Notes under the pieces: model-generated
What the model was told of the DNA's origin: nothing
What the model saw: the letters and a program-made list of their open reading frames with translations, nothing else
The model's database searches: none
Shown here: piece by piece, positions 1 through 64,000 of the stretch
How the letters are laid out: every line of letters starts with the position of its first letter
How positions within the stretch are numbered: position 1 is the stretch's first letter
NCBI RefSeq assembly: GCF_025452235.1
Contig: NZ_CP104965.1
Coordinates: 2,414,501 to 2,478,500 of the forward strand
Length of the DNA: 64,000 nt
Direction of reading: 5' to 3'
Source of the DNA: Devosia neptuniae
GTDB taxonomy: Bacteria; Pseudomonadota; Alphaproteobacteria; Rhizobiales; Devosiaceae
Translations under genes and position numbers: made by a program

Positions 1-371
1 AGCGCCTCGCGGCCGTTCAGCACCATCCAGAAATATTCCCAATGTCCACCCCGCTCCAGCCAGTAGCGATGGGCATGGGGCAGGCTGAGCACCATGGTTT
101 GCCCCGGCACCAGCTGGTGCCTCACCCCGGCGAAGTCGAGCCGTCCTTCCCCCACAATGGTGTGCTGGATGACGAGGAACGGTGCGCTGCCGCGTTGCAG
201 CCCGTCCCAGGAATAGACTTCGTTGAGCCGCTGCTCATAGCCGGCGCTGATCGCCATGCAATGGAGTGGCACTGCGCTTTTGGGAAGCGTCAGGACGCGA
301 ACTTTATGGCCGTAGTCGATGAGCTGTTTGAGCACAAAATTACCCGCAATGGCACAAGGTTTCTCTAGCAC
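1..371 (-). CDS. AraC-family regulator, N-terminal part (cut by window edge)
   Basis: An open frame on the minus strand runs off the left edge, so only about 123 N-terminal residues are visible and the DNA-binding half is missing. The visible part looks like the cupin-type sensor domain of AraC regulators: a stretch ending in LPHAHRYWLERGGHWEYFWM precedes the cut, after a run of beta-strand-like segments (FLVIQHTIVGEGRLDFAGV). The start is uncertain. GTG at 371 or TTG at 374 would give the full domain, and the first ATG is at 258. It diverges from the GH4 gene at 441 with about 70 bases between, so it probably regulates that gene. The family assignment rests on the fold pattern and the context only. 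Confidence 0.6.
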   Translation of the reverse strand, partial: MLEKPCAIAGNFVLKQLIDYGHKVRVLTLPKSAVPLHCMAISAGYEQRLNEVYSWDGLQRGSAPFLVIQHTIVGEGRLDFAGVRHQLVPGQTMVLSLPHAHRYWLERGGHWEYFWMVLNGREA

Positions 372-391
372 CAATGCGGCGTTCAACGCTA

Positions 392-418
392 GCAGTGTGC
401 TAACCAATTCGCAGTGTG
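392..418. promoter_or_regulatory. direct repeat, possible AraC half-sites
   Basis: GCAGTGTG occurs at 392-399 and again at 411-418, 19 bases apart. It sits between a divergent AraC gene and its neighbour. Direct repeats about two helical turns apart are typical of AraC-type activator sites. The position just upstream of the GH4 start (441) fits activation, but the repeat is short. Confidence 0.3.
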
Positions 419-440
419 TGCTGCGTCCCGGAGGAACGTC

Positions 441-1895
441 ATGTCATTCAAAGTTACCGTCATCGGCGCCGGCTCGGTCGGCTTCACCAAGACGCTGATC
501 TCGGACCTGCTCAAGGTACCCGAATTCGCCGATTGCGAATTCGCGCTGACCGATCTCAATCCGCACAACCTGGATATGGTCCACCAGATCATCGCCAAGA
601 TCGTTGCGGTCAATAATCTGCCGGCCAAGGTGACGGCCACGACCGATCGCCGGGCCGCCATTACTGGCGCCCGCTACATCATGAGCTGCGTCCGCGTCGG
701 TGGGCTCGAGGCTTTTGCCTCCGACATTTCGGTGCCGCTGAAATATGGCGTCGACCAATGCGTGGGCGACACGCTCTGCGCCGGCGGCATTCTCTACGGG
801 CAGCGCAATATCCCGGTGATCCTTGAATTTTGCAAGGATATCAAGGAAGTAGCCGAGCCTGGCGCGGTGTTCCTCAACTATGCCAACCCCATGGCGATGA
901 ACACTTGGGCCGCTAATGCCTATGGCGGTGTGCAGACCATTGGCCTGTGCCATGGCGTGCAGCACGGGGCGCATCAGATCGCCCAAGTGCTGGGCGTGGC
1001 GGATAGCGAGCTCGATTATGTGTGCTCGGGCATCAATCACCAGACCTGGTATATCGATATTCGCGCCAAGGGTCGCAAGATCGAAAAGGACGAGTTGATC
1101 GCCGCTTTCGAAGCCCATCCGGTCTATTCCAAGCAGGAAAAAGTCCGCATCGACGTGCTCAAGCGTTTCGGCGTCTATTCCACCGAGTCCAATGGCCACC
1201 TCAGCGAATACCTGCCCTGGTATCGCAAGCGCCCGGAGGAAATCTCCAAGTGGATCGACATGAGCGACTGGATTCATGGCGAAACCGGCGGCTATCTGCG
1301 CTACTCGACCGAGCGCCGGAACTGGTTCGAAACCGATTTCCCGATGTTCCTCGAACAGGCCGCCAAGCCGCTCGACCAGCATAAGCGCACCTCCGAACAC
1401 GCCTCTTACATTATCGAGGCGATGGAAACCGGGCGCGTCTATCGCGGGCATTTCAACGTACGCAACAATGGCATCATCACCAATCTGCCTGATGACGCCA
1501 TCATCGAAAGCCCCGGTTTTGTTGACCGTTTCGGCCTCAACATGGTCGAAGGTATCACTCTGCCGCTGGCTTGCGCGGCCACCTGCTCGGCCTCGATTTC
1601 GGTGCAGCGCATGAGCGTGGAAGCCGCGATGACCGGCGATATCGACATGCTCAAGCTGGCAGTGCTGCACGATCCGCTGGTCGGCGCCATCTGCACCCCG
1701 GACGAAGTCTGGCAGATGGTGGACGAGTTGGTGGTGACCCAGGCCCAGTGGCTGCCGCAATACAAGGACGCCGTCCCGGCCGCCAAGGAACGGCTCGCTA
1801 AGGGCACCGTCAAGACCAAGGATTGGGAAGGCGCCGCCCGCAAGAAGGTTCGCTCAGTGGAGGAACTGCGCGAAGTCGTGGGCGGGCATCACTAA
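441..1895 (+). CDS. GH4 family alpha-galactosidase/alpha-glucosidase
   Basis: This is a glycoside hydrolase of family 4, which uses NAD+ and a divalent metal in a redox-elimination mechanism. The 484-residue length fits the family. An N-terminal Rossmann motif (VIGAGSVGF, about residues 7-15) binds NAD. The metal-site residues expected in GH4 are present: Cys170-His171 in GLCHGVQ and His200 in GINH. NYANPMAMNTW is also typical. The ATG at 441 was chosen because GGAGG lies just upstream, and the NAD motif begins at once. It resembles MelA less closely than the second GH4 gene at 2072, so its sugar may differ: alpha-glucosides or alpha-galactosides are likely, and specificity cannot be read here. 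Confidence 0.88.
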   Translation: MSFKVTVIGAGSVGFTKTLISDLLKVPEFADCEFALTDLNPHNLDMVHQIIAKIVAVNNLPAKVTATTDRRAAITGARYIMSCVRVGGLEAFASDISVPLKYGVDQCVGDTLCAGGILYGQRNIPVILEFCKDIKEVAEPGAVFLNYANPMAMNTWAANAYGGVQTIGLCHGVQHGAHQIAQVLGVADSELDYVCSGINHQTWYIDIRAKGRKIEKDELIAAFEAHPVYSKQEKVRIDVLKRFGVYSTESNGHLSEYLPWYRKRPEEISKWIDMSDWIHGETGGYLRYSTERRNWFETDFPMFLEQAAKPLDQHKRTSEHASYIIEAMETGRVYRGHFNVRNNGIITNLPDDAIIESPGFVDRFGLNMVEGITLPLACAATCSASISVQRMSVEAAMTGDIDMLKLAVLHDPLVGAICTPDEVWQMVDELVVTQAQWLPQYKDAVPAAKERLAKGTVKTKDWEGAARKKVRSVEELREVVGGHH

Positions 1896-1925
1896 ACTTT
1901 AGGTCATCGATATTCCTCCCGAAAT

Positions 1926-1949
1926 GGGCGCTCCACGAGCGCCCGTTTT
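1926..1949 (+). terminator. rho-independent terminator
   Basis: GGGCGCT and AGCGCCC form a 7-bp stem around a 5-base loop, followed by GTTTT. It lies 31 bases after the stop of the GH4 gene. Confidence 0.75.
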
Positions 1950-2018
1950 GCTATTTCGGGGTGAGCACAAAGTTACCCTTTGACGGTGGCGTGCTGGCGC
2001 GGCGGCACTAAAACCAAA

Positions 2019-2051
2019 CGGCCCCAGCGCAGAGCGCCGGGGCCGCTTTTT
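2019..2051. terminator. hairpin between convergent GH4 genes, probably bidirectional
   Basis: CGGCCCCAGCGC pairs with GCGCCGGGGCCG with one mismatch. T5 follows on the plus strand, and on the minus strand the stem is followed by a T-rich stretch. It separates the two convergent GH4 genes and could stop transcription from both. Confidence 0.65.
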
Positions 2052-2071
2052 GGAAGCAGGGGAGGTTAGCG

Positions 2072-3439
2072 TCAGGCGACGCGCTGCTTCCGGGAGCCGC
2101 GGGCCCATTCGGGCAACATAGTGCCATGGGCTTCAAGGAGATCGTCGACCAGGTTCCAGATCTGGTCGAGATCGAGTTCGGCAGCGGTGTGGGGGTCCAT
2201 CATCGCGGCGTGGTAGATGTGCTCGCGATTTTCCGTCATCAGCGCCTGAACGGTCAGTTCCTGCACATTGATATTGGTGCGGATCAGCGCGGTCAGTTGG
2301 GGCGGCAGGTCGCCGATAAAGGTGGGCTGCAGGCCATTGCTATCGACCAGACATGGCACTTCCACGGCTGCATTGTTGGGCAGGTTGGTGATGACGCCGT
2401 TGTTGCGCAGATTGCCGTAGATCACCGAGGGCTCGCCGGTCCAGACCGAGTTGACGATGGAGGAGGCGTATTCCTTGGACTGCTGAACCTCGATGCGGTC
2501 AGCGTTGCGGTAGTCCTCGGAGGTCTTTTTCCACTTGGCGATCTGCTCGACGCAGCGCTTGGGATATTCGTCGAGCGGGATGCCGAACTTCTCGATGATG
2601 TCCTCACGGCCTTCCTTGATGAAGTAGGGCGTGTATTCGGCAAAGTGCTCGGAGCTTTCGGTGACGAAATAGCCGAGGCGCGTCATCATTTCGTAGCGCA
2701 CCTTATTGGGGCAGCGCGGATTCCAGGTCGGCTTGGGCGCGCGGCCTTCTGCATAGGCCTTGAACAGGTCCGGGTAGAGATCCTTGTAGGACCCGTCGGG
2801 CTGGCGATGCTCGAATTTGAGGTAGAAGGCCATGTGGTTGATGCCGGCCGAGCGATAGCGGATTTCCTCGTAGGGAATCTCGAGATCATGGGCCAGTTCC
2901 ATGGCCGTGCCCTGCACCGAGTGGCAGAGGCCGACCTGCTTGATGGTGGGGTATTTCTCGGCAATGGCCCAGGTATTGATGGCCATCGGGTTGACATATT
3001 GCAGCATGATCGCGTCGGGCGCGACCTGCAGCATGTCTTCGCAGATGCTCCAGAGATGGGGCACGGTGCGGAGGCCGCGCATGATGCCGCCAACGCCCAG
3101 GGTGTCGGCAATGGTCTGGCGCAGATTGTATTTTTTCGGCACGTCGAAGTCGATGACGGTCGAGGGCTCATAGCCACCGATCTGGAAGCAGACGACGACG
3201 AAATTGGTGCCGTCCAGGGCCTGGCGCTGGTTGGAATAGGTCTCGACCTTGGCCGGTACGCCCAGCGTCGAGATCAGCTTTTTGGCGATGACTTCGCTTT
3301 CTTCCAGCCGCGTGGGATTGATGTCCATCAGGCGGATGGTGGCGCCTGCAAGCGCCGGGCGCTGCAGGATATCGCCGACAATGTTCTTCATGAACACGGC
3401 CGATCCGGCACCGATGAATGTGATCTTGGGGTTTGCCAT
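2072..3439 (-). CDS. melA: alpha-galactosidase MelA (GH4)
   Basis: Hydrolyses melibiose, raffinose-type and other alpha-galactosides in the cytoplasm, using NAD+ and Mn2+. At 455 residues it matches E. coli MelA (about 451) and, by memory of that protein, follows it closely along its length. Visible landmarks are the NAD motif ITFIGAGSAVF, GGYEPSTV, QTIADTLGVGGIMR, the metal-binding Cys172-His173 in GLCHSVQG and His202 in AGINHMAFY, and ESSEHFAEYTP. It is the last gene of a leftward operon, 17 bases after the ABC ATPase gene, so uptake and cleavage of the sugar are probably co-expressed. The start ATG is preceded by a GGAG-like site. Confidence 0.93.
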   Translation of the reverse strand: MANPKITFIGAGSAVFMKNIVGDILQRPALAGATIRLMDINPTRLEESEVIAKKLISTLGVPAKVETYSNQRQALDGTNFVVVCFQIGGYEPSTVIDFDVPKKYNLRQTIADTLGVGGIMRGLRTVPHLWSICEDMLQVAPDAIMLQYVNPMAINTWAIAEKYPTIKQVGLCHSVQGTAMELAHDLEIPYEEIRYRSAGINHMAFYLKFEHRQPDGSYKDLYPDLFKAYAEGRAPKPTWNPRCPNKVRYEMMTRLGYFVTESSEHFAEYTPYFIKEGREDIIEKFGIPLDEYPKRCVEQIAKWKKTSEDYRNADRIEVQQSKEYASSIVNSVWTGEPSVIYGNLRNNGVITNLPNNAAVEVPCLVDSNGLQPTFIGDLPPQLTALIRTNINVQELTVQALMTENREHIYHAAMMDPHTAAELDLDQIWNLVDDLLEAHGTMLPEWARGSRKQRVA

Positions 3440-3456
3440 TGGGGAATGCTCCAGCG

Positions 3457-5124
3457 TTAGGCGGCTATTTCGAATGCGGCGCGGACCAGCCGAGCCGTAT
3501 ATTCGGTTTGAGGATTGGTGAGGACATCGGCGACCGGGCCTTGTTCGACAATTTTGCCGTGTTGCATGACCATGACGCGGTGGCAGAGGGCGCGCACGAC
3601 CTTGAGATCGTGGCTGATGAACAGGTAGGACAAGCCCTTCTCGTCCTGCAGCTTGCGCAGCAGATCGATGATCTGGGCCTGCACGGACAGGTCGAGCGCC
3701 GAGGTGGGCTCGTCCAGCAGGATGAATTCGGGCTCCAGCGCCACGGCGCGGGCAATGGCGATGCGCTGGCGCTGGCCGCCGGAAAATTCATGCGGGAAAC
3801 GGTTGAGAATGCCATCGGGCATGCCGGCATCCTTGAGCGCCTGGCGGACCCGATCGAGCCGCTCGCGGCCATTGGCCCCGATATTGTTGACGATCAGGCC
3901 TTCCTCGATGATCTGGCGGATCGACATGCGGGGATTAAGGCTGGCGAAGGGATCCTGGAAGACGATCTGCATGCGGCTGCGCAGCGGGCGCATAGCGGCG
4001 CGATCCCGATCGTGGATCGGCTGGCCGTCGAAGAAGATTTCCCCACCCTGATTGTTGATCAGCCGGATCAGGGCCTGGCCGAACGTGGTCTTGCCGGAGC
4101 CGGATTCGCCCACAATGCCGAGGGTTTCGTGGCGGGCCAGCTTGATGTCGAGATTGTCGACCGCCTTGAGTTCGAAGAAATCGGGCTTGAAGAAGCCGCC
4201 GCGCTTGAGGGTGTAGGAGACCTTGACGTTCTTGCCTTCGAGCACCGTGTCCTGCTCGCCGACCAGAGGATTGGCCGTGCCCTTGGGCTCGGAGGCGAGC
4301 AGGTGGCGGGTATAGGCGTGTTGCGGATTGGCGAACAAAGCCTCGGTGGCATTGTGCTCCTGCACACGGCCGTTCTGCATGACATAGACATAGTCGGAGA
4401 ACTGGCGGACCACGGTCAGGTCATGGGTGATCAGGATCACCGCCATGCCATACTTGTCCTTTAGGTCCTTGAGCAGGTTCAGAATCTGGGCCTGCACCGT
4501 CACATCGAGGGCGGTGGTGGGCTCATCGGCGATCAGCACATCGGGGCGATTGGCGAGCGCCATGGCGATCATGACGCGCTGGCGCTGGCCGCCAGAGAGC
4601 TGGTGCGGATATTGGCGAAGCCGGGCACCGGGATCGGGGATTTGCACTTCCTCGAGCAGCTTTTCGGCGCGCTCCATGGCCTCCTTGCGGGAGATGCGGT
4701 TGTGGAGATGCAGGATTTCGCAGATCTGCTGGCCGATGGTGTAGACCGGGTTTAGCGAGCTCATCGGCTCCTGGAAGATCATGGCGATATCATTGCCGCG
4801 CAGCTTGCGCATATCGCGCTCGCTGGTGGCGACGACATCCTTGCCCGAGAGCGTGATGCGCGAATTGGGCAGAATGGTTGCCCGCTTGGTCAGCAGCTTC
4901 ATCAGCGTGCGGGCGGTGACGGATTTGCCCGAGCCGGATTCCCCCACCAGAGCGATGGTTTCGCCCTTGTGCAGCTGGAAGGACACGTCGTGCACGGCGT
5001 GAACCACGCCGCCCTCGACCTTGAAATCGACCCCGATATTGCGCGCATCGAGGATCAGTTCGCGGCCGTGGCTATCGGCATCGTGGCGGGTATTGGAAAC
5101 AGGCTGGTGATTGGTGTCTGGCAT
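3457..5124 (-). CDS. ABC transporter ATPase, fused DppD-DppF type
   Basis: One 555-residue polypeptide carries both ATPase domains of an oligopeptide-type importer. The first domain has Walker A GESGSGKS near residue 61, signature LSGGQRQR and Walker B LIADEPTTALD. The second has GESGSGKT near residue 350, FSGGQRQR and ILLDEPTSALD. ATG at 5124 is preferred over an in-frame start at 5187, because 5124 has GAGGA upstream and avoids overlapping the permease gene. It lies 10 bases after the permease gene and before melA. In Sinorhizobium a transporter of this oligopeptide class (Agp) imports alpha-galactosides, so sugar rather than peptide is the likely cargo here. Confidence 0.9.
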   Translation of the reverse strand: MPDTNHQPVSNTRHDADSHGRELILDARNIGVDFKVEGGVVHAVHDVSFQLHKGETIALVGESGSGKSVTARTLMKLLTKRATILPNSRITLSGKDVVATSERDMRKLRGNDIAMIFQEPMSSLNPVYTIGQQICEILHLHNRISRKEAMERAEKLLEEVQIPDPGARLRQYPHQLSGGQRQRVMIAMALANRPDVLIADEPTTALDVTVQAQILNLLKDLKDKYGMAVILITHDLTVVRQFSDYVYVMQNGRVQEHNATEALFANPQHAYTRHLLASEPKGTANPLVGEQDTVLEGKNVKVSYTLKRGGFFKPDFFELKAVDNLDIKLARHETLGIVGESGSGKTTFGQALIRLINNQGGEIFFDGQPIHDRDRAAMRPLRSRMQIVFQDPFASLNPRMSIRQIIEEGLIVNNIGANGRERLDRVRQALKDAGMPDGILNRFPHEFSGGQRQRIAIARAVALEPEFILLDEPTSALDLSVQAQIIDLLRKLQDEKGLSYLFISHDLKVVRALCHRVMVMQHGKIVEQGPVADVLTNPQTEYTARLVRAAFEIAA

Positions 5125-5134
5125 GGCCTGGTCC

Positions 5135-6337
5135 TCAATACGGATCGACGGCGTCGCGCAGGCCATCGCCCAATGCGTTGAACGCAAAGACGGTGATCAG
5201 CACGAAGATGACGGGCGACAGGATCCAGGGATAGGAGCCGATCACCGAGAAGGAGCCGGTATCCTGCAGCATTAGGCCCCAGGAGATCAGCGGCGGCTTC
5301 ACCGCAAAACCCAGGAAGCCGAGGAAGCTTTCGAGCAGCACAACCGAAGGCACCGACAGCGTCACCGCCACGATGACGTGGCTGAGCACGTTGGGCAAGA
5401 TATGGCGGGTGATGATGCGGCCATCCGAGGAGCCCACGGCGATGGCGGCGCGGACATATTCGATGCGGGCCAGCGACAGGGTCTTGGAGCGCACTTCCCG
5501 GCTCAATTGCGCCCAGCCCAGCACCGCCATGACGCCGATGACGAAGGCGATGAAGACATTGGAGGGGGCAGTGATGGGGATGAGCGAGGTCAGTGCCAAA
5601 TAGAGGGGCAGTTGCGGGAAGGCGAGGACGAATTCGACGAATTTCTGCGTCCAGCGGTCGAACCTGCCGCCCAGATAGCCCGAGGTAATGCCGACCAGTG
5701 TGCCGACCACGGTGGTCAGGAGCGTCACGACGAGGGCAATGGTGAGCGAGATACGGGAGCCGACAATGCCGCGCGAAAGGATGTCGCGACCGAACTTGTC
5801 GGTGCCCAGCAGGTGGAAGGTCTTGGCCGGATCGGTGGGGCCGAAGAAATGGATATTGGCCGGGATCACCCAGAGGATGTGGTAGGCATAGCCCGGCACA
5901 AAGAAGCCCAGCTCGGTCGGGTTTTCATAATCCGGGCCGACAATGGGCTGGAAGGTGACGGGGTCGAGTTCCTCGCCTTCGCTGATCGGATAGACCACCG
6001 GAAGCGGGGAGAAGCTGCCATCGGCGTGGAAGAAGCTGATCGTGTCAGGCGGGGCAAAGCCGATATTGGTCTGCTTGGGATCGTGCGGGGCGAAGAAATC
6101 GGCAAACACCGCGACGAGCAACAACAGCACGACCAGGATCATGCCGAGCATGCCCATGATGGAGCGGCGGAAGCGACGCCAGACCAGGCTCGAATAGCTT
6201 TCGCTATTGGCATAGCGCGGATTGATAGCGCCGGCGGAGTTGACGTCGGCCTGTGACTCGGTGGCGGCAGTGGGCATGGCGGCGCCGGCATCGGGAGGCA
6301 GGGGGATGGATTGATCGATGGTATCGCGAGCCATCAT
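5135..6337 (-). CDS. ABC transporter permease, DppC/OppC type
   Basis: Inner-membrane permease of the oligopeptide-type importer, 400 residues. An N-terminal cytoplasmic tail of about 55 residues precedes the first membrane segment (MGMLGMILVVLLLLVAVFAD). A long periplasmic loop follows, then a block of membrane segments. The EAA-type cytoplasmic loop that contacts the ATPase is visible (EYVRAAIAVGSSDGRIITRH). The start overlaps the end of the upstream permease gene by about 4 bases, which indicates translational coupling. It pairs with the permease at 6334. Confidence 0.9.
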   Translation of the reverse strand: MMARDTIDQSIPLPPDAGAAMPTAATESQADVNSAGAINPRYANSESYSSLVWRRFRRSIMGMLGMILVVLLLLVAVFADFFAPHDPKQTNIGFAPPDTISFFHADGSFSPLPVVYPISEGEELDPVTFQPIVGPDYENPTELGFFVPGYAYHILWVIPANIHFFGPTDPAKTFHLLGTDKFGRDILSRGIVGSRISLTIALVVTLLTTVVGTLVGITSGYLGGRFDRWTQKFVEFVLAFPQLPLYLALTSLIPITAPSNVFIAFVIGVMAVLGWAQLSREVRSKTLSLARIEYVRAAIAVGSSDGRIITRHILPNVLSHVIVAVTLSVPSVVLLESFLGFLGFAVKPPLISWGLMLQDTGSFSVIGSYPWILSPVIFVLITVFAFNALGDGLRDAVDPY

Positions 6338-7338
6338 GCGTCTCCCAGCCGGATACGGGGATCGAGCACGGCCAGCATCATGTCCGAAATGATATTGCCG
6401 ATGATCAGGGTGGTGGCGAGCACCAGCATGAAGGTGGCGGTGACCCAGACGTCGCCGACGGCCATGGAGCCGGTGATGGCCGGGCCGACGGTGGCAAGGC
6501 CGAAGACGATGGCGACTTCGATTTCGCCGGTCAGCATATAGGGCAGCACCACGCCCTGATAGGCGACGAGCGGATGCAGCGCATTGGGCACTGCATGCTT
6601 CATGATCACTGCACCGTGGCTGAGGCCCTTGGCGCGGGCGGTTTCCACATATTGGGCATTGAGCACGTCGAGCAGATTGGCCCTCATTACGCGCATATTG
6701 TAGGCCAGGCCACCAAAGGTGGCGATGGCGATGACCGGCCAGACGTGCTTGACCAGATCGACGAACTTGTCCCAGCTCCAGGGGGCACCGCCATAGCGGG
6801 GCGAGAAGAAATTGCCCACATCCTGCACGCCCATGCGGAAGACCAGGAAATACATGATGACGATAGCCAGCAGGAACCGCGGGATGGTCATGCCGAGGAA
6901 CGAGACGAAGCCGAACAGGGTATCGACCCAGGAATACTGACGGGTAGCGGCCACGATGCCCATGGTGATGCCGATGGCCGAGGCCAGGATATGGCAGGTC
7001 AGCGCCAGCAGGATGGTGGCGGGCAGGCGCTCGGCCACGACGGCGCCAACGGGCTTGTTGAAATAGAGCGAGTGGCCGAAATCGAAGCGGGTGATGATGC
7101 CCCAGATCCAGTTGACATATTGCACGGGCAGGGGGTCGAACAGGCCATTGGCGGCGCGATAGGCATCGGCCTGGGCCTTGGCAGCTTCGAAGGAAGCGCC
7201 GCCCTGATTGATGGCCATGGACTGGATATAGTCGCCATAGTCGCCGGGAGGCGCCTGGATGATGGCGAAGGTGACAAGGCTCAATACGAGCAGAATGGGT
7301 ATCGCCGACAGGATGCGCGATATGAGGAAACGGATCAT
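6334..7338 (-). CDS. ABC transporter permease, DppB/OppB type
   Basis: Inner-membrane permease of 334 residues that opens with the hydrophobic segment typical of DppB (FLISRILSAIPILLVLSLVT). A periplasmic segment and further membrane helices follow. The ATPase-contact loop includes ETARAKGLSHGAVIMKHAVP. It lies 64 bases after the binding-protein gene, with a hairpin in the gap, and overlaps the next permease gene. It probably forms a heterodimeric channel with that protein. Confidence 0.9.
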   Translation of the reverse strand: MIRFLISRILSAIPILLVLSLVTFAIIQAPPGDYGDYIQSMAINQGGASFEAAKAQADAYRAANGLFDPLPVQYVNWIWGIITRFDFGHSLYFNKPVGAVVAERLPATILLALTCHILASAIGITMGIVAATRQYSWVDTLFGFVSFLGMTIPRFLLAIVIMYFLVFRMGVQDVGNFFSPRYGGAPWSWDKFVDLVKHVWPVIAIATFGGLAYNMRVMRANLLDVLNAQYVETARAKGLSHGAVIMKHAVPNALHPLVAYQGVVLPYMLTGEIEVAIVFGLATVGPAITGSMAVGDVWVTATFMLVLATTLIIGNIISDMMLAVLDPRIRLGDA

Positions 7339-7369
7339 CTGGAGCGGCTCATCTTAAGTCTGTGGGTGA

Positions 7370-7389
7370 CGAGGGGCCGGAGCCCCTCG
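7370..7389 (-). other. intercistronic hairpin after the binding-protein gene
   Basis: CGAGGGGC and GCCCCTCG form a perfect 8-bp stem around CGGA. It lies between the binding-protein stop and the permease start, without a T run. Hairpins at this point commonly protect the upstream message and raise binding-protein levels over permease levels. That role is inferred. Confidence 0.5.
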
Positions 7390-7402
7390 CCGGGAGAAGA
7401 GC

Positions 7403-9496
7403 TTAGTTGCTCTTGATCGGACCGTTACCGACGCCGGGGGCGCCCGGCAGGGTATCGGGGAACAGTTCGTTGGACGATTGCTGCTCGGCCGGAACATAGA
7501 GGCGTTCGCGGATCAGGCTGTCTTCGGCCCAGTTGAACTGCAGGATCGGGGTGCCCGGAGGCACGTTGACGAAGCGCTTGTTGATGATCAGCGCACCCGG
7601 ATATTGGGTGAGGCCTATGGCAAACAGGTTCTCGGTATAGAGACGCTGGTAGGTCTTCATCAGCTCGATGCGCTCGGCCGGATCGGCCGTGGCGACGAAG
7701 CTGTTGACCGTGTCCACCATCTCCTGCTCGAAGGGCAGAAAATCCTGCGTGCCATCGGTGCCGGCGCGGTGGTTGTAGCTGATCTGGGGGCCGGTAGGCG
7801 CCAGGTTCTGGGTGTTCTGCACCACGGTGATCAGGTCGGCGCCGTTTCTAAGGACCTGCCAGTCGAACTTGCCAGCTTGATAGTTGGCATCGCGCTGGTT
7901 GCCGGCCTGGAACTGCGCAATGACGCGCAGACCAAGGCGTTCCATCTGGGCGATCACGCCTTCGGCCAGGCTCTTGTCGGTCTGGTAGTCGGAGGTTGCC
8001 AGCAGGGTAATTTCGACATCCGCACCGCCCACCACATCGGCCGGGAAGTTGACGAAGCCATTGCCATCGGTATCGACCAGGCCGGCTTTTTCCAGCAGTG
8101 CCTTGGCGTCGTCCAGCGAGTACGGATAATAGACTGTGGAGTCATTGTCGTAATAGCTGGTCGGTGGCATCAGCCCGCCTGCGTAAGGCGTGGTGAAGGG
8201 GCCCTTGACCAGGGCTTCGCCCAGCGCCTGGCGATCAAGCGCGTAGGTTACGGCTTTGCGGAAATCGAGATTGCGGTTGAGTTCGCGCACGGCCTGGCCG
8301 CGGGCATCTGGTTCGCCCCAGCCATTGGCCGACAGGTTCGGATAGAGCGAGTAGGAGATGGTGCGAGCGCCGAAGGCGAGACGGGCGGGCGCGGATTCTT
8401 CGGCCGAACGGCGGAGGGCTTCGACGAAGCTTTCCGGCTGTTCGAGATTGGACAGATCGCCCGAACCGGCCACGGCCTGCACGTCGCGGTCTGCCCAGGT
8501 GGACAGGCGATATTGCAACTCGTTCAGGTAGGGGAGCTGGTTGCCGTTCTCGTCAACCTTCCAGTAATAGGGATTGCGGCGCATCACGATGATGTCGTTG
8601 GCGCGATATTCCACCGGCGCCCAGGCACCCATGACCGGGATGTTGAGATATTCAGGCGGGAAGGCGTTCTTGAACTGGTCATAGGTCGCGCCATCCTTGT
8701 ATTTGGGATGCTCGGCCTTGAGGATATGGCTCGGACCGGGGCAGAAATTGCCGTAGGCCATGGCATAGAGATATTGGGTCGGCTTGACGTCCTTGAAGGT
8801 CCATTTGATCGTGTAGGGATCGACCTCTTCAAGCGTGGTGCCGACGCCGAACGTCTCGGGCGAAGCGCCATTGAGCGGGGTGACCTGGGGATCGAGCAGC
8901 ACATCGTTCCAGTAGAACATGATGTCTTCGGCGTCGAAGGGGTCGCCGTCGGACCATTTGGCGCCTTCGATCAGGTGCATGGTCAGCTGATGGCCGTCTT
9001 CGGACCATTCCCAGCTCTTGGCGAGGTTCGGCAGGGGCTCGAGTTCCTCGGCCTTGACCTGGAACAGCGGGCCGGTGCGCGTCAGGCATTCGGAGAGGCC
9101 GATATCGATGCCGCCCCAGCCCTGGGTCTGGCCGGCGCTGTAGTTCCAGCCTTCCGGACGACCGCCGATGACGTGGCGCATCACATCGCCATAGGTGCCG
9201 ATGCCGTCGGGCATGTTGGCGGTCTTGTAGACCAGGGGCTCCTTGGGCAGGCGCTCGGCAACGGGCGGCAGCTTGCCGGCATCCACGAACGCCTTGACGT
9301 AGTCGGGCTCGTGATATTCAGGCAGCGCCTTGAATTCCTGGATATCCTTGATCCCCACGAAGGTGGGAACCTGCTGGGCGTCGAATTTCGGTGGTTCGGG
9401 CGGGGTGGTGGGGGCCACTGTCTGGGCTTGCGCCGCAAGAAGGGAAATACCCAGCATCAAGCCTGCCCCGCCAAGGGCAATAGCGTGTTTTCTCAT
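7403..9496 (-). CDS. ABC transporter substrate-binding protein, AgpA/OppA-like
   Basis: Periplasmic binding protein of solute-binding family 5, the oligopeptide class, 697 residues. It begins with a signal peptide (MRKHAIALGG, hydrophobic core, cleavage near AQAQ). Family landmarks include WSDGDPFDAEDIMFYWNDVL and a C-terminal DFRKAVTYALDRQAL. It is clearly longer than typical DppA/OppA (roughly 530). The start at 9496 is set by GGGAGG four bases upstream and by the signal peptide. The frame stays open to 10111 but that extension overlaps the divergent AraC gene. As first gene of the importer-melA operon it most likely binds an alpha-galactoside, as AgpA does in Sinorhizobium. Confidence 0.88.
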   Translation of the reverse strand: MRKHAIALGGAGLMLGISLLAAQAQTVAPTTPPEPPKFDAQQVPTFVGIKDIQEFKALPEYHEPDYVKAFVDAGKLPPVAERLPKEPLVYKTANMPDGIGTYGDVMRHVIGGRPEGWNYSAGQTQGWGGIDIGLSECLTRTGPLFQVKAEELEPLPNLAKSWEWSEDGHQLTMHLIEGAKWSDGDPFDAEDIMFYWNDVLLDPQVTPLNGASPETFGVGTTLEEVDPYTIKWTFKDVKPTQYLYAMAYGNFCPGPSHILKAEHPKYKDGATYDQFKNAFPPEYLNIPVMGAWAPVEYRANDIIVMRRNPYYWKVDENGNQLPYLNELQYRLSTWADRDVQAVAGSGDLSNLEQPESFVEALRRSAEESAPARLAFGARTISYSLYPNLSANGWGEPDARGQAVRELNRNLDFRKAVTYALDRQALGEALVKGPFTTPYAGGLMPPTSYYDNDSTVYYPYSLDDAKALLEKAGLVDTDGNGFVNFPADVVGGADVEITLLATSDYQTDKSLAEGVIAQMERLGLRVIAQFQAGNQRDANYQAGKFDWQVLRNGADLITVVQNTQNLAPTGPQISYNHRAGTDGTQDFLPFEQEMVDTVNSFVATADPAERIELMKTYQRLYTENLFAIGLTQYPGALIINKRFVNVPPGTPILQFNWAEDSLIRERLYVPAEQQSSNELFPDTLPGAPGVGNGPIKSN

Positions 9497-9655
9497 AGTT
9501 CCTCCCATGGCAACGGACTGGCTTGAGCCAGAGGCCGAATATCCCATTCGAGCCCGTCTCCCGTGCAATGCTTGAATGGTACGCCTTGCCATGGCCGAAG
9601 CAATCCGGAATGATAGAGACTTCTTCCGGGTTTCTAAGATTTGGAAAATCGTGCA

Positions 9656-10585
9656 ATGGACGAACTCAACGCTGCCGGTGACCTGGTCCGGCTGCCCAGG
9701 CAGCGGGCGCCGCGCCCCACGCCGCGGCCGGACCGCAGCTTTTATGCCTCGGGCAAGGCCTTTGGTCGCTTCGGCATGCGGGCCTTTACACCCCAGCTGA
9801 TGGCGGCCGCTCACAGCCATGGTCATATCGAGTTCAACTGGCTCACGCACGGCACGATGGACTATTTGTTCGACGGACGGGCCATTACGGTGGGGGCCGA
9901 TCGGCTGGTGGCGTTCTGGGCCGGTATTCCGCACCAGACCGTGGGGCTGAGCGGCGATGCGATTGCCGGCAAACAGCACAATATCTACCTGCCGATGGAT
10001 TCGTTCCTGCATATGCCGCAATTGGGGCGGCTGACCGAAACCCTGATGGGCGGCGGGGTGATCCAGCTGCTCCCCGATGCCATCGGGCTCGACACGCTGG
10101 AGCGCTGGCACGGCGATTATCGCAGCGGCAATTCACTGCGTACCGATATCGTGCGGCTGGAAATCGGCACCATGTTCCGGCGGGCGGCCATCACCGGCTG
10201 GGACCTGCTGCTGTCGCCCTGGATCGAGCCGACTGGCAGCCGCACCCGCACCGGCTCGCCCGTGCGCTATGTAGTGCGTATGGTGCGGCATATCGTGGAG
10301 AACATCACCGAGCCGCTGACTGCGGAGGACATTGCCCATGTGGTGGGGCTGCATCCCAATTACGCGACCAATCTTTTCACCAAGGTGATGAGCATTTCGG
10401 TGCAGAAATTCGTGGTCCGGATGCGGCTGATCCGGGCACGGTCATTGTTGTTTGACGGCAATACCTCCATCGCCAATGTGGCATTCCAGTCCGGTTTCGT
10501 CAGCCAGACCCAGTTCTACGAACATTTCCGCAAGGCCTATGGCATGACGCCCAGCCAGATGCGCAAGGATACGATCGAGGGGTAG
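9656..10585 (+). CDS. AraC-family transcriptional regulator, AgpT-like
   Basis: 309 residues. The N-terminal half resembles the cupin sensor of AraC (HSHGHIEFNWLTHG, then FWAGIPHQTVGL). The C-terminal 100 residues form the paired helix-turn-helix DNA-binding domain (LTAEDIAHVVGLHPNYATNLF and SIANVAFQSGFVSQTQFYEHF). It diverges from the importer-melA operon, as expected for its activator; AgpT plays this role for the Sinorhizobium agp genes. ATG at 9656 is chosen over TTG at 9641. Between the two genes CCGGAA (9605-9610) and TTCCGG (9624-9629) form a small dyad of unknown use. Confidence 0.88.
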   Translation: MDELNAAGDLVRLPRQRAPRPTPRPDRSFYASGKAFGRFGMRAFTPQLMAAAHSHGHIEFNWLTHGTMDYLFDGRAITVGADRLVAFWAGIPHQTVGLSGDAIAGKQHNIYLPMDSFLHMPQLGRLTETLMGGGVIQLLPDAIGLDTLERWHGDYRSGNSLRTDIVRLEIGTMFRRAAITGWDLLLSPWIEPTGSRTRTGSPVRYVVRMVRHIVENITEPLTAEDIAHVVGLHPNYATNLFTKVMSISVQKFVVRMRLIRARSLLFDGNTSIANVAFQSGFVSQTQFYEHFRKAYGMTPSQMRKDTIEG

Positions 10586-11093
10586 GTTTCTCCTCCGGAC
10601 AGCCGAAAGCGCCGCCCGGCCGGTATGGCGTCGCGGTTATACGGTAACGGGCGGCCATTGGACCTTCCGAAACTAATAGAGTGGGCCAATGGCCGCCCGT
10701 CACGATCCGCTTTTTATGCAGGGTCCGGTTCAGGCGGTACCATTCTTGCAGGTCCGGCTGCCGAGTTTCCAACCCCACTGGACAGGCGCCCCCATCCCAC
10801 GGTCTCCCCACCCGGCCCTGCGTGCGGGCCGCGTAACTGGCGGGAATGGAGGTATAGTGACATGGGGTGAAGGGGCGGGGATAAGTTTTTTGCAATGTCC
10901 GATTTCGACCCCATTTCGGACGTTTAGCAAGACGGGGTAACCGCCAAAAAAGCAGCCGCTTGTAGGCCACAAATCCGGGCCCTAAAGGTCTTGCTTCGCA
11001 CCAGCCCTTTATGAGTCTTTCCGCCTAGCTACTGCTATATAAATTTACTGGCAGAGGTGTTTAAATGTACGACAGTGAAGTGGGGATGCGCCT
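10586..11093. other. gene-free stretch with one long-armed hairpin
   Basis: No convincing gene is visible. A perfect 15-bp inverted repeat (ACGGGCGGCCATTGG at 10647-10661, complement at 10686-10700) encloses 24 bases and starts 61 bases after the AraC stop. A T5 run lies at 10711-10715, so it may terminate that gene. A smaller dyad GTCCGA/TCGGAC lies at 10897-10921. Composition becomes AT-richer from about 10980 onward. Confidence 0.5.
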
Positions 11094-11097
11094 GTGA
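11065..11097 (+). CDS. possible 10-codon leader ORF
   Basis: ATG at 11065 has AGAGG upstream. It runs 10 codons (MYDSEVGMRL) to a TGA that overlaps the GTG start of the next gene (GTGA at 11094). The arrangement suggests translational coupling, but it is very short and could be chance. Confidence 0.25.
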   Translation: MYDSEVGMRL

Positions 11098-11561
11098 TTG
11101 GTAAAAGCCATGACAATAAAAATGCGCGACACTCGCCTAGGACGTGGCAAATACTAATTTTAGCATTTCAGTTTTTTATGTTCTTAGCCGGCAGCATTTT
11201 TCTCACAACAACAATGGACGCCGCAGGTGCGGAAATGGAGGGTCTTTTTTGTGAGATTTTTCAGGAGCGGGCTATCAAGGTCAATCAACGAGTTGCCCAG
11301 TCCGAACTTTTGGAATTCCTAGAAGTTCATGCAGAGGTCGACTGCCTAGAAAAGAACTATGTACTTGAATGGAGCGTGCGGAACCAATTCCTGCGTGAGA
11401 TTACTTCGATTCGCAAAAGCATGAGAAATCATCTTCTTAACATGATGTGTGCTTCGGATGCCGGCTGGGAATCCGCCTTTGAATACGGCTGGACTTCAAA
11501 ATACGATTTTATCGATCAGAACGGACGCCCAATTTCATCCATTGTCGTGAACGGATGTTGA
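11094..11561 (+). CDS. hypothetical single-pass membrane protein
   Basis: 155 residues, no family recognised. A charged N-terminus (about 17 residues) precedes one hydrophobic segment (WQILILAFQFFMFLAGSIF). The rest is a soluble domain with four cysteines. The N-terminal anchor suggests most of it lies in the periplasm. It starts with GTG, overlapping the stop of a 10-codon frame. The codon choice and base composition are visibly more AT-rich than the flanking genes, which suggests foreign origin. It could also be a fast-evolving local gene. Confidence 0.55.
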   Translation: MIGKSHDNKNARHSPRTWQILILAFQFFMFLAGSIFLTTTMDAAGAEMEGLFCEIFQERAIKVNQRVAQSELLEFLEVHAEVDCLEKNYVLEWSVRNQFLREITSIRKSMRNHLLNMMCASDAGWESAFEYGWTSKYDFIDQNGRPISSIVVNGC

Positions 11562-11745
11562 TATCAAATTCTGAAAGCCGCCGTTCCGCTTACCACCCCT
11601 TAGTGCCGTTCGGCATCAAGCCAAAAAATCCAGCGTTATCTGTCCTCCCGCCGAGCCGCTCGCTGTTAACTGCAATCGCGATGCACGCAAGCATGATTGG
11701 CTTCGTTGCTTTACGAAGGAAGGGATACCAACCACGTAGTGAAGC

Positions 11746-11982
11746 ATGGTCAGTTTCAGCAACTTCGTAATGCTTGCGCCCAAGCACTTGCGCTTCGCCT
11801 ATGGGACGGTCGCATTGACCTATTTCGGGTTGCGTCTGACGATGGCTATCGCGGAACATCAAGGCATCATGCAGATGCCACCCTATGCGGCAGATGCGGC
11901 GATGGTGGGGGCGATCTTTGTTGGCGCGTTGGTGGGTATCAGGATGTACCTGCGCAAGGGCACAGATTCGGCCTCGGACTAG
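11746..11982 (+). CDS. small hypothetical membrane protein
   Basis: 78 residues with two hydrophobic stretches (FAYGTVALTYFGLRLTMAIA and AAMVGAIFVGALVGIRMYL) and a charged C-terminus, so possibly a two-pass membrane protein. A weak GAAG site precedes the ATG. No family is recognised. Composition is closer to the bulk of the window than that of the preceding gene. The frame competes with a minus-strand frame but is the more protein-like. Confidence 0.45.
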   Translation: MVSFSNFVMLAPKHLRFAYGTVALTYFGLRLTMAIAEHQGIMQMPPYAADAAMVGAIFVGALVGIRMYLRKGTDSASD

Positions 11983-12002
11983 TGGATTTCAGCGACGTGT
12001 AA

Positions 12003-12026
12003 GGGGCGGGGACTGGGCACCGCCCC
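12003..12026. terminator. possible hairpin between convergent genes
   Basis: GGGGCGG (12003-12009) and CCGCCCC (12020-12026) form a 7-bp GC stem with a 10-base loop between the plus-strand small ORF and the minus-strand SDR gene. No T run is present. Confidence 0.3.
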
Positions 12027-12038
12027 CTCTCACAATTG

Positions 12039-13097
12039 CTATCTTGTAATCTTTCGCGCCCGCAGATCGTCGAATACCGAGAAGAACATTGCCGCCGTGT
12101 CGACATGCTCGTGAAAGCCCAAGCGCCGTGCCTTCGATCCGTCGGCGAAAAAGTCATAGTCCCAGGCAAAGACCGCATCGCCGAACGGCCAAGATGATAC
12201 GTCCTGATAGCTGATATCAGCCAGCCCGTGACGGGCCACCATTTCTGCCCATAGCTGCGCCTTGTCGGCCATGATGGTCGCCAGGTTCATCGGCAGGGGT
12301 GGTGCCACCTCCAGCTCGAAATAGGCGGCGATTCTGGGCCACATCTCGTTCCAGCGAAACAGGTCGCCATTAGTGATATTGAGCGCCTGGTTGGCGCAGG
12401 CGGGCGTGGTGGCGGCCCAGACGGTGGCCCGCGCCAAGAGCCCCGCATCCGTCATTTCCAGCAGGCTGTCATAAGCGCCGGGCTTGCCCGGGAAACGCAG
12501 CGGCAGCCCGAGTTCCTTGGACATGCTGGCATAGATGGCGATAACCATGGCAAGGTTCATCGGATTGCCTAACCCGAAACCGATAACCACCGAGGGACGC
12601 AGCGCCGACCATGTCCAGCTTTGCCCGACCTGCCGCCCTTCCAGAAACGCTTGCTGGTCGATATTGAATTCAGGCGGCATGTGATTGGCGTCACTCTCGC
12701 GTGCGGGTGTCTTGAAGGGGCCCAGATGGGCGCCATAGACCTTGTAGCCCTGCATCAGGCTGATGTGCTGCAACCGGCTGGCGATGGGCTCGATCGCGTC
12801 TACGACATTGACCAGCATGGCCAGGTTTGGTGGCACCAGCTCGGCCCAACTGGGGCGATCCTGGTAGGCGGCATAAAAAATATGGGTGACATCGGACAGC
12901 TCGGCGAGTGCAGCGCGGGTGGCCTCGCGGTCGAGCAAATCGACGGCGATATAGCGGGCACGGTCGGTGGTGACACCGCCGCGGCGTGACAGCCCGACAA
13001 TATCCCAATCATCCAATGTGGCCAGATGTTCGATAAGATTGCCGCCAATCACGCCATTGGCGCCCACAACCAGGGCGGTTTTTCGGGCTTCGGCCAT
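12039..13097 (-). CDS. PRISE-type SDR reductase (progesterone 5-beta-reductase-like)
   Basis: 352 residues. An N-terminal Rossmann motif (ALVVGANGVIGGNL) marks an NAD(P)-dependent short-chain dehydrogenase. HISLMQGYKVYG (with Lys119), GPFKTPARE and SALRPSVVIGFG are typical of the group related to plant progesterone 5-beta-reductase and iridoid synthase. That group normally has a catalytic Tyr in an NFYY-like motif; here the equivalent stretch reads EFNIDQQAF, with Asn145-Ile146 in place of the tyrosines. The start at 13097 has AGGAG upstream. It diverges from a LysR gene, its likely regulator. The substrate, probably an enone, is unknown. Confidence 0.82.
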   Translation of the reverse strand: MAEARKTALVVGANGVIGGNLIEHLATLDDWDIVGLSRRGGVTTDRARYIAVDLLDREATRAALAELSDVTHIFYAAYQDRPSWAELVPPNLAMLVNVVDAIEPIASRLQHISLMQGYKVYGAHLGPFKTPARESDANHMPPEFNIDQQAFLEGRQVGQSWTWSALRPSVVIGFGLGNPMNLAMVIAIYASMSKELGLPLRFPGKPGAYDSLLEMTDAGLLARATVWAATTPACANQALNITNGDLFRWNEMWPRIAAYFELEVAPPLPMNLATIMADKAQLWAEMVARHGLADISYQDVSSWPFGDAVFAWDYDFFADGSKARRLGFHEHVDTAAMFFSVFDDLRARKITR

Positions 13098-13207
13098 GTT
13101 CTGCTCCTGTGCCCGGAATGGGCGATGGCACAGCATCATCTATTTGCCTGGGTCGTGGCAGTCGGCTAAATATACGATCAGTTATAAGAAAAACTTTGGG
13201 TAGCGTG

Positions 13208-14098
13208 ATGGATGTGCTGGCCGCAATGGGCGTGTTCGTCAGGGTTGCCGAATTGGGTAGCCTGTCTGCGGCAGGCCGGGATCTGAAACTGTCCCAGCCC
13301 GCGGTAAGCCAGAAAATCAGCGCGCTGGAGCAGCATCTGGGGGTCCGCCTGGTCAACCGGACGACCCGCCAGCTGGCGCTAACCGAGGCGGGCCGGACCT
13401 ATTATGCGCGGGCCAAACCGGTGCTCGCCGCGGTTGATGAGGCGGCCGAACTGGTCGCTGGCGCCGGGGCGCCGCTGACCGGCCACCTCCGCATTCAGGC
13501 GCCAACCGGTTTCGGCCAGATGTATCTGGCCGATATCGCGATCGCGTTTCAGTTGGAACATCCGGGGCTGACCTTTGAATTGATGCTGGACGACCGCTAC
13601 GTGGACCTGACCGAGCAGGCCGTCGATCTTGCCTTGCGTTTCGGCACTCTGCGGTCCTCCGGTCTCATTGCGCGCCGGTTCGGCACGCTCAGGCGGATAC
13701 TGGTTGCCGCACCCGCCTATCTGGCCCGGCACGGCGCGCCGGACACGCCCGAACACCTCTCGACACACCGGCAGGTGCGCTTCAGCGGGGCGGCAGTGGA
13801 CGACACCATGCCATTGACCGGCCCGGCAGGCTCACTGCTGGTCCCGGTGCAGACCAGCTTTCTCGCCAACAATACCTTCGTGCTCACCAAGGCGCTGGTG
13901 GCCGGGCTCGGCCTGGGTGGCGCGCAGCTACCCCAGATACGGGCCGAACTGGCCGCCGGCCAATTGGTGCAGATCATGCCTGACTATCAATATGCGCCGC
14001 TCGACGTGCATGCCGTCTATCCAACGTCGCATTTTGTCCCGGCCAAAGTCAGGCTGTTCGTCGAGCACCTCAGACGCGCCCTGTCTGAAATCATCTAA
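13208..14098 (+). CDS. LysR-family transcriptional regulator
   Basis: 296 residues. The N-terminal winged helix-turn-helix is clear (FVRVAELGSLSAAGRDLKLS, then PAVSQKISALEQHLGVRL). The rest is a LysR effector domain beginning near GHLRIQAPTGFG. It diverges from the PRISE-type reductase gene with 110 bases between, the classic LysR arrangement for regulating the neighbour and itself. An AT-rich near-dyad (TATAC at 13171, GTTATA at 13181) lies in the gap. ATG at 13208 puts the HTH at the usual position. Confidence 0.9.
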   Translation: MDVLAAMGVFVRVAELGSLSAAGRDLKLSQPAVSQKISALEQHLGVRLVNRTTRQLALTEAGRTYYARAKPVLAAVDEAAELVAGAGAPLTGHLRIQAPTGFGQMYLADIAIAFQLEHPGLTFELMLDDRYVDLTEQAVDLALRFGTLRSSGLIARRFGTLRRILVAAPAYLARHGAPDTPEHLSTHRQVRFSGAAVDDTMPLTGPAGSLLVPVQTSFLANNTFVLTKALVAGLGLGGAQLPQIRAELAAGQLVQIMPDYQYAPLDVHAVYPTSHFVPAKVRLFVEHLRRALSEII

Positions 14099-14215
14099 AG
14101 TCCGACAGTTACGCCAGCCAGATGGTCCGTCTAAGGCGGTCCGCTTTTCACGGCAACTTCCGAAAAGCTAGGCCGACTTCCCACCCATCACCGCCGTTGC
14201 CCCGCTAGGCCGAGC

Positions 14216-15313
14216 TCAAGTATTAAACTTGAACAGCATCACGTCGCCGTCTTTGACGACGTATTCCTTGCCTTCGTCGCGGGCTTTGCCGGCTTCCTTG
14301 GCGGGGACTTCGCCGCCCAGGGTGACGAAGTCGTCATAGGCGATGGTCTGGGCGCGGATGAAGCCGCGTTCGAAATCGGAGTGGATGACACCGGCGGCCG
14401 CGGGGGCCTTGTCGCCCTTGTGGATGGTCCAGGCGCGGGTTTCCTTGGGGCCGACGGTGAAATAGGTCTGTAGGCCCAGCAGCGCATAGGCTTCGCGGAT
14501 CAGCCGGTTGAGGCCGGCTTCGTGCAGACCGAGAGACTCGAGATATTCGGCCTGTTCGGCATCGGGAAGCTGGGCCAGCTGGCTTTCGATTTCGGCCGAG
14601 ATGATGACGACGCCCGCGTCGTGCTTATGGGCGTAGTCTTCCACCAGCTTGCTCATGGCATTGCCGTTTTCGGCGGAGCCTTCATCGACATTGCAGACGT
14701 AGAGGGCGGGCTTGGAGGTCAGCAGCTGGAGTTCCTGGAAGGCTTTTTCTTCCTCGGCGTCGCGCTTGACGAAGCGGGCGGACTTGCCATCGCGCAGCAG
14801 GACCAGGGCGCGGTCGATCAGCTCGAGGGTGAGCTTGGCGTCCTTGTCGTTCTGCTTGGCTTTCTTCTCGACGCCGTTGCGGCGCTTTTCGAGACTTTCA
14901 AGGTCGGCCAACATCAGCTCGGTCTCGACCACTTCAGCATCGGCGAGCGGATCGACCTTGTTGGCGACGTGGATGATGTTGTTGTCTTCAAAGCAGCGCA
15001 GCACATAGGCGATGGCGTCGCATTCGCGGATATTAGCGAGGAACTGGTTGCCCAGCCCTTCGCCCTGCGAGGCGCCCTTCACCAGCCCGGCAATGTCGAC
15101 AAAGCTCATGCGGGCGGGCAGCACGTTGATCGACTTGCCAATGGCGGCGAGCTTATCGAGGCGGGCGTCCGGCACCGAGACTTCGCCCACATTGGGCTCG
15201 ATGGTGCAGAAGGGGAAGTTCGCGGCCTGGGCGGCAGCGGTGCGGGTAAGCGCATTGAAAAGGGTCGACTTGCCGACATTGGGCAGGCCGACGATGCCCA
15301 TCTTGAAACCCAT
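14216..15313 (-). CDS. ychF: redox-regulated ATPase YchF
   Basis: 365 residues, the family's usual length. YchF/OLA1 is an Obg-related P-loop NTPase that prefers ATP and associates with ribosomes. The P loop GLPNVGKST is at residues 9-17, and SFVDIAGLVKGASQGEGLGN carries the switch II region. A C-terminal TGS domain begins near LQTYFTVGPKETRAWTI and includes GDVMLFKFN. The gene stands alone in its orientation next to dsbB. Confidence 0.96.
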   Translation of the reverse strand: MGFKMGIVGLPNVGKSTLFNALTRTAAAQAANFPFCTIEPNVGEVSVPDARLDKLAAIGKSINVLPARMSFVDIAGLVKGASQGEGLGNQFLANIRECDAIAYVLRCFEDNNIIHVANKVDPLADAEVVETELMLADLESLEKRRNGVEKKAKQNDKDAKLTLELIDRALVLLRDGKSARFVKRDAEEEKAFQELQLLTSKPALYVCNVDEGSAENGNAMSKLVEDYAHKHDAGVVIISAEIESQLAQLPDAEQAEYLESLGLHEAGLNRLIREAYALLGLQTYFTVGPKETRAWTIHKGDKAPAAAGVIHSDFERGFIRAQTIAYDDFVTLGGEVPAKEAGKARDEGKEYVVKDGDVMLFKFNT

Positions 15314-15375
15314 GGGGAACTCCGGAAATTGTTGGCTTCCACATGGTTCGGATGGGCTGAGATGTCAATGCGAAC

Positions 15376-15894
15376 CTAAGCGGCGCGCTTGTTGCCCCGC
15401 CATTGCAGCGCGATCGAGATCAGCAGCAGCACGACGATACCGGCCGAGATCAGGGCATTGTAGCCGGCCAGCGAAATGCCGAGAAAACGGAACTGGACGA
15501 CGTCGCAGCCGATGACATGGGCGTCGTTCATATTGCTCAGGGCATTGAAATCCATGGCGTCGCCAACGCCGGTGCAGGCGGTGGGGCCCGGCCAGAAGCC
15601 CCATTCGACGCCGGCATGGAAGCCGCCCATATAGGTGCCCCAGGCGAAAATGGCGGCCGCGATGGCCATGGCGATATACCACACCGTCAGCGGCAGCTTG
15701 TTCCAGGCGAGCAGGATCAGCAGCAGGAGCGGCAGGCCCCAGTAATAGGCGAGGCGCTGTTCAAGGCAGAGCTCGCAGGGGACCAGCCCGCCGATCAGCT
15801 GGCTGCCCCAGGCGCCGGCAATGGTGGCAAGGCCGAGCACGAAGGCGATGGCGGCGGTGATCTTGTCGAGGGGCCGGGAGGTAGGGGCTGGCAT
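15376..15894 (-). CDS. dsbB: disulfide bond formation protein B
   Basis: Inner-membrane oxidase that re-oxidises DsbA and passes electrons to quinone. 172 residues and four predicted membrane segments. Both cysteine pairs are present: Cys40-Cys43 in PCELC and Cys107 with Cys130 in the second periplasmic loop (TACTG, IGCD). The frame is open further upstream, but ATG at 15894 is preferred because it places the first membrane segment correctly. An uncharacterised DUF72 gene lies upstream. Confidence 0.9.
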   Translation of the reverse strand: MPAPTSRPLDKITAAIAFVLGLATIAGAWGSQLIGGLVPCELCLEQRLAYYWGLPLLLLILLAWNKLPLTVWYIAMAIAAAIFAWGTYMGGFHAGVEWGFWPGPTACTGVGDAMDFNALSNMNDAHVIGCDVVQFRFLGISLAGYNALISAGIVVLLLISIALQWRGNKRAA

Positions 15895-15971
15895 GGGACG
15901 TTCCGTGTGACGCTGTACTCGCGTCGATAAAACCGAATTGGGGCGAATTCCAGCGGGGAACGGCGATGTGA

Positions 15972-16796
15972 TCAATCGCCGGGCAGGGTGATGCCCAGCG
16001 CCTGGCGCAGGGCAATGGCATTGGCGGGCGCGTGCAGCTTATCCTCGTGCACGAAATAGGCGAAAACGTCCTTGCCGGACTTGGCCCAGGCGCTGATCGT
16101 TTCGGCCCAGTCGGCAATGTCATCGGGCTCGTACCCCGTTGCGCCGGGGCGGGAGGGGCCCTGCAGGCGGCAATAGGCGAAATCGGCGGTCAGCTCGCGG
16201 GCGGGGTATTCGGGGGTGTCGGCGATGACCTGCGCCACATTGTGGCTGGCCAGCAGGTCGCGGACTTCGGGCGTGGCGAAGCTGGCATTGCGCAGCTCAA
16301 TGGCGTGGCGAATGGTGGTGACGCCAGCGGTGTCGAGATAGGGCGGGGTTTTGAGCCGAGTGTCGGCCTCCGCGGCGAGGGCGGTGTATTGCTCGGGCGT
16401 CTTGGGCAGCAGCTCGAGGAAGGCGCCGAATACTTCGGGCTTGTAGCTCAGATTGGGCGGCAATTGCCAAATGAAGGGTCCCAGCTTTTCGCCCAGGGCG
16501 AGGGGGCCGGAGGCGAAGAAATTGGCCAGTTCGGCCCGGCAATCCTTGAGCCGCTTGATATGGGTGACCAGTTGCGGGCCCTTGATCGAGAACACGAAGC
16601 CCTCGCGCGCCTCGCCGGCCCATTTGGCGAAGCTGGCGGGCTTTTGCGTGGCTCGGAAGGTGGCGTTGATCTCGATGGTGCCGAGGCGGGAGCTGGCATA
16701 GGCCAGTTCCTTTTTCTGAACCAGCCCCTGCGGAAAGAAGGTGCCGCGCCAGGGTTCGTAAACCCAACCCGCCGTGCCCGTTCTGATTGTAGCCAT
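15972..16796 (-). CDS. DUF72 family protein (YecE-like)
   Basis: 274 residues. RTGTAGWVYEPWRGTFFP at the N-terminus, then LGTIEINATFRATQKP, FVFSIKGPQLVTHIKRL and FIWQLPPN are hallmarks of the DUF72 TIM-barrel family. The C-terminal part includes DVFAYFVHEDKLHAPANA. The biochemical role of the family is unsettled. It is transcribed toward dsbB with 77 bases between. Confidence 0.85.
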   Translation of the reverse strand: MATIRTGTAGWVYEPWRGTFFPQGLVQKKELAYASSRLGTIEINATFRATQKPASFAKWAGEAREGFVFSIKGPQLVTHIKRLKDCRAELANFFASGPLALGEKLGPFIWQLPPNLSYKPEVFGAFLELLPKTPEQYTALAAEADTRLKTPPYLDTAGVTTIRHAIELRNASFATPEVRDLLASHNVAQVIADTPEYPARELTADFAYCRLQGPSRPGATGYEPDDIADWAETISAWAKSGKDVFAYFVHEDKLHAPANAIALRQALGITLPGD

Positions 16797-16981
16797 GCCA
16801 AAGGTCTTCCACGATAAGCCAAAAGCTCAATGACTGCAGAGCCACCAGTTGTTGGGTGATACCATAGGGGCGGATGGCTGCGCTGACCATCGGTCACCAT
16901 CAAAAAAGCCGGGCTCCCCTGCCGTGCAATGCAGCCGCAATGTCTGTCGCTAGACTGCCGAAAGCCCGATAGGAATGATGC

Positions 16982-17650
16982 ATGCGCATTTTGCTGGTCG
17001 AAGACGAGATGAATATGGCTGCGGCGCTGACCGCCGCGCTGAGCCGCCACGACATCGTGGTGGATCATGCCCGCACGCTCGAAATTGCGGAGGAGGCCTG
17101 CCGCAGCGGCGTGCATGATGCGGTGCTGCTCGACCGCAAATTGCCGGACGGTGACGGCCTGTCGTTGATCCCCGTACTGCGGCGGGAGCATGCCGGCCTG
17201 CCGATCATCGTGCTGTCGGCGCTGGGATCGCTCGATCATCGCGTCGCGGGGCTCGACCATGGGGCCGATGACTATCTGGCCAAGCCGTTTTCCACCGACG
17301 AGCTGTTGGCACGGTTGCGCGCGGTGATGCGCCGCCCGGCCCAGATCGGGGAGAGCACAGTCAATGTTGGTTTGCTGCGGTTCAATCTCACCGCCCGCCA
17401 TGCCGAAGTTGCGGACGAGCCGCTGGACCTGACGCGGCGCGAATTGCTGGCACTAGAAATATTGGTGCGGCGCTCGGGCAGGACGGTGCCGCGCAGTGCG
17501 CTGGAAGAGGCGGTCTATGGCTATGACGATGAGATCGCGTCCAATACGCTGGACGCCCATATCTCGCGGCTGCGCCGCAAGCTGAGCGGAGCGGGGGTGG
17601 AAATCCACGCCATTCGCGGCCTGGGCTACTTGTTGCGGGCGGCATCATGA
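16982..17650 (+). CDS. OmpR-family response regulator
   Basis: 222 residues. The receiver domain has acidic residues VEDE near residue 8, phospho-acceptor Asp51 (LLDRKLPDG) and Lys101 (DDYLAKPF). A C-terminal winged helix carries LTRREL, SRSALEEAVYG and ISRLRRKLSGAGVEIHAIRG. AGGA lies just before the start. It overlaps the kinase gene by 4 bases (ATGA), so the two form a two-component operon of the QseBC/TctDE kind. The signal is unknown. Confidence 0.94.
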   Translation: MRILLVEDEMNMAAALTAALSRHDIVVDHARTLEIAEEACRSGVHDAVLLDRKLPDGDGLSLIPVLRREHAGLPIIVLSALGSLDHRVAGLDHGADDYLAKPFSTDELLARLRAVMRRPAQIGESTVNVGLLRFNLTARHAEVADEPLDLTRRELLALEILVRRSGRTVPRSALEEAVYGYDDEIASNTLDAHISRLRRKLSGAGVEIHAIRGLGYLLRAAS

Positions 17651-19002
17651 AGCCGTGGAACTATCCGTCCCTGCGTGTCAGGCTGACCTGGCGCATGGTG
17701 GCGATGCAGGCCCTGGTGCTGATTGCCTTTACCAGCGTGGTGGCGATCCCGATCGTCGAGCTGATCCGCCAGGAACAGGGGCTCGATGACGGGGTTATCG
17801 AGCACATTGCCGACTCGATCCAGCGCACTGCCGCAGGCGATTTGGAGGTTGTGCTCAACGAGGACATGATCGAGAAATCAGCCGATTTTCCCCGGTTCTG
17901 GTTCTATGCGATCGATATTGACGGTCATTCGGCGCAGATGGGGAACATTCCCGCGGGAGTCGCAGATCTCCTCGAGGACCTGCCGCGGCTAAACTCCGCC
18001 AATATTGCCGATATCGGCCTATCCGAGGCGCCCACTGCCATCGTGCGGCGGGAGAACCGCGATGACGGCACGTTGTGGATCATTACCGGCGGCGGCCCCG
18101 AGGTCGGCTTCAAGGCGCTGTTTGCAACGTTCGGGGATTCGCTCTTTCTCGGCCTGCTCTTCCTGTTGACCCTGGTTTCCTTCCTGGTCATCCCGATGGT
18201 GGTGACCCGCCAATTGCGGGGCGTGGCCCATGTGGCGGCGGAAGCGGACAGGATCGATGTCGACCAGCGCGGCATCCGCCTGTCCTCGGCCCATGTGCCC
18301 GAGGAACTTCATTCCCTGGTGGGAGCGGTCAATTCGGCGTTGCAGCGCCTCGATGACGGCATGGAGCGGCGGCAGCGCTTTCTGGCCGATGCGGCCCATG
18401 AATTGCGTACGCCCATCGCCATATTGCAGACCCGTATCGAACTGCTGCCCGCTGACGAGCAGCGCAGCCGGCTGCTGCTCGACGTGGCGCGGCTGGCTAA
18501 TCTGGCCAACCAATTGCTCGACCTGCAACGGCTCGACGCCGACCTGACGGTGTTCCAGCCAGTCAACCTGGTCGACCTGGCCGCCCAGGTTACCGCCGAC
18601 ATGGCGCCCTTGGCGATCGCCGCCGGGGACGAGATTTCCTTCGATGCCGAAGTGGACAACGTCACCATTGCGGGCGACGCAGCGTCGCTTTCGCGGGCCA
18701 TTGTCAATCTCATCCAGAACGCGGTGATCCATGGCGGCAGCGAAACCGCTATCCGGGTCGGGGTGGGTCGCGACGGCTCGCTGCGCGTTGCCGATACCGG
18801 GCCTGGCATTGCCGAAGAACACCGCCAGACCATTTTCGAGCCCTTCAATCGCGTCGTGCCGCTCGATCAGGGGGCCGGGCTCGGGCTCAACCTAGTGCGG
18901 GACATCATCGCCCGTCACCACGGCCAGATCACCGTGGGAGACGCCCCTGGAGGCGGCGCGCTGTTCGAGATCTCCCTGCCTGTCGCCAGCCCGGCAACCT
19001 AG
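17647..19002 (+). CDS. sensor histidine kinase
   Basis: 451 residues. Membrane segments near 17-40 and 165-187 enclose a periplasmic sensor of about 125 residues. A HAMP-like linker leads to the dimerisation/phospho-acceptor motif AHELRTPIAIL with His251. The ATP-binding domain shows an N box (NLIQNAVIHGG), G1 (VADTGPGI) and G2 (GAGLGLNLV). It is the partner of the response regulator it overlaps. The periplasmic sensor resembles that of short TctE/QseC-like kinases. The ligand cannot be read. Confidence 0.93.
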   Translation: MKPWNYPSLRVRLTWRMVAMQALVLIAFTSVVAIPIVELIRQEQGLDDGVIEHIADSIQRTAAGDLEVVLNEDMIEKSADFPRFWFYAIDIDGHSAQMGNIPAGVADLLEDLPRLNSANIADIGLSEAPTAIVRRENRDDGTLWIITGGGPEVGFKALFATFGDSLFLGLLFLLTLVSFLVIPMVVTRQLRGVAHVAAEADRIDVDQRGIRLSSAHVPEELHSLVGAVNSALQRLDDGMERRQRFLADAAHELRTPIAILQTRIELLPADEQRSRLLLDVARLANLANQLLDLQRLDADLTVFQPVNLVDLAAQVTADMAPLAIAAGDEISFDAEVDNVTIAGDAASLSRAIVNLIQNAVIHGGSETAIRVGVGRDGSLRVADTGPGIAEEHRQTIFEPFNRVVPLDQGAGLGLNLVRDIIARHHGQITVGDAPGGGALFEISLPVASPAT

Positions 19003-19012
19003 CGCGCCAATG

Positions 19013-19594
19013 CTATGAACGAGTACGCCTCCCCAAATGCTTGCCGATGAGCAGCGACAGTGCCGAAACCAGGAAATAGATGGCGCCAAACGCGGCGTAT
19101 CCGGCCACGACGGGCAGGACCGCCGGCACGGGCTGTTGCGCCTGGACGACGAAAAACGCGCCGGCAAGTGCCGATTGACCGCCGCTCAGGATCATTGCCC
19201 ATTGCGCGCCTGACGATTTCCAGCGGCGGATGGCGGTGCCCAGTTGCAGCAAGCCGGACAGGATGGCCCATGCGCCAAATACCGTCAGCACGGCGTTCAG
19301 CCCTGCCTGCAGGGCGATAAACACGGCCAGTGTGGTGACCAGACTGACGAAAACGTTGATCGCTTGCGTATTGTTTTGGAGTAGTCCGCCGTTGCGAGTG
19401 GCGTCCACATAGTTGGCCGCTGCGTCCCAGAGCGGGTAAATTACCAGCAGGATGGCGCCAAGAGCTGCATTGCTCTGCCCAAGCGTCAGGGCGAATGCTA
19501 CCCAGACTACAGAGAATGCCGCGCGGGAGATATAATAGGTGGCGAGCCAGCGGTCCTGAGCTGACCGGGCGGAGTTCTCGTCGATGGTGGGCAT
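19013..19594 (-). CDS. multi-pass membrane protein, DUF308/HdeD-like
   Basis: 193 residues with about six hydrophobic segments in hairpin pairs (for example FSVVWVAFALTLG, AINVFVSLVTTLAVFIAL, AILSGLLQLGTAIRRW). The RRWKSSGAQW linker between paired segments is typical of DUF308/HdeD-type proteins. No catalytic motif is visible. It converges on the histidine kinase gene. A TetR gene lies upstream on the same strand. Confidence 0.65.
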   Translation of the reverse strand: MPTIDENSARSAQDRWLATYYISRAAFSVVWVAFALTLGQSNAALGAILLVIYPLWDAAANYVDATRNGGLLQNNTQAINVFVSLVTTLAVFIALQAGLNAVLTVFGAWAILSGLLQLGTAIRRWKSSGAQWAMILSGGQSALAGAFFVVQAQQPVPAVLPVVAGYAAFGAIYFLVSALSLLIGKHLGRRTRS

Positions 19595-19656
19595 TTTGTT
19601 CTATCTACTAGTTGGAAGGTCTGAGGGGGTGAAATGGACGTAGAGGTGAGATTTAT

Positions 19657-20235
19657 TTAGCTGGAGAGGCGGGCTCGCACCGAAGCGGTGATCATGCCAA
19701 ACAGTTTTGGATTGCCATGGACTCGGGCCGATAACATCGCTCCGTGGACCGCAGCCATGAAGGCCTCCGCTTCGGTTTGGGAGGCGCTTTGAAGCTGAAA
19801 GATGCCCGACTTGGCGCCACGTTCAAAGGCCGACGCCAGCCATTCCGACAAGGTCTCGAAGTGCAGGCGCACTTCCTTGGCGACTGCTGCGGGTAGGGCG
19901 GGCAACTCGCTGGCCAGAAGCGCGCATATGCAGAATGGCGCGCTTGCGTCGACAATGCACTTTTCCCAATAGGCGATGTAATTCGAAAGCTGCTCGCCCG
20001 GGTCCTTGGCCGTTCGTTCAAGCGCGGCAAATCCGGCTCGCGCGTCCTCGCGGTAGCGAAGCACCAGAGTGCGCACCAGGTCGACCCTGCTGGGAAAGTG
20101 GTGGTGAATACTGGCTTTGCGGATGCCGACAATCTCGGCGATATCCGCATAGCTGAAGCCGTTATATCCCCCCGCAACGATCAGCGGCCGGGCAGCGGCA
20201 AGGATATCGTCGGAGGTCGAGGAAAGATGGGTCAT
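19657..20235 (-). CDS. TetR-family transcriptional regulator
   Basis: 192 residues. The N-terminal helix-turn-helix is clear (GFSYADIAEIVGIRKASIHHHF). The C-terminal ligand domain contains ALLASELPALP, seen in TetR regulators of the AcnR/NemR type. A perfect 8-bp dyad just upstream of the start is its probable operator. It may control the membrane-protein gene downstream. Confidence 0.9.
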   Translation of the reverse strand: MTHLSSTSDDILAAARPLIVAGGYNGFSYADIAEIVGIRKASIHHHFPSRVDLVRTLVLRYREDARAGFAALERTAKDPGEQLSNYIAYWEKCIVDASAPFCICALLASELPALPAAVAKEVRLHFETLSEWLASAFERGAKSGIFQLQSASQTEAEAFMAAVHGAMLSARVHGNPKLFGMITASVRARLSS

Positions 20236-20242
20236 AAACTTA

Positions 20243-20262
20243 CCTACCTATTGATAGGTAGG
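20243..20262. promoter_or_regulatory. TetR operator
   Basis: CCTACCTA, four bases, TAGGTAGG: a perfect 8-bp dyad, 8 bases upstream of the TetR start. This is the normal place for an autorepression site. Confidence 0.7.
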
Positions 20263-20339
20263 ATGTCAAGCGGCCTTGCTTGGAGAGAGGCGGGTAGCAG
20301 GCCAGAGTTCACCTAAGCAGTACAAGTTCGGCCGCTTAA

Positions 20340-20355
20340 CCCACGTTAGCGTGGG
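20340..20355. promoter_or_regulatory. small dyad upstream of the Mn catalase
   Basis: CCCACG, TTAG, CGTGGG lies 55 bases before the catalase start. It could be an operator or a leader hairpin. No known factor is matched. Confidence 0.3.
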
Positions 20356-20409
20356 ATCGAACTGTCAGGGCCTTCCGTTGCGGGCAAGCACCAAACGGAG
20401 AGCCCAACC

Positions 20410-21336
20410 ATGTTCATGCGTGTCGATCGACTGATCACCGAACTGCCACCGCCAGCTGCCGCAGACCCCAATGCGGCCGCAGCGCTGCAGGAGCTGCTCG
20501 GCGGCAAATATGCCGAGATGTCCACGCTCGGAAATTACATGTTCCAGAGCTTCAACTTTCGCTCCAAGGACAAGCTGCGGCCGTTCTATAGCCTTGTCGC
20601 CTCCATCACGGCCGAAGAGCTGGCGCATGTGGAACTGGTGAGCAATGGCGTCGCCATGCTGAACAATGGCCCCGACAAGCCCCAGGGGGACAAGGGCGAT
20701 GGCGGCGATATCTCCAAGACGCCGTTCGAGGCGATGCAGGACATTCGTCTCGCCTCAGCCTTCCTGTCCAATGGGGGTGGCTCAACGCCGGTGAATGCCA
20801 ATGGCGTGTCGTGGAACAACGACTTCGTCACCACGACGGGTAATCTGATTTTCGACTTGCTGCACAATTTCCATCTCGAATGCGGCGCACGCCTGCACAA
20901 GCTGCGGGTTTACGAGACGGTCAGCGATCCGACCGGACGCGAAGTGTGCGGCTATCTGCTGGTGCGCGGCTCGGTGCATGCCCATTCCTATGCATTGGCA
21001 CTGAAGAAGCTGACCGGCGTGGATATCGAGAAGATGCTGCCAACGCCCAATATTCCGCTCTCCAACATTCCTGAATGCCAGAAATATCTGGATGAGGGCT
21101 CCCATCGCCGCCTCTACACCTGGAGCCAGGGTGACTACCAGGAAATCTCCGGCATCTGGTCCAATGACGAAGTCGCGCTGCCCGACGATCCGCCGGGGCC
21201 GCTCGAAGTGGTCGAAGGTATGCCCGATGGCGGCAAGATCCAGCAATTGGTCGGCATCCCGTCGGCCTTCACGCCAGACTATGCGCCCGAGGAAATGTTC
21301 GAGATCGCCGCCAAACTTTACAAAGCCTCACGCTAA
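20410..21336 (+). CDS. manganese catalase
   Basis: Non-haem di-manganese catalase that disproportionates H2O2, 308 residues. The ligand set expected from the family is visible: Glu36 (KYAEMSTLGNY), Glu70 and His73 (TAEELAHVE), Glu156 (HNFHLECGARLHK) and His190/192 (VRGSVHAHSYAL). The C-terminal extension beyond the four-helix bundle is present. The downstream DUF892 gene follows after 14 bases and probably shares the transcript, which suggests a stress-response operon. Confidence 0.93.
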   Translation: MFMRVDRLITELPPPAAADPNAAAALQELLGGKYAEMSTLGNYMFQSFNFRSKDKLRPFYSLVASITAEELAHVELVSNGVAMLNNGPDKPQGDKGDGGDISKTPFEAMQDIRLASAFLSNGGGSTPVNANGVSWNNDFVTTTGNLIFDLLHNFHLECGARLHKLRVYETVSDPTGREVCGYLLVRGSVHAHSYALALKKLTGVDIEKMLPTPNIPLSNIPECQKYLDEGSHRRLYTWSQGDYQEISGIWSNDEVALPDDPPGPLEVVEGMPDGGKIQQLVGIPSAFTPDYAPEEMFEIAAKLYKASR

Positions 21337-21350
21337 AACCGGAGCAGACC

Positions 21351-21857
21351 ATGACTGACACTCGCGATATCTTCATCACCGGCTTGCGCAATGCCCATGC
21401 CATGGAAAACCAGGCGCTGGCGATCATGAAACCGCAGGCCGAACGCATCGAGAACTACCCCGAGGTGGCGCGCCGCCTGGAAGAGCATATTGGAGAAACC
21501 GAGGGGCAGATCGAACGGTTGGAACGCATCCTCGATACGTTGGGTGAAAAGCGGTCCTCGCTCAAGGACATGGCATTGTCGGTGGGCGGGGCCATGGCGG
21601 CCATCGGTCACTCGGTGGCGCCCGATGAAATCGTCAAGAACAGCTTTGCCAATTTCGCCTTCGAGAATTACGAAATCGCCGCCTACAAGTCCCTGCTCGC
21701 CTTGGCGCAGCAGGCCGGCGATGCTGGATCGGTACAGCTTTTGGAAGCCAACCTGGCCGAGGAGCAGGCGATGGCGGAGTGGCTGGATGACAATATCGAG
21801 GCGGTGACGCTGCAATATGCCTCGCTGCGGGAAAGTGGTGAAGCAGCAAAGCGCTAG
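21351..21857 (+). CDS. ferritin-like DUF892 protein (YciE/YciF type)
   Basis: 168 residues, all helical. Family motifs are DIFITGLRNAHAMENQAL near the N-terminus, an EEHIGETEGQIERLERI helix and FENYEIAAYKSLLALAQ, with a set of Glu/His residues that could bind two metals. Members are induced by stress; their chemistry is poorly known. It follows the Mn catalase gene by 14 bases on the same strand, a pairing that fits oxidative-stress defence. Confidence 0.9.
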   Translation: MTDTRDIFITGLRNAHAMENQALAIMKPQAERIENYPEVARRLEEHIGETEGQIERLERILDTLGEKRSSLKDMALSVGGAMAAIGHSVAPDEIVKNSFANFAFENYEIAAYKSLLALAQQAGDAGSVQLLEANLAEEQAMAEWLDDNIEAVTLQYASLRESGEAAKR

Positions 21858-21875
21858 CGCGAAGCGCCGGCCGGG

Positions 21876-22721
21876 CTACGAACGGGTGGCCTCATTATCG
21901 AGCGCGGCGATGAGCGACCTCACCAGGTCCGCATCGCGGCTCGAGGCCGGATGGTAGATCACCATGCCAAGCTCGGGACGCCCGTCAATGGCGAAGCCTG
22001 AAAATTCAAGCTCCAGCAGGCCGACCCCGGGATGATGGATGCGCTTGATGCCTTCATGCTTGGTGGCGACCTCATTGTCGCGCCAGAGCCGGTTGAATTC
22101 CGGGCTTGTTCGGGACAGCTCGTCTACCAGCACCATGCTCTCCTCGGTGGCGCCGGCCCGCGCCACGTCCGCGCGGAACGAGCCTACCACATAGCGGGCA
22201 ACGCTTTCCCAATCCTCCTGTTTGGCCCGGACACGTGAATCGGCGAACATGAGCCGAAGGATGTTCCGCTGCTGCCGCGGAAGCTTGCTGTAATCGGTCA
22301 GTACCGCCGCCGCCGCCCGGTTCCAGGCGACGACATCCCAGGTGGCTGTCTTGATGATGGCCGGGCTGTTGCCGAGGGTGTCCAGCACGCGTTGCAGCCT
22401 GGGCGTCACACCGTCAATTGCCTTGTAACGCACCTCCGGCGGCCGGCCGAGACCGAGCAGGAAAAGATGCTCCCGTTCGGGTTCGGTGAGCATGAGGCCC
22501 TTTGCGATGCGATCGAGTACATCGGCCGAGGGGGCGCCACCACGGCCCTGTTCCAGCCAAGTATACCAGGTCGGACTGATATTGGCGCGTTGCGCGACTT
22601 CCTCGCGGCGCAATCCCGCAGTGCGGCGCCGCCCGCCGATGAAGCCCAGCGCCGCTGGATCGAGCCGGGTGCGGCGATCCCGCAGGTAAGTCCCCAAGAC
22701 GTTGGTGGCGGGAGCGGTCAT
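21876..22721 (-). CDS. XRE-type regulator with MmyB-like ligand domain
   Basis: 281 residues. The N-terminal helix-turn-helix has the signature of this group (LRREEVAQRANISPTWYTWL followed by EQGRG). A C-terminal PAS-like MmyB domain contains WDVVAWNRAAAAV and ELSRTSPEFNRLW. It diverges from an SDR gene 99 bases away. That is the usual layout for this group, which typically represses the adjacent oxidoreductase. An AT-rich dyad lies in the gap. Confidence 0.9.
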   Translation of the reverse strand: MTAPATNVLGTYLRDRRTRLDPAALGFIGGRRRTAGLRREEVAQRANISPTWYTWLEQGRGGAPSADVLDRIAKGLMLTEPEREHLFLLGLGRPPEVRYKAIDGVTPRLQRVLDTLGNSPAIIKTATWDVVAWNRAAAAVLTDYSKLPRQQRNILRLMFADSRVRAKQEDWESVARYVVGSFRADVARAGATEESMVLVDELSRTSPEFNRLWRDNEVATKHEGIKRIHHPGVGLLELEFSGFAIDGRPELGMVIYHPASSRDADLVRSLIAALDNEATRS

Positions 22722-22749
22722 GGCGAGCCAGTTGGTTTTTATACTATGA

Positions 22750-22765
22750 TAAAGTCACTACTTTA
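22750..22765. promoter_or_regulatory. operator-like dyad between XRE regulator and SDR gene
   Basis: TAAAGT, CACT, ACTTTA: a perfect 6-bp dyad in the 98-base divergent gap, 29 bases before the regulator start. It is a candidate site for the MmyB-type regulator. Confidence 0.5.
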
Positions 22766-22819
22766 ACAGGAAGAGATATAGGTCCATCTGGCAGACCGAA
22801 CAACCAGAAAGGTGCTGCC

Positions 22820-23719
22820 ATGCGTGTTTTCCTGACCGGCGCGACCGGCTTTATCGGCTCCAAGATCGTGCCCGAACTCATCAATGCCGGACATGAGGTT
22901 TTAGGGCTAACCCGGTCGGAGGACGGGGCGGCGGCGCTGGTCCGGGCCGGTGCCGAGGTCTATCGCGGCAGTTTGGAGGATCCCCAGACCCTCGCGCGTG
23001 GTGCATCACAGGCAGACGCAGTCATCCACACCGCTTTCGATCACGACTTCACCAATTTCGTCGCCAATTGCGAAAAGGACCGACGGGTGATCGAGGCAAT
23101 CGGCGGCGCGCTCGCCGGATCGAACAAGCCATTTCTGATCACGTCCGGCTCGGGGATGGGGAGCGGAGCGCCCGGTGAGCCGGCGCTGGAACGGCAGTTC
23201 GACCGCAATAATTCAAATCCGCGAAAGCTGTCCGAACTGGCCGGAGAAGCGGTGGCGGCCAAGGGCGTGAGCCTTGCCGTGGTGCGGCTGCCACAGGTGC
23301 ACGACACCAAAAAGCAGGGGCTGATCAGCCCGATGATCGAGATCGCGCGGGCTCACGGCTTTGTGGCCTACGTCGGCGACGGCAAGGAGCGCTGGGCCGC
23401 AGCCCATGTCTCCGACGTCGCCCGCCTGTACCGCCTGGCACTTGAAAAGCACGAGGCTGGAGTGCGCTATCATGCCGTTGCCGAGGAGGGCGTCTCGATG
23501 CGTCAGGTTGCCGAGGCGGTGGGACTGGGCCTGGGTGTTCCCGTGCGTTCCCTGTCTTTGGAGCAGGTTGCCGATTACTTTGGACCATTGGCGCATTTTG
23601 CCACTCTGGACATGCCGGCATCGAGCGAATGGACGCGCAACACGCTTGGTTGGAACCCAACCGGCCCGAGCCTCATCTCGGACCTGCAGCGTATGAACTA
23701 CACCGCCGCCGCGCACTGA
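22820..23719 (+). CDS. extended-SDR NAD(P)-dependent epimerase/dehydratase-like protein
   Basis: 299 residues. It starts with the extended-SDR Rossmann motif (FLTGATGFIGSKIV). Typical later segments are AVIHTAFDHDF, LAVVRLPQVHD and WAAAHVSDVARLYRLAL. The usual YxxxK active-site motif is not evident in the expected stretch (RNNSNPRKLSELAGEAVAAK), as in many members of this subgroup. The substrate is unknown. Co-regulation with the divergent XRE gene is likely. Confidence 0.85.
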   Translation: MRVFLTGATGFIGSKIVPELINAGHEVLGLTRSEDGAAALVRAGAEVYRGSLEDPQTLARGASQADAVIHTAFDHDFTNFVANCEKDRRVIEAIGGALAGSNKPFLITSGSGMGSGAPGEPALERQFDRNNSNPRKLSELAGEAVAAKGVSLAVVRLPQVHDTKKQGLISPMIEIARAHGFVAYVGDGKERWAAAHVSDVARLYRLALEKHEAGVRYHAVAEEGVSMRQVAEAVGLGLGVPVRSLSLEQVADYFGPLAHFATLDMPASSEWTRNTLGWNPTGPSLISDLQRMNYTAAAH

Positions 23720-23781
23720 TCGCCTAGCGCGCCGCGGCCTGGCGTCCGACCCTGGAGGGTTGCAATTCTGGAGGGAGCGTT

Positions 23782-23799
23782 TATCTAGTGCGCTAGATA
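23782..23799. promoter_or_regulatory. MarR operator
   Basis: TATCTAG, TGCG, CTAGATA: a perfect 7-bp dyad, 39 bases upstream of the MarR start. Its form and position fit an autorepression site controlling the MarR/oxidoreductase pair. Confidence 0.65.
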
Positions 23800-23838
23800 C
23801 TGGTTCAATAGTGAACCCTGGTCTGTCGCGAGGATACG

Positions 23839-24294
23839 ATGACACCTCAGAAAAGCGCGTCGCATCAGGTTCGGACGCAAATCTCGTTCGCGGTCTACGG
23901 CGCGGCGGGTCGAATGGCGCGCATGCACAAGCCGTTCCTTGATCCGCTGGGTCTGACCTTTCCCCAATATCTGGTGATGCTGGAGCTTTATGCGGCGGCG
24001 CCCCGATCGGTGGGTGAGCTCGGAAACGCCTTGGGGATGGATACCGGCACGATCACGCCGCTGCTCAAGCGGCTCGAGACCAGCGGGATGGTGACGCGGA
24101 TGCGTGACCCCGAGGATGAACGCCGTGTCCTGGTCGATCTGTCGCCCGCTGGCCGCAGCATCAAGGACGAGGTCTGGAGCATTTCCGACAAGATCAAGAG
24201 TGCGTGCCGCATGACCGAGGACGATCTGGTCGCGCTGCGGGACACTCTGCATGACTTCGCTCATCCCGCTAAACCTGAAAGGTCACAGACATGA
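23839..24294 (+). CDS. MarR-family regulator, OhrR-like
   Basis: 151 residues. LTFPQYLVMLELYAAAPRSV followed by LGNALGMDTGTITPLLKRLE is the winged-helix core of the OhrR branch of MarR, and MVTRMRDPEDERRVLVDLSP is the wing. The N-terminal Cys that senses peroxide in OhrR is not present where expected, so the inducer may differ. It overlaps the next gene by 4 bases and has an operator-like dyad upstream. Confidence 0.9.
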   Translation: MTPQKSASHQVRTQISFAVYGAAGRMARMHKPFLDPLGLTFPQYLVMLELYAAAPRSVGELGNALGMDTGTITPLLKRLETSGMVTRMRDPEDERRVLVDLSPAGRSIKDEVWSISDKIKSACRMTEDDLVALRDTLHDFAHPAKPERSQT

Positions 24295-25025
24295 AAATCG
24301 CAGTCATTGGCGCCGGCAATATCGGCGCGCAGGTCGCCAAGAAGCTGGACGCCGCCGGCCACCAGGTGAAACTGGCCAACTCACGTGGTCCCGAAAGCCT
24401 TGCCGAAACCGTGGCTGGCACCGGCATCGAGGCCGTTGAGAAAGAGGCGGCCGTGCAGGATGCCGATGTGGTCATCCTCTCGGTGCCTTTCGCCCGGAAC
24501 CCGGACCTGGCATCGATTGTCGCCGGCGCCCCTGCGGGGGCGATCGTGGTCGACACTTCCAACTATTATCCCGCCCGTGACGGCAAAATTTCCGAGGTGG
24601 AGAGCGGCAAGCCGGAGACCGTTTGGGCCAGCGAACAAGTGGGACGCCCCCTGGTCAAGGCCTGGAATGCGCTGCTGACGCAGACATTGGCCGAGGCCGG
24701 TTCGGGGCCCGGTACTCCAGATCGCATTGCCATCCCGATTGGGGGTAACGACGCGGCGGCCAAGGCCCTTGTCGCCGATCTGGTCAGCATTACTGGCTTC
24801 GATATTGTGGATGCCGGCAGCCTTGAGGAGTCCTGGCGGCTGCAGCCGGGCACCCCGGCCTATTGCACCGAGCTGACTGCCACCGAGCTCAAAGCGGCGC
24901 TTGCCGCGGCCGACAAGGGGCGTGCTGCATCGAACCGCGACGCCATTATGGCATCGTTTTCCAAGCCGGGTGCACAATTCACCCGCGCCGGCGCAGTCGC
25001 AACCAATCGGTCGCTCACTGCCTGA
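24291..25025 (+). CDS. NADPH-dependent F420 reductase-like oxidoreductase
   Basis: 244 residues. The N-terminal Rossmann motif IAVIGAGNIGAQVAKKLDAA is typical of the F420-dependent NADP oxidoreductase family, whose alphaproteobacterial members usually use NAD(P) without F420. LANSRGPESL and VWASEQVGRPLVKAWNAL fit. It overlaps the MarR gene (ATGA), so the regulator probably controls it. The substrate is unknown. Confidence 0.85.
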   Translation: MKIAVIGAGNIGAQVAKKLDAAGHQVKLANSRGPESLAETVAGTGIEAVEKEAAVQDADVVILSVPFARNPDLASIVAGAPAGAIVVDTSNYYPARDGKISEVESGKPETVWASEQVGRPLVKAWNALLTQTLAEAGSGPGTPDRIAIPIGGNDAAAKALVADLVSITGFDIVDAGSLEESWRLQPGTPAYCTELTATELKAALAAADKGRAASNRDAIMASFSKPGAQFTRAGAVATNRSLTA

Positions 25026-25156
25026 GATATTGGCCGCGGCAGTGGCCAAAAACGCGCATGGGCAGCCGGTTTATACCGCTGCCCATGCTTTTAATTTTGT
25101 TGGTAGATCCGGGTTTGGTGGCGCTGGATGGATAGTCATCCGCGCCGCTACGCCAG

Positions 25157-25840
25157 CTAGAACTTGTAGTTGATGCCGGCGCGGACAACGCTGAAGCGTT
25201 GGGTGGCGTCGATGCTGCCGCCGGGCAGGCCGCCATAGGTCTGGGTGCCCAGATCGACATAGAGATATTCGGCCTTGACGGTGATGTTTTCGGTGGCGGC
25301 GGCTTCAAGGCCCACGCCAGCCGTCCAGCCCAGGTGGTTCTTGCTCTGGCTGGTGATCACGTCGGCGGGGTTGGTCACGCTGGCCGTGCCGCGGCCCCAG
25401 GCGACGCCGAGGGTTGCATAGGGCATGACCTGGCCGAACACCATGCCGGCGCGGCCGCGCAGCGTGCCATAGGCGTCGAGGCCGACCTTGGACGTGCCGA
25501 TGCCGGCGAGGTCTTCTTCATGGCCGATGCTGGTCCAGTTGAGGTCGGCTTCGCCGCCCAGCACGAAGCCGCCCATGTCCATATTGTAGCCGACCTGGCC
25601 GCCCAGGTTCCAGCCATTGGACTTGTTCTCGGTTTCCACGCCGCCGCCGGTGGGCTTGCGGGTCAGCTCGCCCCAGGCATAGCCGGCATTCACGCCGGCG
25701 TAAAAGCCGCTCCAGGTCGTGGCGGGCGCATAGAAGGAGCCGCCGCCGCTATTATTGCCGCCATTCCAGCCAAGATCGGCGGCGAATGCCGGAGTGGTGA
25801 CTAGCAGTGCGGTGGCAAGCGCAAGGGCCTGGCGATTCAT
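25157..25840 (-). CDS. outer-membrane beta-barrel protein (Omp25/31-like porin family)
   Basis: 227 residues. A signal peptide (MNRQALALATALLVTTPAFA) precedes a Gly/Asn-rich linker. An eight-stranded barrel pattern follows, with WSGFYAGVNAGYAWGE, GGQVGYNMDMGGFVLGGEAD and a C-terminal Phe (INYKF), the outer-membrane assembly signature. Similar proteins in rhizobia and Brucella are abundant surface proteins. The start at 25840 is set by the signal peptide; an upstream in-frame start at 26059 is rejected. The long leader contains two TTAAC motifs. Confidence 0.88.
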   Translation of the reverse strand: MNRQALALATALLVTTPAFAADLGWNGGNNSGGGSFYAPATTWSGFYAGVNAGYAWGELTRKPTGGGVETENKSNGWNLGGQVGYNMDMGGFVLGGEADLNWTSIGHEEDLAGIGTSKVGLDAYGTLRGRAGMVFGQVMPYATLGVAWGRGTASVTNPADVITSQSKNHLGWTAGVGLEAAATENITVKAEYLYVDLGTQTYGGLPGGSIDATQRFSVVRAGINYKF

Positions 25841-26066
25841 GGTCGTCCTCGTCGGTCGGAAAATATGGGTATTGGTTTTCCGTAAAATGCGACGGAATAA
25901 ATTAACGCTGCGGTAAGGAACGTGGTTAACGCGGCCCGGTAGCGTGCTGGCAGCGTTCACTTTTTCGCGGGAACGGGGCGGGCGCCGCGCGGACGGACGA
26001 AAATCGTGGAGCCGGCAGCGACGCTGTTGCGGAGCAGGACGAGCTGCGCTAGAGAGCATGACTTGT

Positions 26067-26150
26067 GCCCCTCTGGCGGAATGGTAGACGCAGAGGACTC
26101 AAAATCCTCCGCCGCAAGGCGTGCCGGTTCGAGTCCGGCGGGGGGCACCA
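26067..26150 (+). tRNA. tRNA-Leu (anticodon CAA)
   Basis: 84 bases with an encoded CCA. The anticodon stem GAGGA/TCCTC holds loop CTCAAAA, giving anticodon CAA. A long variable arm (CGCCGCAAGGCG) and T arm GCCGG-TTCGAGT-CCGGC confirm a class II leucine tRNA. The acceptor stem pairs with one G-U. Confidence 0.96.
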
Positions 26151-26178
26151 ATCCCGGTAGATTTGAGCCTTACGCGCT

Positions 26179-27051
26179 TTATGCGCCGTGTTGCCGCACG
26201 AAGCGATGCATCAGGTCGGCGCAGAGATCGGCATGGGTTTCGAGCAGCAGGTGGGGGCCATCCAGAATGTGCGCTTCGAGCCTGGGTAGATCCTCGAGCC
26301 AGGAGCGGGTTTCTTCCAGCTCGAAATAGGGATCGTGGCGGCCCCAGAGCAGCAAAGCCGGCGGCTGGCGGTTTTTGAGATAAGCGGCGATCTGGTCGAA
26401 CCGCGCGACATGGTGCTGGTAATCCCGCACCAAAGCGCGCTGGAGCTCGAGCCGGCCCGGGAGCGACATCACGCGCCAGTCTTCTTCCCAATCCCTGGGA
26501 TTCATGCGGGCGGCAATGTCGTCGGGCACGCCGCTGACATATTGGGCGCGCGTTCCCTCGGCAGTGAGGTGGGCGTAGGCGGCCGCGGTGTTTTCGGCGT
26601 CGGGGCTTTTCCAGAAGGCTCGCACCTGCGCCCAAGTCGGACCCATGCCGCTTTCATGGGCATTGGCATTCTGGATGATCAGGCCCAGTACCTGATCGGG
26701 CCGGCGCATGGCGATGTGCAGGGCGGCGGGCGCGCCGTAATCATGCAGGTAAATGAACATCCTGGTGATGCCGAGATGATCCAGCAGGCCCTCGATCAGG
26801 TCGGCGAACTGCGCGAAGGTGGCGGGCTCGATGACGTCGGACGCGCCATAGCCCGGCAGGTCGGGGGCGACGACGCGACATGATTGGGCAAGGGTGGGGA
26901 TGATCGGCTTGAACATGCGCGAGGAATTGGGCATGCCGTGCAGCAGCAGGAGACCCGGTGCATTGGCATCGCCGGCGAGCGTGACGTGAAGCGAGACGCC
27001 GTCGATGGCGATGTACTGCTCGGTGAATTTGGAGTTGTCGCTGTTTGGCAT
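26179..27051 (-). CDS. alpha/beta hydrolase with Asp nucleophile (epoxide hydrolase/dehalogenase type)
   Basis: 290 residues. The oxyanion motif is HGMPNSS. The nucleophile elbow reads LHDYGAPAAL with Asp104 where lipases have Ser, as in epoxide hydrolases and haloalkane dehalogenases. A later acid (GRHDPYFE) and the catalytic His (DGPHLLLE) complete the triad. Which of the two reactions it performs cannot be decided from sequence. The gene sits alone between tRNA-Leu and a stress-type gene. Confidence 0.85.
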   Translation of the reverse strand: MPNSDNSKFTEQYIAIDGVSLHVTLAGDANAPGLLLLHGMPNSSRMFKPIIPTLAQSCRVVAPDLPGYGASDVIEPATFAQFADLIEGLLDHLGITRMFIYLHDYGAPAALHIAMRRPDQVLGLIIQNANAHESGMGPTWAQVRAFWKSPDAENTAAAYAHLTAEGTRAQYVSGVPDDIAARMNPRDWEEDWRVMSLPGRLELQRALVRDYQHHVARFDQIAAYLKNRQPPALLLWGRHDPYFELEETRSWLEDLPRLEAHILDGPHLLLETHADLCADLMHRFVRQHGA

Positions 27052-27078
27052 GACTGCCTCCCGTGGCGATTTGTCCGG

Positions 27079-27693
27079 TCAGAATGGGCCCTGCAGATGA
27101 TCAAGCCCGCGTCGTTCGCGGTCTGGGTCGCGATTGAAGCCGGGAGCGGTGGGGTCGAAATATTGCCAGCCCTCTTCTTCGTAGCGGGCGCGGCGTTCGG
27201 TGATGTCGACCTGCTGGGCCTTGGTGAAGATATCCTCGACTACCCCCGCCTGGCTTTCATCGACGCGCACCGAAACGACGCTGCCGCCGCGGCGGACGCC
27301 TTCGGCAAAGACGTGGGCATCCTGTTCGTGCACGCCCGAGCTGGTGAAGGCGCCGATGACGCCACCGGTGGCGCCGCCCAATGCGGCCCCGGCAACGGCG
27401 CCGACCGCGGTCGATACCAGCCAACCGGCGGCAATGACCGGACCGATACCGGGTATGGCCAGGGCGCCGAGGCCGGCCAATAGACCGCCCGCGCCGCCGA
27501 TGATGGCACCGATACCGGCGCCAGCACCCGCGCCGTCAGCGGCCTTGTCATCGGCATTGTCTTCTCCCACTTCGTCATCGAGGGTCGAGACGACGAGGGA
27601 AATATCGTCTTCGGGAATGCCGGCGGCTTCCAGGCCCCGTACCGCCTGAGCCGCCAGGGTATAATCGTCGAACAGGGCGGTCATGGTCTTCAT
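27079..27693 (-). CDS. general-stress-protein-17M-like glycine-rich membrane protein
   Basis: 204 residues. The first 40 residues (TALFDDYTLAAQAVRGLEAA, then GIPEDDISLVV) match the ferredoxin-like fold of the general stress protein 17M/YflT group. A central Gly/Ala-rich double hydrophobic segment (about residues 55-125) follows, then a second alpha/beta half (HVFAEGVRRGGSVVSVRVDE) and an acidic-aromatic tail. Its function is unknown. It may associate with the membrane. Confidence 0.75.
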   Translation of the reverse strand: MKTMTALFDDYTLAAQAVRGLEAAGIPEDDISLVVSTLDDEVGEDNADDKAADGAGAGAGIGAIIGGAGGLLAGLGALAIPGIGPVIAAGWLVSTAVGAVAGAALGGATGGVIGAFTSSGVHEQDAHVFAEGVRRGGSVVSVRVDESQAGVVEDIFTKAQQVDITERRARYEEEGWQYFDPTAPGFNRDPDRERRGLDHLQGPF

Positions 27694-27763
27694 GGCGCGT
27701 CTCCAATCCAGCTAATGTGGATGTGAAACGAAGAGACTGGCGCGAGCGTTCCCGAGCGGTGGT

Positions 27764-28186
27764 TCAGTCGGGCTTGATGGCCTTGGCGTAGAGCCGCACC
27801 ATGCTGAGCGGCATGCCGGGGCGCTGGAAATAGACGCGGGCGCGCAGATCGGCCTTGCGGCCGCTGCGGAACAGCCTGGTGCCCAGGGCCTTTTCGGCGG
27901 CTGCCTCGGGCGAGTTCACGCCATCGACCTGATGCTCCGGCGGCTCGGCGCCTCCCGAGGCAAGATCGACCACGCGATAGCTTAACGGCATAACCAATTC
28001 CCCTGTCGGGCTATCCTTAGCATGCGCCGCGGTAGCTGGTGGCACGGAATTGGTGAACTCGATTTCGAGCGCGACCTCGATGGCTTCTTCGATCAACAGG
28101 CCGATTGCGGGGGCCTGCGGGTCCTTGGGCAATGTGAAGAGGGCCTGTTCCAACTGGTCACGGACCAGCCGCGCTTCTTTCGGCAT
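27764..28186 (-). CDS. hypothetical protein
   Basis: 140 residues, no family recognised. It begins with a charged helix (MPKEARLVRDQLEQALFTLP) and an acidic helix (IGLLIEEAIEVALEIE), and ends with a basic beta-rich part (RSGRKADLRARVYFQR). No signal peptide or membrane segment. ATG at 28186 is preferred over an earlier in-frame ATG at 28234 because it starts the well-formed helix. It lies on the same strand as the stress-type gene downstream but about 70 bases away. Confidence 0.6.
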   Translation of the reverse strand: MPKEARLVRDQLEQALFTLPKDPQAPAIGLLIEEAIEVALEIEFTNSVPPATAAHAKDSPTGELVMPLSYRVVDLASGGAEPPEHQVDGVNSPEAAAEKALGTRLFRSGRKADLRARVYFQRPGMPLSMVRLYAKAIKPD

Positions 28187-28342
28187 GGGTGCTCTCGCAT
28201 CGGGTGGTTTGAAACCAATCGAAACCCGCCACATTCGCCGGCGCGGACTTTAGGTTCGGCTCTTCTGAGCTGACTATCGATTGACCCCCACCATTCGCGT
28301 CAAAAAACGGCCATCAGATGACGGGATTTGCGGGCTTTTTAT

Positions 28343-29299
28343 TCAAAGTTTCGGCTCGTGCCACTGGCTGTCGATGAAGCTCAGCGCGTCGCGGATGCCG
28401 GTGGCCCAGACGTCCCAGGAATGATCGCCATTGGTGATGCGAAATTCGACCGGGCGATTGTCCGCCTGCATGGTTTCGTAGAAGGCGATGGCGCCGCGCC
28501 AGAGCTTGTGGCTGTCGTCGTCGCCCACGGTGAGGAACAGCGCGGGCAGGTCGGTATTGTCGGCAATGGCCTGGGCGAGGAGCGTGAAAACGTTCTGACT
28601 GTTGAAGCGACGGGCATCAAACGGGTTGCCGAAGGCGCTGCCGAAATGGGGTGGCACCGGCGGCAGGTCGATGCCGGTCGAGACGTCGGCTGGGTCGTTG
28701 TGGTGGAAATAGGTGCTGTCGATGATCAGGGACATGGCTTCGGGGGCCAGATCCAATTCGTCGACGGGCACGTTTTGCCAGATGGCGCCGGACAGGCTGG
28801 CGGCGGATGTGAAGAGGTCGGGATGGGCGAGGGCGAGGCGAAGGGCGCCATAGCCGCCCATGGAGAGACCCGCAATGGCGCGGCCACCTTTGTCGGTGCG
28901 GACGGGATAGGCGCTTTCGATGGCTTGGCGGAGGTCGGTGACGACAGCAGTTTCGGAATTGCCGGGGCCGCCGATATCGCGGGAATCGACGTACCAGCCT
29001 TCGGGACCGGCGCCGGGCATGACCACGAGGGCAGGTGTGATGGTGTGGCCCATCATGTCGTCGAGCGTGGGTTGGATATGGCCCAGATCACGCCAACTGG
29101 TCTGATCGCCGCCCAGGCCGTGCAGCAGGTAGATGACGGGCCAACCACCTGGGGGAGGGGCGCCATCGGGGCGGTAGACCAGGGCGTTGATGATGCCGCC
29201 CAGGCCGGGACTGGGGAAGGATTTGCTCTCCATGGTGCCGGCCAAGGACGGATAGCCAAGTAGCGAGATAAGCAGCGCTGCGCAAAGGGCTTTGATCAT
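28343..29299 (-). CDS. secreted esterase (esterase D / tributyrin esterase-like)
   Basis: 318 residues with a signal peptide (cleavage near PSLAG), so probably periplasmic. YLLHGLGGDQTSW is the oxyanion region. The nucleophile elbow GLSMGGYGALRLAL carries the catalytic Ser. VGDDDSHKLW and NGDHSWDVW supply the acid and His. This is the S-formylglutathione-hydrolase/feruloyl-esterase branch of alpha/beta hydrolases. The substrate is unknown. Confidence 0.88.
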   Translation of the reverse strand: MIKALCAALLISLLGYPSLAGTMESKSFPSPGLGGIINALVYRPDGAPPPGGWPVIYLLHGLGGDQTSWRDLGHIQPTLDDMMGHTITPALVVMPGAGPEGWYVDSRDIGGPGNSETAVVTDLRQAIESAYPVRTDKGGRAIAGLSMGGYGALRLALAHPDLFTSAASLSGAIWQNVPVDELDLAPEAMSLIIDSTYFHHNDPADVSTGIDLPPVPPHFGSAFGNPFDARRFNSQNVFTLLAQAIADNTDLPALFLTVGDDDSHKLWRGAIAFYETMQADNRPVEFRITNGDHSWDVWATGIRDALSFIDSQWHEPKL

Positions 29300-29545
29300 G
29301 GCGCAATACTAGCGGTGTGGCGTTTGCTCAACAATGGCCGGGGGAAGCCGCCTGCGCCGTTGACGACTTTGGGAGCCAAGCGTAGACAAGCGGCCGTGTC
29401 ATTTCAAAGCCTCAAGCGCCCGTCCAGCCGGCACCCGATCTTTTGGGTGTGAAATGGTCCCCGCAGTGTCTCCCAGCATAATGGATTGCTACTGTGTTCA
29501 GGGCCGACGTGACGCAATTTTGTTGAGGCTTTCTGGAGCGTTCTG

Positions 29546-30901
29546 ATGAACCCCATGTCCAAGCCGCTCTGGCAGCGGTTTACGTTTTTCCTAATTCCGT
29601 TGATGGTTTCCAACATCCTGCAGTCGCTGTCAGGAACCGCCAATGCCGTCTATGTCGGGCAGATGGTTGGGGTGGAGGCGCTGGCTGCGATCTCCACTTT
29701 CTTCCCTATCCTGTTCTTTTTGATGAGCTTTATCATCGGGCTCTCCTCGGGCGCCACGGTGCTGATCGGGCAGGCCTGGGGCGCGCGCAATGTTGACAAG
29801 GTCAAGCAAATTGCTGGCACAACGCTCACCGCGACGATCACTTTAGGCGTCATTGTCGCCATTATCGGTGGCACGTTTACGCCGCAGATCATGCAGGTGC
29901 TGGGTGCGCCCGCCAACATCCTGGGATTGTCGACCGACTATGCGCGGATCGTGCTGATCGGCATGCCGGGCTTTTTCGTGTTCCTGGTTGTGACGTCGGT
30001 GTTGCGCGGGGTGGGCGACACGGTGACGCCGCTGATGGCATTGATCATTTCGCTGATGGTGAGCCTGTTGGTGACCCCGGCGCTGATTCAGGGCTGGTTT
30101 GGCCTGCCCAAGCTGGGGCTGCTGGCGGCGGCTTATGCGTTTATCGCCGGCTTTGTCAGCGTGCTGATTTTCCTCTTCATCTATATGCGCGCCCGCAAAT
30201 TGCCGCTGGCGCCGGACGCGACTTTGTTGCGGGCCATGGTGCCCGACTTCAAGCTCCTGGGGTTGATCCTGCGGCTGGGCGTGCCGGCCGGGTTGCAGAT
30301 GGTGATTTCCTCGATCTCGGCCATTGTGGTGGTGGGGCTGGTCAATGGCTTTGGCTCGGATGCCACGGCGGCCTATGGCGCGGTCAACCAGGTGATCGGC
30401 TATGTGCAGTTTCCGGCCATGTCGATCGGCATTGCCGCCTCGATTTTCGGGGCGCAGGCCATTGGCGCGGGGCAGGCGGGGCAATTGTGGGGGATCACCA
30501 AGACGGCGCTGGTGCTCAACCTCATCATCACCGGCACGTTGATCCTGGTCGCGTACCTGTTCTCCCAGCATCTGGTGGCGCTGTTCATCACCGATCCGGC
30601 GGTGATCGAGGTGACCGAGACGCTGCTGCATATCGTGCTGTGGAGCATGCTGTGCTTTGGCTGGAGCGTGGTGTTCTCGGGCATCATGCGCTCGAGCGGC
30701 ACTGTGGTGGCGCCCATGGTGATCTCGCTGGCCTGTATCCTGCTCATCGAATTGCCGGGGGCTGTAGTGCTCAGCCGGACGAGCCTGGGGCTACATGGCA
30801 TCTGGATCGCTTATGCGGCGAGCTTCACGGTGATGCTGGTGGCGCAAGCGAGCTGGTATCGCTTCGTGTGGCGCAAGAAGAAGATCGTGGCGCTGATCTA
30901 G
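29546..30901 (+). CDS. MATE-family efflux transporter
   Basis: 451 residues and about twelve membrane segments in two similar halves. GTANAVYVGQMVGVEALAAI near the start and VLIGQAWGARNVDKVKQIAG are typical of the DinF/NorM group, which exports drugs or metabolites using Na+ or H+. The second half starts near RLGVPAGLQMVISS. It is a single gene between an esterase gene and a TetR gene. The cargo is unknown. Confidence 0.9.
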   Translation: MNPMSKPLWQRFTFFLIPLMVSNILQSLSGTANAVYVGQMVGVEALAAISTFFPILFFLMSFIIGLSSGATVLIGQAWGARNVDKVKQIAGTTLTATITLGVIVAIIGGTFTPQIMQVLGAPANILGLSTDYARIVLIGMPGFFVFLVVTSVLRGVGDTVTPLMALIISLMVSLLVTPALIQGWFGLPKLGLLAAAYAFIAGFVSVLIFLFIYMRARKLPLAPDATLLRAMVPDFKLLGLILRLGVPAGLQMVISSISAIVVVGLVNGFGSDATAAYGAVNQVIGYVQFPAMSIGIAASIFGAQAIGAGQAGQLWGITKTALVLNLIITGTLILVAYLFSQHLVALFITDPAVIEVTETLLHIVLWSMLCFGWSVVFSGIMRSSGTVVAPMVISLACILLIELPGAVVLSRTSLGLHGIWIAYAASFTVMLVAQASWYRFVWRKKKIVALI

Positions 30902-30934
30902 CAACAATGAAGGCCGGGGAGGAGCCCGCCTTTT

Positions 30935-31534
30935 TCATGCGCCGACCAATGAATCCCATGCGGCGAGTGCGCCGGTAACGATGCGATCGAGATCGGCCTG
31001 CTGGGCGCCGTCGCGGGCTTCGATGGCAAGGCCATTGATCACCGTGGCGTAGAAGGTGGCAATGGCCTGCGGGTCGGCGCTGGCCGGCACGTCGCCATCG
31101 GCAATGCCGCGGGCCAGGCGGGCGGCCAGATGGTCGCGCGTGGCCTGGCGGCGGCGAGTCAGGTGGGCGCGGACTTCGGCATTTTGCGGCGTGCCGACCG
31201 TGGCCGCGAGCACGATAAAGCAGCCGGGCGGCGTATCGGGATTGAGCTGGGATTCGGCATTGCGCCGCAGCGTTTCGGCAAAGGCAATGCGGGCGGTGGG
31301 CGCCTCGTTCAAGGCGTCCGGGGAAAAGCAGCCATAGCGGTCTTCATAGAGCTGGAGGGCTTCGAGGAACAGATTTTCCTTGTTGCCGAAGGCGGCGTAG
31401 AGGCTGGGCTTGCCGATGTCGAGCGCTTCGGAGAGGTCGCCAACCGAGGTGCCCTCATAGCCGCGCTCCCAAAACAGCAGCATGGCATCATGCAAGGCCT
31501 TGGTTCGATCAAACTCGCGCGGGCGTCCTGCCAA
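30935..31534 (-). CDS. TetR-family transcriptional regulator
   Basis: 199 residues. MAGRPREFDRTKALHDAMLL and GTSVGDLSEALDIGKPSLYA followed by AFGNKENLF form the N-terminal DNA-binding domain. The remainder is the ligand-binding domain. It diverges from an SDR gene. Two related operator-like sequences flank the gap, so autoregulation and control of the SDR gene are likely. Confidence 0.92.
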   Translation of the reverse strand: MAGRPREFDRTKALHDAMLLFWERGYEGTSVGDLSEALDIGKPSLYAAFGNKENLFLEALQLYEDRYGCFSPDALNEAPTARIAFAETLRRNAESQLNPDTPPGCFIVLAATVGTPQNAEVRAHLTRRRQATRDHLAARLARGIADGDVPASADPQAIATFYATVINGLAIEARDGAQQADLDRIVTGALAAWDSLVGA

Positions 31535-31553
31535 AACCGGGTGTCCAAATGAT

Positions 31554-31630
31554 TTTTCTACCGATCAGTATAAAACCATTGACCGGCCATCACAAGCCGG
31601 TCTAGCTATTATGTACCGATCGTTAGAAAA
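31554..31630. promoter_or_regulatory. paired TetR operators in the divergent gap
   Basis: TTTTCTACCGATCAGTA (31554-31570) and the inverted TACCGATCGTTAGAAAA (31614-31630) are near-identical sites in opposite orientation. Each carries the imperfect palindrome TACCGATCGGTA common for TetR regulators. One overlaps the regulator promoter side and one the SDR start. Confidence 0.65.
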
Positions 31631-31641
31631 TGGAGATGAAT

Positions 31642-32391
31642 ATGCGGTCCAAACCCGAACTTCTCGACCAGGTCGCCCTTGTAACCGGGGGCAGCCGCGG
31701 CATTGGGGCGGCGATTGCCATTGCCCTGGCGAGGGCCGGCGCCGATGTGGCCTTCACCTTTGCCAGCAATGGCGAGCGGGCCGAGGCAGTCAGCCGGCAG
31801 ATCACCCAGCTTGGCCGCAAGGCGCTGGCGTTCCAGGCCGATTCAGCTGATGCGGACGCGGTGGTTGCAGCCGTCGAGCGCACCGTGAGCCATTTCGGCA
31901 AGCTCGATGTGCTGGTCAACAATGCCGGGGTCGGCGATGGCGGTCCGTTTGCCGATGTCTCGCAAGCCGATTTCGACCGGTTGTTCGCCATCCATGCGAG
32001 AGCCCCATTTTTCGCAGCGCAAGCGGCGGCGCGGCACATGCCCAATGGCGGCCGGATCATCTCCATCGGCAGCAATCTGTCGACCCGCGTTCCCGATGCG
32101 GGCCTGGCGCTCTATGTCTCCAGTAAATCGGCATTGCTCGGCATGACGCGGGCATTGGCGCGTGAGTTGGGGCCGCAGGGGATTACCGTCAACACCGTCG
32201 ATCCCGGCTCGACCGATACCGATATGAACCCCGCCAATGGGGCTCATGCCGCTAGCCAACTGATGCATAACGCATTGGGCCGGTTCGGTGCGCCGGACGA
32301 TGTCGCGGCGGCAGTCCTGCACCTGGCGGGACCAGGCGGCCGCAGCATTACCGGAAGCTCGATCTTGGTCGATAGCGGCTTTAACGCCTAG
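31642..32391 (+). CDS. SDR-family 3-oxoacyl-ACP reductase-like oxidoreductase
   Basis: 249 residues. Classical SDR with cofactor motif VTGGSRGIGAAIA, LVNNAGVGDGGPF and the catalytic triad ending in YVSSKSALLGMTRALA. PGSTDTDMNP follows. Three ATGs are possible (31630, 31636, 31642). 31642 is chosen because GGAG sits 6 bases ahead of it. Its TAG stop lies inside the arm of a long palindrome. It is probably repressed by the divergent TetR. Confidence 0.9.
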   Translation: MRSKPELLDQVALVTGGSRGIGAAIAIALARAGADVAFTFASNGERAEAVSRQITQLGRKALAFQADSADADAVVAAVERTVSHFGKLDVLVNNAGVGDGGPFADVSQADFDRLFAIHARAPFFAAQAAARHMPNGGRIISIGSNLSTRVPDAGLALYVSSKSALLGMTRALARELGPQGITVNTVDPGSTDTDMNPANGAHAASQLMHNALGRFGAPDDVAAAVLHLAGPGGRSITGSSILVDSGFNA

Positions 32392-32533
32392 GACCAGTCG
32401 GCATTCGCTGATGCTGGCCTGCAAATGGCGGTTTTCTGCGCTTCCGGTGCTCACGTACCCAAAAGTACGCTGCGCTCCGGTTCTCGAAATCCGCCATTTT
32501 CGGCTCAGCCTGAGTGAATGCCGACTGGTCCTA
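32389..32533. repeat. 145-base imperfect palindrome filling the convergent gap
   Basis: The outer 18 bases of each side are perfect complements (TAGGACCAGTCGGCATTC at 32389-32406 and its complement at 32516-32533). Inner parts pair imperfectly (AAATGGCGGTTTTC against GAAATCCGCCATTT) down to a 6-base loop CCAAAA closed by CACGTAC/GTACG-type arms. The TAG stops of both flanking convergent genes are formed by the outer arms. It could fold as a very long hairpin, acting as a bidirectional terminator or as a mobile REP/RIME-like element. Confidence 0.8.
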
Positions 32534-33307
32534 CGGCGGACAGCGATGTTCCAGCCAATCGACCGCGAAAGCGACGATGGCTGGGGCATCGACCAGCACT
32601 GACGGGGCGTGGCCGATCAGGCCGCGCCGGCCCTGGCCGGTGGCCAGGAAATCCTCGACCACGTCGGCGAAATAGTCATCGGGCAGTCCTTCGACCACCG
32701 GGTCGGACGTGTCGAATTCCTCAAAGTCGCGCCATGTCGTCTGCCCGTCCACAAGGATCGGCGCTTGATAGCGGCGCAGGCGCTTGCCGGGAATGTCGGC
32801 GAGATGTTCGGCGTGGTGCAGCAAGGTCATGGTATCGAGCGGCGCGCCGATCAGCATGGTCTTGCCGCCCGCTTCGACCAGCTTGCCGAAGGGCGATTGC
32901 GGGCCATAGCCATAGTCGAGCGCATGATCGGCGGTGAACCATTCGGCCCTGCCACCCAGAGCGGCGCAGGATGCCCCGGGACTGGCGCTGCGCCGGGCGC
33001 CGGGCGTGGTGCGCAGCAGCTCGGGAAAGGCGCCATTGTCGCGCGTGGCGCGGGAGCGTTCGGGATCGAACGGGGGTACGTCGACGCGCAAAGCCGGGTC
33101 CGGCAGGTCGCGGTCGTCATAGTTCCAGTCGCAATAGCCCATGATCGTGCCGGTGGGCCCGACTGTGTCCATGAGTGCTGCTATCAGGGCGTCGGGCCCG
33201 CCAAGCACGGGTCCGACCGAGCGCAGGCCGGCGTGCACCAGAATGGCGTCACCGGGCTCGATGCCAAATGCAGAGATTTGGCCTGCCAATACCGACCGCG
33301 TCCACAT
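32531..33307 (-). CDS. AAC(3)-II-like aminoglycoside N-acetyltransferase family protein
   Basis: 258 residues. VHAGLRSVGPVLGGPDALIA, then GPTGTIMGYCDW, PPFDPERS, TPGARRSASPGAS, GAPLDTMTLLHHAEHLADIP and GKRLRRY, and GLIGHAPSVLVDA follow the AAC(3)-II/III pattern closely by memory of those enzymes. They acetylate the 3-amino group of aminoglycosides using acetyl-CoA. Many chromosomal relatives have unknown natural substrates, so resistance is not proven. It lies 6 bases after the HxlR gene, as the second gene of that operon. Confidence 0.85.
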   Translation of the reverse strand: MWTRSVLAGQISAFGIEPGDAILVHAGLRSVGPVLGGPDALIAALMDTVGPTGTIMGYCDWNYDDRDLPDPALRVDVPPFDPERSRATRDNGAFPELLRTTPGARRSASPGASCAALGGRAEWFTADHALDYGYGPQSPFGKLVEAGGKTMLIGAPLDTMTLLHHAEHLADIPGKRLRRYQAPILVDGQTTWRDFEEFDTSDPVVEGLPDDYFADVVEDFLATGQGRRGLIGHAPSVLVDAPAIVAFAVDWLEHRCPP

Positions 33308-33313
33308 GGCCGA

Positions 33314-33730
33314 TCAGTCGCGAGCGTAGGCGGCCTTGCGTGGTTCGGCCGGGGTGGTTGTGGTTTCGCGGGCGTCATAGATGGCGCGGGCTTCCATGAT
33401 GGTGCCGTGATGTTCGGCCGACCAGTCCCAGAGGCCGCTGATCGGCACCTGGAGGGTCTTGCCCAGCTCGGTCAGGCTATATTCCACGCGCGGCGGCACT
33501 TCGGGATAGATGGTGCGGGTGACCAGCCCGTCGCGCTCGAGATTGCGCAGGGTCAGGGTCAGCATGCGCTGGGACACGCCATTGATCATGCGCTTGAGCT
33601 CGTTGAAGCGCAGCGTGCCATTCTGGCCGAGAATGCCCACGACCATGACGCTCCACTTGTCGCCGATGCGGTTGAGCACGTCGGACATGGCCAGGCAATT
33701 GGCGGATTTGGAGGTGTCGGTGAGAGACAT
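33314..33730 (-). CDS. HxlR-family transcriptional regulator
   Basis: 138 residues. DVLNRIGDKWSVMVVGIL and LRFNELKRMINGVSQRMLT followed by LTLRNLERDGLV are the HxlR winged-helix signature, and PPRVEYSLTELGKTL is the wing. The Cys near residue 12 (SANCLAMS) is the position of the redox-active Cys in some members. A 9-bp dyad lies upstream. It is co-transcribed with the acetyltransferase gene. Confidence 0.92.
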   Translation of the reverse strand: MSLTDTSKSANCLAMSDVLNRIGDKWSVMVVGILGQNGTLRFNELKRMINGVSQRMLTLTLRNLERDGLVTRTIYPEVPPRVEYSLTELGKTLQVPISGLWDWSAEHHGTIMEARAIYDARETTTTPAEPRKAAYARD

Positions 33731-33755
33731 GTGCGGACCTTAGGCTCGGATAACT

Positions 33756-33792
33756 TAGGCACAAATATAAACACGGTTACTGCTTGTGCCTA
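33756..33792. promoter_or_regulatory. operator-like inverted repeat for the HxlR operon
   Basis: TAGGCACAA (33756-33764) and TTGTGCCTA (33784-33792) are perfect complements separated by 19 AT-rich bases. They lie 26-62 bases upstream of the HxlR start, where its promoter must be. Confidence 0.55.
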
Positions 33793-33803
33793 GGGGTAAG
33801 TGA

Positions 33804-34373
33804 TCATGCCGCCTGATGTTCGGCGCCGTAGAGCCTGAGATAGTAGTCCAGATCGCCGTTGCGCAGGCCCAATGTCTCCAATACGCCGCCCATGAAGCTC
33901 ACCGGAGCCGTGCCCGGCGCGGTGACGATCCTGCCATCGACCACTGCCTGCGGCTGATCCTTGTAGTGCGCCGCGCCGGCATAGCCACTCGGGGTGAGAT
34001 TGTCGGCTGAGTTGGAGGTATGCGCGACGTTGTCGAGAATGCCGGCGCGGGCGAGCGCCAGCGTGCCATCGCAAATGCCGGCCACGGTCTTGCCGGCGTC
34101 GCGGCTTGCTACGAGCACTGCCGTGATATCGGGCGGGGCATCGCTGGCCCATGCACTGCCACCGCAGACGACGAGGGCGTCGAACGTGGCGGCGTCGATG
34201 TCTTCCACTGCCAGATCCGGCGTTATCCTGAGGCCACCGGCCGAGGTGACCGGCTTGCCGCCCGGCGTGGCGAATTTGGTGTTGATGCCGAGATAGCTGC
34301 GGGCGCCGGCATTGAGCAGGGCGGTTTCCCAATCGGCAAAGCCTTCGGTCAGAACGGTGATGACGGTGGTCAT
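33804..34373 (-). CDS. DJ-1/PfpI-family protein
   Basis: 189 residues. Glu16 (GFADWETAL) and the nucleophilic Cys101 at the elbow GICDGTLALA match the DJ-1/PfpI pattern of glyoxalase III, chaperone or amidase-like proteins. ATG at 34373 has GAGGAGA upstream, so the longer frame to 34403 is not used. It is upstream of the HxlR operon on the same strand but separated by its own 73-base gap. The precise activity is unknown. Confidence 0.87.
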   Translation of the reverse strand: MTTVITVLTEGFADWETALLNAGARSYLGINTKFATPGGKPVTSAGGLRITPDLAVEDIDAATFDALVVCGGSAWASDAPPDITAVLVASRDAGKTVAGICDGTLALARAGILDNVAHTSNSADNLTPSGYAGAAHYKDQPQAVVDGRIVTAPGTAPVSFMGGVLETLGLRNGDLDYYLRLYGAEHQAA

Positions 34374-34539
34374 GGTGGTGTCTCCTCGTGTCCGTGTTGC
34401 CACAAAGTTGAACGCTTGTGCTGCCAGAGGGTGTCAGGAGCGGTCAAAAGCCTGTCACCGGGGGCTTGGCCACATTGAGATAAGGGGAGGGCGCTGGTAA
34501 GAGGAGGCGCCTTCCCGACATACTCGGAGACTTTGTCAC

Positions 34540-35703
34540 TTGCCGTTTGCCCGCCGTCTCGGCCTTTTCGCCTTTGCCTGCCTTGTCAGCCTCGCCGCCG
34601 CCCTTGGGACAGCGCGGGCCAATCCGATGCTGCTGGTCGATATGGACAATCTCGACGTGCTTTATGCGCAGGAGGCGGGACAGCCCTGGCACCCGGCATC
34701 GCTGACCAAGATGATGACGGCCTATGTGGTGTTCGAGGAAATCGCCAAGGGGACGGTGACGCTGGATACGCCGGTGATCCTGTCGGCCAAGGCGCTCAAG
34801 CAGGCGCCCTCGCGCTCGGGCCTGCCGGTGGGCAGCGCCATGAGCCTCAAGGACGCGCTTTATGTGATGATCGTCAAATCGGCCAATGACACGGCCATGG
34901 CGATCGCCGAGACGGTGGGCGGCAGCGAAGCGGGCTTTGTTGCCAAGATGAACGACGTGGCGGCCCGGATGGGGCTGACCGCCAGCCATTTTAACAATCC
35001 CAATGGCCTGCATGATCCGGGGCAATATATGTCGGCGCGGGATCTGGCCGTGCTGGCGCTCTATATCCGCCAGAGCTTTCCGCAATACCTGCCGATGTTC
35101 GGCACCGAAGCGGTGCAGGTGGGCAAGGCGCGGCTGGAATCGCAGAATGAATTGCTGACCAAGTTTTCCGGCACGACCGGTATGAAGACCGGCTTTGTCT
35201 GCGCGTCCGGGCTTAACATGGTGGCCACGGTGGAGCGCAATGGGCGCCGGTTGCTGGCCATTGTGCTGGGTGGCTCGTCGGCGCGCGAGCGCAATGAGCG
35301 GGCGGCTGAACTGGTGCTCAAGGGCCTGTCCGGCAGCATGCAGCCGAGCGGCCAGACCGTGCTCAATCTGGCCAATAATCCGGGTGCGGCGCCGGTCGAT
35401 ATGCGCGCCAATATCTGCGGCAAGGGCTCGCAGGATTATGTGAAAGCGCAGGAAGCAGCTTTCCCCATGGGCCTCAAGGGCCAGCCGACCTACCTGACCG
35501 ATACGGTCGTGCCCAACACCTATGTGGCGACCGATCTGGGGCGGATGGCGGTGGGTGTGGTACTGCCGCGGCCGCGGCCGGCGCATGTGCCGATGTTTGC
35601 CGCGCCGACGACGACGGAAGCGGCATTGGATGGCGGGCTGCGGCCTGGCGTGCCAGTGGCGGGCGGGGATATCCCGGTGCCGCGGACGCGGCCGGTTTTT
35701 TGA
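34540..35703 (+). CDS. D-alanyl-D-alanine carboxypeptidase (DacC-type PBP)
   Basis: 387 residues. Trims the terminal D-Ala of peptidoglycan stem peptides in the periplasm. All three penicillin-binding motifs are visible: Ser54-x-x-Lys57 (SLTK), Ser114-Ala-Asn116 and Lys216-Thr-Gly. The start is TTG at 34540, supported by an immediate signal peptide (PFARRLGLFAFACLVSLAAA, cleavage near ARA) and GGAG about 10 bases upstream. The C-terminal part ends in Pro-Arg repeats (PRPRPAHVP, PVPRTRPVF) instead of a clear amphipathic anchor. Confidence 0.92.
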   Translation: MPFARRLGLFAFACLVSLAAALGTARANPMLLVDMDNLDVLYAQEAGQPWHPASLTKMMTAYVVFEEIAKGTVTLDTPVILSAKALKQAPSRSGLPVGSAMSLKDALYVMIVKSANDTAMAIAETVGGSEAGFVAKMNDVAARMGLTASHFNNPNGLHDPGQYMSARDLAVLALYIRQSFPQYLPMFGTEAVQVGKARLESQNELLTKFSGTTGMKTGFVCASGLNMVATVERNGRRLLAIVLGGSSARERNERAAELVLKGLSGSMQPSGQTVLNLANNPGAAPVDMRANICGKGSQDYVKAQEAAFPMGLKGQPTYLTDTVVPNTYVATDLGRMAVGVVLPRPRPAHVPMFAAPTTTEAALDGGLRPGVPVAGGDIPVPRTRPVF

Positions 35704-35934
35704 TCAGCTTTTAAGGATGGAAAACCGCAGCACGTCACCCTCGGTGGCGAGGCTGCAGGCGTGCCCGTGCTGGCGGCAATAGAGCGGGATATCGACCTTG
35801 GCCATGGGGTCGGTGGCGAGCACGATCAGGGCTGCGCCGGAGGGCAGGCTATCGAGCCGTTTCTCCATGCGCAGCACCGGGAGGGGGCATTTGAGCCCCC
35901 GCGCGTCAATGAGCTCGGGCTCAGTCGCCAACAA
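35704..35934 (-). CDS. TusA-family sulfurtransferase-like protein
   Basis: 76 residues, the normal TusA length. IDARGLKCPLPVLRMEKRL contains the CPxP motif with the reactive Cys. DPMAKVDIPLYCRQHGH and the C-terminal FSILKS fit. TusA proteins pass persulfide sulfur to other enzymes. There is no ATG at the right place: TTG at 35934 or 35931 gives the typical length and lies inside the last codons of the CAP gene, so translation is probably coupled. An ATG further upstream would add a non-conserved tail. Confidence 0.82.
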   Translation of the reverse strand: MLATEPELIDARGLKCPLPVLRMEKRLDSLPSGAALIVLATDPMAKVDIPLYCRQHGHACSLATEGDVLRFSILKS

Positions 35935-36412
35935 CCAGGACCCAATAGACGCCGTAGCTGGAGGCGGGATTGAAGGCCATGGCAACGCCGGCCTTGCCGC
36001 CGGCCGAGGTCAGCCCGGCCGCGTCGGCCGGGTTGTTGCGCCAGCCGGAGAAGGTCTCGGCAAAGGTGGCGTAACCGGCGCTGAGCTTCATGACGCGCAG
36101 GCCCTGCGGAGTCTTGGGCGGGGTGCCGGTCTCAGCATATTGATTGGCCAGGGCCTGAGCGGTGCCATCGAGGCCGGTATCGGGCGTGAGGGGCGCAATG
36201 CCACTGGTGGCGCGGTAGGCATTGACAATGCTGAGGGCCTGGGCACGGTCGAGGCTTGCGCCAGGCTGGTCCATGCGGGCGCTGAGGCCCGGATGCAGTG
36301 CGGCGCCAGCGCTGCCACCGCCGCCGCCCATGCTGCATCCGGCGAGTGCAGCAGCTGTCAGCAGGGCGAAGGCGGCAGCTGCCACGGGTTGGGTGAGGCG
36401 CAAAACGGGCAT
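35921..36412 (-). CDS. CAP-domain lipoprotein
   Basis: 163 residues. The signal sequence ends in LAGC with lipidated Cys26, so it is probably membrane-anchored in the periplasm. After a Gly-rich linker, a CAP/SCP-PR1 domain follows (ALSIVNAYRATSGIAPLTPD, then FAETFSGWRNNPADAAGL and YGVYWVLVVGD at the end). Bacterial members are of uncertain function. Its last codons overlap the TusA gene by 14 bases. Confidence 0.85.
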   Translation of the reverse strand: MPVLRLTQPVAAAAFALLTAAALAGCSMGGGGGSAGAALHPGLSARMDQPGASLDRAQALSIVNAYRATSGIAPLTPDTGLDGTAQALANQYAETGTPPKTPQGLRVMKLSAGYATFAETFSGWRNNPADAAGLTSAGGKAGVAMAFNPASSYGVYWVLVVGD

Positions 36413-36543
36413 TGGTTTTCCTTTGTTGGGCAGGGCGATTGCGGCGCGATTAAGCTGCCGCTGATGGCCAAATGATGGTGCTGTCTGGCACTATTGCACT
36501 GCCATTGCCTTAACGCGGGGTGAATCAGGACAAAACGACGCCC

Positions 36544-36569
36544 TTGCGGCCAAGCCGGTTTGGCCGCAA
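36544..36569. other. 10-bp hairpin upstream of the histidine kinase
   Basis: TTGCGGCCAA, GCCGGT, TTGGCCGCAA: a perfect stem with a 6-base loop, ending 36 bases before the kinase start. Without a T run on the plus strand, a leader structure or an operator is more likely than a terminator. The minus strand is followed by GGGCGTCGTTTTG. Confidence 0.45.
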
Positions 36570-36605
36570 AACCAGCAGCCTGACCGACGCAAAGGGGAGA
36601 CGGCG

Positions 36606-37979
36606 GTGAACCTGCGGTATCAAATTCTGGCGCTGGCGATCATTCCGCTGATCGTGGCGATATCGGCGATTACCCTTTTGATCACCTGGCAGTCCACGCG
36701 GCTGGCTCAGACCAGTATCGATACGTTCGAAAGCAATCTGCTGGAGGCCAAGCAGACCGAATTGCTGAACCTCACCAATCTGGCGATTTCGGCGATCGAC
36801 GATATCTACCAGGCGGCAGGACCGGACGACGAGGCGGCCAAGGAACAGGTGCGCGCCATTCTGACCACGCTCGACTATGGGCAGGACGGCTATTTCTTCG
36901 TCTACGATTATGACGGCAACAATGTCGTGCATCCGCGCCAGACCTATCGGCCGGGGCAGAACTGGCTCGATCTGGTGGACCCTGACGGCGACCATGTGAT
37001 CGCCAACCTGATCCAGCGGGCCAAGGAGGGGGGTGGGCTGCACCAGTATAAATGGGAAAAGCCCTCTGCCGGGGCGATGGCGGACAAACTATCCTTCGCG
37101 GTGGGGCTGGACAAATGGCGCTGGATGCTGGGGACGGGGGTGTATCTGGATGACGTGTTCGCCCAGACCGCTGCGGCCAAGGCCGAATTGCGGGCCAGTA
37201 TCGGGCAGACGTTTTTCATCGTCGCGCTGATTGCCGTGCCGGCGGTGTTGATCGTGTTTGCCACCTGCATGCTGCTCAATGCGCGCGAGCGGCGCATGGC
37301 GGACAGCAAGCTCAAGCAATTGACGCAGCGCATCGTGGATACGCAGGAAGAGGAACGCTCGCGGCTGGCGCGGGAACTGCATGACGGAATTTCGCAGAAC
37401 CTGATCGGGGTGCGCTATGCGATCGACCTGGCGCGGCGCAAGGCCAGCAATGACAGCGCCGACGCGATCGGCGCCATCGAGCGGGGGGCCGAGGCGCTGA
37501 ATGGGGCGATCAAGGAAGTGCGGCGCCTGTCGCATGATCTGCGGCCGCGCGTGCTGGACGATCTGGGGCTGAGTTCGGCGCTCGAAGCGCTGTGCCACAA
37601 TTTTTCCGAACGGACGGGGATTGCGACGCAGCTGGAATATAGCGGCTTCAAGGTGCGGCCCAAGCCTGAGGCGAGCACGGCGCTCTATCGGGTGGCGCAG
37701 GAAGCACTCAACAATGTCGAGCGGCATGCCGGCGCCAGCAATGTTTCGATCACCCTGCTCAGCCCCAAGGGGCGGGTGCAAATGATCATCGAGGATGACG
37801 GCAAGGGCTTTGCCGGGCAGAGCGGCATGGGCGGGCTGGGGCTGCGCAATATGCAGGAACGGATGGCCCATTTCGGCGGGCTGTTGCTGATCCAGACCTC
37901 GCCCACCGGCACGCGGCTGCAGGCCAGCCTGCCCAAATCGGCCAGCCTGCCGCAGGCGGAGCTGAGCGAAGTGGCATGA
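36606..37979 (+). CDS. Cache-domain sensor histidine kinase (HisKA_3 type)
   Basis: 457 residues, starting at GTG. Two membrane segments (about 8-28 and 203-223) flank a periplasmic sCache_2-like sensor (YGQDGYFFVYDYDGNNVVHP and RWMLGTGVYLDDVF). The cytoplasmic part has the NarX/UhpB type phospho-acceptor (RLARELHDGISQNLIG, His259) and an ATPase domain (VAQEALNNVERHA, MGGLGLRNMQERM). It overlaps the NarL-type regulator gene by 4 bases. Directly upstream of a TRAP operon, it probably senses the transported solute. Confidence 0.93.
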   Translation: MNLRYQILALAIIPLIVAISAITLLITWQSTRLAQTSIDTFESNLLEAKQTELLNLTNLAISAIDDIYQAAGPDDEAAKEQVRAILTTLDYGQDGYFFVYDYDGNNVVHPRQTYRPGQNWLDLVDPDGDHVIANLIQRAKEGGGLHQYKWEKPSAGAMADKLSFAVGLDKWRWMLGTGVYLDDVFAQTAAAKAELRASIGQTFFIVALIAVPAVLIVFATCMLLNARERRMADSKLKQLTQRIVDTQEEERSRLARELHDGISQNLIGVRYAIDLARRKASNDSADAIGAIERGAEALNGAIKEVRRLSHDLRPRVLDDLGLSSALEALCHNFSERTGIATQLEYSGFKVRPKPEASTALYRVAQEALNNVERHAGASNVSITLLSPKGRVQMIIEDDGKGFAGQSGMGGLGLRNMQERMAHFGGLLLIQTSPTGTRLQASLPKSASLPQAELSEVA

Positions 37980-38605
37980 GCGACAAACCGATCAAGGTGC
38001 TGCTGGTCGACAATCATCCGCTGGTACTGGACGGGCTCAAGGCGATCCTTGAAACCTTCGAGCATATCGATGTGGTGGGGGTAGCGGGGCTGGCGCTGAC
38101 GGGGCTGGAAATTGCCCGGGCGACGCGGCCGCAGGTGGCGCTGATGGATATCAACATGCCCCATGTCAACGGCATCGAGGCGCTGGAACTGTTCCGCGAA
38201 CAGGTGCCGGAAACGCGGGTGCTGATGCTCTCGATGCATGATAGCCGGGAATATATCTCGACCTCGGTGATGCACGGCGCCTCGGGCTATGTGCTCAAGG
38301 ATGTGTCGACCGAGGAAATCGTGGAGGCGATCGAGACGGTGGCGGCGGGTGGCACCTATTTCTCCTCGGGCGTGTCGGATGTGTTGCTGGAGCGCCGGGC
38401 CAGCGAGGCGGCACAGCCGCTGACGGCGCGGGAATATTCGGTGCTGCTGTTGATCGCGGCGGGGCAGAGCAACAAGCAGGTGGCCGAGGCGTTGTCGATT
38501 TCGGCGGCAACGGTGGAAACGCACCGCAAGAAGATCAAGAAGAAGCTCGGCGTCAGTTCCACGGCGGGACTGACGCGGTATGCCATCGAGAATGGCTTGG
38601 TCTAG
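37976..38605 (+). CDS. NarL/LuxR-family response regulator
   Basis: 209 residues. The receiver has Asp58 (VALMDINMPHVNG) and Lys (GYVLKDVS). The C-terminal LuxR-type helix-turn-helix is LTAREYSVLLLIAAGQSNKQ plus VAEALSISAATVETHRKKI. It is the partner of the overlapping Cache kinase. A NarL-like 7-2-7 inverted site follows its stop codon, in the promoter region of the TRAP genes, so it probably activates them. Confidence 0.93.
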   Translation: MSDKPIKVLLVDNHPLVLDGLKAILETFEHIDVVGVAGLALTGLEIARATRPQVALMDINMPHVNGIEALELFREQVPETRVLMLSMHDSREYISTSVMHGASGYVLKDVSTEEIVEAIETVAAGGTYFSSGVSDVLLERRASEAAQPLTAREYSVLLLIAAGQSNKQVAEALSISAATVETHRKKIKKKLGVSSTAGLTRYAIENGLV

Positions 38606-38620
38606 ACGCGGCAGCCGCCA

Positions 38621-38636
38621 TACCCAGTATTGGGTA
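38621..38636. promoter_or_regulatory. NarL-type 7-2-7 inverted site before the TRAP operon
   Basis: TACCCAG, TA, TTGGGTA: two TACYYMT-like heptamers inverted with a 2-base spacer, the arrangement known for NarL. A TATATT -10-like hexamer at 38662-38667 lacks a good -35, so the site would sit near -45 of the TRAP promoter, suited to activation. Confidence 0.6.
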
Positions 38637-38744
38637 CGCCGCCGCATTTGGGCCACATGGCTATATTGTCCGGCGGGGTGACGCGTTCTAGCACTGGCTC
38701 CCAAATGGCCGTCCGCCAACGTGCGGAACCCTCGGGAGGACTCC

Positions 38745-39293
38745 ATGGCTGGTTTGTTGGCGTTGTCGCGCGCGATCGACGCGATCAATACTGTTATCGG
38801 GAAGGCCGTGTCGTGGCTGTTGCTGGCGGCGGTGCTGATAAGCGCGGTCAATGCGACGACGCGCAAGCTATTCAATCTCAGCTCCAATGCGTGGCTGGAG
38901 GCACAGTGGTATCTGTTCTCGGCCGTGTTCCTGATTGCCGCGGGATACACGCTGCTCAATAGCGAGCACGTCAAGGTCGACCTGCTCTATGGGCAATTGC
39001 CGCGCAAGGCGCAGCTCTGGGTCGATATCCTGGGGACGATCTTCTTCCTGTTCCCGTTCTGCCTGATCACCATCTACCTGTCCTGGCCCATCGTGGCGGC
39101 CAAGTTCGCCAGCGGCGAAATCTCCAACAATACCGGCGGGCTGGTCTTGTGGCCGGTCTGGGCGCTGATCCCGGCCGGGTTTGGCCTGCTGTTCCTGCAG
39201 GGCGTGTCCGAGCTGATCAAGCGCATCGCCGTCCTGCGCGGGCAAATTCCCGATCCGGTGTCGGTTGCCGATGCCGAAGCTGCAGCACTCTAG
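38745..39293 (+). CDS. TRAP transporter small permease (DctQ)
   Basis: 182 residues with four membrane segments (AVSWLLLAAVLISAVN, EAQWYLFSAVFLIAAGYTLL, ILGTIFFLFPFCLITIYLSW, WPVWALIPAGFGLLFLQGVS). EHVKVDLLYGQL is typical of DctQ. ATG at 38745 follows GGGAGGA. This is the first gene of the dctQ-dctM-dctP operon, 15 bases before dctM. It forms the membrane complex with DctM, driven by ion gradients. Confidence 0.9.
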   Translation: MAGLLALSRAIDAINTVIGKAVSWLLLAAVLISAVNATTRKLFNLSSNAWLEAQWYLFSAVFLIAAGYTLLNSEHVKVDLLYGQLPRKAQLWVDILGTIFFLFPFCLITIYLSWPIVAAKFASGEISNNTGGLVLWPVWALIPAGFGLLFLQGVSELIKRIAVLRGQIPDPVSVADAEAAAL

Positions 39294-39308
39294 ACCCGGA
39301 CAGTCATC

Positions 39309-40937
39309 ATGTTTGCCTTCTTCGCGGAAAATCTCGCGCCCATCATGTTCCTGTCGCTGATCGTCGTGCTGTTGCTCGGCTATCCGGTGGCGTTCGCGCT
39401 GGCCTTTGTCGGCTTTGCCTTCGGTTTTGTCGGCATCGAAATGGGGCTGCTGCCGATCAACCTGTTCGGCGCCATTCCCGACCGCATCTTCGGGCAGATG
39501 TCCAACGAGACATTGCTGGCTATTCCGTTCTTCACCTTCATGGGGTTGATCCTCGAACGAAGCGGCATGGCCGAGGACCTGCTCGATACCATCGGGCAAT
39601 TATTCGGGCCGGTGCGCGGGGGCCTGGCTTTCGCGGTGATCTTTGTGGGCGCGATCCTGGCGGCAACCACGGGCGTGGTGGCGGCATCGGTGATTTCGAT
39701 GGGCCTGATCTCGCTGCCGATCATGATGCGCTATGGCTATGACCGCAAGGTCGCGGCCGGGACGATCGCAGCGTCGGGCACGCTGGCGCAGATCATTCCG
39801 CCGAGCCTGGTGCTGATCATCCTGGCCGACCAATTGGGCCGCTCGGTGGGCGATATGTACAAGGGCGCGCTGGTGCCCGGGCTGCTGCTGGTGGCCGCTT
39901 ATGCCGCCTATATCATCGTCATGTCGATGATCTATCCCAAGAGCGTGCCGGCCCTGCCGCCCGAGGCACGTACACTGCGCGGGTGGAAGCTGCTGGCGCG
40001 GGTGATCACTTCGCTGGTGCCGCCGCTGGTGCTGATATTCCTCGTGCTTGGCACGATCTTCATCGGCTTTGCCACGCCCACTGAAGGTGGCGCGATGGGG
40101 GCGGTGGGTGCGCTGGTCTTGGCCATGCTCAACCGCAAGCTGGACCTGCCCATGGTCAAGTCGGCGCTCTATTCGACGGCCAAGCTGTCATGCTTCGTGA
40201 TTTTCATCCTGCTCGGCGCCCGCGTCTTCTCGCTGACCTTCTATGGCGTCAACGGCCATGTGTGGGTCGAGCACCTGATGACCTCGATTCCGGGCGGGGT
40301 GATCGGCTTCCTGATCATCGCCAATCTGCTGGTGTTCTTCCTCGCCTTCTTCCTCGATTATTTCGAATTGGCCTTCATCATCATCCCGCTGCTGGCGCCG
40401 GTGGCCGAGGCGCTGGGCATCGACCTGATCTGGTTCGGCGTAATGCTGGCGATCAATATGCAGACCTCGTTCATGCATCCGCCCTTCGGGTTCTCGCTGT
40501 TCTATCTCAGATCGGTAGCGCCATCGCGCGCCTACAAGGACCGGGTGACCGGCGCGACTATCCAGCCGGTGACATCGGGACAAATCTATATGGGGGCGCT
40601 GCCATTCCTGGGCATCCAGCTGGTCATGGTGCTGCTGGTGATGTTCTTCCCGCAATTGGTGACGCATTACAAATCGAGCGCTGCCGCGGTCGATCCGGCC
40701 GGTATCCGGCTCAATGTGCCGATGCCCGGCGCGGGTGGGGAGAACCCGTTCGGCACGCCCGCGGCGCCATTCGGCGGCCCGGCTGCGCCAAGCTTTGGCG
40801 CTCCGGCACCCAGCTTTGGGGCGCCTGCGGCTCCGGCTGCGCCCGCGGCCCCCAGCTTTGGAGCGCCTGCGCCAGACGCGGCTCCGGCCGCACCCAGTTT
40901 TGGCGCCGAGCCCGCTCCGGCGGCTCCGGCTCCGTGA
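39309..40937 (+). CDS. TRAP transporter large permease (DctM) with Ala/Pro-rich tail
   Basis: 542 residues. A core of about 460 residues with roughly twelve membrane segments is normal DctM (FALAFVGFAFGFVGIEMGLL, AASGTLAQIIPPSLVLIILA, GFATPTEGGAMGAVGALVLA, MLAINMQTSFMHPPFGFSLF). From about residue 465 a 78-residue tail of Ala, Pro, Gly and Phe follows, with four SFGA units, not found in ordinary DctM. The tail would lie on the periplasmic or cytoplasmic side depending on topology. No frameshift is needed to explain it, as the frame ends at a clean TGA. Confidence 0.9.
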   Translation: MFAFFAENLAPIMFLSLIVVLLLGYPVAFALAFVGFAFGFVGIEMGLLPINLFGAIPDRIFGQMSNETLLAIPFFTFMGLILERSGMAEDLLDTIGQLFGPVRGGLAFAVIFVGAILAATTGVVAASVISMGLISLPIMMRYGYDRKVAAGTIAASGTLAQIIPPSLVLIILADQLGRSVGDMYKGALVPGLLLVAAYAAYIIVMSMIYPKSVPALPPEARTLRGWKLLARVITSLVPPLVLIFLVLGTIFIGFATPTEGGAMGAVGALVLAMLNRKLDLPMVKSALYSTAKLSCFVIFILLGARVFSLTFYGVNGHVWVEHLMTSIPGGVIGFLIIANLLVFFLAFFLDYFELAFIIIPLLAPVAEALGIDLIWFGVMLAINMQTSFMHPPFGFSLFYLRSVAPSRAYKDRVTGATIQPVTSGQIYMGALPFLGIQLVMVLLVMFFPQLVTHYKSSAAAVDPAGIRLNVPMPGAGGENPFGTPAAPFGGPAAPSFGAPAPSFGAPAAPAAPAAPSFGAPAPDAAPAAPSFGAEPAPAAPAP

Positions 40938-40966
40938 CGATCTAAAACACCTGAGGAGGACTGAAC

Positions 40967-42082
40967 GTGACTGCTGATCTCAATCGACGTAACTTTTTGG
41001 GCAAGGGCGCTGCCGCCGGCGTCGCCGCTGCCGCTGGCACGGTGCTCGCCACCCCCGCGATTGCCCAGGAATTGCCGACGCTGCGCTGGCGCCTGACGTC
41101 GGGTTTCCCGAATAATCTGGACACCATCTATGGTGGTGCGGTGGTGATGGCGGAGGCCCTCTCCAAGATCACCGACGGCAAATTCCAGATCCAGGTGTTC
41201 CAGGCGGGTGAACTGGTGCCCGGCGCGCAGGCCATCGATGCGGTGCAGGCCAATACGGTCGAAATCGCGCATACCTGCGGCTATTATTTCACCGGCAAGA
41301 ACCCGACCTTTGCCATCGGCTCGACCATTCCGTTCGGCCTCAATGCGCGCCAGCAGAATGCCTGGCTCTATCATGGCGGCGGGAACGAGCTCTACAATAC
41401 GTTCCTCGAAGAATATGGCGTTGTCGGCATTCCGGGCGGCGCGACCGGGGCGCAGATGGGCGGCTGGTTCCGCAAGGAAATCAATAGCCTGGCCGATCTC
41501 TCCGGCATCAAGATGCGTATCGCGGGCGTGGCTGGCGAAGTGATGTCGCGCCTGGGCGTGGTGCCCCAGCAACTGCCGGGCGGTGACATCTACCCAGCGC
41601 TGGAACGCGGCACGATCGACGCGGCCGAATGGGTGGGGCCCTATGATGACGAGCGCCTGGGCTTCTACCAGATCGCGCCGTACTACTATTATCCGGCTTA
41701 TTGGGAAGGTGGGCTGACCATCCACTTCTACATCAACAAGGCGCAGTACGAAGCGCTGCCCGAGACCTACAAGGTGGCGCTCGACACCGCCTGCAAGGCG
41801 GCCAATATCAACATGCAGGCGCTGTACGACGTCAAGAATACCGCCGCGATCCGCTCGCTGGTGGGCAAGGGCGTGCAATTGCGGCCGCTGCCGCGCGATG
41901 TGCTCGACGCTGCCTATAAGGCGACGTTCGAGCTGTACGAGGAATATACGGCCAACAACCCGCAATGGGCGGCGATCTATCCGAGCTGGAAGAAATTCCG
42001 GGACGAGAGCTTCGAGTGGTTCCGCGTCGCCGAATATACCTATGACAGCTACATGTACTCGGCCCAGGCTGCCGGGCAATAA
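40967..42082 (+). CDS. TRAP transporter solute-binding protein (DctP, TakP-like)
   Basis: 371 residues, starting with GTG after GGAGGA. The N-terminus carries a twin-arginine signal (LNRRNFLGKG, hydrophobic core, cleavage near AIAQ), so it is exported folded. Core segments GGWFRKEINSLADLSGIKMR, AEWVGPYDDERLGFYQIAPY and PAYWEGGLTIHFYINKAQY recall TakP of Rhodobacter, which binds alpha-keto acids. The ligand is therefore probably a 2-oxo acid or other carboxylate, which is an inference. Confidence 0.9.
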   Translation: MTADLNRRNFLGKGAAAGVAAAAGTVLATPAIAQELPTLRWRLTSGFPNNLDTIYGGAVVMAEALSKITDGKFQIQVFQAGELVPGAQAIDAVQANTVEIAHTCGYYFTGKNPTFAIGSTIPFGLNARQQNAWLYHGGGNELYNTFLEEYGVVGIPGGATGAQMGGWFRKEINSLADLSGIKMRIAGVAGEVMSRLGVVPQQLPGGDIYPALERGTIDAAEWVGPYDDERLGFYQIAPYYYYPAYWEGGLTIHFYINKAQYEALPETYKVALDTACKAANINMQALYDVKNTAAIRSLVGKGVQLRPLPRDVLDAAYKATFELYEEYTANNPQWAAIYPSWKKFRDESFEWFRVAEYTYDSYMYSAQAAGQ

Positions 42083-42089
42083 TTGCGAC

Positions 42090-42122
42090 GGCGCGGCGGG
42101 CTGAGGTCCGCCGCGCCTCTTT
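42090..42122 (+). terminator. rho-independent terminator of the TRAP operon
   Basis: GGCGCGGCGG and CCGCCGCGCC form a perfect 10-bp stem around 8 bases, followed by TCTTT, 8 bases after the dctP stop. Confidence 0.8.
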
Positions 42123-42275
42123 CCGCAGCTGGCCAGCCTGCAGCGGGCCATGAGCGATGACCGCACCTCTGCGGCGCAGACCTTCTCCTGAAATCCCGAA
42201 ATTTATGGCTGTTGTGGCGAGGGCGTCCGCGTTCGCAAGTGGCCATGTTCGCCGTTCTGATCTTCCATACTAGCC

Positions 42276-42304
42276 TTGACCCGTCTCGCAAATTTGATAT
42301 ATCA
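42276..42304 (+). promoter_or_regulatory. promoter with GntR-type operator
   Basis: TTGACC (42276) could be a -35 and TATATC (42298) a -10 with 16 bases between. The -10 lies inside TGATATATCA (42295-42304), a perfect 10-bp dyad of the kind bound by FCD-type GntR regulators. A GntR gene ends this gene cluster. The following gene starts at 42340. Confidence 0.5.
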
Positions 42305-42339
42305 GATTTCAATTTCACGTATTGAGGGAGGAGCCTCGA

Positions 42340-43626
42340 ATGCCTGAATTGACGAGACGGAATTTTCTGGCGGCGAGTTCGGCGCTGACACTGGCTGGGC
42401 TGATCGGCGGGGGAACGGCTTTTGGCCAGGAGAGTCGGCTGCGGCTGAGCTGGTGGGGCAATGCCGAGCGGGCGGAGCGGACCAACAAGATCATCGATCT
42501 GTTCAAGGCCGCCAATGGGGGTGTCGAGATCGAGGGCCAGACGCTGCCGGGCGGCGGGGATTACTGGACGTGGCTGGCCACCCAGACTGCTGGCGGCAAC
42601 CCGCCCGACGTGATCCAGATGGATTACCGCTATATCTTTGAATATGCCGGGCGCGGCGTGCTGCTGCCGCTCGATGACCTGCTGGCCTCGACGATCGATC
42701 TCTCCAATTGGCCGGAAGAGCGGATTGACGTCGGCCGGGTGGATGGCAAGGTCTATGGCATCAGCCTGGGCGCCAATACGGGGGCGGTGATCCTCAACCT
42801 GACGGCCTGGGAAGAGGCGGGCATCGAGCCGCCGACTATCGGCACGACCTGGGAGCAGTTTGCTGATCTCTGCACCCAGTTCACCAGCAAGACCACGCGC
42901 ACGGGCTTTTTCGGCACACAGGATGCCAGCGGGCACGAAACCTCGTTCGAGACCTATCTGCGCCAGCGCGGCAAGGCGCTGTATGCGGCCGATGGCAGCC
43001 TGGGGTTTGATGAGACCGACGCCAAGGCGTGGTTCGACCTGTGGAGCGAAATGCGCAAGGCGGGCGCCTGTGTGCCGGCCGATGTGCAGGCGCTGTCGCA
43101 GGGCAATGTCGATACCAGCGTCGTTACCGTTGGCAAGGCCGCCACGGGCATTGCGCAATCCAACCAGTTGGTGAGCTACCAGAAGGCCAATACCGACCGG
43201 CTGGGCATGACCAGCATTCCAGTGATCGAAGGCGGCCAGCCGGGGCAATATCTCAAACCCTCGATGTATTTCAGCCTGAGCTCGCAGACCAAGGACCCCG
43301 AACTGGCGGGCAAGTTCCTCGATTTCTTCATCAACAATCCCGAGGCCATGCAGATTCTGGGCGTCGAGCGCGGTGCACCCGAGGCGCCGGAAACGCGCCA
43401 GGCCATCCTGCCGTCGCTGGATGAAGCCTCGCAGGAAGCGCTGACCTATCTGGACAATATCGCTTCGGTGATCGGCGCGTTGCCGCCAGCGCCGCCGCAA
43501 GGGGCGGGCGAGGGCACGACCGTGTTGATGAGCGTGGCCGAAGAGGTGGCGTTCGAAGCCAAATCGAGCGAGCAGGGGGCGGCCGACCTGGTTGCCGGCA
43601 TGGCGCAAGCGGTCGCTCGCGGCTAA
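42340..43626 (+). CDS. ABC sugar-binding protein (family 1), no permease nearby
   Basis: 428 residues. A twin-arginine signal (ELTRRNFLAASSALTLAGLI) precedes a family 1 extracellular solute-binding domain (SWWGNAERAERTNKIIDLFK, then PPDVIQMDYRYIFEYAGRGV). ATG at 42340 follows GGGAGGAG. No permease or ATPase gene follows: the next genes are a dehydrogenase and a GntR regulator. It must use a transporter encoded elsewhere, or act as a sensor-type binding protein. The ligand is probably a sugar or sugar acid. Confidence 0.88.
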   Translation: MPELTRRNFLAASSALTLAGLIGGGTAFGQESRLRLSWWGNAERAERTNKIIDLFKAANGGVEIEGQTLPGGGDYWTWLATQTAGGNPPDVIQMDYRYIFEYAGRGVLLPLDDLLASTIDLSNWPEERIDVGRVDGKVYGISLGANTGAVILNLTAWEEAGIEPPTIGTTWEQFADLCTQFTSKTTRTGFFGTQDASGHETSFETYLRQRGKALYAADGSLGFDETDAKAWFDLWSEMRKAGACVPADVQALSQGNVDTSVVTVGKAATGIAQSNQLVSYQKANTDRLGMTSIPVIEGGQPGQYLKPSMYFSLSSQTKDPELAGKFLDFFINNPEAMQILGVERGAPEAPETRQAILPSLDEASQEALTYLDNIASVIGALPPAPPQGAGEGTTVLMSVAEEVAFEAKSSEQGAADLVAGMAQAVARG

Positions 43627-43634
43627 AAGCCTTC

Positions 43635-43665
43635 TGGTGTGCCCGGCTTGAGGCCGGGCACACCA
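43635..43665 (+). other. 13-bp intercistronic hairpin after the binding-protein gene
   Basis: TGGTGTGCCCGGC, TTGAG, GCCGGGCACACCA is a perfect stem starting 9 bases after the stop codon. No T run follows. It probably stabilises the binding-protein message or partly blocks read-through into the dehydrogenase gene. Confidence 0.6.
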
Positions 43666-43682
43666 AGCAATTGGAATTTGAT

Positions 43683-44756
43683 ATGACAGCCAAGCTTAGG
43701 GTCGGGATCGTGGGATGCGGCGCGGGGCGCACCCATCTGGTGGAGGGCTATGTGCCCAATGCCGAATTGTTCGAGGTGGTCGCGCTGTGCGATCTCAACG
43801 AGGAGCGGCTGGCGGCGGTGGGCGACGAGTTCGGCATTGCGGGGCGCACGACTTCGTTCGAGGCGCTGCTGGCCATGCCGGAGATCGATGTCATCGATAT
43901 CTGCACGCCACCGGGACTGCATCTGGAACAGAGTCTGGCGGCGCTGGCCGCGGGCAAGCATGTGGTGTGCGAAAAGCCGCTGGTGGGCTCGCTGGCCGAG
44001 ATCGATGTGATCATGGCGGCGGAGGCCCGCTCGGCCGGGCGGCTGATGCCGGTGTTTCAATATCGCTATGGCAATGGGGTGGCCAAGGCCAAGGCGGTGA
44101 TCGATGCTGGCCTCGCGGGCAAGGCCTATGCGGGGACAGTCGAGACTTTCTGGCGGCGTGGGCCGGACTATTATGCGGTGCCGTGGCGCGGCAAATGGAA
44201 GACGGAGCTGGGCGGGGTGCTGATGGCCCATGCTATCCACCCGCATGACATGATGACCTATCTGATGGGGCCGGTGGATCGGGTGTTCGGGCGGGTCGAT
44301 ACCCGCGTCAACGACATCGAGGTGGAGGATTGCCTGTCGGCCTCGCTGCGCATGCAAAATGGCGCGCTGGTGTCGCTGACGGCGACGTTAGGCTCGGCGG
44401 ATCAGTTGACGCGCATCCGCCTGGCCTTTGAAAACCTGACCCTTGAAAGCGATCATGCGCCCTATCGGCCGGGCGAGGCGGATTGGCAGATCATTGCTAA
44501 AACGCCCGAAATTGGCGCGCAGATCGACGCCGTGCTGGCCGATTGGGAATTCGTGCCCTCGCGCCACACCACACAATTGCGGCTGTTCCACCAGGCGATC
44601 ACCACCGGTGCGCCGCTGCCGGTGACGACCGCGGATGCAAGGCAGGCGCTCGAGCTGGTAACGGCGATCTATCATTCGTCGGAAACCGGGGCCGACATTG
44701 CGCTGCCGCTGGATGCGGGCCATCCCAAATATAGCGGATGGGCGCCGGCGGCATAG
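43683..44756 (+). CDS. Gfo/Idh/MocA-family dehydrogenase
   Basis: 357 residues. The N-terminal Rossmann motif (RVGIVGCGAGRTHL) and the signature GKHVVCEKPLVGSLAEID with the catalytic Lys (EKP) define the family. MAHAIHPHDMMTYLMGPVDR carries the second conserved His. Members oxidise or epimerise sugars, inositols or their acids with NAD(P). It follows the sugar-binding protein gene by 56 bases and precedes a GntR gene, fitting a small sugar-acid catabolism cluster. ATG at 43683 was chosen by the Rossmann position. Confidence 0.9.
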   Translation: MTAKLRVGIVGCGAGRTHLVEGYVPNAELFEVVALCDLNEERLAAVGDEFGIAGRTTSFEALLAMPEIDVIDICTPPGLHLEQSLAALAAGKHVVCEKPLVGSLAEIDVIMAAEARSAGRLMPVFQYRYGNGVAKAKAVIDAGLAGKAYAGTVETFWRRGPDYYAVPWRGKWKTELGGVLMAHAIHPHDMMTYLMGPVDRVFGRVDTRVNDIEVEDCLSASLRMQNGALVSLTATLGSADQLTRIRLAFENLTLESDHAPYRPGEADWQIIAKTPEIGAQIDAVLADWEFVPSRHTTQLRLFHQAITTGAPLPVTTADARQALELVTAIYHSSETGADIALPLDAGHPKYSGWAPAA

Positions 44757-44813
44757 GGGCCTGCCAGGCCAGCGGAAACTTGCTATACCCAAGCTTGGTG
44801 CGGAGAGATTGTC

Positions 44814-45521
44814 ATGCAGGATCACGGTGCGGCGCGGCTGGAACGGCTTGATCCAAAGCTCAGCCTGACGCTGCGCGATCATGTGCACAAGGCGTTGCGC
44901 ATGGCTATTCTGTCCGGGCGGTTCGCGCCGCAGGAAAAGCTCAATGAGCGGCAATTGGCCGAGGAGCTAGGCGTCAGCACCACCCCGCTCAAGGAAGCGC
45001 TGCGGCAATTGGAGACCGAAGGGCTGATCTCGACGCTGCCGCGTCGGGGGATCGTCGTGCTCTATAGCCGGACCTGGGCGGAGGAAATGATCCTGGCGCG
45101 GGCGGCGCTCGAATCGATGATCGCGCACCTGGCGGCGCGGCGGATCGACAAGGCAGGCGGCGCCGCGCTGCACGCGACGATCGCGTCCATGGCCGAGGCC
45201 AGCGCCGCAGGCGATGCCGGAAGGCTGATCGAGCTCAACGGCGTGTTCCACGAACAGATCCACATTGCTTCGCAATGCCTTTATCTGGCCCGGCTGATCG
45301 AGCGGCAGCGCTTTTATGACGAAGGCACGCGCCGCATCATCCATTCGGACCCGGACGAACGCGCCCGCGCGCTGGCCGAACACAAGCTCATCGCCGAAAC
45401 CATCGCCGCAGGCCAAGTGGAAGCCGCCGAGCGCGCCATGCGCGATCACGTCGTACGCTCAGGCGAGCATTATCTCGGGCTGGTGTTTACCGACAGGGCC
45501 CGCGCGGCTGCGGCAGACTGA
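44814..45521 (+). CDS. GntR-family regulator, FCD subfamily
   Basis: 235 residues. The winged helix (KALRMAILSGRFAPQEKLNE, then LAEELGVSTTPLKEALRQLE) is followed by an all-helical FCD ligand domain with metal-binding His residues (NGVFHEQIH, AEHKLIAE, RDHVVRSG). It is the last gene of the binding-protein cluster and may bind the TGATATATCA site before that cluster. Its stop lies only 3 bases from the 3' end of the convergent tRNA-Arg gene. Confidence 0.9.
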   Translation: MQDHGAARLERLDPKLSLTLRDHVHKALRMAILSGRFAPQEKLNERQLAEELGVSTTPLKEALRQLETEGLISTLPRRGIVVLYSRTWAEEMILARAALESMIAHLAARRIDKAGGAALHATIASMAEASAAGDAGRLIELNGVFHEQIHIASQCLYLARLIERQRFYDEGTRRIIHSDPDERARALAEHKLIAETIAAGQVEAAERAMRDHVVRSGEHYLGLVFTDRARAAAAD

Positions 45522-45524
45522 AAC

Positions 45525-45601
45525 TGGTGACCCCGGCGGGATTCGAACCCACGACCCCAGGATTAGGAATCCTGTGCTCTATCCTGCTGAGCTACGGGGC
45601 C
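45525..45601 (-). tRNA. tRNA-Arg (anticodon CCT)
   Basis: 77 bases including an encoded CCA. On the minus strand the acceptor begins GGCCCCG. The anticodon stem CAGGA/TCCTG holds loop TTCCTAA with anticodon CCT. The T arm GTGGGTTCGAATCCCGC is complete. Confidence 0.96.
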
Positions 45602-45762
45602 AGCCAGACCGAAATACCAGTAGGGCTTAGGTTTTTCAAGGTTGGCTTGCTGGATTGAGCGGAGCACTTGGTGACGAGAATTCGTCCCGTTCCGTTGGTA
45701 TTAGTCCGACTGCCATCAGCGGACACGCTCTGTTACCTCCAGTACTATCTGGGGGTAATTAC

Positions 45763-46131
45763 ATGAAATTCGTTCTACCTATCGCCGCTGTCGCGGCGAT
45801 GCTTGCCGGCTGCGCCACGCCGCCGAAGGATATTGCACCAGCCTATGTTTCGACGGGGCTCTACCAAAACCTGAGCTGTAGCCAGTTGCGGGCGGAAGCG
45901 GAAAATGTCTCCGCCCGGGCCGCCGCGGCCTTCGGGCAGCAACCCAAGAATCGCAGCCAGGATGCGGCCATGACGGGTGTCGCCATCATATTGTTCTGGC
46001 CTGCTGCCTTCTTCATGAAAGGGGATGGCGCAGCCGCGGCCGAGGTGGCGCGGTTCAAGGGCGAAATGCAGGCCATCGAGCAGGTCAACCGCGTCAAGAA
46101 TTGCGGCATTCAGTTTGCGCCCATCGCCTAG
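45763..46131 (+). CDS. small lipoprotein, hypothetical
   Basis: 122 residues. A signal peptide ends in MLAGC (Cys17), a lipobox. GLYQNLSCSQLRAEAENVSA and a central hydrophobic stretch (TGVAIILFWPAAFFMKG) follow, then a helical, charged end with NRVKNCGIQ. Similar small lipoproteins are common in Proteobacteria and have no known function. ATG at 45763 has GGGGG seven bases upstream. Two Cys residues after the lipobox could form a disulfide. Confidence 0.8.
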   Translation: MKFVLPIAAVAAMLAGCATPPKDIAPAYVSTGLYQNLSCSQLRAEAENVSARAAAAFGQQPKNRSQDAAMTGVAIILFWPAAFFMKGDGAAAAEVARFKGEMQAIEQVNRVKNCGIQFAPIA

Positions 46132-46151
46132 CTTTGGGGCATGATGCGCAA

Positions 46152-46177
46152 ACGTCCGCAACCCGTCTTGCGGACGT
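46152..46177 (+). terminator. perfect 10-bp hairpin between the lipoprotein gene and argJ
   Basis: ACGTCCGCAA, CCCGTC, TTGCGGACGT starts 21 bases after the lipoprotein stop. The following T run is weak (TCTCGCGTTT). It is more likely a terminator for the lipoprotein gene than an argJ attenuator. Confidence 0.55.
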
Positions 46178-46231
46178 CTCGCGTTTGGGGCAAACCCGAG
46201 GGCAGCTTTTGCCCCCAAGAGGACAGCCCAG

Positions 46232-47464
46232 ATGGCCCATCCCGTTTCCCCGCTCGCTCCCAAATCCTATCCGGACCTGCCGGCGATCGCCGGGGTGCGT
46301 TTCGCGACGGCCGAGGCCGGGATCAAGTACAAGAACCGCACCGATGTGCTGCTGATGGCGTTTGACGAGGGCACGACGGCGGCGGGCGTGCTGACGCGCT
46401 CGAAATGTTCGTCGGCGGCGGTGGATTGGTGCAAGGCCAATTTGCCAGGCGGGGTAGCGCGGGGCCTGGTGGTCAATTCGGGCAATGCCAATGCCTTTAC
46501 CGGCACCAAGGGGCAGAAGAGCGTCGAACTGACGGCCGATTATGCGGCGAGGGCGCTGGGCTGCGCACCGTCCGAGATTTTTCTGGCGTCGACGGGGGTG
46601 ATCGGGGAGCCGCTGGATGCCTCCAAATTTGCCGGCGTGCTGGACGATATGGCGGCGCGGGTCAGCGCCGGATCGTGGATGGAACCCGCCAAGGCGATCA
46701 TGACGACCGATACCTTTCCCAAGCTATCCGGTGCGATTTTCGACATCGACGGGGTCGAGGTCAAAATCAACGGCATTGCCAAGGGCAGCGGCATGATCGC
46801 GCCTGACATGGCGACCATGCTGAGCTTTGTGGTCACCGATATGCCGATTGCGGCGCCCGTCTTACAGGCGCTGCTGGCGCGGCATGTGCAGACCAGTTTC
46901 AACGCCATCACGGTGGATAGCGACACGTCTACCTCCGATACACTGCTGGCCTTTGCGACCGGCAAGGCCGGGGTGGAGGCGATTGCCAGCCTTGATGACC
47001 CGCGCGCAGAAACGTTTGGCGCGGCGCTGGCCGATGTGCTGTTTGATCTGGCCATCCAGGTGGTGCGCGACGGCGAGGGGGCGACCAAGCAGGTGTCCAT
47101 CCATGTCGAGGGCGCGACCTCCGACCAGAGCGCGTTTCGCATTGCCAAGTCGATTGCCGACTCGCCATTGGTCAAGACCGCCATTGCCGGCGAAGACGCC
47201 AATTGGGGGCGCGTGGTGATGGCCGTGGGCAAGGCGGGGGAGCCGGCCGATCGCGACAAGCTGGCCATTCGCTTTGGCGACCTGCTGGTGGCCAAGGATG
47301 GCGAGCGAGCGGCCGTGTATGATGAAGCCGCGACCAGCGCCTATATGAAGGGCGAGGACCTGGAACTGACCGTCAGCTTGGGGCTGGGTGAGGGCAAGGC
47401 GAGCGTTTATACCTGCGACCTGACGCATGGCTATATCACCATCAATGGCGATTATCGGAGCTGA
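46232..47464 (+). CDS. argJ: bifunctional ornithine acetyltransferase / N-acetylglutamate synthase
   Basis: 410 residues. Recycles the acetyl group between N-acetylornithine and glutamate in arginine synthesis. The autoprocessing site is visible: [13 protein letters not shown], with cleavage expected before Thr195. [13 protein letters not shown] is typical. It is followed after one base by a GNAT gene and then by mutT, forming an operon. The start ATG has a GGACAG site. Confidence 0.96.
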
Positions 47465-47465
47465 T

Positions 47466-48212
47466 ATGTCCTTGCCCGATATTGCCACCTTCGAGCGGGC
47501 GGGACTTGCGGCCTGGCCGGGGATCGAAGTCGATTGGGATGGCGCCTGGGTGCGCCGTGCCGCTGGCGGCTATACCAAACGGGCCAATTCGCTGCAGTGC
47601 TTCGATGTAAGCGATGGCGACAATGTGGAGGCACGGCTGGACGCCGCGCAGGCGTGGTTTGCGGCGCGCGAATTGCCAATGGTCGTTCGTACGACGCCGC
47701 TGGCGAGCGGTGCGCTCAATGCTGCCCTTGATGCCCGCGGCTGGGCGACGGTTGATCACAGCCATCTCTATGCCATGCCGCTGGGCGAGCACGAGCCTGA
47801 CCCGGAGGGGCGCTTGTTTGAGCTGCTTGATCCGGAATTTCTCGCGGCGCAGCAGGGGCTGCGCGGCTATAGCGACGAGAATGTGGCCCGGCTGCGGGCG
47901 CTGCTGGCGGTCATGGCCGTGCCGGCGACGGGCGTGGTGGTCTATCGCGATGGCCAGGCGGTCGCCACCGGGCTGATGGCGATAGGCGAGGGCATTGTCG
48001 TCACCGGCAATGTGATTACGGATACGACACGGCGGCGGCAGGGACTGGCGGCGGCGATGATGCGCACCGGGCTGGCCTGGGCGAAAGAGGCCGGCGCGAC
48101 GGTCGCGGCGCTCAATGTGCAGGCGGACAATCCGGCCGCCAAGGCGCTCTATGGGTCGCTCGGCTATACGTACCAGTACGATTACACCTATCGCATTCCG
48201 AGCGCGTCATGA
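47466..48212 (+). CDS. GNAT-family N-acetyltransferase
   Basis: 248 residues. The C-terminal half is a GNAT fold with the acetyl-CoA loop (TDTTRRRQGLAAAMMRTGL) and ADNPAAKALYGSLGYT. The N-terminal half (GGYTKRANSLQCFDVSDGDN) resembles the GNAT-related domain seen in similar two-part acetyltransferases. ATG at 47466 begins one base after the argJ stop. The substrate is unknown. The operon link to argJ is common in Hyphomicrobiales but does not prove a role in arginine metabolism. Confidence 0.85.
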   Translation: MSLPDIATFERAGLAAWPGIEVDWDGAWVRRAAGGYTKRANSLQCFDVSDGDNVEARLDAAQAWFAARELPMVVRTTPLASGALNAALDARGWATVDHSHLYAMPLGEHEPDPEGRLFELLDPEFLAAQQGLRGYSDENVARLRALLAVMAVPATGVVVYRDGQAVATGLMAIGEGIVVTGNVITDTTRRRQGLAAAMMRTGLAWAKEAGATVAALNVQADNPAAKALYGSLGYTYQYDYTYRIPSAS

Positions 48213-48613
48213 GCGGCCACATTCTTCTCGTTGTGGCCTGTGCCCTGGTGGACGCCGATCGCCGTGTGCTGATTGCACAGCGGCCAGAAGGCAAGTCCAT
48301 GGCGGGGCTGTGGGAGTTTCCCGGCGGCAAGGTGGAGCCGGGGGAGAGCCCCGAGGCGGCATTGATCCGCGAGCTGGAGGAAGAGCTGGGCGTCTCGACC
48401 AAGACGGCGTGCCTGGCACCGGTATCTTTCGCCAGTCATTCTTACGAGACTTTTCACCTGTTAATGCCACTTTACGTCTGCCGGAAATGGCAGGGACAGC
48501 CGCAGGCCAAGGAACATTCCGCCCTCAAATGGGTGCGGCCCCAGGCTCTGCGTGACTACCCGATGCCGCCGGCCGACGAACCACTGATCGCGGCGCTCTG
48601 CGATCTGTTGTAG
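48209..48613 (+). CDS. mutT: NUDIX hydrolase, MutT-type 8-oxo-dGTP diphosphatase
   Basis: 134 residues. Removes oxidised dGTP from the nucleotide pool. The Nudix box is complete: GGKVEPGESPEAALIRELEE followed by ELGV. RRVLIAQRPEGKSMAGLWEF and the C-terminal LKWVRPQALRDYPMPPADEP are MutT-like. It overlaps the GNAT gene by 4 bases. The prediction is good, though other Nudix substrates are possible. Confidence 0.93.
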   Translation: MSGHILLVVACALVDADRRVLIAQRPEGKSMAGLWEFPGGKVEPGESPEAALIRELEEELGVSTKTACLAPVSFASHSYETFHLLMPLYVCRKWQGQPQAKEHSALKWVRPQALRDYPMPPADEPLIAALCDLL

Positions 48614-48633
48614 CCAGGTGTTCGGGGGCAGGC

Positions 48634-48831
48634 ATGACGAAGACGTTGTTGCATTTTCTCCGGGACGAGACCGGCGCCACCGCGATTGAATACGGCCTGC
48701 TCGCCGGGCTTATTGCCGTTGCGCTGCTGGTCTCCTTCGCCCTGCTGGGCGACAGCCTCACGGCCCTGTTCGGCGTCGGCGCGGGCAGTGCGGCGGCGAT
48801 TATCGGCGCGGCCGCCGACAGTATCCCTTGA
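48634..48831 (+). CDS. Flp/Fap-family pilin component
   Basis: 65 residues. The type IVb pilin signature is clear: LRDETGATAIEYGLLAGLIA with the prepilin peptidase site at Gly/Ala before TAIEYG. A hydrophobic helix and a short Ala/Gly-rich end follow. Genes for the Tad assembly machine are not nearby. It starts 20 bases after mutT and may share its transcript. Whether it is a working pilin or a spare copy is unclear. Confidence 0.88.
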   Translation: MTKTLLHFLRDETGATAIEYGLLAGLIAVALLVSFALLGDSLTALFGVGAGSAAAIIGAAADSIP

Positions 48832-49160
48832 GAGCCAATCAGCATTCAACAACCACGGGTCATTCCGGCGCAGGCCGGAATCCATGCTGCCGCATCCCTA
48901 AGTCAAGTTCCATCGTCATTGCCCCGCTTGTCCGGGCAATCCATTGCTGCCGCGGATGCTGAGAGATGGATCACCCGGACTAGCCGGGTGATGACGATGA
49001 GTTGAGGGAATTGTGCGAGCGGCTCCAACCTTCACAAGGTCATTCCCGCGAAAGCGGGAACCTCCGTTTCAACTCGCCCACCAAAACAGAGGTCCCCGCT
49101 TTCGCGGGGATGACATCATGGTGAGGGATGGGCTTGAGGGAAAGTCCCGAGCCTCAGACG
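48832..49160. repeat. cluster of short dispersed palindromes
   Basis: No gene is visible. Several GC-rich hairpin elements lie in a row: CATTCCGGCGCAGGCCGGAAT near 48863, CATTGCCCCGCTTGTCCGGGC near 48918, and ATCACCCGGACTAGCCGGGTG near 48968. A pair follows: CATTCCCGCGAAAGCGGGAA at 49041 and TCCCCGCTTTCGCGGGGA near 49096. Each resembles intergenic repeats common in alphaproteobacteria. The 32 bases at 49039-49070 recur exactly, inverted, at 62108-62139. Confidence 0.8.
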
Positions 49161-50645
49161 CTATTGCAGCACGACGACCTTGTATTTCTGCCCCGGCTGG
49201 ACGGGATCGCCCGGGTAGAGATCGTTGATGATATAGAACAGTTCGGCGCCGCGGCTGAGGCCGGCCATTTGACGGGCCAAGCTATCGGCGGTGTCGCCGG
49301 CCTTGGCGGTGACGATGCGGATGGCGACCTTGCGGATGGCATTGAGGTCGCTGCTATCGGTGCGGCGGAAGCTGGTCAGCGTCGCTTCGGCACCGGCCGA
49401 GAAGCGGGCGCTGTCGGCCTTGGCGGCGAAGATGAAGCGATAGACCTGACCATCGAGCCGCATGACCGAGACGCGGAAGAACCACTGGTCGGTCTGGGCG
49501 ACGCCCGATGCCATCTCGATGCCGTTGACGGTTCTGGTGGTGACGCTGTCGGTCTTGAGGCCGGCAATCCAGCCCGATTTGAGGTAATCGGCAAGGCCGA
49601 TATTGGCCTGCACGTCGGCACTGTCGAAACGCACGGCCTCGCCATCGCCAGCCACGCCGACGACGGCGCTCTGCGAATTCTGCAGCGTATAGCCATCGGG
49701 CACGGTGAAGGTGAACTTGCTGGCCGAATGGATGAATTTGCGGCCGACGATCGAGCCTTGGGCGGGGCTGTCGCCAAAGGTGAGGCCGGTAATGGAATCG
49801 AGATAGCCGGTGCGGTCGGTCTCCCCGACCTGGGCCTGGCCGAACATGGTGCGGGCGGTTTCCAGCGCCTTCTGGATACGGGCAGGCGTCGAGGGGTGCG
49901 AGGACAGGAAGCCGGCATTATTGCCGTTCTGGCCAGCCGAGAAGGTGGCGAAGCGGCTCATCACGCCCAGGAAACGCGCAGCGGCCTGCGGGTCGTAGCC
50001 CGCCTTGCCGGCGAACTTGATGCCTTCGTGGTCGGCTTCGAGTTCCTGCTGCTGACCGAAAGCGGCCATGGACTGGCGCGTGCGGTTGGCAGTGGCGTCG
50101 GTCGAGGTATCGCCGCCCAAAACGCCGGTGATGACGCGATCGACGATGGCGGTGGTGCGAGTGCGATCGGTGCGAGCGCGGGCGTGGCGCAGGGTGACGT
50201 GGGCGATTTCGTGCGCCAGTACGGCCGCCAATTCGCTGGTATCGGACGCGAGCGCCAAGATGCCGCGCGTCACATAGATATAGCCGCCGGGCAGCGCGAA
50301 GGCGTTGACTTCGGAGGTGTCGAGAATCGTGACTTGGAACTGGGCATTGGGCTGGTCAGCAGCGGCCAGCAGGCGGCCGACAATGCGGGCGACCATGATT
50401 TCGGCGGCGCGATCGGAATAGACCCCGCCATAGGCGGCGATGATGCGGGGATGCTCGCGGCGGCCGATGACCACGTCTTCGGGATCGGTGCCCTCGGGAA
50501 CCACGGTGGGCGCCGGCACGTCACCGGTCTGGCTGACCGCAATCTGGGAGCCGGTAAAGCTGGTGCAGGCCGACAGGGCCAGCAGCGATACCGCCAGCAA
50601 GCCATTGCGCAAACCCTTGTTGATGATGTGCTTGGTGCGCGTCAT
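49161..50645 (-). CDS. M48-family metalloprotease lipoprotein with C-terminal LysM-like domain
   Basis: 494 residues. A signal sequence ends in LLALSAC (Cys27, lipobox). The M48 zinc motif HEIAH is at 145-149, with the third ligand in EADHEG. The protease resembles BepA/LoiP-type quality-control enzymes. About 200 further residues follow, ending in a LysM-like repeat (AGDTADSLARQMAGLSRGAE ... GDPVQPGQKYKVVVLQ) that could bind peptidoglycan. It overlaps the thermonuclease gene by 4 bases. Confidence 0.9.
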   Translation of the reverse strand: MTRTKHIINKGLRNGLLAVSLLALSACTSFTGSQIAVSQTGDVPAPTVVPEGTDPEDVVIGRREHPRIIAAYGGVYSDRAAEIMVARIVGRLLAAADQPNAQFQVTILDTSEVNAFALPGGYIYVTRGILALASDTSELAAVLAHEIAHVTLRHARARTDRTRTTAIVDRVITGVLGGDTSTDATANRTRQSMAAFGQQQELEADHEGIKFAGKAGYDPQAAARFLGVMSRFATFSAGQNGNNAGFLSSHPSTPARIQKALETARTMFGQAQVGETDRTGYLDSITGLTFGDSPAQGSIVGRKFIHSASKFTFTVPDGYTLQNSQSAVVGVAGDGEAVRFDSADVQANIGLADYLKSGWIAGLKTDSVTTRTVNGIEMASGVAQTDQWFFRVSVMRLDGQVYRFIFAAKADSARFSAGAEATLTSFRRTDSSDLNAIRKVAIRIVTAKAGDTADSLARQMAGLSRGAELFYIINDLYPGDPVQPGQKYKVVVLQ

Positions 50646-51481
50646 CGTGCTGCCAGAACCTCGATCTGTTCGGGATGAGTAATCTCGATGCGTGGGCCAT
50701 CCCGATCGTCCACCCAGCCTCTGATGCGAACTAGCGCCCCTTCTAGGGCTGATGGATCGATGCCGTCTGCGGCAAAAAGCTTGAGCGCCGACGCTTCGAT
50801 CACTGCGGTGAAATCTTCTTTCCAGAACCGGCCAAAGTTCAGATAGACCCGCCCGCCGGATTGATCGGCAAGCAGGACACGTCCCTCGACAAGTTCGTAA
50901 TGGCCCTGCCGATCCAAAAGATCGGCCGGCCGATCCGCCGCACGAGTGCTGTAATAGGGATCGGCCCAGATGCCAAGCCCGGCTAAACGCGCACGACCCT
51001 CGGCGGCGAACAGCAGATCAAGGCATTTTCGGTTATCGGGGAAGGAATAGACGCGGGCCAGGCCCTGGGAGACCATATATTGCTGCGCCCAGATCTCGCC
51101 ATCGGGGCCATCGACGAAGACATGGGCCAGGACTCGCTCATAGCGATCGACTTCTTCTCCGCCATAGCCGAGACGTACGGGCTTGTTGAGGGCGATGGCT
51201 TCGAGCGCCGCTTTAGCCTCGGGCGCCAGTGGCCAGGTCTCGAATCCATCGCGGCCCAGCGGCAATTTGGGGGCTTGGGTGCCGATCATGCGCACGACCA
51301 TGCCATTGTCGAGCACGACCGTGTCACCATCGGTGACCTGGGTGACGATGCCGCCGGGCACCATGCGCAAATCCTCGCATGCAAGTGCCGCCGCCGAAAC
51401 AGACGACAGCGCCGCTATGGCGGCGAGGCTGGCAAGACTAGTCTTAAGCAAATCGGACCCCGGCAGGATTTCGTTCACCAT
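50642..51481 (-). CDS. secreted thermonuclease-family protein (SNase-like)
   Basis: 279 residues. A signal peptide (hydrophobic SLASLAAIAALSSVSAAALA) precedes an SNase-type barrel: VTQVTDGDTVVLDNGMVVRM, GTQAPKLPLG, RYERVLAHVF and MVSQGLARVYSFPDNRKCLD. The usual Arg/Glu active site is largely kept (GDT, Arg in YERVLA). A C-terminal extension of about 100 residues (YELVEGRVLLADQSGGRVYL) is an OB-like domain. It overlaps the M48 gene, so the two are probably translated together. Its nucleic-acid activity is unproven. Confidence 0.85.
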   Translation of the reverse strand: MVNEILPGSDLLKTSLASLAAIAALSSVSAAALACEDLRMVPGGIVTQVTDGDTVVLDNGMVVRMIGTQAPKLPLGRDGFETWPLAPEAKAALEAIALNKPVRLGYGGEEVDRYERVLAHVFVDGPDGEIWAQQYMVSQGLARVYSFPDNRKCLDLLFAAEGRARLAGLGIWADPYYSTRAADRPADLLDRQGHYELVEGRVLLADQSGGRVYLNFGRFWKEDFTAVIEASALKLFAADGIDPSALEGALVRIRGWVDDRDGPRIEITHPEQIEVLAAR

Positions 51482-51577
51482 GCACCTAAATAGGCCAAAA
51501 AATCATTACCGCTTGATAACTTTAGCGGCGGTGTGGCCGAAAGGTCGCGCAGTTGTGACACCGGCATAGGGCCGGTT

Positions 51578-52276
51578 CTATTCGCCCTTGAACAGTTTTT
51601 TGAGCATGGCGGCCATTGGGCCGGTTTCGGGGAGCGCGACCTGTGGCTTGGCCGGGCGCGCTTGGCGGATATGGCTCTGGGCTTTGGGCGGCGCCTTGGC
51701 CGGGGCCGGTTCGGCGGCATTGGCCAGCGCCAGCTTGTTCATGAAGCCGTTGTCATCGCCCTTGAGCACGAGCCCAATATGCTTGCCGATGCCGTCGAGC
51801 AGGGGATCGAGCCAGACCTGGTCGGCCTTGGCGAAATCGCCCAGCACATGGTGGGTGACGAATTCCTTGCCGGGATGGCCGATGCCGAGGCGGATGCGCT
51901 TGTAATCGAGCCCGATCTGCGGATCGATGGAGCGCAGGCCATTGTGCCCGCCATTGCCGCCGCCAACCTTGACCCGCACCTTGCCGGGGGCGAGGTCGAG
52001 TTCGTCGTAGAGCACGATGATATCGGCAGGCGCGATCTTATAGAACTGGGCGACCTGTTGCACGCTATCGCCGGAGCGGTTCATGAAGGTCTGCGGCTTG
52101 AGCAGCATGACCTTTTCGCCGTCGATACTGGCTTCGGAGAGCAGGGCGGAGTGCTTGGTCTTCCAGGGGCCGGCATTGTGCGCGCGCGCCACGGCATCAA
52201 TGGCCATGAAGCCAATATTGTGCCGGTTGCCGGCATATTGGTTGCCTGGATTGCCCAGGCCCACGAGCAGCTTCAT
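51578..52276 (-). CDS. pth: peptidyl-tRNA hydrolase
   Basis: 232 residues. Frees tRNA from dropped-off peptidyl-tRNA. Catalytic His19 and Asn9 lie in LVGLGNPGNQYAGNRHNIGF. VLYDELDLAPGKVRVK carries the conserved Asp. GGGNGGHNGLRSI is the substrate-binding loop. About 40 extra residues at the C-terminus are Ala/Pro/Lys-rich, as in related species. It follows rplY by 71 bases, the standard pairing. Confidence 0.95.
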   Translation of the reverse strand: MKLLVGLGNPGNQYAGNRHNIGFMAIDAVARAHNAGPWKTKHSALLSEASIDGEKVMLLKPQTFMNRSGDSVQQVAQFYKIAPADIIVLYDELDLAPGKVRVKVGGGNGGHNGLRSIDPQIGLDYKRIRLGIGHPGKEFVTHHVLGDFAKADQVWLDPLLDGIGKHIGLVLKGDDNGFMNKLALANAAEPAPAKAPPKAQSHIRQARPAKPQVALPETGPMAAMLKKLFKGE

Positions 52277-52347
52277 CGAAAGCTCCGAAAATGGATGAGG
52301 CGACCCGAAGGCCGCCCCAATAGTCTAGCGCAAAGACAAAAGGGCGA

Positions 52348-52980
52348 TTACTCGGCCTTTGCTTCGCCCTCGCCTTCAGCAGCCTCGGTCTCGCCGCCTT
52401 CAGACGACTTGAGAGCCGACGGGGCAACGATGGTCGCGATCGTCACGTCTTCTTCGTGGCTGTGGTCGGTAGCACCGGCCGGCAGCTTGACGTTGGAGAT
52501 GTGGATGGTGTCGCCGATATCCAGACCCGTCAGATCGACGGTGATTTCTTCAGGGATATTGGACGCATCGACGGTCAGATCGAGCGTGTGGTGCACGATA
52601 TTGAGCGTACCACCGCGCTTCAGGCCCGGGCTGGCTTCTTCATTGATGAAGTTGACATGCACCTGGACATTGAGCTTGGAGCCCTTGCCGACGCGCAGAA
52701 AATCCACGTGCAGGGCAAAGTCCTTGACCGGATCAAGCTGGTAATCGCGCGGGATCACCGAATGCTTGGTGCCATCGACGTCCAGCTCGAGGACGTGGCT
52801 GAGGAAGCCACCGGCATAGATGGACTTCATCGCATCCTTGTAGGCGATGGAGATGGTGACGGGGGGCTTCTTGTCACCGTAGATAACAGCGGGAACGAGT
52901 CCCTGACGACGCAGCTCACGAGCGGCCCCCTTGCCCACTCCCTCACGCGCCTGTGCCTTGAGCACTCTAGTCTCAGCCAT
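52348..52980 (-). CDS. rplY: 50S ribosomal protein bL25 (Ctc form)
   Basis: 210 residues. Binds 5S rRNA in the large subunit. [20 protein letters not shown] and [13 protein letters not shown] are typical starts of the long (Ctc/TL5) form. A second beta domain ([20 protein letters not shown]) and an acidic Glu-rich tail ([15 protein letters not shown]) complete it. ATG at 52980 gives the family start MAETRV; the ATG 12 bases earlier is also possible. It is upstream of pth. Confidence 0.94.
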
Positions 52981-53119
52981 GGAAATATCCATTCTGGTTG
53001 GTGTATGCCGCCACTACAACGACATACGCGCCCGTCCTCCAGGGGTGACGAGCGCTTCATGGGGCGGGCTATAGCTCAAAGGGGCATCAGGGGCAAGCAC
53101 GGCTTGCAGATGACGAATT

Positions 53120-53131
53120 ATGTAACTACAT
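53120..53131. promoter_or_regulatory. BrnA-type operator dyad
   Basis: ATGTA, AC, TACAT forms a perfect 5-bp dyad 25 bases upstream of the brnT start, in an AT-rich gap. BrnA antitoxins repress their own operon through such sites. Confidence 0.45.
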
Positions 53132-53156
53132 TATTCAGGCAAGCAAGGCGGCGCGC

Positions 53157-53414
53157 TTGGAATGGGACGAGGAGAAGTCGGAGCGGAACCGCGTCATGCG
53201 TGGTTTCGGGTTCGAGATTGCGAATGAGTTTGATTGGTCTGCTGCGATCGTCGAGCGAGACGATCGAAAAGACTATGGAGAGATAAGATACAGGGCCTTT
53301 GGGTGGGCCAATGCGCTGCGGCTCTGTATCGCCTTTACGGTTCGTGGAGGCGAGACCCGGATTATCAGTGTGCGACGTGTGCACGACAAGGAGGCCAGCA
53401 AATATGGCATCTAA
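53157..53414 (+). CDS. brnT: BrnT-type ribonuclease toxin
   Basis: 85 residues. WDEEKSERNRVMRGFGFEIA and the C-terminal RIISVRRVHDKEASKYG match the BrnT fold, a RelE-like ribonuclease toxin. Its usual opening (FEWDxxK) is present from the first residues. No ATG is available: TTG at 53157 gives MEWDEEK with a GGCGG-like site before it. The length is near the family's 90. It overlaps brnA by 11 bases. Confidence 0.88.
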   Translation: MEWDEEKSERNRVMRGFGFEIANEFDWSAAIVERDDRKDYGEIRYRAFGWANALRLCIAFTVRGGETRIISVRRVHDKEASKYGI

Positions 53415-53688
53415 GCACAAGCCAGATCCGTATCTGATCGATTTTGAGACCGCTCCTTTGACGGAAGAGGAGATCAAGCGCCTTCGACCGGCGCGAGAGG
53501 TTTTTGCCGAGCTTGGCCTTCCATTGCCCGGCAAGCCGGGGCGCCCGCCAAGCGGTAATGGCAAGCAGCAGGTGACCCTGCGGCTCGACAATGAGATCAT
53601 TGATTTCTTCAAGGCCGACGGTCCTGGTTGGCAGACGCGACTCAATGAGGAACTCGCATCGGTGGTGCGCCAGCGCAAGAAGGCCTAG
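53404..53688 (+). CDS. brnA: BrnA-type antitoxin
   Basis: 94 residues. The N-terminal half is flexible. The C-terminal half, QQVTLRLDNEIIDFFKADGP followed by GWQTRLNEEL, is the ribbon-helix-helix region of BrnA that binds operator DNA and neutralises BrnT. ATG at 53404 lies inside brnT; the longer open frame is not used. Its stop shares bases with that of the convergent sigma-factor gene (CTAG at 53685-53688). Confidence 0.9.
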   Translation: MASKHKPDPYLIDFETAPLTEEEIKRLRPAREVFAELGLPLPGKPGRPPSGNGKQQVTLRLDNEIIDFFKADGPGWQTRLNEELASVVRQRKKA

Positions 53689-54929
53689 CCATCCTGCAAT
53701 GCCGAGCGTTGGCCGGTCAGGTACTGGCGTACGGCTTCGTCGGTTGAGAGGCCGATGGCCAGGGTGAGGGCTTCGTGGGCTTGGTCCTTGCGGCCGGCGC
53801 GGGCAGCGAAGTGGCCGCGGGCGGCCCAATAGGGTTGGTAGTCGGCCATGCGCTTGTCGTCGGCGATGGTGTCGAGGCTGGTTAGCGCGGCTTCGGGACC
53901 GTCGCGTTCGGCAAGGGCGGCGGCGCGGTTGAGGATGACGACGGGCGAGTCGGTCAATTGCAGCAACACATCGTAGAGCGTGACAATGGTGGGCCAATTG
54001 GCTTGGCCAGTGACGCGGCGGGCGATGTGGGCGGATTGGATGGCGGCTTCGATCTGGTAGCGGCCGGTGGGACCGGCGCGATTGGCGGCGCGGAGCAGGG
54101 CTTCGGCGGCCATGATTTGCGGTTCATCCCACAGAGCAATGTCCTGCTGTTCGAGCGGCACATAGAGTCCGTCGGGATCGCGGCGGGCGGGGCGACGGGC
54201 TTCGGCGTAGAGCATCAAGGCGAGCATACCCTTGGCTTCGGGCTCATCGGGCAGGAGCGACACGACCAGCCGGCCCAGCCAGATGGCTTCGTCGGCCAGC
54301 CGGTCGGCGGCGGCATCGCCGATTTCGGTCCAGCCCTTGGCATAGGCGGCATAGATGGCTTCGAGTACGGCATCGAGCCGGCCGGGCAGGTCTTCGCGCT
54401 CGGGTATGGCGAAGGGAATGCCAGCGTCCTTGATGCGGGTTTTGGCGCGCACCAGGCGCTGGCCCATCGTGGCGGGCGGAATAAGGAAGGCGGCGGCGAT
54501 GTCGATGGCGGTGAGGCCCAGAATGGTCTGCAGGATCATCGGCGCGCGCATGCCCGCTTCGATTGCGGGGTGGGCGCAGGCGAACATCAGCGCGAGGCGC
54601 CGGTCGGGGATGGCATCGGGATGGGCGGCGGCGTCTTCGAGTTCTTCGGCCATGAGCTGGATATGAACCTCCCCGGCGGTACGGGTGTAGCGGCGGCGGA
54701 CGGCGTCGGTCTGGCGGCGGCGGGCCACGGTCAGCAGCCAGGCGTCGGGATTGTCCGGCACGCCGTCGTCCGGCCAGGATTTGAGGGCGCTGGCAAAGGC
54801 TTCCGCCAGCGCATCCTCGGCGCCCGCAACATCGCGGGTGCGGGCAGCGAGAAAGGCGACGAGGCGGCCATAGCTGTCGCGCGCCACGCGCTCGGCGGCC
54901 CGGCGCGCCTCGTTGCCTAGTTCACTCAC
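53685..54929 (-). CDS. ECF42-type RNA polymerase sigma factor
   Basis: 414 residues, long for an ECF sigma factor. Region 2 (LVAFLAARTRDVAGAEDALA, then WLLTVARRRQTDAVRRR) and region 4 (TAIDIAAAFLIPPATMGQRL) are followed by a large helical C-terminal extension (ILNRAAALAERDGPEAALTS). That extension is the hallmark of the ECF42 group, known to sit beside DGPF/YCII genes. No anti-sigma gene is present. It overlaps the upstream YCII gene by 4 bases and is last in a four-gene operon, so it may amplify its own expression. Confidence 0.9.
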   Translation of the reverse strand: MSELGNEARRAAERVARDSYGRLVAFLAARTRDVAGAEDALAEAFASALKSWPDDGVPDNPDAWLLTVARRRQTDAVRRRYTRTAGEVHIQLMAEELEDAAAHPDAIPDRRLALMFACAHPAIEAGMRAPMILQTILGLTAIDIAAAFLIPPATMGQRLVRAKTRIKDAGIPFAIPEREDLPGRLDAVLEAIYAAYAKGWTEIGDAAADRLADEAIWLGRLVVSLLPDEPEAKGMLALMLYAEARRPARRDPDGLYVPLEQQDIALWDEPQIMAAEALLRAANRAGPTGRYQIEAAIQSAHIARRVTGQANWPTIVTLYDVLLQLTDSPVVILNRAAALAERDGPEAALTSLDTIADDKRMADYQPYWAARGHFAARAGRKDQAHEALTLAIGLSTDEAVRQYLTGQRSALQDG

Positions 54930-55270
54930 GGCTCGCGGGCCGGCCAGATGGGTCGCACTTCGACCGTGCCATATTGGGCGCTGGGGCAGCGGGCCGCCCA
55001 GGCGATGGCGGCATCAAGATCGGGCACGTCGAGCAGCACATAGCCGGCAAACTGCTCCTTGGTGTCGACATAGGGGCCGTCGAGGATTTCCGGCGTACCG
55101 GAGCGGCGCGTGATGCTCTTGCCTTCCGTGCTGGCGCCCAGGCGTTCGCCGGGCGTGCCGGCCCCGGCCTTGAGCAGCGCCTCGCGGAAGGCGGCATATT
55201 CGCCCCAGAGCGAGGGGGGTGCCTTGGCGAGGGCTTCGTCGTCGTGGTGGATGAGGAGTATGTAACGCAT
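54926..55270 (-). CDS. DGPF/YCII-family protein, copy 1
   Basis: 114 residues. MRYILLIHHDDEALAKAPPS, the motif ILDGPYVDTKEQFAGYVLLD and VRPIWPA near the end are the DGPF form of the YCII fold, a small dimeric ferredoxin-like barrel. Its chemical role is not known. It is directly upstream of the sigma-factor gene and translationally coupled to it. AAGGAA precedes the start. Confidence 0.9.
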   Translation of the reverse strand: MRYILLIHHDDEALAKAPPSLWGEYAAFREALLKAGAGTPGERLGASTEGKSITRRSGTPEILDGPYVDTKEQFAGYVLLDVPDLDAAIAWAARCPSAQYGTVEVRPIWPAREP

Positions 55271-55280
55271 AGCTTTTTCC

Positions 55281-55634
55281 TTAGCCCTGGGTCGGCCAGA
55301 CGGGGCGCACTTCGACTGTGCCCCGCTGGGCGGCGGGGCAGCGGCCGGCCCAATCCATGGCGGCGTCCATGTCGGCGGCTTCGATCAGGTAATAGCCGCC
55401 AAGCTGTTCCTTGGTCTCGGCATAGGGGCCATCGAGCACTTCGGTCTTGCCGTTGCGGATGCGCACGCTGGCGGCCGTGGTAGTGGGACGCAGCCGATCG
55501 CCGGCCAACATGGCGCCGGCCTTGATCAGGGCTTCGTTGTAGGCGGCATATTCGGGGCTCATCTGGCCGGGAGTGGCCGGAGCGGCGGCTGCGACGGCTT
55601 GTTCGTCGGCGTGGATCAGCAGCATGAACTTCAT
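55281..55634 (-). CDS. DGPF/YCII-family protein, copy 2
   Basis: 117 residues. MKFMLLIHADEQAVAAAAPA, VLDGPYAETKEQLGGYYLIE and a VRPVWP end match copy 1. A GGAG site sits before ATG at 55634; the earlier start at 55646 is less likely. It has its own ECF42-like promoter 43 bases upstream and lies 10 bases before copy 1, so copies 1 and 2 and the sigma gene form one transcript. Confidence 0.9.
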   Translation of the reverse strand: MKFMLLIHADEQAVAAAAPATPGQMSPEYAAYNEALIKAGAMLAGDRLRPTTTAASVRIRNGKTEVLDGPYAETKEQLGGYYLIEAADMDAAMDWAGRCPAAQRGTVEVRPVWPTQG

Positions 55635-55676
55635 TTTCGTCTCCATGGGTTGGATCGGAGCGGCGCCCCGATGCAA

Positions 55677-55706
55677 CTATGTCGAAGGGGAAAGACGGGT
55701 TTCGAC
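55677..55706 (-). promoter_or_regulatory. ECF42-type promoter of YCII copy 2
   Basis: On the minus strand: GTCGA (55706-55702), 17 bases, CGACATAG (55684-55677). The -10 ends 43 bases before the start codon at 55634. The same spacing and -10 occur in front of copy 3. Confidence 0.75.
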
Positions 55707-55722
55707 TCTTGGCGTAGAAAAA

Positions 55723-56073
55723 TTATCGATCGGCGTGGAATGGCCGGATTTCAATCGATCCCCAGGTGGCGGCGGGGCATTGGGCGGCCAGTTCCATGGC
55801 CCGATTCATATCGGGCGCCTCCATAATGTAATAGCCGCCGAATTGCTCGCGGGTGTCGGCATAGGGGCCGTCATGCACCTTGAGTTGCCCAGCGTCGAGC
55901 TTGATGGTCTTGGCATCCGAGGTTGGGGTGAGCCCGGCGGTAGCGACGAAGGCGCCGGCCTTTTCGAGGGCTTCCTGATAGGCATGCATTTTGCCCATAA
56001 AACCGGCCATCTGCTCGGGCGGAATGGCGGCGCCGGCCTTCTCGTCGGCATAGAGCATCAGCAGATATTTCAT
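55723..56073 (-). CDS. DGPF/YCII-family protein, copy 3
   Basis: 116 residues. MKYLLMLYADEKAGAAIPPE, VHDGPYADTREQFGGYYIME and IEIRPF at the end are family features. GGAG before ATG at 56073 fixes the start. It is the first gene of the cluster, preceded by an ECF42-like promoter, and is separated from copy 2 by a second such promoter. The three copies differ in sequence, so they may have separate roles or form mixed oligomers. Confidence 0.9.
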   Translation of the reverse strand: MKYLLMLYADEKAGAAIPPEQMAGFMGKMHAYQEALEKAGAFVATAGLTPTSDAKTIKLDAGQLKVHDGPYADTREQFGGYYIMEAPDMNRAMELAAQCPAATWGSIEIRPFHADR

Positions 56074-56112
56074 CACGCATCTCCTTCCAGCGGGCAATAT
56101 AGCCCGTCATGG

Positions 56113-56142
56113 CTATGTCGCGCGAGGGCGGGAGATTTCGAC
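56113..56142 (-). promoter_or_regulatory. ECF42-type promoter of YCII copy 3
   Basis: On the minus strand: GTCGA (56142-56138, within TGTCGA), 17 bases, CGACATAG (56120-56113). The -10 ends 40 bases before the start at 56073. TGTCGA and CGA/TC are, from memory, the elements reported for ECF42. Confidence 0.78.
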
Positions 56143-56162
56143 ACTTCGAGCCGGCGGAAGGC

Positions 56163-56187
56163 AAATTTCTGCCAGTGGCAGAAATTT
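56163..56187. repeat. perfect 12-bp dyad between prs and the YCII cluster
   Basis: AAATTTCTGCCA, G, TGGCAGAAATTT. It is too symmetrical for an ordinary terminator loop, but a shorter stem could still form behind prs (its stop is at 56235). It also lies 21 bases upstream of the copy 3 promoter, where an operator could sit. Confidence 0.6.
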
Positions 56188-56234
56188 AGGCGAGAAGGCC
56201 ATGAGAGCTGCGCTCGAATGGCAATGAGCAGAAA

Positions 56235-57167
56235 TCAGTCCAGCAGGCTCGACACCGATTGCTCGCTGGCGGTGCGGGCGATGGCTTCACCGATCAGGGG
56301 GGCGATGGTGAGGCGGCGGATATTGGCGGCTGACTTGATCAGGTCGGTTTCTTCGATCGAGTCGGTGATCACCAATTCCTTGAGCTTGGAGGTGGCGATG
56401 CGCTCGGCGGCGCCATTGGAGAGCACGCCATGGGTGATGTAGGCAGAGACTTCCTTGGCGCCAGCCTTGAGCAGGGCCTCGGCAGCATTGACGAGGGTGC
56501 CGCCCGAGTCGACGATATCGTCGATCAGCAGACACGTCTGGCCGGAGACGTCGCCGATAATGTTCATGACTTCGGACACGCCGGCACGGGGGCGGCGCTT
56601 GTCGACGATGGCGAGGTCGGCGCCGATGCGCTGGGCGATGGCGCGGGCGCGGGCCACCCCGCCAACGTCGGGCGACACGATCATGACATTACCCGAGCCA
56701 TAATTCTCCTGGATGTCGCGGACCATGACCGGCGCGCCATAGAGATTGTCGGTGGGGATATCGAAGAAGCCCTGGATCTGGGCGGCGTGCAGATCGAGCG
56801 TGATGACGCGATTGACGCCGGCCTCGGTGATGAGATTGGCAACCAGCTTGGCCGAAATCGGGGTGCGGGAGGCCGATTTGCGATCCTGTCGCGCATAGCC
56901 GAAATAGGGCAGCACGGCGGTGATGCGGCGGGCCGAGGAGCGGCGCAGCGCATCGGTGAGGATCAGCAGTTCCATCAGGTTGTCATTGGCCGGGAAGCTG
57001 GTCGACTGCAGGATGAACACATCCTCGCCGCGCACATTCTCATGCACTTCGACATAGATCTCGTTGTCGGCGAAGCGCTTGACCGTACAATCGGTGAGGG
57101 GAAGTTCGAGATAGCTGGCGACGGCTTGAGCGAGGGCACGATTGGAGTTGCCGGTCACCAGCTTCAT
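56235..57167 (-). CDS. prs: ribose-phosphate pyrophosphokinase
   Basis: 310 residues, normal length. Makes PRPP from ribose 5-phosphate and [43 protein letters not shown], the PRPP-binding loop [20 protein letters not shown] and [17 protein letters not shown] are diagnostic. It is a single gene, transcribed away from pgeF and separated from it by a 116-base gap. Confidence 0.97.
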
Positions 57168-57283
57168 GGGTGCGATCCTGTCTCAACAGCGCCCGTAAAG
57201 CGGGCGTTTCCAGTTTCGCGGGCAGCTTTAGCGAGTCCCAACCAGACTCGCAACGCAACAAATGGATGATAGCTAAATAAGAT

Positions 57284-58051
57284 TCACGTCAGCGCGATGA
57301 CGGCGATCTGGCGGCCGGTCGTGGTGCCGTGATGGGTGGCATAGCGGTGGGAGAAATAGCGCTCGGGATTGCCATAGGTGCAGAGGCCAACGCGGTCGAT
57401 TTTGGTGACGCCGGATGCGGCGATCTGGTCGGCCACGAAAGCGGGCAGGTTGAAGTGTTCGCGGCCGCCTGGAGGCGTGGTGAAATAGTCCTTCCCGCCG
57501 GGATAGAGGACGAGGAAATCGGCCATGAATTTTGGGCCGACTTCGTAATTGGGCGCCGTAACGGTGGGGCCGATGGCGGCGATGATGCGGGCGGGGTTGG
57601 CGCCCAGTGCCACCATGGCGGCGATGGTGTTGCCGATAATGCCATCGATGGCGCCGCGCCAGCCGGCATGGGCGGCCCCGATAATGTTCGCTTCCGGATC
57701 GGCGAAGAGGATTGGCGTGCAATCGGCGGTCAGGATGCCCAAAGCCACGCCGGGGCGGGCGGTAACCATGGCGTCGGCTTCGACGCGGGGGCCGGTATGG
57801 GGCCCGGTCAGGGTCAAAACTTTATTGGAGTGAACCTGCTTGAGCAGGGCTAATTGGGGCGGCGCAAAGCCGAGCGTGGCTGCAACCATCTTGCGGTTGT
57901 CGGCCACGATGATCGGATCGTCGCCGCCGGTGTCGGAGACGTTGAGGCCAGCAAAGATGCCGGTCGAGAGCCCGCCCTGGCGGCCGAAAAAGGCGTGGCG
58001 CACCGCCGGAATGGCGATCAGACCAGCGCTTTGCTCATGAGGCACGTTCAT
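57284..58051 (-). CDS. pgeF: peptidoglycan editing factor PgeF / purine nucleoside phosphorylase-like (YfiH)
   Basis: 255 residues. The metal/catalytic set of the YfiH family is visible: LLKQVHSNKVLTL, LTADCTPILFADPEANIIGA and AAHAGWRGAIDGIIGNTIAA. Members act on purine nucleosides and have a role in removing mis-incorporated residues from peptidoglycan precursors. It overlaps the MidA-like gene (ATGA), forming the operon lgt, methyltransferase, pgeF. Confidence 0.9.
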   Translation of the reverse strand: MNVPHEQSAGLIAIPAVRHAFFGRQGGLSTGIFAGLNVSDTGGDDPIIVADNRKMVAATLGFAPPQLALLKQVHSNKVLTLTGPHTGPRVEADAMVTARPGVALGILTADCTPILFADPEANIIGAAHAGWRGAIDGIIGNTIAAMVALGANPARIIAAIGPTVTAPNYEVGPKFMADFLVLYPGGKDYFTTPPGGREHFNLPAFVADQIAASGVTKIDRVGLCTYGNPERYFSHRYATHHGTTTGRQIAVIALT

Positions 58052-59130
58052 TGGGTAAATCCCGGTGGCATGAGGCCGGGGCTGGCGGCGCAGAAGGCTT
58101 TGAACAAGTCGCCCATCTGGTGGGGGGCGATAAGGCGGGCCTTGGCGCTGGCGATATCGGCGGCCGAGCCCGGATTGGCGGCGCTCAGGGCCTTGGCGCG
58201 GTCATTGATGCCCAGGCGGGTGAGGAACTGGCCCTGGCCCAATAGCGGATGGACGGCAAGGCCCGCCTTGGCAGCGACATTGCCGATGGCTTCGAAATCT
58301 ACATGCGCGGACAGGTCGGTCTCGCCGGGGGAGGTGAGGACATCGTCATAGGCGTGGCGGCGCACGCCTTGCAGGGTTTCCCCGGTCTGGGTCGTGCCAT
58401 AGCCATAGTCGATGGCCAGCAGCACGCCGCCCTGGGCCGAGATGGTTCGGGCAAGGCGGGCGGTGACTTCGCCGGCGGCGAGGCCGACTTCGAAGACCGC
58501 ATTGGGCTCGGCATCGGCAATGGCGTCGGGCATGGCCGATTGCGGGATGGGTGTGGGCGAGAGGCCAAAGGCGCGCTTGCCATCGACCAGACCCACCATG
58601 CGCTCGTGCCAGCCTTCGGTGCCGCGTACGAATTGGCGGATGGGCAGGGCATCGAAAAATTCATTGGCGACGACGAGCAGGGGACCATCACCGACCTTGT
58701 CGAAGCCATCGATCCACTTGGGATCATAGGGCTCAAGGCGGGCATGCTGCTCGGCAATGAGGGATGGATTGGTTTCAAAGAGGCGCAGGTCGAGCGCATC
58801 GCGGAAGCCTTCGACGCGGCAGGCGACGCGCAGCATATCGGCCATCAGCGTACCGCGGCCGGGGCCGAGTTCGAGCAGGGTGAAGGCTTTGGGCGAGCCC
58901 ATTTGCTGGAAGATATTGGCGAAGAAAAAGCCGACCAATTCGCCGAACATCTGGCTGATTTCGGGCGCGGTGACGAAATCGCCCTTGGCCCCGAGCGGGT
59001 CGGCGCTCTTGTAGTAGCCCTGGCGCGGGTGGGTGAGGCAGAGGCCCATATAGGTGGCGACCGACATGGGACCCGTGGAGCGGATCTGCATGTCGATGAG
59101 TTCGGGCAGGGTTGGGTTTTCTGTCATCAC
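58048..59130 (-). CDS. SAM-dependent methyltransferase, NDUFAF7/MidA family
   Basis: 360 residues. The SAM pocket is FTLLELGPGRGTLMADMLRV. RQGYYKSADPLGAKGDFVTA and PEISQMFGELVGFF, LLVVANEFFDALPIRQFVR and AIDYGYGTTQTGETLQGVRR are typical of the family. In mitochondria this protein methylates an Arg of a complex I subunit; the bacterial target is probably similar but unproven. It overlaps both neighbours by 4 bases, so expression is strictly coupled. Confidence 0.92.
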   Translation of the reverse strand: MMTENPTLPELIDMQIRSTGPMSVATYMGLCLTHPRQGYYKSADPLGAKGDFVTAPEISQMFGELVGFFFANIFQQMGSPKAFTLLELGPGRGTLMADMLRVACRVEGFRDALDLRLFETNPSLIAEQHARLEPYDPKWIDGFDKVGDGPLLVVANEFFDALPIRQFVRGTEGWHERMVGLVDGKRAFGLSPTPIPQSAMPDAIADAEPNAVFEVGLAAGEVTARLARTISAQGGVLLAIDYGYGTTQTGETLQGVRRHAYDDVLTSPGETDLSAHVDFEAIGNVAAKAGLAVHPLLGQGQFLTRLGINDRAKALSAANPGSAADIASAKARLIAPHQMGDLFKAFCAASPGLMPPGFTQ

Positions 59131-59948
59131 CGCAGGCCGCTTTGCTTGCGCGTCGTGGCGTAGACCACCAGCCCGATGCCGGCCACCAGGATTGGCAGGC
59201 TGAGCACCTGGCCCATGGTGAGCCAGCCGCCATAGAGGTAGCCGATCTGGATATCGGGCAGGCGGACGAATTCGACCGCGATGCGGGAGAGGGCGTAGCC
59301 GATGCCGAATATGCCGGCGACCAGGCCCGGGCGGCGCAGGGCATAGAAGACATGAGTGGCGACGCGGATGACCAGGAACAGCAGGATGCCTTCGAGCGCG
59401 CCTTCATAAATCTGGCTGGGATGGCGCGGCACGCCGAGCGGATCGGTGGGGAAAATCACGCCCCAGGGCAGGCTGGTCGGTGCGCCATAGAGTTCGGAAT
59501 TGATGAAATTGGCGATACGGCCGAGCAGCAGGCCAATGGTGGCGACCGAGGCGATCAGATCAAGCGAGCTCAGCCAATTGCCGCCCTTGGAGCGGGTGAA
59601 GACGATGGCTGCCAGCATCAGACCCAGCATGCCGCCATGGAAGGACATGCCGCCATCGAGCGTGTTGAAGATCTGGATGGGGTTGGCCAGGTAAAAGGGC
59701 AGGTTGTAAAACAGCACATAGCCAATGCGGCCGCCCAGCACGATGGCCAGCATGGTCCAGAAGGCGAAATCCCAGATATCGGGGGCTTTGAAGGGCGGTT
59801 CGCCCTTGTGCCAGAGCCTGGTATTGGCCAGCAGCCGATAGCCGTAGGCCGCACCCAGCAGGGTTCCGAACAGATAGGCCAGCGCATACCAGCGCACTGC
59901 GAGCGGGCCGACGGCGAAGGCGATGGGATCGATGTTTGGGAAGGGCAA
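59127..59948 (-). CDS. lgt: prolipoprotein diacylglyceryl transferase
   Basis: 273 residues and about seven membrane segments. Adds diacylglycerol to the lipobox Cys of prolipoproteins. Family motifs are the FPNIDPIAFAVGPLAVRWYA start, MSFHGGMLGLM, the signature LGRIANFINSELYG and the catalytic His/Arg regions. TTG at 59948 has AGGAG six bases upstream; the longer in-frame TTG at 59966 is less likely. First gene of the lgt/methyltransferase/pgeF operon. Confidence 0.94.
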   Translation of the reverse strand: MPFPNIDPIAFAVGPLAVRWYALAYLFGTLLGAAYGYRLLANTRLWHKGEPPFKAPDIWDFAFWTMLAIVLGGRIGYVLFYNLPFYLANPIQIFNTLDGGMSFHGGMLGLMLAAIVFTRSKGGNWLSSLDLIASVATIGLLLGRIANFINSELYGAPTSLPWGVIFPTDPLGVPRHPSQIYEGALEGILLFLVIRVATHVFYALRRPGLVAGIFGIGYALSRIAVEFVRLPDIQIGYLYGGWLTMGQVLSLPILVAGIGLVVYATTRKQSGLR

Positions 59949-60070
59949 GCGGGGCTCCTGCGGCAATCGGGCGGACCATTGCCGCTTCGCCCGCTCTGGT
60001 CAAGTCGGGATCAAGGGCCTAGATATCAACTAAGAGTGCCCGCTGTGGCGACCAACAATATAGGTGTGCG

Positions 60071-60325
60071 ATGACCCAGAACAGCAAGCTTTTCGACGGT
60101 TTGGGCCGGGTGATGAACGAAGCGGCCGGTGTAGCCGACGGCGTTCGGCGGGAAGTGGAGACCGCCGTGAAGTCGCAGGCCCAGCGTTTCGTGGCCGATA
60201 TGGACCTGGTCAAGCGCGAGGATTTCGACGCGCTGCGCGAACTGGTGCAGGTGCAGGGCGAAGAGATCGATGCACTGCGCAAGGAACTGGCAGCGCTCAA
60301 GGGCGGCAAGGCTGCCAAGGCCTGA
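60071..60325 (+). CDS. ubiK: UbiK/BMFP-type accessory protein
   Basis: 84 residues. VKREDFDALRELVQVQGEEI and DALRKELAALKGGKAAKA form the coiled-coil C-terminus typical of the BMFP family, preceded by an amphipathic N-terminus. UbiK assists ubiquinone synthesis in gamma-proteobacteria; members elsewhere may act differently. Diverges from lgt. Confidence 0.83.
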   Translation: MTQNSKLFDGLGRVMNEAAGVADGVRREVETAVKSQAQRFVADMDLVKREDFDALRELVQVQGEEIDALRKELAALKGGKAAKA

Positions 60326-60340
60326 TTTTACCTTTCAGTA

Positions 60341-60432
60341 GACCTCATCCTGAGCTTGTCGAAGGACGAGGTCGTGGCGTGATGGCCGATCGGTGCCACG
60401 ACCTCGTGGTTCGACAGGCTCACCATGAGGTC
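60341..60432. repeat. long imperfect inverted repeat
   Basis: 38 bases at 60341-60378 (GACCTCATCCTGAGCTTGTC start) pair with 60395-60432 with few mismatches around a 16-base loop. It lies 16 bases after ubiK and may double as its terminator. Elements with this core are common between alphaproteobacterial genes. Confidence 0.8.
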
Positions 60433-60505
60433 ATCTCCTGGCGCTGCGGCGCCAATAAAACTGCCTCGTTTCGGGGCGCTTTTCCTGCGCAAAAGCGGGA
60501 TTTTG

Positions 60506-60521
60506 TTAACGGACTGTTAAC
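60506..60521. promoter_or_regulatory. CtrA-type box (TTAA-N7-TTAAC)
   Basis: TTAA (60506-60509), seven bases, TTAAC (60517-60521) matches the full CtrA consensus exactly. It lies 205 bases before the YbjN-type start and about 180 bases after ubiK, in a 400-base gap without genes. Confidence 0.5.
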
Positions 60522-60725
60522 GTTGACGGGCCGATCATCCACAAGAGATTGCCGTCCTCCTGCTGCCGCGCGTCCCCTGAATCAGTGGGGCGGTGTAGGG
60601 TCAAATCATCAGGACGATTCGTAAGCCTAGTGCGTGCGGCCAGTTCCTTGAGTACCCGAAATTGTGTCGGCCCCGTCGCGGGTCGCATGCCTCGAACACA
60701 CGCGTTGCCAGGACGAGAATCGTCA

Positions 60726-61226
60726 ATGTCACTCCTTCAAGTCGAGCCGGATCGCGTCGTCCACCCGGTGGACATTATCGAGCACATCGCTTCGATCAAC
60801 GACTGGAGTTTCGAACGCCAGGACGCGGACGAGATTTCGATCTCGGTGCGGGGCGGCTGGAGCGACTACCATGTCTCGTTCAACTGGATGGAAGATCTTG
60901 AATCGCTGCACATTGCCTGTGCCTTTGATCTGAAGGTGCCCGAGGGGCGGCGCAACGAAATCAAGCAGCTCATTTCGCTGATCAATGAGCAGCTGTGGAT
61001 TGGCCATTTCGACATCTGGAACAAGGAAGGCGTGGTGCTGTTCCGCAATTCGCACCTGCTGACCGGGGGCGCCGAAGTGTCGCCGCAGCAATGCGAGGCG
61101 CTGCTGCGCTCGGCCACCGATAGCTGTGATCTGTATTATCAGGCATTCCAGTTCGTGGTCTGGGCGGGCAAGACGGCCGCCGACGCACTGACCCATGTGA
61201 TGTTTGAAACGGTCGGCGAGGCGTGA
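60726..61226 (+). CDS. YbjN-domain protein
   Basis: 166 residues. FERQDADEISISVRGGWSDY, ESLHIACAFDLKVPEGRRNE and LLRSATDSCDLYYQAFQFVV are typical of the YbjN family, whose role is unclear (an E. coli homologue affects motility and stress). The long open frame upstream is not conserved-looking, so ATG at 60726 is preferred. It overlaps proC by 4 bases (GTGA), a coupling seen across Hyphomicrobiales. Confidence 0.88.
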   Translation: MSLLQVEPDRVVHPVDIIEHIASINDWSFERQDADEISISVRGGWSDYHVSFNWMEDLESLHIACAFDLKVPEGRRNEIKQLISLINEQLWIGHFDIWNKEGVVLFRNSHLLTGGAEVSPQQCEALLRSATDSCDLYYQAFQFVVWAGKTAADALTHVMFETVGEA

Positions 61227-62047
61227 GCGTGTCGCTGCGCGATATCGGCCCGGTCATGTTGGTTGGGGCCGGCAAGATGGGCCTGGCCATGGCCAAGAGC
61301 TGGCTCGCTGCCGGGCTGCCCGAGAGCAACCTCATTCTGATTGCGCCGTCGCCAAGCGAAGCGGCCAAGGCCTTGGCGCGGGACTATGATCTGCAGATTT
61401 ACCCCGAGGCCAGTGGGCTGCTGCCCAATGTGCTGGTGCTGGCGGTCAAGCCCCAGGTCATCGATGGCGTAATGGAGCAGGTGCTGCCGGTGGTTGGGCC
61501 GCAGACGCTGGTCGTGTCGGTTGCCGCTGGCATCGATATTGCCCGGCTGGTGCGCGGGACGGGGACGGGCCGGGTGGTGCGCACCATGCCCAATACGCCG
61601 GCGCAGGTCGGCAAGGGGATTACCGGGGCGGTGGCCGCGCCGGATGTTTCGGCTGCCGAAAAGGCGAGCGTGGATGCGCTGTTGGGCGCGTCCGGGCAGG
61701 TGGTGTGGCTGGCCGATGAAGGCGATATCGATGCGCTGACGGCGGTTTCCGGGTCGGGGCCGGCCTATGTGTTCAACATGGTCGAGGCGCTGGCGGCGGC
61801 TGGGGAGCAACAGGGATTGTCGCCTGCTCTGGCCATGCAATTGGCGCGGCAGACGGTGATCGGCGCTGCGGCGCTGCTGGAGGCCGATCCGGCGCCGGCG
61901 GCGGTCTTGCGGCAGAATGTGACCTCGCCCAAGGGCGTGACGGCCGAGGCTTTGGCGGTGTTGATGGCTGATGATGGCCTGGCGCCGTTGATGGCGCGGG
62001 CGGTTGCAGCGGCGCGGAAGCGGAGTGAGGAATTGGGGCGGGGCTGA
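61223..62047 (+). CDS. proC: pyrroline-5-carboxylate reductase
   Basis: 274 residues. Last step of proline synthesis: NAD(P)H reduction of pyrroline-5-carboxylate. The Rossmann motif MLVGAGKMGLAM, VVRTMPNTPAQVGKGITGAV, ALTAVSGSGPAYVFNMVEAL and VTSPKGVTAEALAVLM are standard. GTG at 61223 overlaps the YbjN stop. A GC hairpin with a T run ends the operon. Confidence 0.95.
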   Translation: MSVSLRDIGPVMLVGAGKMGLAMAKSWLAAGLPESNLILIAPSPSEAAKALARDYDLQIYPEASGLLPNVLVLAVKPQVIDGVMEQVLPVVGPQTLVVSVAAGIDIARLVRGTGTGRVVRTMPNTPAQVGKGITGAVAAPDVSAAEKASVDALLGASGQVVWLADEGDIDALTAVSGSGPAYVFNMVEALAAAGEQQGLSPALAMQLARQTVIGAAALLEADPAPAAVLRQNVTSPKGVTAEALAVLMADDGLAPLMARAVAAARKRSEELGRG

Positions 62048-62070
62048 GCGGCCTTTCCCACCACGGTGTT

Positions 62071-62100
62071 ATCCCCGCGAAAGCGGGGATTTTTGTTTTT
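62071..62100 (+). terminator. terminator after proC, part of a dispersed palindrome
   Basis: ATCCCCGC, GAAA, GCGGGGAT and then TTTTGTTTTT form a good rho-independent terminator. The stem is the same element seen at about 49096. Confidence 0.8.
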
Positions 62101-62107
62101 GGGGAAG

Positions 62108-62139
62108 GAAACGGAGGTTCCCGCTTTCGCGGGAATGAC
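62108..62139 (-). repeat. dispersed palindrome, exact copy of 49039-49070
   Basis: TTCCCGC, TTTC, GCGGGAA with flanks. The whole 32 bases are the exact reverse complement of 49039-49070. The neighbouring TCCCC/GGGGA palindrome also recurs beside both copies. Confidence 0.9.
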
Positions 62140-62159
62140 ATTGTGGCGGAGCCTGCATT

Positions 62160-62450
62160 GAAGCATGGGATGGCTCCATACCCCTCACCCTGACCTTCCG
62201 CTGAACGCGTCAGGTCTTTCCCTCTCCCACAAGGGGCGAGGGTGGGCTCCGTGGGTGGGGAGGCGCAGTGCCTACCCTTCTCCCCTTGAGGGAGAAGGTG
62301 CCGCGTAGCGGCGGATGAGGGGTCTCTTTCTGCGCTTCTGGCATGGGAGAGCGCAGAACCCCTCACCCTGTCAATTCTGCTGAACACAGAATTGTCGTCC
62401 CTCTCCCTCAAGGGGCGAGGGAGCGCACCGTGGGTGGGGCGATTTGGTGT
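62160..62450. repeat. two further GC-rich intergenic elements
   Basis: No gene is visible. CCCCTCACCCTGACCTTCCG (near 62180) and CCCCTCACCCTGTCAATTCT (near 62360) head two similar units, each with a TCTCCC/GAGGG-rich core and ending near GGGGCGAGGG. This makes a tandem, partly inverted pair of dispersed elements. It fills the gap between proC and the convergent MarR gene. Confidence 0.65.
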
Positions 62451-62511
62451 TACAATCCGCCCGTCAAATTCAATCTGTCCAGCACAGTCCGGTCACCCGG
62501 CTCGACCATGC

Positions 62512-62967
62512 CTACCAGGAACCGCCGGACGATGCGGGCGGCTTCGGGGGGAGGGCGGCGATGGCGGCGTCGATGCGGCTGGCTTGGGAGGCGGAGAGGG
62601 TGGAGAAGAGCTGGCGGCCCTTGTCGGTGGCGAAGAGCAGGCGCTGGCGGCGGTCGGAATGGCCGGTTTTTTGTTCGATATAGCCATTATCGATCAATTG
62701 GCGGAGCACACGGGCCAGACTCTGCTTGGTGATCTTGAGGATATCGAGCAGATCGGCCACCGGCATGCCGGGGCGCAGATTGACGAAATACAGCACCCGA
62801 TGATGGGCGCGGCCAAAGCCCTGGCGTTCGAGCAGGGCATCGGCATCGCCGGTAAAATCCCGGTAGGCAAAGAAAAACAGCCCCATAATATCGAGCGGGA
62901 GCGCGTCGCGATCGATCTCAGCGAAATTTATGTCAGCTATGTTGACATTTTTTTGGTCTGCTGCCAT
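62512..62967 (-). CDS. MarR-family regulator, PetP-like
   Basis: 151 residues. GFGRAHHRVLYFVNLRPGMP, the HTH LLDILKITKQSLARVLRQLI and the wing NGYIEQKTGHSDRRQRLLFA match PetP-type MarR proteins by memory. The N-terminal 30 residues are unusual and include an ATGTCA-N7-TGACAT dyad in the DNA (62930-62948). If real this operator would lie just inside the coding region. ATG at 62967 is chosen. It diverges from ilvE, 139 bases away. Confidence 0.88.
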   Translation of the reverse strand: MAADQKNVNIADINFAEIDRDALPLDIMGLFFFAYRDFTGDADALLERQGFGRAHHRVLYFVNLRPGMPVADLLDILKITKQSLARVLRQLIDNGYIEQKTGHSDRRQRLLFATDKGRQLFSTLSASQASRIDAAIAALPPKPPASSGGSW

Positions 62968-63106
62968 TGTGTTTCCATCAGGACGCCAATCAGTCTTATC
63001 CCAAAGCCTTTGTGGTTTGCCAAGGGCTTGGGCCTGGGGCATGATCGACGCCAAAAGCGCCAGACCGTTGTGGTCGACGCACAATCAATGGATGCGGGAG
63101 AGGATC

Positions 63107-63997
63107 ATGGCAGGCGTGCCAATGGACCAGCGTGAAGGCTGGATCTGGTTTGACGGCGAGTTCAAACCCTGGAAGGACGCAAAGATTCACGTGCTGACGC
63201 ACGGGCTGCACTATGCCAGCTCGGTGTTCGAGGGCGAGCGCGCCTATGGCGGCGAAATCTTCAAGTCGCGTGAGCATACCGAGCGGCTGATCCGTTCGGG
63301 CAAGACGCTGGATTTCACCATTCCCTGGTCGGTCGAGCAGATCGAGGAAGCCAAGCGGCAGGTTCTGGAAAAGAACGGCCTGGTCGATGCCTATATTCGT
63401 CCCGTCGCCTGGCGCGGCTCGGAAGAGCTGAGCGTTCCGGCGCGGAACAATACAGTGCATCTGGCGATCGCAGCCTGGGTGTGGCCGAGCTATTTCTCGG
63501 TCGAGGAAAAGCTTAAGGGTATTCGCCTCGAATGGAGCAAGTGGAAGCGCCCGTCGCCGGAGACCATTCCGTCCTCGGCCAAGGCTGCGGGTCTTTATAT
63601 GATCTGCACGCTCTCCAAGGACGCGGCCATGGCCAATGGCTATGCCGACGCGCTGATGCTGGACTATCGCGGCTATGTGGCTGAGGCCACGGGCGCCAAT
63701 GTGTTCTTCATCAAGGGCAAAGAGATCACCACGCCGACGCCCGATTGCTTCCTCAACGGCATCACGCGGCAGACGTTGATCGATCTGGCCAAGCGCAATG
63801 GCTTTACCGTGACCGAGCGGCACATCATGCCGGAAGAGCTGAGCCAGTTCGACGAATGCTTCCTCACCGGCACGGCCGCGGAAGTGACGCCGGTCAGCGA
63901 GATCGGGGAGTTCAAGTTTACGCCGGGCGAGGCTTGCCGGACGCTGATTGATGCGTATTCGGCTGAGGTTCAGCCCAAGCGGGCAGCGGCGGAGTAG
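63107..63997 (+). CDS. ilvE: branched-chain amino-acid aminotransferase
   Basis: 296 residues. PLP-dependent transamination of Leu, Ile and Val. The PLP Lys159 (SSAKAAGLYM) is at the same number as in E. coli IlvE. VLTHGLHYASSVFEGERAY and GYVAEATGANVFFIKG are fold-type IV signatures. The start at 63107 has GGAG upstream; the upstream open frame is spurious. It ends 3 bases before the window edge, so it is complete. Confidence 0.95.
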   Translation: MAGVPMDQREGWIWFDGEFKPWKDAKIHVLTHGLHYASSVFEGERAYGGEIFKSREHTERLIRSGKTLDFTIPWSVEQIEEAKRQVLEKNGLVDAYIRPVAWRGSEELSVPARNNTVHLAIAAWVWPSYFSVEEKLKGIRLEWSKWKRPSPETIPSSAKAAGLYMICTLSKDAAMANGYADALMLDYRGYVAEATGANVFFIKGKEITTPTPDCFLNGITRQTLIDLAKRNGFTVTERHIMPEELSQFDECFLTGTAAEVTPVSEIGEFKFTPGEACRTLIDAYSAEVQPKRAAAE

Positions 63998-64000
63998 TTT

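Follow-up and report, generated by a model that had tools for sequence, protein, structure and literature searches.

The locus described here raises the question of how an ECF42-type sigma factor with no anti-sigma gene found among its searched neighbours is switched on, and which genes it would serve. The window, that is, the whole stretch of 64,000 nucleotides of Devosia neptuniae DNA that was analysed, carries on its minus strand, from upstream to downstream, an outer predicted promoter (56113..56142), the YCII/DGPF gene A (55723..56073, with its ATG at 56073), an inner predicted promoter (55677..55706), the YCII/DGPF genes B (55281..55634) and C (54926..55270), and a sigma factor gene encoding 414 aa from a GTG start (53685..54929), the start being overlapped by gene C by 4 nt. 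No anti-sigma was found among the neighbours searched with Pfam, which were the three YCII genes and a BrnT/BrnA pair. The latter, a toxin-antitoxin pair by Pfam, lies downstream on the opposite strand, and its second gene overlaps the sigma end by 4 nt. A reading made from the DNA alone (hereafter, the original prediction) had described a sigma factor with a long C-terminal extension and three distinct DGPF/YCII genes, and both Pfam and the gene coordinates confirmed it. The locus is a typical, well-formed ECF42-type circuit, a further case of a known kind, and its conserved double promoter is one of the features that lift an otherwise ordinary arrangement.

The assignment of the sigma factor to ECF42 was based on its domain structure and its context. 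Pfam identified Sigma70_r2 (38.1 bits) and DUF6596 (104.5 bits, residues 184-282) and listed no separate sigma-4 match, and NCBIfam gave only sigma matches below cut-off. A profile built from seven relatives of the sigma factor matched solved ECF sigma factors over approximately positions 10-170, spanning sigma-2 and sigma-4. The protein consists of an ECF core of sigma-2 and sigma-4 only (about residues 1-170) and, after it, some 200 residues of C-terminal extension that are all helical and TPR-like; the structure model had a pLDDT of 91.7, and the top PDB fold matches were TPR proteins. Together with the YCII/DGPF genes beside it, three in this case, these are the features of ECF42 factors, which according to the available part of PMC8999054 have a YCII partner and a TPR extension essential for activity. 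The same source summarises this for the ECF42 factors of Streptomyces venezuelae (Sven_0747, Sven_4377 and Sven_7131), whose TPR-rich extension of ~200 residues is essential for activity, and an ECF42 in a YCII context is likewise known from Pseudomonas putida ECF-10 (cited in the parts of PMC8999054 and PMC6180224 available). A second ECF42 gene is present in the genome of the window (C2:2115098-2116312).

All three DGPF proteins belong to the YCII family (PF03795), with scores of 86.1 bits for B, 70.3 bits for A (on 55723-56070) and 62.5 bits for C against a Pfam cut-off of 24 bits. Their signature reads DGPY, not DGPF, in all three. The nearest solved structure to YCII B is PA1349 (PDB 1s7i; match over residues 1-115, E 5e-23), a DGPF/YCII protein annotated merely as 'hypothetical protein'. 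In a tree of 85 YCII proteins, for which the tool warns of few columns, two sets were supported, one of 22 with YCII A and its orthologues (98/94) and one of 44 that joins A and B (95/99); 24 C-like rows grouped at 90/81, which falls short of the tool's star, and B alone was not a clade. The three YCII lineages separate in the tree with moderate support.

Two copies of GTCGA-N17-CGACATAG were found in the window, at 42 and 39 nt from the last -10 base to the YCII start codons, exactly as the original prediction had described them except for the distances, which it had put at 40-43. The layout agrees with that of ECF42 target promoters (a TGTCGA/G -35, a CG(A/T)C -10 and 17 nt between them); the outer element reads (T)GTCGA, and in the inner one A replaces the first T. 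Liu 2018 is said to have described for S. venezuelae ECF42 a cotranscribed DGPF gene and a TGTCGA / CG(A/T)C promoter. The same 8-base -10 stands in both elements and their 17-base spacers differ, as was seen in the sequence, and the further claim that they are not a recent duplication was borne out, since each recurs with its own spacer in orthologous Devosia loci and the YCII lineages are separate in the tree.

It was also considered that the elements might be coincidences of chance or of coding sequence. The bare core GTCGA-N17-CGAC does occur within the 3' end of YCII B (55291-55316, minus strand) and can also be read on the strand opposite to the inner promoter (55681-55706, plus strand), and some of the genus-wide matches are clearly coding noise. 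The controls point the other way: with spacers of 15-19 the window gave two matches and none of 100 shuffles gave any, and the whole genome (4.7 Mb) gave four matches with spacers of 16-18, those with a spacer of 17 being only the window's two, and none for the reversed pattern. A chance origin of both window elements is refuted by their conservation, seen at 29 of the 31 orthologous loci. A footprint kept in the diverged upstream DNA of an unlinked gene (see below) also speaks against coincidence, the probability of which is close to nil.

That conservation was traced across 75 Devosia genomes. Orthologues of the sigma factor (63-98% identity) were found in 33 of them, including the window's own and two that are partial or split (G095 and G025). 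More distant ECF42 paralogues, at ~35-44% identity, occur in most of the 75, and some sigma match at E up to 1e-60 was obtained in 71. An exact scan for GTCGAA-N16-CGACATNG returned 94 matches, against 4 for the reversed pattern; 48 lay within 4.5 kb of an orthologous sigma gene, spread over 29 of the 33 sigma-bearing genomes, and the remaining four (G087, G018, G095 and G025) had no exact linked match. Under one fixed criterion, CGAC elements upstream of YCII genes were found in 29 of the 31 fetched orthologous loci, 19 of which had two or more. At two loci (L066 and L067) a second element was present outside the set distance limit. Locus L082, with an intact sigma frame, had no element under the finder criteria, and L084 had a split sigma frame and CGTC in place of CGAC.

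The invariance of GTC, CG[A/T]C and GTCGAA among the 51 elements found before YCII genes in the 31 loci is partly built in, because the finder demanded GTC, CG[A/T]C and a spacing of 17 and rewarded GTCGAA. The AT after the -10 core was unscored; A was present there in 51/51 elements and T in 50/51, with a final G in 46/51, and the spacer columns were poorly conserved. The -10 ends in ATAG in the window's species, ATTG being commoner in the genus (T at that position in 38/51). Some loci lack YCII B; there the inner promoter directly precedes C, which gives it the look of a promoter belonging to the sigma operon itself.

Taken together, these features make it quite probable that the locus is an autoregulated ECF42-type circuit with two promoters of its own, an activity set through the TPR extension, and the DGPF proteins as products. 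The sigma factor would direct RNA polymerase to the two promoters of its own locus, of the form GTCGAA-N16-CGACAT(A/T)G, one for DGPF A and the other for an operon of DGPF B, DGPF C and sigma. Autoregulation would fall to the inner element, which is placed to drive YCII B, YCII C and sigma, and the outer one would serve YCII A and perhaps read through. There would be no separate anti-sigma in this circuit, and activity would most likely be set by the TPR-like C-terminal extension sensing a partner protein or ligand. The anatomy of the locus supports such self-activation well, and is consistent with it. The sequence itself shows the gene order, the two elements, their conservation and the unlinked copies in relatives; we infer the self-activation, the sigma's use of the elements and the parts given to the extension and to the DGPF proteins.

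A tested alphaproteobacterial relative offers both support and a case against. In Sinorhizobium meliloti, according to the available part of PMC6180224, RpoE10 (ECF42) raises six genes, and two operons with mapped promoters (SMc01149-SMc01148 and SMb20475-SMb20474) are preceded by TGTCGG-N17-CGTC. Its YCII gene SMc01151 lies directly upstream of the ECF42 sigma gene, it has no anti-sigma, and the geometry of 5+17+4 found in Devosia equals that of the two mapped promoters (PMC6180224, Table 1; spacing counted here). The two systems differ in that S. meliloti has one YCII gene versus three in Devosia, a -10 of CGTC and a -35 of GTCGG versus CGAC and GTCGA, and unlinked targets that are glyoxylase-like and hydrophobic-ligand-binding proteins (same source, as far as available). 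Over-expression of RpoE10 brought no increase in its own YCII gene, where the motif overlaps the transcript start, which may be the reason (same part of PMC6180224). This counts against the circuit proposed for Devosia, as do the loci L082 and L084 and the loci without an element in a wider ECF42-like sample (see below).

This apparent failure of RpoE10 to activate its own operon, the second ECF42 gene in the window's genome and a -35 common to all paralogues would all suit another explanation, in which the elements are real ECF42 promoters driven mainly by an ECF42 paralogue, the local sigma not being autoregulated. We regard it as improbable, since the CGACAT elements sit at the loci of the window sigma's orthologues, since nothing corresponds to the linked sites in the 42 genomes that lack this sigma (of the 16 exact matches there, those in L183 and L184 were inspected), and since the element is not found at the other YCII genes examined. 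The latter was seen in a census of 16 further genomes, eight with and eight without the sigma, holding 115 YCII places, from which 18 at the sigma's loci, 11 beside other ECF42 genes and 6 unfetched were subtracted to leave 80; to these were added seven of the ten YCII genes of the window's genome (the three window genes omitted), one of which (L015) adjoins the second ECF42. Across the resulting 87 genes from 17 genomes, CGACAT was found in none, CGTC in 30, CGAC[C/T] in four and no element in 53. The 48 genes from genomes with the sigma comprised 19 with CGTC, four with CGAC and 25 with none, and the 39 from genomes without it comprised 11, zero and 28, respectively. An antisense control on the same upstream DNA gave two matches, versus 34 genes with a sense match.

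The -10 elements of these other YCII genes were of distinct types: 28 of the 30 CGTC sites read CGTCG, including those of three other YCII genes of the window's genome (L016, L020 and L021), and all four CGAC sites read CGAC[C/T]. Three of these four genes belong to genomes (G027, G047 and G087) that carry a third type of ECF42, 42-44% identical to the sigma of the window; the YCII gene of this third type also had CGAC[C/T] in the fetched cases (L091 and L095); the fourth is from G020, where no third-type ECF42 sigma was seen. In these patterns the -10 type follows the gene and the paralogue and the -35 is shared, and the differing -10s (CGTCG, CGAC[C/T]) with a common -35 suggest parallel, insulated ECF42 circuits in the genus; the functional matching of each paralogue to a -10 type is our inference. 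The fuller reading, which we advance tentatively and with less than even confidence, is that Devosia has up to three parallel ECF42 circuits with a common -35 GTCGAA, kept apart by the -10s CGACAT, CGTCG and CGAC[C/T]A, in which CGTCG would be the near genus-wide type, CGACAT the window's type and CGAC[C/T]A the third.

A wider sample of 180 ECF42-like loci from many phyla, some duplicated between sources and 80 of them, the named ones, being the best of 591 candidates, which favours close relatives, included 100 with a GTC-type element at the same spacing before a YCII or sigma gene; under the criteria used, the other 80 had none. The third -10 base of the 100 was A in 46 and T in 54, none being mixed, and the 20 loci with at least two elements agreed in this base, 19 of them being Devosia orthologues of the window's sigma. 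For ECF promoters in general, a code that relates residues to bases position by position has been published (cited in the available part of PMC8103513). A residue code for the third -10 base was sought in 175 sigma columns over 35 clusters, and no column of region 2, which contacts the DNA, stood out; the best column was residue 3 (1/500 permutations), which is not meaningful after 175 tests. GRF(K/R)A(I/V/L)D seemed to go together with CGAC, an impression that has exceptions in L097 and L099.

Within the autoregulated circuit, the DGPF proteins would be the main products, ferredoxin-like dimeric enzymes or binders, with the small molecule that provokes the response as their probable substrate or ligand; feedback on the TPR domain is possible. 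A different role was weighed, in which they are not effectors but regulate the sigma factor, turning it on or off by binding to its TPR extension, the circuit being mostly self-tuning until a metabolite alters the DGPF-sigma interaction. DGPF genes adjoin the sigma gene in many loci (a YCII match lies somewhere in the fetched stretch in 154 of the 180), the extension has a TPR-like fold, and a review proposes a regulatory part for the YCII protein and notes fused forms (PMC8999054, available part). Several YCII genes with ECF42-type promoters lie far from any ECF42 gene, however, and therefore effectors fit better than dedicated partners, which leaves the regulator role somewhat doubtful.

The sigma/DGPF circuit of the original prediction is incomplete for relatives, in which unlinked genes carry the element too; in the window's own genome the whole-genome scans found no additional exact site. 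In the 33 sigma-bearing genomes, 30 exact matches lay away from the sigma gene, and 13 were assigned to genes. Four (G047, G017, G086 and G087) stood a short way upstream of an SMP-30/gluconolactonase-like gene, whose product in G087 scores 121.8 bits against Pfam SGL. This gene occurs in seven of the 75 genomes (E up to 1e-30), and the element precedes it in four of the six full-length orthologues found, being missing in G001, with the sigma, and in G084, without it; G091 has a partial copy whose upstream DNA falls outside the comparison. One match (G028) preceded a weakly glyoxalase-like gene. The other eight preceded an uncharacterised gene of ~140 aa, found in 9 of 15 genomes with the sigma and in 0 of 15 without it, among 30 genomes hand-picked partly for having these matches. 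Upstream of it, TGTCGAAG-N15-CGACATG was invariant in all nine orthologues amid diverged DNA, about 26-46 nt before the start, and is the strongest footprint of this study. Database relatives of this family number 618 at E up to 1e-3, and none of the best 120 has a Pfam domain. In a 37-member alignment the residues around LDHxFxHRxR..EGKDG..LNEVR form a core that is invariant or nearly so.

The leftover unlinked matches numbered 17 in the 33 sigma-bearing genomes (0.52 per genome) and 16 in the 42 without the sigma (0.38 per genome), a rate that looks like background, and they were not taken as targets. A series GTCGAACGCTTCTGGCC..GCGACATAG, present in several genomes, was also discarded, as it overlaps reading frames in the one inspected (L184) with no clear gene after it. 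Neither the SMP-30 gene (E up to 1e-30) nor the ~140-aa gene was found in the window's own genome, and a one-mismatch scan of it gave 11 matches including the two known ones (control, 1). Two of the nine others lie shortly before DoxX-like and GyrI-like genes, which are unassignable to the window's sigma because their -10 is CGTC.

The regulon in relatives thus appears to extend beyond sigma and DGPF to SMP-30-like, glyoxalase-like and ~140-aa genes. Under the tentative reading of three circuits, it would be detoxification-like, consisting of DGPF, SMP-30 lactonase-like and glyoxalase-like proteins and the uncharacterised family with the core LDHxFxHRxRxxEGKDGxxLNExRxx. A literature search for ECF42 together with DGPF found no paper, and none was found that connects ECF42 with SMP-30 or with -10s specific to a paralogue, the main ECF42 papers lying outside the searched set. 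For P. putida ECF-10, a link to stress resistance and biofilm has reportedly been observed.

Sigma factors of the ECF42 group that have DGPF partners occur widely, and a promoter code that is clean and conserved within a genus makes the role of the switch tractable, and testable with few reporters. The code names a small co-regulated gene set whose enzymes hint at the substrate, and predicts gene membership among several ECF42 circuits in one cell. Besides the conserved double promoter, what lifts the locus is the unlinked regulon with its uncharacterised protein family, along with the sign of parallel circuits distinguished by their -10s. If the reading of three circuits is true, the published A/T ambiguity in the ECF42 -10 would represent mixed paralogue-specific codes, not tolerance.

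Among the orthologues compared within Devosia, the predicted ECF42-type element was found upstream of a gene for an uncharacterised protein of about 140 amino acids in nine out of nine cases (loci L400-L408). The alignment of this family (A3) has the invariant core LDHxFxHRxRxxEGKDGxxLNExRxx, and fold and family searches returned no trustworthy match. The same element precedes an SMP-30/gluconolactonase-like gene in four Devosia species (L166, L167, L168 and L169), in all of which this gene lies distant from the sigma gene.

In G025 (L084) the orthologous sigma gene is broken across two frames, and the promoter carries CGTC in place of CGAC; in G038 (L072) its N-terminus is out of frame. Within the window, the 3' end of the sigma gene overlaps by 4 nt the end of a BrnA antitoxin gene (53407-53688, plus strand), which together with a BrnT toxin gene (53157-53414, plus strand; both assigned by Pfam) is convergent with the sigma gene.

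An additional GTCGA-N17-CGAC core was located at 55291-55316 (minus strand), where it falls within the 3' part of the YCII B reading frame, 20 nt before YCII C. Since AT is missing from its -10, this core is probably coding sequence, and less probably a weak third promoter.

Further elements were detected in the window's own genome. The YCII gene L021 (C2:2482240, approximately 3.7 kb past the right end of the window) has an upstream element of the CGTCG kind, TGTCGAA-N16-CGTCGC. GTCGAA-N16-CGTCATAG occurs 34 nt before a DoxX-like gene (L195) and 42 nt before a GyrI-like gene (L201); these two elements could be members of either ECF42 circuit.
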